IMG/VR virus record: IMGVR_UViG_3300030060_000151
Location: 1 to 20,197 of that record
Length of the DNA stretch: 20,197 nucleotides
From: a virus
Direction: 5' to 3' (one strand)
Shown: piece by piece, positions 1 to 20,197 of the stretch
How the letters are laid out: every line of letters starts with the position of its first letter
Position numbering within the stretch: the stretch's first letter is position 1
Program-made: the position numbers and the translations under genes
Notes under the pieces: generated by a model
Seen by the model: the letters and a program-made list of their open reading frames with translations, nothing else
Databases searched by the model: none
What the model was told of the DNA's origin: nothing

Positions 1-1976
1 GTTCCAAACAATGAAGCAAAAGTATTTCTAAATCCATGTAAAGCACCAGAGTTACCTAAATCACCAAACTGTGTTATAGCTGAATATGGATTTGCAATAG
101 TACCCATATATCCTAAATCTCTTAAAGTTCCAAAACCTTTCCTCATTTGTTTATCGCCACTTATAAATCTGCTTTGCAATAAATCTACTAACTGATCTTC
201 ATTTAATGGATTGAGCCTACCTGCTGCTTTTTCTGATTCTATTATTGCACCTATAGATTTATTTATATTAAAAACACCATCTTTTGTTTTTAAAGCATTT
301 CTACCAAAAAATTTATATTTTTCTATTTTATCTATAGCACCTCTTATATACAAAGATAAAGCATCAGCTGGATCTTCATAAAACTCTGATATTTGTTTTT
401 CTGTTAAATCTTTAATTTTTCTTTTTTTAACAAACCTTGGAAGTCTATCTGTTGTAAGTCCAAAACCTCTTACATATTGATTAGCTACTAATGATCTTTC
501 TGCTAATGACAAATCTTTTGCTGAATCTAGTCCTAATCTTTTTGCATACTCATTTTCTAATTCAGTTAATCTTGTTAAATTTTTAATACCTAAAGATTCT
601 CTAAACTTATCTATGTCTTTAACTTGTCTAGGAAAATAATCATCTAATTTTTGAAAAAATATTCCAGCTTTTTGTGTATCTCCATAAATTTCTTCTAATG
701 TATTTTTTACAATATTAAAATTTTCTTTCATTGGTTCATTCATATACGATGTTGCTTCATCAAAATTTCCATTATATAAACTTCTTGTTAATTTTGTTTT
801 ATCTACAGGATTCATATTTCTCAAATCATCAATAAATGGTTGAACTTTTTTTAAAGTATTTGCAGTATTAGTATGTAATTTGTATTCAAAATGTCTTAAT
901 TTTCCACCTACTGTTTCTGATATATTTCTTATTCTAGTTGATAATGTTCCTAAAAAATTATCTAATGCTCCTGATTTTACTCTTGATGTTGCACTATCAT
1001 TAACCACAGAGTCGTTTGCTATTTTAGCAGCTTGTGATTGAGTTGGTGGTATTTTAAGTTGTTTGCCTGTTCTTTGTATTGATTTTGTTAATTTTTCATT
1101 ATCTATTTTTTGAACTAAATTATTCATAGCTTCATTTGGACTAAAACCATTTTTTATATCTTGTGCTATAATTTGTTCTGCTTCTTCTATTGTTTTTAAA
1201 TCAGATTTATTTTGTATTTTTTTTACTCCTACTCCTACTCCTTTTCCTATTGCATATCCCACAGCTCCACCACCAGCTCCGAAAGCTCCATACTCTAATG
1301 CTTTTTGTCCATCTATTTCTCCTGTAGTAGCTAAATCTTCTAATACACTATATCCACTACCAAGTCCTGCTGATACCCCCATTACTCTTGGTAAAGTTGC
1401 ACCTGGAGCAATAGCTGTAGTTGGATCGGCTATTATGCCTACTACTTCACCTGCTGTTCCTGCAATACTTTCAGGATTTGGTTCAAAGTATTCTCCATAT
1501 TCTTCTATTAAACCTCTTTCTCTTGCTCTTTCTATCATTTCTCTACGTTGATCTATGTTAGCTTCCATAAACCCTTTTCCATAAAGAGTTTCAGGAGAAA
1601 AATATTGAAAACCATTTTCAAAATCAATACTAAACCTACCTAATGGAATTTTTGCTTCTAATATATCTGTTCCTAAAGCAACTGCACCTTGTGCTTTATC
1701 ATAACGATATACAAATTGTTCATAAGCACTATCTTTTCCTGTTCTTACAAGTTTTTTATTTACAATCCTATCGCCTGGCTTTGCTTCTAGCATTTTTAGT
1801 TTAGGCGATAAATCAATTTTTTCTTGTGTAATTTCCTCACCTAAATCCATTCTATCGCCTTCTTCAGAAAACTTCCTAATAAGTTTTCCATCTTTAATTT
1901 CATCACCAGGTAAAGCTGCTAATTGTCTTAATCTAGGTGAATTTTGTATTATTTCTAATGTAAGTTGTTCTGCCAT
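1..1976 (-). CDS. Large structural / polyvalent-type phage protein (3' end beyond window)
   Basis: This is an open frame of 658 visible codons that starts with ATG at 1976 and runs off the left edge without a stop, so the C-terminus is missing. The start overlaps the upstream stop as TAATG. The N-terminal 200 residues are charged. A Gly/Val-rich hydrophobic segment lies at about residues 199-249, including GAGGGAVGYAIGKGVGVGV. A long alpha-helical-looking, Lys/Glu/Asn-rich region follows, with the motifs YFPRQ (about 447-451) and FYEDPADALSLYIR (about 530). Position (last in the structural run, after the internal-protein genes) and the membrane-compatible glycine segment suggest a large internal/ejection protein. 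Motifs of this kind also occur in phage large polyvalent proteins. Both assignments are inference; no catalytic motif was recognised in the visible part. Confidence 0.7.
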   Translation of the reverse strand, partial: MAEQLTLEIIQNSPRLRQLAALPGDEIKDGKLIRKFSEEGDRMDLGEEITQEKIDLSPKLKMLEAKPGDRIVNKKLVRTGKDSAYEQFVYRYDKAQGAVALGTDILEAKIPLGRFSIDFENGFQYFSPETLYGKGFMEANIDQRREMIERARERGLIEEYGEYFEPNPESIAGTAGEVVGIIADPTTAIAPGATLPRVMGVSAGLGSGYSVLEDLATTGEIDGQKALEYGAFGAGGGAVGYAIGKGVGVGVKKIQNKSDLKTIEEAEQIIAQDIKNGFSPNEAMNNLVQKIDNEKLTKSIQRTGKQLKIPPTQSQAAKIANDSVVNDSATSRVKSGALDNFLGTLSTRIRNISETVGGKLRHFEYKLHTNTANTLKKVQPFIDDLRNMNPVDKTKLTRSLYNGNFDEATSYMNEPMKENFNIVKNTLEEIYGDTQKAGIFFQKLDDYFPRQVKDIDKFRESLGIKNLTRLTELENEYAKRLGLDSAKDLSLAERSLVANQYVRGFGLTTDRLPRFVKKRKIKDLTEKQISEFYEDPADALSLYIRGAIDKIEKYKFFGRNALKTKDGVFNINKSIGAIIESEKAAGRLNPLNEDQLVDLLQSRFISGDKQMRKGFGTLRDLGYMGTIANPYSAITQFGDLGNSGALHGFRNTFASLFG

Positions 1977-2629
1977 TATTCTATATCTGTATATTTATCT
2001 ATTTTTTCTGCTGCTTTTTTAATTGCATCAGTTACTGATAATGTAGGATCTGCACTTTGTATACTCATGGCTTCTGCTGCTAAAGAATCAATACCAGGAT
2101 CAGAAAAAGCTCCTTTACCACCTAATAAATCTACTGCTGTTTTTACTTCAGGGCTAATGTCATAAAGACCTTTAACTGCTGATTCAAATCCAAGTGCTTT
2201 TTCTTCGGTCATGCTTACTTGACTTGGAGTTTTGCCTTTTACTTTTGCTAATGCTGCTTGAGCTTCTGCTAATGTTTTAGCTGGAATTGACATAGCTTCT
2301 GCACCTCTAGCTAATGCACCACCAAAGGTTTCTCCTGGTTGTCTGCCTTTACCCATTTCTAAACCTGCTCTTAAAATAGCTGCATCTATCATTTGTTTAT
2401 TAGTTGGTGTTGGCATCATTTGTGGCATATAAGCATATCCTAAAAGAGTTTCTATATTGCTTAATCCTTGTGGATTATTAGGATCAATGTTTGGTGTAAA
2501 ATTACCATAATCAGGTGCTGTTTCTCCTTCTCTTAAAGGTCTTGAAAAAGCTGATATAGCTTGTTGTTCAAGTCTATCAGGTACTATGTAATCTAATAAC
2601 CCTAATGGGCTTTTGTATTCTGTTGCCAT
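1976..2629 (-). CDS. Putative internal virion protein, Ala-rich (217 aa)
   Basis: I do not recognise this family. The protein is Ala/Pro/Gly-rich. The N-terminal 90 residues contain many Pro and Asn and look disordered. The C-terminal half (about 95-217) is alanine-rich and predicted mostly helical, with no hydrophobic span long enough for a membrane helix. Start and stop are both TAATG junctions with the flanking genes, so it belongs to one translationally coupled set with its neighbours at 2629-3060 and 1-1976. Its place after the tail nozzle, where podoviruses encode the proteins ejected with DNA, makes an internal-core or ejection role plausible but unproven. Confidence 0.65.
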   Translation of the reverse strand: MATEYKSPLGLLDYIVPDRLEQQAISAFSRPLREGETAPDYGNFTPNIDPNNPQGLSNIETLLGYAYMPQMMPTPTNKQMIDAAILRAGLEMGKGRQPGETFGGALARGAEAMSIPAKTLAEAQAALAKVKGKTPSQVSMTEEKALGFESAVKGLYDISPEVKTAVDLLGGKGAFSDPGIDSLAAEAMSIQSADPTLSVTDAIKKAAEKIDKYTDIE

Positions 2630-3060
2630 TATAATATCCCCTGTCTGCTAGACATTAAGTTTCTATAAAATTGTTGTAAATCTACTGGTGTTATTTGTTG
2701 TCTTTGGTTATAAACAGGCATTTGAGGTGCATTAAATACAGGAGCTTGTGGTGCTTGGATATTAACACTTCCTTGATTTAATAAACCTTGTTGTCCTTGC
2801 TGCGTTGGTTGCATAGCAAAACCTTCAGGTTTAACACCCATTCCTTGAAATACTCCAGCTACTTCAGGAGTCATATTATCTAAAAGAAAATTACCACCTG
2901 GTTGTTGTATGTTAGGCATCATCATAGGAGTTTTAGGTTTTTCCATAGGGCTATCTCCAAGAAAACCACTAAATAAATTACCTGCTCCTTGAGTAAGACC
3001 AGCAAAAGTTGGAAGTATAGAAGTTAATCCTCCACTCATTCCATTTAAAAAATCAAACAT
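2629..3060 (-). CDS. Putative internal virion protein, Pro/Gln/Met-rich (143 aa)
   Basis: This is a small protein of unknown family. The N-terminus (residues 1-36) is hydrophobic and Gly-rich (FDFLNGMSGGLTSILPTFAG). The rest is low-complexity, rich in Gln, Pro, Met and Asn, as in flexible virion proteins. A strong Shine-Dalgarno AAGGAG sits 7 nt upstream of the ATG, and the stop overlaps the next start as TAATG. Its neighbours are the 274-residue protein upstream and the Ala-rich protein downstream. The amphipathic N-terminus would suit a membrane-interacting ejection protein; this is inference from composition and context. Confidence 0.6.
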   Translation of the reverse strand: MFDFLNGMSGGLTSILPTFAGLTQGAGNLFSGFLGDSPMEKPKTPMMMPNIQQPGGNFLLDNMTPEVAGVFQGMGVKPEGFAMQPTQQGQQGLLNQGSVNIQAPQAPVFNAPQMPVYNQRQQITPVDLQQFYRNLMSSRQGIL

Positions 3061-3075
3061 TTATATCTCCTTTTA

Positions 3076-3900
3076 TCATAATTGATTACCTATTCCAAAT
3101 CCTGCTGCTGCACCACTTGGCCCACCAATCATAAATCCACCTGCTGCACCTAATAATCCTAACAAAGGATTGCTTCGTGCTCCTGGTTGAGTAGTTGTTT
3201 GCATACCTGGTATAGGATTTCCTATTAGATTTGCATAGTTTTGCAAGTTAGCTAAATTTGCATTTTGATTAAAACTATACCTTTGCATAGCTTCATTTAT
3301 AGGTAATTGTGCTCTTGCTGTTCTTATATTTCCTAATTGTTGCAATGTTTGAGCTGGTGCTTGTAAACCACTCATAATTGTAGGTATGTTTTGCATAGCA
3401 ACAGCTTGTGATTTTAGAGCATCGCCATATACATCACCATATAACCTAGATGCAACATCTGATTGTTTAGTTAACATATCTTTTAATACTTCAGCTTCTA
3501 AAATACCTTGTCGAGTTCCACCAAGCTGTCCTGCTCCTGTAGCACCTCTACGAGCTTGTTGAAGTAATCTTGAGGTACTTTCTTCTATAGGATTTAATCC
3601 TGCTCTTAAAGCATTTTGAAACATAGGATTAGCAAATCTAGTAGAAGGATCTTGCATTAAACTTGTAAAACCTGGTACTAACGCATTAGCAATATCTGTT
3701 TGTCCACCTAAAGCCTGTTGTTCTCCTATTTGTTCTGCTCTAAGTAATATATCATCAGGGTTAGCATAAGTTTGGTCAGGATAAAACTGCTGTGGTGTCA
3801 TATTCTGAGCTTGTTGAAAAATATCCCTTAGATAAGGAGCTTGTCCTTCCCATGGCTCTGATTTTGTTGTTTGGGTTTGCGACCCACTTCCTTTACTCAT
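3076..3900 (-). CDS. Putative internal virion / ejection protein with glycine-rich C-terminus (274 aa)
   Basis: The N-terminus is Ser/Gln/Thr-rich, followed by an EPWEGQAPYLRDIFQQAQN-like stretch. I recall similar starts in marine and enterobacterial podoviral proteins encoded beside gp13-like genes. The middle is Gln/Ala/Asn-rich helix. The last 40 residues form a Gly-rich hydrophobic segment (LLGLLGAAGGFMIGG), typical of proteins that enter membranes during DNA ejection. A Shine-Dalgarno AGAGGT lies 5 nt upstream. A role like T7 internal core proteins gp14-gp16 is inferred from order and composition; no catalytic motif is visible. Confidence 0.65.
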   Translation of the reverse strand: MSKGSGSQTQTTKSEPWEGQAPYLRDIFQQAQNMTPQQFYPDQTYANPDDILLRAEQIGEQQALGGQTDIANALVPGFTSLMQDPSTRFANPMFQNALRAGLNPIEESTSRLLQQARRGATGAGQLGGTRQGILEAEVLKDMLTKQSDVASRLYGDVYGDALKSQAVAMQNIPTIMSGLQAPAQTLQQLGNIRTARAQLPINEAMQRYSFNQNANLANLQNYANLIGNPIPGMQTTTQPGARSNPLLGLLGAAGGFMIGGPSGAAAGFGIGNQL

Positions 3901-3909
3901 AATGTACCT

Positions 3910-4341
3910 CTAATGTATTGTTGTGAGTTCTTTGACGAGAACTGTGTATGCGTTTTCATACCCAAATTTCTCTAGTTTCTTTATAAATCCTTTGCGACAA
4001 ACTGTTTCCATTGCTACGCAACCATTTTCTAATGCCCATTCTTCTAGGGTTTCTAGTAGTTTTTCTACCCATAAGTCTAGGTCTTGTCCACCTAGAGTAA
4101 CTATTCTACAAGTAGTCTTTCTAGGGTATTCTATAATTTCTGTAGTAAGCACCGATATAATTTCTCTATCATCATCGAAAATTAACCACAGTTGCATACG
4201 AGCTTCTGATAATCTTTTATAAATATCCATAACAGACATTTCATCTCTACTCTTACCATTACCCATTTCTATATAAGGTTCACATTCCTCCCAAACCTCA
4301 TTAATTCTATCTGATGGTATTCCTGATATATATAAACTCAT
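3910..4341 (-). CDS. T7 gp13-like protein with GNAT-type appearance (143 aa)
   Basis: Length and layout resemble the small gp13-type internal proteins of T7-like phages. The arrangement looks like a degenerate GNAT acetyltransferase. An N-terminal helical region precedes strands around LWLIFDDDREIISVLTTEII (about 52-71) and CRIVTLGGQDLDLW (about 78-91). A helix follows (KLLETLEEWALENG), then a C-terminal strand/helix ending in FGYENAYTVLVKEL. The usual acetyl-CoA-binding loop (Q/RxxGxG/A) is not evident, so enzymatic activity is doubtful. The start overlaps the previous stop as ATGA, and the downstream gene is an ejection-type protein. In T7, gp13 is needed for normal virion maturation; carrying that role over here is inference. 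Confidence 0.6.
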   Translation of the reverse strand: MSLYISGIPSDRINEVWEECEPYIEMGNGKSRDEMSVMDIYKRLSEARMQLWLIFDDDREIISVLTTEIIEYPRKTTCRIVTLGGQDLDLWVEKLLETLEEWALENGCVAMETVCRKGFIKKLEKFGYENAYTVLVKELTTIH

Positions 4342-4598
4342 CCTAATTTCACCCAGCTTCCTGCTGCATTTCTAAAGTAAACTCCTTCGCCACTTCCAGG
4401 GTCAAAATTAGAGCCATCTCCATATACTATATCTCCTTGCTTTATTCTGCTCGGAGCTACATTTTTAACCTCTATAAATGTTGTAGGGTTTTCTTCTAAT
4501 GCTGCTTGTATTTTTTGAAATTCTTGTAATAAATATTGTGGTAAATCTTCAGGATTATCAGGTACTGGATTAGGCGTATATTTAGGTGCTTGTGACAT
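4338..4598 (-). CDS. Small conserved phage tail-region protein (86 aa)
   Basis: The function is unknown. The N-terminal 40 residues are Pro-rich then helical (LPQYLLQEFQKIQAALEE). The C-terminal half has a beta-rich module with QGDIVYGDGSNFDPGSGEGV and a final YFRNAAGSWVKL. I recall similar modules in small phage proteins encoded near tail fibre genes, where they are short virion or tail-tip accessories. The ATG abuts the upstream stop (TAAATG) with AGGAGAA 8 nt upstream. The stop overlaps the next ATG as ATGA, so it is coupled to both the tail nozzle gene and the gp13-like gene. Confidence 0.6.
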   Translation of the reverse strand: MSQAPKYTPNPVPDNPEDLPQYLLQEFQKIQAALEENPTTFIEVKNVAPSRIKQGDIVYGDGSNFDPGSGEGVYFRNAAGSWVKLG

Positions 4599-6149
4599 TT
4601 AGCGTTCTCCTATTACCTCATATTCTATATCATATCCGTTTAATTCAAAAGTTGTAGCTGTTGTGTTTTGAAACTTAATAGCTATGTATTTACCTGTTGC
4701 TCTTGCATCTACTTTATTTTGTGTATCAGGATCTATAGTTTGCTGTGTTTTGTAAGTATATGTGCCATCAGGGGTCATAGAACTTCCTACAAATACTTCA
4801 GCAGAACCTGTGCTAGAAAATCTTGGAGTAATCTTTCTTACTTGTTTTACAGTGTTAGTATTGCCATCAAGCGTTAATCCTTTTCTTTCCAATATCATAG
4901 TAAAATTAGACCCTGCAAAATCAAATCCATTATCTCCTCTATAGAGTTTGGTATCTCCTGTGCTAGACATTAATATGCTAGTTTCCGTAGGATTAAAGTT
5001 TCTTTGCCCCCAGTTCTCAGTAGTGCTGTAAGCTATCCAACTTTGTGATTGTCCTGACCATACAACTGCTGATGCACCTGGATTTACTATGCCTATTGCT
5101 ATATGTAAAATATCAGGCAAATCTCTAAAACTAAAAGCATTAACTTCATAATTCCATATCAATGCTTTGTTGCAATAAGTTGAGCCTACTGTTGGATAAG
5201 ATACCCATATTTCATTTTTTTGTTTATTATGTGTTACAAATATGTTTGCATAATTAGTGCTATCTATTTCTTCAAACAATGTTCTTTTAATTACATTAGA
5301 AGCTACTGATTGCTTAGATACTCCATTGTGTACTATTAAATCGCCATTAGTTACTACAAAATGTTTACCATTAAATTCTGCCACACAGTTTCTTGATAAA
5401 ACACCTGAGTCATCAAATAGTTTCTTAATATCAAATACTAAATTACCACCTGTAAAAGTCATAATGTATGTAGTGTTTTCTTTATATATTATAAAAGATT
5501 GTTTAAGTGGAAACCCATCTACAATAAATTCACCTGCATCACCTACTGTTGCTGAACCTGCATCGTTTGTACTAGATGCTGTCCAAGAACTAGGTAGCGT
5601 AAGGTTTTCTGCTGCATCTCCCCATCTAACTTTGTTAGGTAAATTAACAGAAGATTCAGTCATATTTAAAGCTATTAAATAATTACCAAAAGGTCTTATT
5701 ACTTTACAAGTTGTGTTTGATGGCCAATTAGTTAAATCTGTAAATGCACTAGCACCTGTTGTAGCTAAACATTGTGGGTCGTCTACTCCATTATTTAAAA
5801 TAGCTAATCCATTAAATATAGAACCAGTCCAGTTGCCTGAAGCAGTTAAGTTAGTAGAATAATCTCCACCTGATGATCTTGTAAAATCACTATGACTAGA
5901 ACCATCGTATCTGTATATCTTAGCTGAACCAGCATAAAACCAATAACTATTAGCACCTGTAGTCCAATTTAAAGCAAAATAAGGAGCTACTGTAGGTGTA
6001 CCAAAGACTTGATCTTGTCCTAATACTTTTTTAGCTGCATTATCTTCAAATCTTGCATTTTGTGTGTGTGAAAAAAATTCATTAGGTAATACAGTATCAT
6101 TTGTATCTTTAATCATTCCTTTTGGATTTAATATTTGAAGGGTTGCCAT
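4599..6149 (-). CDS. Tail nozzle / tail tube B-like protein (516 aa)
   Basis: This is a long beta-strand-rich protein, full of Thr/Ser/Asn and aromatic residues, with repeated short blade-like segments (for example NSYWFYAGSAKIYRYDG, FGNYLIALNMT, KHFVVTNGDLIVHNG, IWVSYPTVG). This resembles a beta-propeller nozzle of the P22 gp10 / T7 gp12 / SU10 nozzle type, which closes the distal end of a short tail tube. A GTG six codons upstream (6167) is possible. I prefer ATG at 6149 because it forms a TAATG junction with the upstream stop and has TGGAGA 11 nt upstream, while the GTG overlaps that Shine-Dalgarno. Family assignment is by architecture and gene order, not by a diagnostic motif. Confidence 0.65.
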   Translation of the reverse strand: MATLQILNPKGMIKDTNDTVLPNEFFSHTQNARFEDNAAKKVLGQDQVFGTPTVAPYFALNWTTGANSYWFYAGSAKIYRYDGSSHSDFTRSSGGDYSTNLTASGNWTGSIFNGLAILNNGVDDPQCLATTGASAFTDLTNWPSNTTCKVIRPFGNYLIALNMTESSVNLPNKVRWGDAAENLTLPSSWTASSTNDAGSATVGDAGEFIVDGFPLKQSFIIYKENTTYIMTFTGGNLVFDIKKLFDDSGVLSRNCVAEFNGKHFVVTNGDLIVHNGVSKQSVASNVIKRTLFEEIDSTNYANIFVTHNKQKNEIWVSYPTVGSTYCNKALIWNYEVNAFSFRDLPDILHIAIGIVNPGASAVVWSGQSQSWIAYSTTENWGQRNFNPTETSILMSSTGDTKLYRGDNGFDFAGSNFTMILERKGLTLDGNTNTVKQVRKITPRFSSTGSAEVFVGSSMTPDGTYTYKTQQTIDPDTQNKVDARATGKYIAIKFQNTTATTFELNGYDIEYEVIGER

Positions 6150-6865
6150 TACGCAGTTCTTCTCCACATATATGCAACAATGTATGGTTGAACATTATTG
6201 TGTGCTCCACCACCACCTGTTGAAGATGTGGTAAAACTAGAAGTTCCTGATGTATCGCCTTCTGATAAATTATTATTATCAGTATCACTTGTACTCATTG
6301 TTACATTATGAGTATGAGATGGCATTTCAGCAATGGTTAATGTATGCGTTTTAGAACCACCAGTTTCTTGTGCTGTATCAAAATCACTATCTGATGAATC
6401 TAAACCTACTATAACTCTACCTGCACCAAATGCTGCCCATGTACCAAAACCTAATAAAGTTGCAGGGTTAGTCGATGAAGCTGCATTAATATAAATAGAA
6501 CCTACAGGATAAACAGCTTGTAAAGTGGTTGCTGTATTAGAGCCAATAGTAATAGTGCCACTACAAGTTAAATTTCTTACACCTGTAATGTCAACATTAG
6601 CATCTGCTGTTACAGCTTTTGATGCTTGTGCTGTGCCAAGTGTTGTAACATCTACATAGTTTAATTCTGTTGTGTTTGCTGTAACTCCATCAAGTAGATT
6701 TAACTCTGTATGAGTCGAAGTAACAGCACCAGTAATACTAGGAAAAGTTGCTTTGATTGTAGATTTTACCAGTCTTATATGGTCATCACCTTCATTAACT
6801 GGATCACCAGCTACTGGATTTGAACTATTTAAGTCTGATATATATGTTCCTGTTTCTAATCCCAT
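6149..6865 (-). CDS. Short tail fibre with collar/gp10-like C-terminal tip (238 aa)
   Basis: The N-terminus contains DHIRLVKSTIKATFPSITGA, a segment common at the start of phage tail fibres. ELNLLDGVT and ELNYVDVT repeats follow (about 54-73). From about residue 118 comes a tip domain with YPVGSIYINAASSTNPATLL, FGTWAAFGAGRVIVGL, GGSKTHTLTIAEMPSHTHNV and a Gly-rich C-terminus ending in NVQPYIVAYMWRRT. This matches the phage tail collar / T4 gp10 C-terminal pattern, which forms trimeric receptor-binding or baseplate tips. A strong Shine-Dalgarno AAGGAG precedes the ATG. It probably works alongside the long fibre upstream as a second adsorption protein; the receptor is unknown. Confidence 0.85.
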   Translation of the reverse strand: MGLETGTYISDLNSSNPVAGDPVNEGDDHIRLVKSTIKATFPSITGAVTSTHTELNLLDGVTANTTELNYVDVTTLGTAQASKAVTADANVDITGVRNLTCSGTITIGSNTATTLQAVYPVGSIYINAASSTNPATLLGFGTWAAFGAGRVIVGLDSSDSDFDTAQETGGSKTHTLTIAEMPSHTHNVTMSTSDTDNNNLSEGDTSGTSSFTTSSTGGGGAHNNVQPYIVAYMWRRTA

Positions 6866-6868
6866 AAT

Positions 6869-7165
6869 TTACTCCTTCGGATTGTCGTCTTTAACTGATT
6901 TAATATGAAGATACCATTCACCTGTTTTTGCATTATCACCAAATTTACCTGCTGCTATATCTCTATAAAGCATATCAAGTTGTTCTGTTAGTAGGCCATA
7001 AATAGTTTTGGTCTGTGTGTTTGTATCTTCGTTATAAAATCCTGATGTTCTATCTACTTTATATTGTTTATAAAGATTATTATGTGCAGTTTGTACTTGA
7101 TTGTAAGCAGTTTCTTCTGCTTCTGTCATAGTGCTAACTACTCCATCTTTTAATATCTTAGGCAT
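6869..7165 (-). CDS. Fibre-associated small protein, possible assembly factor (98 aa)
   Basis: The frame stays open up to an ATG at 7198. I chose the ATG at 7165 (MPKILKDG) because it forms a TAATG overlap with the stop of the long fibre gene and avoids a 33-bp overlap. The protein is mostly helical and charged. Its C-terminus, LDMLYRDIAAGKFG then EWYLHIKSVKDDNPKE, resembles a tail shown by small phage proteins encoded directly after tail fibres. Wedged between two fibre genes, it could be a fibre chaperone or attachment adaptor; this is inference from position. Confidence 0.6.
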   Translation of the reverse strand: MPKILKDGVVSTMTEAEETAYNQVQTAHNNLYKQYKVDRTSGFYNEDTNTQTKTIYGLLTEQLDMLYRDIAAGKFGDNAKTGEWYLHIKSVKDDNPKE

Positions 7166-9687
7166 TAACTTCTTGCTACTCCATAAACTGTTAAACAAAT
7201 TTTTCTAAAATTCTGTGATGTTGCTATAAGTTGAAATCCATTCATAGAATTACATGCTGTGTCATCTTGATGTAAACTTCCTGTTACAACTTCATGGTAA
7301 TTACTTGAATTTTTATAACCAAGGTGAAAATCCATATAAGGTTTAACTTGCCCTTCTGAATCATTTGAATCAGAATCCCATCTTCCACCTCTGCCATTAG
7401 GAAAGTAAAACCAACCTGTAAGAGGTGCAGCGTCTGCACCATTTGATGCAGCAGAAGTTAAACTAGCTGATGTCGTGTTATTTTCAGATATGTTACGAGC
7501 AGTACCATTACTGTCAATTCCAACTGCCGAAACCCTATATCCAGCACCTGTTACAGCAGCACCATCGTCAAGCCATCTAAAATCTAAATTACCACCATCA
7601 TTGTCAAAAGATATACCATGAATAAATACCCAGTAATTATCATAATCGCTATCAAATCCTGTATAACTATAAGTTGCTACTGATGAACCACCTGAACCAT
7701 AAAAATTTACAGCACTTTCTACAACTAATCCACCACCTCCACCACCACCTGCTTCAGCCCATTTAAGACCTGTAGCTTCTGATGAATCTGCTGTTAATAC
7801 ATGAGTATTTGTGCCAACAGCTAATGCTTGTGGATTGCCACTACCATCACCTACTAATATTTTCCCTTTGGTAGATAGATCAACTGATGTAAGAGCAGAT
7901 GTTCCATTACCAATAATTACTCCATTTGCAGTTAAACTTGTTGCCCCAGTACCTCCACTTCCAACAGCTAGTGTTGCTGATAATCCAGCAGCATTTCCTG
8001 ATGTGTTTTGGTTTCCAGCACTATTAACTCCAGGTAAATCTATATTTCCAGTACCATCGAAAGATACTCCACCAATATTTCTAGCAGTTGCAAGAGCCGT
8101 AGCTGTAGCAGCATTACCTGTGCATGATCCTGATGAACCACTAGCATTACCAGTTAATGCTCCTATAAATCCTGTTGCTGTAATGCTTCCAGTAGATGGA
8201 TTATATGTGCAAGTTCCATCAGATTCTAAACCAATATTTCCACCATCAACATCACCACCTGATGTAAAAATTAAAGCATTATCTTCGTTAGTAGATTCAT
8301 TGTCAGTAATAGTTACTGTTGTGGCTACTGCTGCTGTACCTGATGTATTTTGATTACCAGCAGTATTAACGCCAGGAAGATTAATATTACCTGTGCCATC
8401 AAATGAAACCCCACCAATGTTTCTTGCTGTTTCTAATGCTGTTGCAGTTGCTGCGTTTCCAGTACAACTACCTGAACTCCCTGATGTATTACCTGTTACA
8501 TTTCCTGTTATATTCCCTGAGAATGTTCCTGATAAAACATCTGTATTTGAATTAAATGTTAAACCACTAGCAGACTTAGGTGCTAAATCTCCTGTAGCAG
8601 CAGTTACAAATAAAGGAAAACAAGTTGTATCACTACTTTCATCTGCAACTGTTACGTTTGTAGAGGTTGTTGCTGTAGCTGAGTTACCAGTACAAGAACC
8701 TGAACTACCTGATGCGTTTCCAGTTACATTACCTGTAAGTGGCCCACTAAAACCTGTAGCTGTTAATAATCCACTTGATGAATTAAACGCTAAATTACTT
8801 CCAGTTTTAGGCCCTAAATCTCCAGTTGCTGCTGTAACAAAAAGAGGAAAACAAGTAGTGTCTGTTGATTCATCAGCTACTGTAATATCTGTAGGGGTTG
8901 AAGCTGGTACTGCTGCCCACTTCATTCCAGTTCCTTCACTACTATCAGCAGTTAATACATGATTATTAGAACCTACTGATAAAGCTGATGGATTGCCTGA
9001 ACCATCTCCTATTAATAATTTTCCTTTAGTCGATAAATCTACAGCAGTTACTGCTGAAGTACCATTACCGATTAACACACCATTAGCTGTTAAAGATGAA
9101 GCTCCTGTTCCACCATGAGCTACTCCTATATCTGTAGCTTCCCAAGTTCCTGATGATATAGTTCCTGTTGTAACGATTGAACTAGAACCAGCTACTGGAG
9201 AAAAATAAGTTTTCATGGTGTCCATTCCAACTTTCTTTAAAGTTCCAGCATCTGAATATAGTAATTCATCTGCATCTGCTAAACCTGATGAAATCTCAGT
9301 TTGTCCTGAAATAACATTATCATTTAACATACTGCCTTCTACAGCATCTGCTTGTATAGTTGCAGCACCATTAGTTGCTATAGCTATATCGCCTGATATA
9401 ACTACAGGGTTAAAATTAGTTCCATCGGCTATTAATGCAGCACCACTTGTATTTGTTCCCATAAACAGATCATCGCCTGTTATAGTTAAATCACCACCTA
9501 TAGTTGCATTGCCTGTTGTTGTTAAAGTGCTTGAAGATGTAATACTTGCTGCTGTAACTGCTGGTAAATTTGCTGCTATATTTGTTAAAGTAACTCCAAA
9601 ATTAGAATTATCATATGCTATTGCAAATATAGAAGCACTATTAGGGCTTGTTGTTGTTGTTAAGTCTGAGAATTTTTTAGTTGCCAT
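7165..9687 (-). CDS. Long modular tail fibre protein (840 aa)
   Basis: This is a receptor-binding fibre built from internal repeats. Module A (GGTGASSLTANGVLIGNGTS to VLTADSS) occurs at about residues 191-257 and again at 577-644. Module B (VADESTDTTCFPLFV to SGSSGSCTGN) occurs at about 268-340 and 345-416, with a diverged copy at about 458-531. Module C (ARNIGGVSFDGTGNI to NQNTSG) occurs at about 420-450 and 535-564. A run of seven glycines (647-653) separates this shaft from a non-repeated globular tip (654-840) rich in Tyr, Trp, Asp and Ser, probably the receptor-binding domain. The N-terminus would attach to the tail. The start ATG directly follows the upstream stop (TAAATG). Composition (Gly, Ser, Thr, Ala, Asn) is typical of trimeric beta-structured fibres. 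Confidence 0.85.
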   Translation of the reverse strand: MATKKFSDLTTTTSPNSASIFAIAYDNSNFGVTLTNIAANLPAVTAASITSSSTLTTTGNATIGGDLTITGDDLFMGTNTSGAALIADGTNFNPVVISGDIAIATNGAATIQADAVEGSMLNDNVISGQTEISSGLADADELLYSDAGTLKKVGMDTMKTYFSPVAGSSSIVTTGTISSGTWEATDIGVAHGGTGASSLTANGVLIGNGTSAVTAVDLSTKGKLLIGDGSGNPSALSVGSNNHVLTADSSEGTGMKWAAVPASTPTDITVADESTDTTCFPLFVTAATGDLGPKTGSNLAFNSSSGLLTATGFSGPLTGNVTGNASGSSGSCTGNSATATTSTNVTVADESSDTTCFPLFVTAATGDLAPKSASGLTFNSNTDVLSGTFSGNITGNVTGNTSGSSGSCTGNAATATALETARNIGGVSFDGTGNINLPGVNTAGNQNTSGTAAVATTVTITDNESTNEDNALIFTSGGDVDGGNIGLESDGTCTYNPSTGSITATGFIGALTGNASGSSGSCTGNAATATALATARNIGGVSFDGTGNIDLPGVNSAGNQNTSGNAAGLSATLAVGSGGTGATSLTANGVIIGNGTSALTSVDLSTKGKILVGDGSGNPQALAVGTNTHVLTADSSEATGLKWAEAGGGGGGGLVVESAVNFYGSGGSSVATYSYTGFDSDYDNYWVFIHGISFDNDGGNLDFRWLDDGAAVTGAGYRVSAVGIDSNGTARNISENNTTSASLTSAASNGADAAPLTGWFYFPNGRGGRWDSDSNDSEGQVKPYMDFHLGYKNSSNYHEVVTGSLHQDDTACNSMNGFQLIATSQNFRKICLTVYGVARS
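7753..9123 (-). repeat. Interleaved internal repeats in the long fibre gene (order A-B-B-C-B'-C-A)
   Basis: The fibre shaft is encoded by three kinds of repeated module. Copies of A lie near 8917-9117 and 7756-7959, B near 8668-8886, 8440-8655 and 8095-8316, and C near 8338-8430 and 7996-8085. Copies are nearly identical in protein in places (SGSSGSCTGN three times, NIGGVSFDGTGNI twice) but differ at many third codon positions, so the duplications are not recent. Boundaries are approximate, from hand alignment of the translation. Confidence 0.75.
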
Positions 9688-9897
9688 TTATTGTATAGTC
9701 CAAGTTGTTGTAGCTACTGCTGGTATATCTTGCCAATCATCAGGTGCTATTACTATAGCTCCTTCTTGTTGTAGAAGTGCTCCATTTTCAGTTGTAAGTA
9801 CATGTATATTATCTTCTGTTTCAAAATATCCTTCAGATGTATTTTGAATAATGTTCCATGTTGTAGAATCTGTAGAAACTATAGTCCATGTAGTCAT
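9688..9897 (-). CDS. Small unknown tail-region protein (69 aa)
   Basis: I do not recognise this protein. It is acidic and beta-like, with TTWTI near the N-terminus, STTWNII at about 11-17, and TTTWTIQ as the last seven residues. It therefore looks like a tiny repeat-built beta protein with Trp-containing strands. The middle (TENGALLQQEGAIVIAPDDW) is hydrophobic and beta-prone. It is coupled upstream to the tail adaptor by TAATG and downstream to the long fibre by TAAATG. That position suggests a tail or fibre-attachment component, but no homologous family comes to mind. Confidence 0.6.
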   Translation of the reverse strand: MTTWTIVSTDSTTWNIIQNTSEGYFETEDNIHVLTTENGALLQQEGAIVIAPDDWQDIPAVATTTWTIQ

Positions 9898-10523
9898 TAA
9901 TATAATCCGTAGTCAATTCTTGTTATAGGGGTTGTGCCTGAATGTCTATCTCTTTCATTAGATTTAATAATATCTTCTTTTGCTCTATCATAATAAGATT
10001 GCCATACAGGTATTCTTTTATCATTTTGTAAATAAGGTTCTGCTTCAACTAATGCACCATATAAATAAACATCAGGGTGATGTGTAAGCATATCGTTAGT
10101 TGTATTTGAATCTGATAAAGCTGCAAATGTTTTATAATAACTTATTTCTATTTCATAAACACCATCAGGTATTGGTCTTATTTGTATAGTATTGCCTTTA
10201 ATTGAATAAGCTTTAGGTTTACCTATTTTGCTTCCTGCTTGAAGTCTATCCATAATTTCAGGTGTTAAAAATTCTAAAGGTGTTTTAGGATCAGAATTTA
10301 ACTTAATATTACGCATAGCTATATAATCATCAGGTAAAGTATAATATTCTGTATCAGCTATAGTATTTGTAGTTACCCTAGTTTCCATTCTTCTTATTTT
10401 AAAATCTCTTTTATGTCTTGTTTCAGCTAGAACAATAAAATCAGGTATAACATCAGTTAAATCACTTCTATCTAACCAATTTGCTATAGATGTTTTAAGT
10501 TCTGCGTATGTTGATATAGCCAT
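9897..10523 (-). CDS. Head-tail adaptor / tail tube A-like protein (208 aa)
   Basis: The N-terminus STYAELKTSIANWLDRSDL leads into PDFIVLAETRHKRDFKIRRME. The middle has TNTIADTEYYTLPDDYIAMR and PLEFLTPEIMDRL. The C-terminus has YYKTFAALSDSNTTNDMLTHHPDVYLYGALVEA and DRAKEDI. I recognise this as the phage adaptor family of SU10-like podoviruses, related to T7 gp11 / P22 gp4-type proteins. These dock on the portal and connect it to the nozzle. Length (about 200 residues) is normal. The ATG at 10523 overlaps the upstream stop as TAATG. Family identification is good; the exact contacts are inferred from homologues. Confidence 0.8.
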   Translation of the reverse strand: MAISTYAELKTSIANWLDRSDLTDVIPDFIVLAETRHKRDFKIRRMETRVTTNTIADTEYYTLPDDYIAMRNIKLNSDPKTPLEFLTPEIMDRLQAGSKIGKPKAYSIKGNTIQIRPIPDGVYEIEISYYKTFAALSDSNTTNDMLTHHPDVYLYGALVEAEPYLQNDKRIPVWQSYYDRAKEDIIKSNERDRHSGTTPITRIDYGLY

Positions 10524-10825
10524 TATATTACCCTAGATGTTGTTTTTAAATATCTATAGTCAGGACTATTTAATAGTTTCCTAACTGCGTCTTTGTGGTT
10601 TTTATTATATAAATCCACACCAAATTTGTTTTTCCATTCGTAATAAATTGTAACAGGAATCCTTGCAGATAAACGAAATTCGTCTTTTATGCTGTGATCT
10701 TCCTGCTGTAATCTTTTGTTTGAATCAAGTAGTTTAGTTAGATCAGGCGACTTATGATTAATCGCCCAATCTCCTGAGTGTTCAGAAAATAAAAATGTTT
10801 GACCATCTCCTAGTTTTCGTTTCAC
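10523..10825 (-). CDS. Small conserved phage protein next to the adaptor (100 aa)
   Basis: The function is unknown. The start is GTG at 10825, forming a GTGA overlap with the upstream stop and preceded by AGGAG 8 nt away. The C-terminal half (FRLSARIPVTIYYEWKNKFG, then DAVRKLLNSPDYRYLKTT) resembles a short domain I recall from many phages, encoded between capsid-decoration and tail-adaptor genes. It is Lys/Asp-rich with Trp and Tyr at the end, and has no membrane segment. A head-completion or virion-associated role is suggested by position only. Confidence 0.65.
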   Translation of the reverse strand: MKRKLGDGQTFLFSEHSGDWAINHKSPDLTKLLDSNKRLQQEDHSIKDEFRLSARIPVTIYYEWKNKFGVDLYNKNHKDAVRKLLNSPDYRYLKTTSRVI

Positions 10826-11109
10826 TCACTTAACTCCTGGACATAAACTGTAGGTGTACCACTACCATGAATGGTTGCCATTTTCATACCACCATCTACT
10901 TTAAATATAATAGATTCATCTCCTGCCATGTATATTGAAGTAGCTGCTACTGCTGTAGGACTTGCTCCAAATTCAATAAATACAGGGCCAGTAGTTGTTA
11001 CTCTTACATATTCAATAGCAGTATTAAAAGCTGATGTTTGTGCCGAAGTTCCACTTGTCGTTCTTGTGTGATTCGCTATAACTCTATAGCCACCTAGCCA
11101 ATTTGCCAT
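10822..11109 (-). CDS. Small beta-rich head or tail protein (95 aa)
   Basis: This is a short beta-sandwich-like protein: GGYRVIANHTRTT, then EYVRVTTTGPVFIEFGASPT, GDESIIFKVDGG and a C-terminal strand TPTVYVQEL. Similar one-domain proteins decorate capsids or serve as head fibres in marine podoviruses and siphoviruses. It follows a protein of the same style at 11112-11459. The Shine-Dalgarno AGGAGATAAAC directly precedes the ATG and contains the upstream stop. No catalytic residues are visible. The head-decoration assignment is inference. Confidence 0.6.
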   Translation of the reverse strand: MANWLGGYRVIANHTRTTSGTSAQTSAFNTAIEYVRVTTTGPVFIEFGASPTAVAATSIYMAGDESIIFKVDGGMKMATIHGSGTPTVYVQELSE

Positions 11110-11111
11110 GT

Positions 11112-11459
11112 TTATCTCCTAATTACGAATGTTACAGTTAATGTTTTAGCACCTGAAGAGTTGCCATCGGTAATCATTTCGATTGACCCATCTTCTTCAA
11201 CTCGATTAAGTGCTGATGGTGTAGATCCGTCCATAGTGCCTACTGCTGAACCTGAATGTGCAACTGTAAATCCAGCATCTGTTACAGCAGTTCCACCAAT
11301 TTCAAAAGTAATTGCTGCGTTACCACCAGTAATAGCTCCTCCAAGCACAGACATAATTTTAATTATTCTGCCACCATCAGGTACTGCTACAAATGTTGAA
11401 CCTGCTGTTGATATATCAGCAATCTGTCCAGTTATAAAATAATCATTTAATGTTCTCAT
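11112..11459 (-). CDS. Putative capsid decoration / head fibre protein (115 aa)
   Basis: This beta-strand-rich protein is dense in Gly, Ala, Thr and Val, with FVAVPDGGRIIKIMSVLGGA, ITFEIGGTAVTDAGFTVAH and a terminal strand KTLTVTFVIRR. Being the first gene after the major capsid protein and composed almost entirely of predicted strands, it fits the decoration or head-protein slot. It has GGAG 7 nt before its ATG and follows the terminator at 11543-11577, so its expression probably depends on read-through or a separate promoter. I recognise the style of protein, not a named family. Confidence 0.6.
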   Translation of the reverse strand: MRTLNDYFITGQIADISTAGSTFVAVPDGGRIIKIMSVLGGAITGGNAAITFEIGGTAVTDAGFTVAHSGSAVGTMDGSTPSALNRVEEDGSIEMITDGNSSGAKTLTVTFVIRR

Positions 11460-11542
11460 TAAATTTCTCCAAAATTAATAACCCTCGTTCCGAAGCGATA
11501 CCTTCTTCAAGGTCATTATTAAATGTATCTAAGTGGGTGGAG

Positions 11543-11577
11543 AAAAAAAACAAAGGAGTGCAAAAACTCCACCCTTT
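11543..11577 (-). terminator. Rho-independent terminator after the capsid gene
   Basis: On the minus strand a GGAGT / ACTCC stem (11570-11566 with 11559-11555, loop TTTTGC) is followed at once by TTTGTTTTTTTT (11554-11543). A flanking inverted repeat of eight bases (GGGTGGAG at 11574-11567 with CTCCACCC at 11542-11535) can form a competing, larger hairpin across the T-run. The position directly after the major capsid gene matches that of T7 Tphi after gene 10. Confidence 0.75.
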
Positions 11578-11604
11578 ACTAACTACGAGGAAAGTAAAAT
11601 TTTA

Positions 11605-12546
11605 TTATGAAGTAGTTAAATCAGCGATTTTACCACTAGCTGCTTCGTTTTTAGAAACAAGAGTATACTCAACGAGTAATTGTTTCTTCTCAGCATCACC
11701 AGTTTTCGCTAAGTCTTGTACTTGGAAAGGTCTTAAATAAGCTGCTGCCCACATCTCAGTATCTACTACATGAGCTGTTCTGCCTGAACTTCTTAAGATC
11801 CTATCAGCTACTACTCTAACTTCACCGAAGTCTGAAACATAAACATCAATAGTAGCAACTAAGCTTCTATCTTCTGCCATATCCATTCTTGTTGAGTTAC
11901 CAGTAAAGCCTGATACTTTTTGTTTGTTGAATGAACCAACTAACAATAAGTCAGGGTTACCACCTTGGTCATAGCAAAGTTTTAAATTTGCTTTTAAGAG
12001 TGCTTCAGTTAAAACTCTTTGAGTTCCATCTGTAACTGCTCCAGTTGTTCCATGTGTAGAACCACCACTTCCATGAGCTTCGTTAGTATTACACCATGCT
12101 TCGTAACCTCTAAGTCTACGACCTGTGCCTGATGAACCAACAGTTGCGACATTAACGCCTGTTAAGTCAAACTCCATATCACGTTTTAGTTCTTTACCAG
12201 CTTTAGCTATTTGATAAGCCATTTCTGATGTTACACCTGCTTTATTAACAACTTCTTGAGTTCCTGAAACTACAACAGGTTTTGTAGAAATCTGTGTGTA
12301 GTTTAATAGTCTTGAAGTAGCTGTTAATGCTCTGTTTGGAGAATCATCTCCTTCTATTACGACATTTGTAGCTGCTGTTGCAAGAGAATCTGTTTGCCAT
12401 TCATGTTTTGTTGCAGTAGCTGTACCAGTACCGATGCTAGACATAAATGGTGTTTCAGTTGGAGAAATGTTGTAAATAACATTCGCCAAATCTTCTCTTT
12501 TATCATTACTACTAAATGTTTCGTAGGTATTTGTATAAATTGCCAT
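11605..12546 (-). CDS. Major capsid protein, SU10/DUF5309 type (313 aa)
   Basis: I recognise the family from the N-terminal pattern EDLANVIYNISPTETPFMS (about 18-36), then ATKHEWQTDSL, RLLNYTQISTKPVVVSGTQE, GKELKRDMEFDL, and the C-terminal DVYVSDFGEVRVVADRIL and WAAAYLRPFQ. This is the HK97-fold capsid protein family typified by phage SU10 (DUF5309). Length is as expected for that family, and no N-terminal delta-domain extension is visible, consistent with the separate scaffold gene upstream. The ATG is preceded by AAGG 7 nt away. The gene ends 28 nt before a strong terminator. It builds the capsid shell. The SU10 virion is prolate; whether this phage is too cannot be told. Confidence 0.9.
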   Translation of the reverse strand: MAIYTNTYETFSSNDKREDLANVIYNISPTETPFMSSIGTGTATATKHEWQTDSLATAATNVVIEGDDSPNRALTATSRLLNYTQISTKPVVVSGTQEVVNKAGVTSEMAYQIAKAGKELKRDMEFDLTGVNVATVGSSGTGRRLRGYEAWCNTNEAHGSGGSTHGTTGAVTDGTQRVLTEALLKANLKLCYDQGGNPDLLLVGSFNKQKVSGFTGNSTRMDMAEDRSLVATIDVYVSDFGEVRVVADRILRSSGRTAHVVDTEMWAAAYLRPFQVQDLAKTGDAEKKQLLVEYTLVSKNEAASGKIADLTTS

Positions 12547-12580
12547 TTGATTACCTTATGTAAAAAAGTTTAGTATTAGG

Positions 12581-13609
12581 CTAAGAGTTCATTAGGCTTT
12601 CAATAACATTTTTAGCGTCATTTACATGGCCAGTTTTCCTTAACCTTGCTCTTTGTGCTTTAACTTTATCACTAGATATTTCACCCTTAGTTGCTGGAGA
12701 ACCAGGTTTTTGAACTTTAGGAACAACTTTAGTTTTCTTATTAGAAATCTTAGCTGCTAAAAGATTTTCATACAACATGGCTTTATGTAGAACATCTACA
12801 GACCTTGCGTCAATTAGGCTATTAACTTCCTGTTCGGTAAATCCTTTTTTAACTGCAAAACTTTTTATACTTTGTTTAAGTTTTGGGCCTTTATCAGGAT
12901 CAACCCATTCAGGTAGTCTTTGTGCCATAATTTCTTGCTGTCTGCCAAGTTCTTCTTGCCATTTAGCTTGATGCTCTTGTTGTTGTTTTAATTGAAGATT
13001 TTTTTGTTCATCTTCAACCATTCTTTTATTATCCTGAAGTTCCCTATATTGATCTCTTTTCAACATATATTCGGTTGGATCTTCTTCCTTGAGTTTAGTC
13101 CAATCAGTAGATGAAAGTTCTTTAATCTTTGCGTCTGCCTGAGTATTAAATTGTTCAAGTTGTGATAAGTAATGCTGTCTTTCTTGTTGAGTCGCAGCTA
13201 ATTCTTCATCAGCTTTTTTGCGTTGCTCGGCCAATACTTGACTTTTTCTTGTGTAATCAGCTTGTCTACTATAACCAGCTTGGAGTTCGTCAAGAGTAAC
13301 CTCAACATCTTTACCATCAACTTTAATGGTGTATGTACTAGGTGTCTGACTTTCTTCAATTTGGTCATCGTCTACTAGGTCATCAGCAGTTAATCCGTCA
13401 GGATTAGTTGCTTTTGTTTCAACTGATTCGGCATTTTCCATTGCCTGTTCAGAAACATCTTCTTGAGTTTCTGTTTCTTCTTGGTTTTCTTCGCTTTGCT
13501 CTACTGGAGTGCTCATCATACCTTGAAGTGCTTTTTGTGCCGATGCAACATCTGTTACAGGCACACCACCATGAGTGGATTCTTTTATAGGGATATCATC
13601 TTTTGCCAT
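12581..13609 (-). CDS. Capsid scaffolding protein (342 aa)
   Basis: The protein is strongly acidic at the N-terminus (about 36-90, Glu/Gln/Asp-rich). A beta-hairpin module TYTIKVDGKDVEVTLDELQA with GYSRQADYTRKSQVLAE follows (about 92-128), then a long Gln/Glu/Lys coiled coil (about 120-235). The C-terminus is basic (KKTKVVPKVQ, KAQRARLRKTGHVNDAKNVI). This is the usual layout of phage scaffolds, with a basic C-terminal helix that binds the capsid protein. It lies directly upstream of the capsid gene. A near-perfect Shine-Dalgarno GGGAGGTAA precedes the ATG. Function is inferred from architecture and gene order. Confidence 0.8.
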   Translation of the reverse strand: MAKDDIPIKESTHGGVPVTDVASAQKALQGMMSTPVEQSEENQEETETQEDVSEQAMENAESVETKATNPDGLTADDLVDDDQIEESQTPSTYTIKVDGKDVEVTLDELQAGYSRQADYTRKSQVLAEQRKKADEELAATQQERQHYLSQLEQFNTQADAKIKELSSTDWTKLKEEDPTEYMLKRDQYRELQDNKRMVEDEQKNLQLKQQQEHQAKWQEELGRQQEIMAQRLPEWVDPDKGPKLKQSIKSFAVKKGFTEQEVNSLIDARSVDVLHKAMLYENLLAAKISNKKTKVVPKVQKPGSPATKGEISSDKVKAQRARLRKTGHVNDAKNVIESLMNS

Positions 13610-13611
13610 GA

Positions 13612-13866
13612 TTATTTACCTCCCTTTCTTTCTTCTTCGAGAATTTTTCCATTCTCCATAGTATTTACAAGAACATTTTGAGCTGTTAATACACCTCTTA
13701 TAGAATGATACAATGCTTCTCTGCCATTTGTATCAACTATTTCTGTTCTTATCCATTTCTGAAATATATCGTTTTGGATAACTTCATAAGATTTTATTAA
13801 TAAAGGATCTTCAAGTAATGCTTTTGCATTTTGTCCTTCCCTTATCTCCTTCTCTTTATCTGTCAT
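13612..13866 (-). CDS. Small conserved phage protein upstream of scaffold (84 aa)
   Basis: This is a helical, charged protein with AKALLEDPLLIKSYEVIQND, then WIRTEIVDTNGREALYHSIRG and VNTMENGK. I recall the same pattern (a short ALLEDPLF helix, W-x-x-T, D-x-x-G-R-E) from small phage proteins encoded near portal and scaffold genes; their function is unknown to me. The start overlaps the upstream HTH gene by 11 bp. The stop TAA is part of the scaffold gene's ribosome-binding region. A structural or packaging accessory role is possible. Confidence 0.65.
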   Translation of the reverse strand: MTDKEKEIREGQNAKALLEDPLLIKSYEVIQNDIFQKWIRTEIVDTNGREALYHSIRGVLTAQNVLVNTMENGKILEEERKGGK

Positions 13867-14059
13867 TTTCTGCTCCTATTTGGTTGATTCTATCCACAAT
13901 ATCTGTGGTTATAGTTTTTCTCCCAGCGAGATACCCTCGAATATCATTATGACTAATAGATGTTTTCAAAGATAACTCATTTACTGAAATTCGATATTTC
14001 AACATTAACTGTTGTAAATCTGTATTAGTAAGTTTTGATTTTTCTCTTAATATAACCAA
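13856..14059 (-). CDS. XRE/Cro-like helix-turn-helix protein (67 aa, TTG start)
   Basis: Almost the whole protein is one HTH domain: LTNTDLQQLMLKYRISVNEL (about 10-29), then SLKTSISHNDIRGYLAGRK with the recognition helix around SHNDIRGYL (37-45), and ITTDIVDRINQI closing the fold. This resembles the compact Cro/CI-like domains of small regulators. TTG at 14059 is taken as the start because it directly follows the upstream stop (TAATTG) and preserves the first helix; the first in-frame ATG (14005) would cut into the domain. The Shine-Dalgarno is weak. It lies inside the late structural run, unusual for a repressor, so it could be a late-operon autoregulator or a DNA-binding virion or packaging accessory. 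Confidence 0.65.
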   Translation of the reverse strand: MVILREKSKLTNTDLQQLMLKYRISVNELSLKTSISHNDIRGYLAGRKTITTDIVDRINQIGAENDR

Positions 14060-14326
14060 TTATCTGTTCTTCTTTCTTCTAAATGTTGAAACATTCGTTG
14101 GTTTTCCACCAACACCTTGTGCTTTTGCTCTTTTACGAGAAACAGCAGATGTTATTTGTGCTTTTGTCATTCTTGCAGCTTTAGATGCAGGAACACATTT
14201 AGGATATGCTCTTCCTGAACCTTTGGCTCTACCACATTTTTGAAACTTACCCTTTTTTTTAGGCGATCCAATGTCAACCCAATTTTCTTTAAACCATTTG
14301 GTAAGACCACCAGTAGATTTAGCCAC
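14060..14326 (-). CDS. Small basic Cys-containing phage protein (88 aa)
   Basis: This is a very Lys/Arg-rich protein with FKENWVDIGSPKKKGKFQKC, CGRAKGSGRAYPKCVPASKA, MTKAQITSAVSRKRAKAQG and the tail GGKPTNVSTFRRKKNR. The W-V-D-I and C-G-R / Y-P-K-C-V-P-A elements form a pattern I recall from small proteins of marine phages and cyanophages, of unknown role. Two cysteines (about 32 and 44) could bind metal or form a disulfide. The start is GTG with a very strong GGGGGAGG 8 nt upstream. It overlaps the preceding small gene by 8 bp. Nucleic-acid binding is plausible from charge alone. Confidence 0.7.
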   Translation of the reverse strand: MAKSTGGLTKWFKENWVDIGSPKKKGKFQKCGRAKGSGRAYPKCVPASKAARMTKAQITSAVSRKRAKAQGVGGKPTNVSTFRRKKNR

Positions 14327-14474
14327 GTCTATAACCTCCCCCTCTTTTTTTATATTCTCTTACAAGCCAAGCATTAGCATAAGCTGAAGGATAAACTTTA
14401 AATTTTTTCTTAGCTGCTGATTTTACTCTTGAATATAAAGCAGGGTTAGTAGGTATATTACGACTTTTTGCCAT
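14319..14474 (-). CDS. Tiny basic protein, YPSAYANAW type (51 aa)
   Basis: Translated by hand: it starts MAKSRNIPTNPALYSRVKSA, continues with KKKFKVYPSAYANAWLVREY and ends KKRGGGYRRG. The element VYPSAYANAWLVREYKKRGG is one I recall from small phage and marine viral proteins, which supports a real gene despite its size. It is strongly basic, with aromatic residues regularly spaced. The frame overlaps the upstream 41-residue gene by 17 bp and the downstream 88-residue gene by 8 bp, as in the rest of this cassette. The Shine-Dalgarno (AAGAGAT) is weak. The function is unknown. Confidence 0.65.
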   Translation of the reverse strand: MAKSRNIPTNPALYSRVKSAAKKKFKVYPSAYANAWLVREYKKRGGGYRRG

Positions 14475-14583
14475 TCATTCTATCTCTTTTAAAAATGCCT
14501 CTACCAATTAAAATATCTTTTTTGGTAACTTTTCCATCTTTATTTAAATCAGGAAATCTTTTTTTTGTTTTAATTTTTTTCAT
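14458..14583 (-). CDS. Tiny basic protein with EF-hand/dockerin-like loop (41 aa)
   Basis: Translated by hand: MKKIKTKKRF, then PDLNKDGKVTKKDILIGRGI and a basic tail. The segment D-L-N-K-D-G-K-V-T-K-K-D matches the spacing of a 12-residue EF-hand/dockerin-type calcium loop (ligands at loop positions 1, 3, 5, 7 and 12; Gly at 6). I recall similar FPDLNKDGKVTKxDILIGRG proteins in marine phages. The ATG overlaps the preceding stop as ATGA, with AAGGT about 7 nt upstream. Whether calcium is bound is unknown, since the other half of a paired EF-hand is missing. Confidence 0.65.
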   Translation of the reverse strand: MKKIKTKKRFPDLNKDGKVTKKDILIGRGIFKRDRMNGKKS

Positions 14584-14726
14584 TTTCCGACCTTTTTCAT
14601 TGCTAGTTTATGTGCTTGTGTAAAGGTTTTACCTTTATTCATCTCTTTACGCATAAAAGTCATATGTTTCGCACTATGATGTTTTTTATGTTTTGCAAGA
14701 GTTGCTTTTTGTAGTTTAGTTAACAT
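14580..14726 (-). CDS. Tiny basic His/Lys-rich protein (48 aa)
   Basis: Translated by hand: MLTKLQKATLAKHKKHHSAK, HMTFMRKEMNKGKTFTQAHK, LAMKKVGK. The stretch HHSAKHMTFMRKEMNKGKTF with TQAHKLAMKKVGK is a pattern I recall from many unrelated phage genomes, so this is very likely expressed. Lys and His make up a large share of the residues, and two short amphipathic helices are likely. It is linked by ATGA to the 41-residue gene downstream and overlaps the 17-residue ORF upstream by 7 bp. Nucleic-acid binding or condensation is a guess from composition. Confidence 0.65.
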   Translation of the reverse strand: MLTKLQKATLAKHKKHHSAKHMTFMRKEMNKGKTFTQAHKLAMKKVGK

Positions 14727-14773
14727 TTGCCTTTTTTCTTCTTTTTTCCTTTTTTCATTGGTTTGCCATACAT
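14720..14773 (-). CDS. Putative 17-residue Lys-rich microprotein
   Basis: The ORF MYGKPMKKGKKKKKGKC has one of the best ribosome-binding sites in the cassette (AGGAG, 7 nt before the ATG). It fills the gap between the XhlA-like gene and the 48-residue gene and overlaps the latter by 7 bp. The alternative is a leader whose translation couples ribosomes into the next gene, which has a poor site of its own. At this size coding status cannot be settled from sequence alone. Confidence 0.45.
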   Translation of the reverse strand: MYGKPMKKGKKKKKGKC

Positions 14774-14783
14774 AATATTTCTC

Positions 14784-15008
14784 CTATAAAAGTTTTAGTA
14801 TTTCTGTAAATTTATCACTCATCAAAACAAAGACCACAATAGCTCCATATATAATATATTGAGCTTTAAAGATTGCTCTTTTAACATCTCTAACATCACA
14901 TTTAAGAACATCAATATCTCTTTGCATATGAGCAAGATGATTGTTTTTAATTAAATCAATGTCTTTTTTGAGTAATTCTATTTCTGTTTTAATGTCCTTT
15001 TCGTTCAT
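14784..15008 (-). CDS. XhlA-like coiled-coil membrane protein, possible holin component (74 aa)
   Basis: Residues 4-45 form a heptad-like coiled coil (EIELLKKDIDLI, MQRDIDVLKCDVRDVKRAIF). A single hydrophobic span follows (about 50-64, QYIIYGAIVVFVLM) and a short C-terminus ends in FTEILKLL. This layout is that of the haemolysin XhlA family of phage membrane proteins, often encoded in lysis cassettes. The N-terminal coiled coil would lie in the cytoplasm. The start overlaps the upstream stop as ATGA, with AGAGGTT 10 nt upstream. No endolysin is seen nearby, so a holin role is tentative. Confidence 0.65.
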   Translation of the reverse strand: MNEKDIKTEIELLKKDIDLIKNNHLAHMQRDIDVLKCDVRDVKRAIFKAQYIIYGAIVVFVLMSDKFTEILKLL

Positions 15009-15163
15009 GCTAGTGGCAACCTCTTTCTTTTAGGGTACATATTAACTGCTATTGCTACTGCTTGTTTTTGTGGTTTGCCCTCTTTTTTTAATACTTTAAT
15101 TTTTTTAGAAATTAATTTATTTCTCTCAATATTTCCATATCCTGAGTATTTAGGGTATGCCAT
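15005..15163 (-). CDS. Tiny basic protein, EGKPQKQAVAIA type (52 aa)
   Basis: Translated by hand: MAYPKYSGYGNIERNKLISK, KIKVLKKEGKPQKQAVAIAV, then NMYPKRKRLPLA. The helix-turn element LKKEGKPQKQAVAIA recurs in many small proteins of marine phages, where I recall it next to portal or capsid genes; its role is unknown. The ATG overlaps the portal stop as TAATG, and its own stop overlaps the next ATG as ATGA, so it is coupled on both sides. Charge suggests nucleic-acid contact. Confidence 0.7.
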   Translation of the reverse strand: MAYPKYSGYGNIERNKLISKKIKVLKKEGKPQKQAVAIAVNMYPKRKRLPLA

Positions 15164-17208
15164 TAGCTTGGGCCTATTCCAACAGGTCTATTTTGCACAG
15201 CTTCTAGTGCAAGTTCTTGTTCGTTTAAGTCAAGTTGTGATTTTTTAATCTGTAATTCTTGTTGCTTAAGAGCAAGATTGACTGCTGCTTCTTCTTGTTT
15301 TAATTTAAGTTCTTGTGCTTTAAGTTCAGTATCTATTTGTAACTCTTGAGCTTGTAATTGTAATTTTTGTAATTCTACTTGAGCTTTTTGTTGTGCTACC
15401 TTTTCATCTAATGTAGGTTCAGGTGGTGGTTGAGGTGGCATCATAGCTGGATTAGATATAAACTGATCTGAGTTTTTATATCCTGATTGAGCTATAAATT
15501 CACTTACTGCATTATATATATTTTGTGGTGTAACGATTGACCCCATTCCACCATTTTGTATTAAACCTTGTATTATCTGCATAATAGAACCCATAGTTTG
15601 AGTCTTGCTTTGTTGCGAACCTGACCCAATACCTACATTAACAGTACAATTTAGTTTTTCTTTCCAACGAGATACATCTATAGGTACAAATTTTCCGTTA
15701 AGATAAGCTATTTTTTGTCTATCTTCGTATCTTTGTACCAGCGAATAAATGTTTCTAAATAAATCTTTAATGCCTGTTTCTGCAAATATACGAGCAATCA
15801 ACTCAATTCTTTGCATAGCAGACTCAGTTGCTGCTGAAATTGCACCTGAAGTTACATGAGATGTTAATACATCAGGATTAAGACCTTGTGTCATTTTAGA
15901 TACACCTGATCTTTCTTCTCTAATGCCATCTAGGTATTGTACCATTTGGAACGCATAAGATTGTATTTGTGGTGTAGGTAGTGCTGTAACAGCACCTGGT
16001 GCTCTCATTCTTACAATCCCACCTGGTTTAGATGAAAGTAAATCATCTAATTCTACTTGACCTGCTAAAACTGCATATCTAGCATTGTTAGTTAAATACA
16101 TATTATCGAGAAGATTTCTCATAATAGTTGATTTAATAAGCTGTATATCTTGAACTGTATCGGCAATGCTCATGCCATGAAACTTATGTGGTATTGGTAA
16201 TGGACAAATAGTTGAAAATGGAATTGAATCTATTTCCTCATTATCCAATATTATACTGCCACCTTTAGTAATTTTTCTAAGTTCTGCTATACCATCGTTA
16301 TCGTAATCAATATACATATAACATTCTTCTAACCAAACTTTTCTTGATGGCCCTTCTCCTTCTTCTCCTGGAGATGAATCATCATCGTAGCTAAATCTTG
16401 TTATTCTTTCCTCATTAAACTCTGCGTTATTTTGTGTATAACTTGGTAGTTCATCAACTAAAGACTTTGGGTATCCTTCTAAAATTAAATCAGATACCGA
16501 TTTTTTTACTCGATGGCACACAAAACTAGCATCTTCAACAGAAGTAGCCCTTCTTGATACTAAAAATTCTTCAGGTGGTACAGATAAAACTCTTACCTGC
16601 CCATCGGTTTTAGTTTTCTTAACTTTAACATCGTGTTCAACAATAGCTGGAGATATCAAAGTGCCAAAATCATCGACTTGTTGTTTTTGTATTACAATCT
16701 CAGTATGTTCTATGACTTCCATATCATCATTAGCAAGAATAGATTGGTATTCAATTTCAGTTAAGTTAGTGTAATTTTCTGTAGATACTTCTGTTTTTTC
16801 TTCCCAAAAATGCTTAATAACACCTGTTTTAGATATTAACGCATCTTTGAAGGCATCATATAGGACTTTAAAGCCGTTATTTTGTTTGTTAAAGACATAA
16901 TTAACATAGTCAGTAGCTTGTTGTGCCATTTGCACATCTTCAGGGCCTTGTGGCTCAAATTCAGCTACATTGTTGTGCGTGGTAAAAATACGCATTAATG
17001 ATGGCATAATATATTCTATTGTATCCCTAACATCAGTAGTAACGATCTCAGACCTACCCTCTATTTCATTACCAAACTTCTCGCCAAGATAATACTTCAT
17101 AGCATTTTCTCTTTGTTCTGAAAGCTCAGTATTAAAATTACCTGAGGCAGACTCTATTTCATTGCTTAGTTTTGATGCTAATTCATCATCGGTCATCTTT
17201 TTAGCCAT
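15163..17208 (-). CDS. Portal protein (681 aa)
   Basis: This is a large portal of the P22/podovirus type. The N-terminus has RENAMKYYLGEKFGNEIEGR and SEIVTTDVRDTIEYIMPSLM (about 29-76), which I recognise from portals. FKDALISKTGVIKHFWEE follows at about 119-136, then LSVPPEEFLVSRRATSVEDA. The stem and crown region includes SIADTVQDIQLIKSTIMRNL and HVTSGAISAATESAMQRIEL. The C-terminal 80 residues are a Gln/Lys/Leu/Glu coiled coil ending in NRPVGIGPS, perhaps a barrel-like helical extension into the capsid. It forms the dodecameric DNA gateway and binds the terminase. TAAATG joins it to the upstream gene. Confidence 0.9.
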   Translation of the reverse strand: MAKKMTDDELASKLSNEIESASGNFNTELSEQRENAMKYYLGEKFGNEIEGRSEIVTTDVRDTIEYIMPSLMRIFTTHNNVAEFEPQGPEDVQMAQQATDYVNYVFNKQNNGFKVLYDAFKDALISKTGVIKHFWEEKTEVSTENYTNLTEIEYQSILANDDMEVIEHTEIVIQKQQVDDFGTLISPAIVEHDVKVKKTKTDGQVRVLSVPPEEFLVSRRATSVEDASFVCHRVKKSVSDLILEGYPKSLVDELPSYTQNNAEFNEERITRFSYDDDSSPGEEGEGPSRKVWLEECYMYIDYDNDGIAELRKITKGGSIILDNEEIDSIPFSTICPLPIPHKFHGMSIADTVQDIQLIKSTIMRNLLDNMYLTNNARYAVLAGQVELDDLLSSKPGGIVRMRAPGAVTALPTPQIQSYAFQMVQYLDGIREERSGVSKMTQGLNPDVLTSHVTSGAISAATESAMQRIELIARIFAETGIKDLFRNIYSLVQRYEDRQKIAYLNGKFVPIDVSRWKEKLNCTVNVGIGSGSQQSKTQTMGSIMQIIQGLIQNGGMGSIVTPQNIYNAVSEFIAQSGYKNSDQFISNPAMMPPQPPPEPTLDEKVAQQKAQVELQKLQLQAQELQIDTELKAQELKLKQEEAAVNLALKQQELQIKKSQLDLNEQELALEAVQNRPVGIGPS

Positions 17209-17568
17209 TTATTTTGTGTACCTCTTTTTAAAGTCGGACAAGAAAGATTCAATTTGCTTTTTTCTTGTCGTTGATGCTGCCGACCCACCCTCTTTCATTA
17301 GTTTTTTAACACTTTTATTAAACTTATTTATTTCTCTTTCTCTTTCTGCTAATTCCCTTGCTCTTTTATTTTTCAATTTTTGGGCTTCTGTGGCTGCTAG
17401 GCCAAAAATGCCAACTGTCCCCAAACTTGAAAGACCAAGTCCTCCAGTTATTACTCCTATTGCTTCTGCAGTCTTGCGTAGATCTTCCTTTTTTAATTTT
17501 TCTAAGGCTTTCTTTTTTAATTTTTTAGCTGCTAATCTTGCTGCAAATCCTACTAGTGGTGCTGCCAT
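17209..17568 (-). CDS. Small basic membrane-associated protein (119 aa)
   Basis: I do not recognise the family. The Lys/Ala-rich N-terminus (LAAKKLKKKALEKLKKEDLR) looks like an amphipathic helix. It precedes a Gly-rich hydrophobic segment (about 36-60, AIGVITGGLGLSSLGTVGIF), and the C-terminal half is charged and helical (ARELAEREREINKFNKSVKK). Shine-Dalgarno AGGAGAT precedes the ATG, and the stop abuts the portal start. It sits between the terminase and portal genes, where a small terminase subunit might be expected, but it lacks an HTH motif and has a membrane-like span. A virion or lysis-accessory role is equally possible. Confidence 0.55.
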   Translation of the reverse strand: MAAPLVGFAARLAAKKLKKKALEKLKKEDLRKTAEAIGVITGGLGLSSLGTVGIFGLAATEAQKLKNKRARELAEREREINKFNKSVKKLMKEGGSAASTTRKKQIESFLSDFKKRYTK

Positions 17569-17579
17569 AATATTATCTC

Positions 17580-19025
17580 CTATACGACAGCTACATCAGG
17601 GCCTAATCTGCCCTTATTGTTCCATCGTGATCCTTTAGTTGTTGAATGTCTAAGACTCATGGCAGCATATCTTGTAGCCGACATTAAGTCATCTTTAAGT
17701 TTAATTAATTTTCCATCTTTACGATGATACATACGATACTCCTCAAACCAACTGTAAAGAGTATTAAATACTTTAAATCTACCACTTTCCATTCTGTCTA
17801 GCATTTCCATAAGACCTGCTTCCACTGAATTGCCACCTTTTTTCTCACCAATCGCTGGTGGGTTTTCAAAGTGGAAAGGCAGCATATTAACGTAATTATC
17901 ACGATATTGTTCGGCTAATGTTACACCTGAACCTTTATCGTGTTGGTAGCCATCGTGTGGCCAGACTATAGGAATATAGTCGCTACCTTCCCTTTCATTA
18001 ATATGTGATGCGTGATAGCTTGGGATTTGTTTACTCATCTTGTAACAATCGTAGACATAAACAATATCCTTATCTCTATCCCAGGCTAACCAAACTACGG
18101 CTGTAGGGTGGTCGTATCCAAAATCAAGACCTGCAATCCTTGAAAAATGTGGGGGTATGGTGAACGGATCACAGGCTAAGTTATCTTCATCAATAGGAAA
18201 GACTAATCCACTTCCTATCATGGGTATGCCCTTTGACCTCATATCACGCTCATGTTGAGGTAGGGCAGCTAAAATCTGTTGTTTCATATCCTCGGTTAGA
18301 TGTTCTGCATCTTCCCACCCTGCTGTAACTAGGGCTTGTCCTGGTCTTAAATCTGAGGTGAAGTTTTGTACTACTTCAGTCATACCTGACTCAGGGGTAA
18401 AAGTCAGGTAGACTTGTCCTCTTTTGTCGAGGGTACGAGTAATACATTGTGAATAGATATCTTGAGGTGGTTCTTCATCTAGCCATATAATATCTAAACT
18501 CTCCCCCATAAATTTTTCAGCCCCCATTTCATAGGCTTTAAAGGCAACCCTAGACCACCCACCTGTTCTATGTTTTACAAGCACCGAAGAATGTGCATTT
18601 GGCACACCTGGTTTTCTTGTTGTTTCACCTATAAGATGTTTAGGAATACTCCCTTTCCCTCTATCTCTTGGGTTGTCAGGTTGCCCAAATAATTCTTTTT
18701 GGCATATATCTCGTGTGGTTTCATTACTAGCTCCACACACCCATGCTCTAATAGGTTTATCGTATTTCTTCCCCTTCCACCATTTAGGGTATAATCCAGT
18801 CAAATGAGCTGCCATTTCCATAGCACCCACATAAGACTTACCCACCCTGTTAGCTGCCATCAAAAGCCTCTGAGAGGACTCTATACCTGCTTTATGAAAC
18901 CTTTTTTGAAAGTCGTAGGGTTGGTAGTAGTTTAACCTATTTTCCTCTTGTCGTTTATTAAGAGTTTTTAAAATCTCTTGGATTCTTTCGTTGTTTTGCA
19001 TATTTGTTCTAACTGAAGATAACAT
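17580..19025 (-). CDS. terL: Terminase large subunit (481 aa)
   Basis: This is the DNA-packaging ATPase/nuclease. The Walker A motif is AANRVGKS (57-64) and Walker B is LDIIWLDEE (177-185), with a coupling motif TFTPESG (about 208-214). The RNase H-like nuclease half has acidic residues D301 and D305 (IAGLDFGYDHPTAVVWLAWD), WPHDG at 356-360 and a final acidic site in DDLMSATRYA (445-453). All key residues are present, so it should be active. Length is normal for the family. The start is uncertain: ATG 19025 gives 481 residues, ATG 19001 (MQNNERI) gives 473, and neither has a good Shine-Dalgarno. Either overlaps the end of the HNH gene, implying coupling. Confidence 0.92.
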   Translation of the reverse strand: MLSSVRTNMQNNERIQEILKTLNKRQEENRLNYYQPYDFQKRFHKAGIESSQRLLMAANRVGKSYVGAMEMAAHLTGLYPKWWKGKKYDKPIRAWVCGASNETTRDICQKELFGQPDNPRDRGKGSIPKHLIGETTRKPGVPNAHSSVLVKHRTGGWSRVAFKAYEMGAEKFMGESLDIIWLDEEPPQDIYSQCITRTLDKRGQVYLTFTPESGMTEVVQNFTSDLRPGQALVTAGWEDAEHLTEDMKQQILAALPQHERDMRSKGIPMIGSGLVFPIDEDNLACDPFTIPPHFSRIAGLDFGYDHPTAVVWLAWDRDKDIVYVYDCYKMSKQIPSYHASHINEREGSDYIPIVWPHDGYQHDKGSGVTLAEQYRDNYVNMLPFHFENPPAIGEKKGGNSVEAGLMEMLDRMESGRFKVFNTLYSWFEEYRMYHRKDGKLIKLKDDLMSATRYAAMSLRHSTTKGSRWNNKGRLGPDVAVV

Positions 19026-19852
19026 TGTAAATATTGATTATTTTGAGGTATTTCTTTTGCCAAGGGTATAAGTTTTTCTTGCAATATTTTTATCTTATCT
19101 TCCCTGGCTGATATGGGTCTTAATATATTGTTTATATCTTTGCTTATCTCCCACACATCTCCCCAACCTGTTGTCCTGTTTTTCAATATTCCTCTAAGAT
19201 AACCAGATAGGCTCACAACCCCTTGTTTTTTATTTTTAATAGATTTTTTTAAATTATTTTCTATATTAGTTATAAACAAATCTGCATTATATTTAGCTTC
19301 TTCTTTTTTTGTAATATTCTTGTGTAAAAATTCAACATAAGAAAATTCTGTATCTTCAATTACCTCAACGAATTCTTGCATATCTAGTTTTTTATATAGG
19401 TTTAAGAATTTGTTTACCATAGGGTCGGCTACAGTAAACTTAAAACCTGTGTTTATTTCGATCATATGATTAATATAATCTATCAAGGGTTTAATTTCTT
19501 CTGTTTTATCTAATCTGCTTTTTAGATACGCTTGGAGCTGCTCTCTTTTTTCATCTGTTTCTTTAAGTTCTTTTTCTTTTAAAGAAATGTAATTTTTATC
19601 TGTAATTTTTCTCTTACCTTTGCCGATATTGCATTGTTTGCAAGAAGTAATAAGATTTTCAAAGCTATTATCGCCACCCTCGTAAACAGGCACAATATGA
19701 TCTACTTCCAAAACAACTCCCTCATCTCTTGGGGTAGCACCACAATATTGACATTTATGGTTATCTCTTTTAAATACCTCAAACCTTATTTTTGGGGATA
19801 TCGATTTTCTTTTCCCAACCAATTTAAGTTTGCTCTCTTTGTTTTTACACAT
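18968..19852 (-). CDS. HNH endonuclease with long C-terminal extension (294 aa)
   Basis: The N-terminal third is an HNH nuclease: FEVFKRDNHKCQYCGATPRD with zinc ligands C34/C37, catalytic DH at 51-52 (VLEVDHIVPVYEGGDNS), N66 in ENLI, and CKQCNIGKGKRK with C71/C74. About 210 further residues are Lys/Glu-rich and helical (KELKETDEKREQLQAYLKSR; LKKSIKNKKQGVVSLSGYLR) and match nothing I know. ATG at 19852 is chosen over the in-frame TTG at 19867 because GGAG lies just before it. HNH proteins beside terminases can take part in packaging-linked DNA cleavage; a homing-type endonuclease is the alternative. The 3' end overlaps terL. Confidence 0.85.
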   Translation of the reverse strand: MCKNKESKLKLVGKRKSISPKIRFEVFKRDNHKCQYCGATPRDEGVVLEVDHIVPVYEGGDNSFENLITSCKQCNIGKGKRKITDKNYISLKEKELKETDEKREQLQAYLKSRLDKTEEIKPLIDYINHMIEINTGFKFTVADPMVNKFLNLYKKLDMQEFVEVIEDTEFSYVEFLHKNITKKEEAKYNADLFITNIENNLKKSIKNKKQGVVSLSGYLRGILKNRTTGWGDVWEISKDINNILRPISAREDKIKILQEKLIPLAKEIPQNNQYLQCYLQLEQICKTTKESKRF

Positions 19853-19867
19853 AATACTCCACCTCAA

Positions 19868-19896
19868 AGTATATGTTTTTTTAAAATAAAACGCAA
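19868..19896 (-). promoter_or_regulatory. Predicted sigma70-like promoter of the late operon
   Basis: On the minus strand TTGCGT (19896-19891) and TATACT (19873-19868) are separated by exactly 17 bp of A/T-rich spacer. The expected transcription start is near 19861-19862, leaving only about 10 nt before the HNH ATG at 19852, just enough to keep the GGAG ribosome-binding site. The fit is good, but chance matches are common in AT-rich DNA. Confidence 0.5.
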
Positions 19897-19963
19897 CATC
19901 TTGTGTTTACTAGATTGAATTGGGCTATATCTAGTATATTAGTAACTGCTAATGGTCTTATAT

Positions 19964-19982
19964 TTCCCACCATAGTGTGGAA
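19964..19982. repeat. Inverted repeat with 7-bp stem and CATA loop
   Basis: TTCCCAC pairs with GTG-T-GGAA (one bulged T) around the loop CATA. No T-run follows on either strand, so it is not a normal intrinsic terminator. It could be an operator or a structural element. Confidence 0.45.
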
Positions 19983-20033
19983 TGATATATATATATAATT
20001 GTGTCTGCCTGTGGGGGGTTGCCACTAATATAA

Positions 20034-20068
20034 TAATATTCTAATCAATGACTCTCTAATATTCTAAT
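20034..20068. repeat. 12-bp direct repeat TAATATTCTAAT, two copies
   Basis: Exact copies lie at 20034-20045 and 20057-20068. Start-to-start spacing is 23 bp, close to two helical turns, which would place two bound protein units on the same face of the DNA. The motif is AT-only apart from one C, so chance is possible. Confidence 0.5.
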
Positions 20069-20197
20069 TTTCTTATGGATTCCTAATAGGCTTGTTACCG
20101 CCCTATAATCTATTAGTAGTAGGTAGGTATATTATTTATATTTAGAGGTGAGTGTGCTATGGCTAACTACTTCCCATAACCTATCAATACAAAGAAC

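What the first reader, a model, noticed from the sequence alone, without database searches (positions are those of the whole stretch)
13612..15163. Cassette of coupled Lys/Arg-rich microproteins between portal and scaffold
Between portal and scaffold I find nine small ORFs (52, 74, 17, 48, 41, 51, 88, 67 and 84 residues), joined by short gaps or overlaps of 4-17 bp. Five (14060-14726 and 15005-15163, with the 17-mer) are extremely basic, and four of these carry motifs I recall from other marine phages (EGKPQKQAVAIA, HHSAKHMTFMRKEM, FPDLNKDGKVTKKD, YPSAYANAW). Proteins this short are often missed by gene callers. Recurrence next to portal/capsid genes suggests a conserved set, perhaps packaged with DNA, condensing it, or altering the host nucleoid. 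The function is inference; the ORFs and junctions are seen.
Basis: partly seen in the sequence, partly recalled or inferred. Interest (0 to 1): 0.75.

Follow-up and report, generated by a model that had tools for sequence, protein, structure and literature searches.

The report
Swappable cassette of basic phage-head microproteins
Between two virus-shell genes of a marine phage sits a real block of nine tiny genes; its interchangeable, strongly positively charged middle contains a two-gene pair that elsewhere is fused into one giant-virus or phage-head protein, which suggests these unstudied peptides ride inside the virus head with its DNA.

Summary
All nine ORFs lie where stated (minus strand, portal to scaffold). 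In 80 portal relatives none of the small families carries an in-frame stop, and all but the HTH gene o8 are under clear purifying selection (pooled dN/dS 0.06-0.30; o8 0.56). The block is a mosaic: o1, o2, o8 and o9 are near-fixed, while the basic middle (o4-o7) is swapped repeatedly. Two ORFs, o6 (YPSAYANAW, 51 aa) and o7 (88 aa), are the two halves of Pfam DUF5872, a family also found in giant viruses. They are a near-obligate pair in viral contigs (77 of 80 and 76 of 79 loci). They also occur fused: to each other, to head-maturation proteases, and with DUF6321 in a T4-like cyanophage protein tagged 'virion protein' in a record whose paper reports virion mass spectrometry. A T7-like Prochlorococcus phage carries o6, o4, o7 and DUF6321 as neighbouring small genes between scaffold and capsid. 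The best reading is a kit of head-interior, probably DNA-contacting, minor virion proteins. Location is supported by homology and fusion only; DNA binding and condensation are inferred. No solved structure resembles o6 or o7, and I found no paper on their function.

The parts
15163..17208 (-). portal protein (SU10/LUZ24 type), upstream boundary
   Evidence: Pfam SU10_portal 1.7e-221, phrog_1216
15005..15163 (-). o1, 52 aa, basic (EGKPQKQAVAIA), phrog_2423; near-fixed in the lineage
   Evidence: phrog_2423 4.8e-7; 78 copies among relatives and window, no in-frame stop; dN/dS 0.19
14784..15008 (-). o2, 74 aa, coiled-coil-like region plus C-terminal hydrophobic segment, near neutral; near-fixed
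   Evidence: dN/dS 0.23
14720..14773 (-). o3, 17-aa Lys-rich peptide MYGKPMKKGKKKKKGKC with TAGGAGA RBS; slot taken in 12 relatives by a 24-26-aa AT-hook-like peptide (KKRGRPP)
   Evidence: dN/dS 0.24
14580..14726 (-). o4, 48 aa basic (HHSAKHMTFMRKEM), phrog_31838; never found with family fB in a complete cassette
   Evidence: phrog_31838 9e-11; dN/dS 0.16; 16 vs 12 cassettes, no overlap, p=3.7e-5
14458..14583 (-). o5, 41 aa basic with dockerin/EF-hand-like loop DLNKDGKVTKKD
   Evidence: Dockerin_1 E 0.0013, below cutoff; dN/dS 0.28
14319..14474 (-). o6, 51 aa basic, N-terminal half of DUF5872; predicted strand-helix-helix-strand
   Evidence: PF19197 7.6e-10, profile 1-38, above cutoff; AF2 pLDDT 88; dN/dS 0.08
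14060..14326 (-). o7, 88 aa basic, C-terminal half of DUF5872, GTG start preceded by GGGGGAGG
   Evidence: PF19197 4.5e-4, profile 51-103; phrog_23735 1.2e-28; dN/dS 0.21
13856..14059 (-). o8, 67 aa, Cro/C1-type HTH, TTG start uncertain, not basic
   Evidence: HTH_60 5.6e-5, HTH_26 2.8e-4, just below cutoffs; dN/dS 0.56
13612..13866 (-). o9, 84 aa, near neutral; a small gene fills the same portal-scaffold position in LUZ24 (gp64) and HTVC106P (gp64)
   Evidence: phrog_8161 2.2e-7; o9 profile matches in 2 isolate-phage loci
12581..13609 (-). head scaffolding protein, downstream boundary
   Evidence: phrog_3927 7.7e-62
11605..12546 (-). major head protein
   Evidence: phrog_1328 3e-103

Best explanation
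The region is a genuine block of nine small genes in the head operon. Its ends (o1, o2, o8, o9) are lineage-fixed. Its middle is an interchangeable set of basic microproteins drawn from a pool shared by marine podo- and myophages and, for DUF5872, giant viruses. The core is the o6-o7 pair, which probably acts as one two-part protein (split DUF5872). SHOWN: real genes under purifying selection; o6/o7 linkage; o6/o7 fused to each other, to head-maturation proteases and, with DUF6321, into a cyanophage protein tagged 'virion protein'; recurrence between scaffold and capsid genes in a T7-like phage. INFERRED: they are made late, enter the prohead with portal and scaffold, and remain inside the head as minor proteins. 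INFERRED more weakly: their positive charge contacts the packaged DNA, neutralising or organising it near the capsid wall or portal, and/or they leave with the DNA at infection. Different members fill the same job, hence the swapping.
For: No in-frame stop in any copy of any family in 80 relatives; pooled dN/dS 0.06-0.30 for every small family except o8, vs portal 0.10 and scaffold 0.28. DUF5872 split between o6 and o7. Linkage 77/80 and 76/79 in IMG/VR, o6 upstream in all 77 of the first set, and the pair in isolates HTVC027P, HTVC203P, HTVC106P, DSL-LC04, C72C1. Mosaic: minimum changes on the portal tree 10 (o4), 11 (fB), 10 (fC), 7 (o7) versus 1 for o1 and o2. o4 and fB never co-occur, p=3.7e-5. 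P-SCSP2 carries o6, o4, o7 and DUF6321 between scaffold and MCP. Fusions: L175 head-maturation protease (phrog_9427 4.7e-49) + DUF6321 (1.3e-29) + DUF5872 (1.4e-11); L207 Peptidase_S78_2 (4.1e-10) + DUF5872 (6e-14). Cyanophage SSCSM1_29 = o7-like + o6-like + DUF6321, tagged 'virion protein'; I count 48 such tags against 45 MS-detected proteins in PMC9602691. S-CREM2 gp137 ends in DUF6321 and is in that phage's virion proteome (PMC10665884 Table 3). Structure search with the o6 model independently finds CeV-01B DUF5872 and the S-SCSM1 virion protein, both weakly.
Against: No microprotein of this kind has been shown in a virion; the proteomic evidence concerns larger fused homologues, and the S-SCSM1 link rests on GenBank tags. 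S-SZBM1_192 (DUF6321) and the neighbouring S-SZBM1_194 are absent from that phage's 30 MS-detected proteins (PMC9146016). In HTVC106P and HTVC203P the pair lies far from the portal, so capsid-gene adjacency is not universal. Only 7 of 34 non-redundant cassettes carry o6/o7, so they are dispensable in this lineage. DNA binding was not tested. Part of the charge follows from A-rich codons.
Confidence: 0.5

Rival explanations
1. They are transient assembly or packaging factors: basic adaptors acting with portal, scaffold, head protease or terminase during head building and DNA packaging, not kept in the finished virion.
For: Position between portal and scaffold; terminase large subunit is the commonest annotated near neighbour of o6/o7 in other contigs; in T4-like cyanophages the fused protein lies between or beside the terminase subunit genes; fusion to head-maturation proteases, which are often lost on maturation (general knowledge).
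Against: The fused homologue in S-SCSM1 and the DUF6321 protein in S-CREM2 are recorded in purified virions.
Confidence: 0.25
2. They are host-takeover or anti-defence proteins (nucleoid binding, nuclease inhibition) that sit in the head operon only to be packaged or made late.
For: High charge; rapid gain and loss as expected of accessory genes; AT-hook-like peptide in the o3 slot of relatives; fusion with a Zeta_toxin domain in L207.
Against: o6/o7 are slow-evolving (dN/dS 0.08 and 0.21), are shared with giant viruses of eukaryotes, and are fused to head proteases.
Confidence: 0.15
3. Most are marginal or selfish ORFs without a defined role, carried along in a recombination hotspot.
For: Strong presence/absence variation between close relatives.
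Against: No frame disruption, low dN/dS, and independent recurrence and fusion across phage groups.
Confidence: 0.03

Closest known systems
DUF5872 (Pfam PF19197), unknown function, giant viruses and phages
   Same: o6 matches profile 1-38 and o7 matches 51-103; natural o6-o7 fusions L129/L137 span 8-109; the o6 model weakly matches CeV-01B DUF5872 by fold
   Different: Two overlapping genes here, one polypeptide there; reverse order (o7 then o6) in the larger fused phage proteins
T4-like cyanophage DUF6321 proteins beside the terminase genes (T4-GC_119; SSCSM1_29, Bellamy 123, SBM3_00185)
   Same: Contain o7-like and o6-like segments plus DUF6321
   Different: Single 340-620-aa multidomain proteins; the window has no DUF6321 gene in the cassette
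Internal head proteins of phages (T4 IPI-IPIII, Alt) (from general knowledge)
   Same: Small, basic, variable between relatives
   Different: No sequence relation known; no capsid-targeting or prohead-protease cleavage signal was tested here
Viral DNA-condensing cationic proteins (baculovirus P6.9, ascovirus P64; PMC6163548)
   Same: Strongly cationic proteins encoded by large DNA viruses
   Different: No homology shown; DNA condensation demonstrated there, not here

Membership tests
DUF5872 (PF19197) | Profile match above the curated cutoff (27.5 bits) | tested here: met
   o6 39.8 bits, profile 1-38
DUF5872 (PF19197) | C-terminal half present and above cutoff | tested here: inconclusive
   o7 21.2 bits, below 27.5, profile 51-103; P-SCSP2 homologue 53.3 bits; fused L129 29.0 bits over 8-109
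DUF5872 (PF19197) | Both halves on one polypeptide | tested here: not met
   Separate overlapping ORFs in the window and separate genes in the 14 relatives that carry them
DUF6321 (PF19846) cyanophage virion-type protein | DUF6321 domain | tested here: not met
   No match among the window ORFs scanned; the domain is in partner genes of other phages
Internal/ejected head proteins | Present inside purified virions | not testable with these tools
   Only homologues: SSCSM1_29 tag, S-CREM2 gp137
Internal/ejected head proteins | Prohead-protease cleavage or capsid-targeting signal | not tested
   No processing site sought
Viral DNA-condensing proteins | Binds and condenses DNA | not testable with these tools
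   Only net charge computed
AT-hook proteins | R-G-R-P core flanked by K/R | tested here: not met
   Absent from the window 17-mer; KKRGRPP in relatives, e.g. L066, L075
Dockerin/EF-hand | Profile match above cutoff | tested here: not met
   o5 Dockerin_1 19.3 bits vs 22.9, E 0.0013
XRE/Cro-type HTH | Profile match above cutoff | tested here: inconclusive
   o8 HTH_60 23.9 vs 24.1 bits, HTH_26 21.5 vs 22

The most novel reading that the evidence does not exclude
DUF5872 halves, DUF6321 and their companions are a head-loading module: short domains that carry themselves, or cargo fused to them (head protease, DUF192, zeta-toxin kinase), into the head and onto the DNA, used as separate genes in small marine phages, as fusions in large ones, and shared with giant viruses of algae.
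Probability: 0.15. Interest if true: 0.85.

Novelty: new variant of a known kind. Interest (0 to 1): 0.6.

Why it matters
These are widespread genes of ocean phages (two IMG/VR scans each hit the 600-stretch limit) with no assigned function, and DUF5872 is shared between phages and giant viruses. The gene-fission and fusion evidence turns a set of 'hypothetical' peptides into a specific, testable claim: a two-part head-interior protein. It also names a likely reason they are missed: Lys-rich proteins of under 90 aa are easily skipped by gene callers (in DSL-LC04 the o7 homologue lies unannotated) and would give few usable tryptic peptides.

Tried and rejected
Solved-structure searches by sequence (o6, o7: none) and by fold (o7 model pLDDT 68, o6 model pLDDT 88: no PDB match with E at or below 0.001) gave nothing. 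An internal duplication (o6 and o7 alike, suggested when MAFFT laid o6 on the second half of o7) was rejected by profile comparison (probability 0.5%). tblastn with o1 found no isolate phage and with o4 one partial match. Literature: DUF6321 no paper, DUF5872 one gene-table mention. No RNA family in the window and no promoter excess in the cassette. My o5 profile did not detect the EF-hand-like P-SCSP2_20, so I claim only resemblance there. Treating the whole cassette as one conserved unit was rejected. The o3/fE exclusivity is not used as evidence because my script kept only the better-scoring of the two.

Full report
OBSERVATION. The window is a 20,197-bp virus record, 34.5% G+C, with a podovirus-like head module on the minus strand: HNH endonuclease, terminase, portal of SU10/LUZ24 type, scaffold, major head protein. 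Eight ORFs of 40 aa or more on one strand of 1.55 kb exceed all 500 Markov simulations (mean 1.3, maximum 5). Five plus the 17-mer are basic (+0.23 to +0.53 net charge per residue; all other window genes tested at most +0.15). The A-rich strand explains part of that charge.

CONSERVATION. Eighty portal relatives (80-100% identity) were fetched. None of the copies of the cassette families has an in-frame stop. Pooled Nei-Gojobori dN/dS is 0.19 (o1), 0.23 (o2), 0.24 (o3), 0.16 (o4), 0.28 (o5), 0.08 (o6), 0.06 (variant o6v), 0.21 (o7), 0.20 (o9), against 0.10 for portal and 0.28 for scaffold; replacement families range 0.14-0.30; o8 is the exception at 0.56.

MOSAIC. In complete cassettes (about 840-1765 bp) o1, o2, o8 and o9 are nearly always present; the middle varies. 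Alternatives include fB (AKGTKHYFKTGKEFKG...), fC (NINKRKKAGTSRSKK...), fG, and a 24-26-aa AT-hook-like peptide KKRGRPP in the o3 slot. Minimum changes on the portal tree are 10 for o4, 11 for fB, 10 for fC, 7 for o7, but 1 for o1 and o2. In 34 non-redundant cassettes o4 and fB never occur together (16 vs 12, p=3.7e-5) and o6 and o7 always do (7 of 7, p=1.9e-7). LUZ24 and the nearest isolate by portal, pelagiphage HTVC106P (40%), have just one small gene in this position, so the basic genes look like an expansion between portal and o9.

THE PAIR. o6 matches DUF5872 profile positions 1-38 (E 7.6e-10, above cutoff) and o7 positions 51-103 (E 4.5e-4, below cutoff). The same pair is adjacent in isolates HTVC027P, HTVC203P, HTVC106P, DSL-LC04 and C72C1; CRP-2 has an o6 gene followed by a partial o7 match. 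In P-SCSP2, a T7-like Prochlorococcus phage, the genes between scaffold and major capsid protein are o6 (profile E 6e-17), an EF-hand-like 41-mer, o4 (1e-19), o7 (5e-7; Pfam DUF5872 5e-14) and DUF6321 (Pfam 3.9e-24). This is independent recurrence of the same kit in an unrelated head module.

FUSIONS. L129 and L137 are o6-o7 fusions of about 140 aa. Twelve further loci carry o7 then o6 inside larger proteins. L175 joins a head-maturation protease (phrog_9427 4.7e-49), DUF6321 (1.3e-29) and DUF5872 (1.4e-11). L207 joins an XkdF-type protease (4.1e-10), DUF5872 (6e-14) and a Zeta_toxin domain (2.6e-13). T4-like cyanophage proteins, in several phages beside or between the terminase genes, contain an o7-like segment and a C-terminal DUF6321, and several also an o6-like segment. 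The o6-like segment scores modestly there (E 1e-4 to 3e-3, above all 2000 shuffled decoys). SSCSM1_29 is such a protein and carries the product name 'virion protein'; I count 48 CDS with that tag, close to the 45 MS-detected virion proteins reported (PMC9602691), and the tagged set includes the unusual ones the paper names, such as NMNAT. S-CREM2 gp137 ends in DUF6321 and is in Table 3 of PMC10665884 with 4 unique peptides. Against this, S-SZBM1_192 (DUF6321) is not among 30 detected proteins (PMC9146016).

STRUCTURE. The o6 model is confident (pLDDT 88; strand-helix-helix-strand). No PDB match is significant. Among viral models the best are phage proteins, with weak matches to the DUF5872 protein of Chrysochromulina ericina virus and to the S-SCSM1 virion protein, in agreement with the sequence evidence. 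o7 is predicted poorly (pLDDT 68).

NEIGHBOURS AND HOSTS. Among 110 nearest larger neighbours of o6/o7 in IMG/VR, the annotated matches are most often terminase large subunits, with portal, scaffold and other head genes also present; 12 neighbours themselves match the o6 family, and 13 carry an o6-like domain with my own profiles. In GTDB genome contigs there are only 24 matches, mostly short contigs of marine single-cell genomes and MAGs, several from Pelagibacteraceae; this fits phage contigs carried in those assemblies and gives no sign of a chromosomal gene.

INTERPRETATION. Shown: real, selected genes; a swappable middle; a near-obligate two-gene unit equal to a split DUF5872; fusion of that unit to head-assembly and virion-tagged proteins. 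Inferred: the microproteins are minor head-interior proteins. More weakly inferred: they touch and organise DNA. I put 0.5 on head-interior minor proteins, 0.25 on transient packaging or assembly factors, 0.15 on host-directed roles. The remaining uncertainty is experimental.

Noticed in passing
relatives L066, L075 and others, slot of window 14720-14773: The 17-mer is replaced by a 24-26-aa peptide with an AT-hook-like core (KKRGRPPMKKKKK), among the shortest recurring genes seen.
   Followed up: partly
L207:2375-5299: One 975-aa phage protein joins an XkdF-type head protease, DUF5872 and a Zeta_toxin domain, suggesting a toxin-like kinase built with the head.
   Followed up: partly
window 14784-15008: o2 has a coiled-coil-like N-terminus and a single C-terminal hydrophobic segment; a holin- or spanin-like role is possible.
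   Followed up: no
window 13856-14059: o8, a small Cro-type HTH gene with a TTG start inside the head operon, is near-fixed but fast-evolving (dN/dS 0.56).
   Followed up: partly
window 18968-19867: HNH endonuclease gene whose end overlaps the start of the terminase large subunit gene.
   Followed up: no
window 7165-9687: 840-aa protein with long internal near-repeats (ARNIGGVSFDGTGNI, GNASGSSGSCTGNAATAT), probably a tail fibre.
   Followed up: no
L258:41626-41835 (S-SCSM1 SSCSM1_93): A 69-aa basic protein (SKAQQRFMGMVHAVKKG) is also tagged virion protein; a similar segment starts S-SZBM1_194.
   Followed up: no
L085:3986-4249 (phage DSL-LC04): Intact o7 homologue left unannotated in the GenBank record, between annotated small genes.
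   Followed up: yes
L089:3005-3244 and L084:1832-2116: Another small basic family (KSFRARH...YWSCKKW) recurs near o6/o7 and weakly matches phrog_220, minor head protein and DNA pilot.
   Followed up: partly
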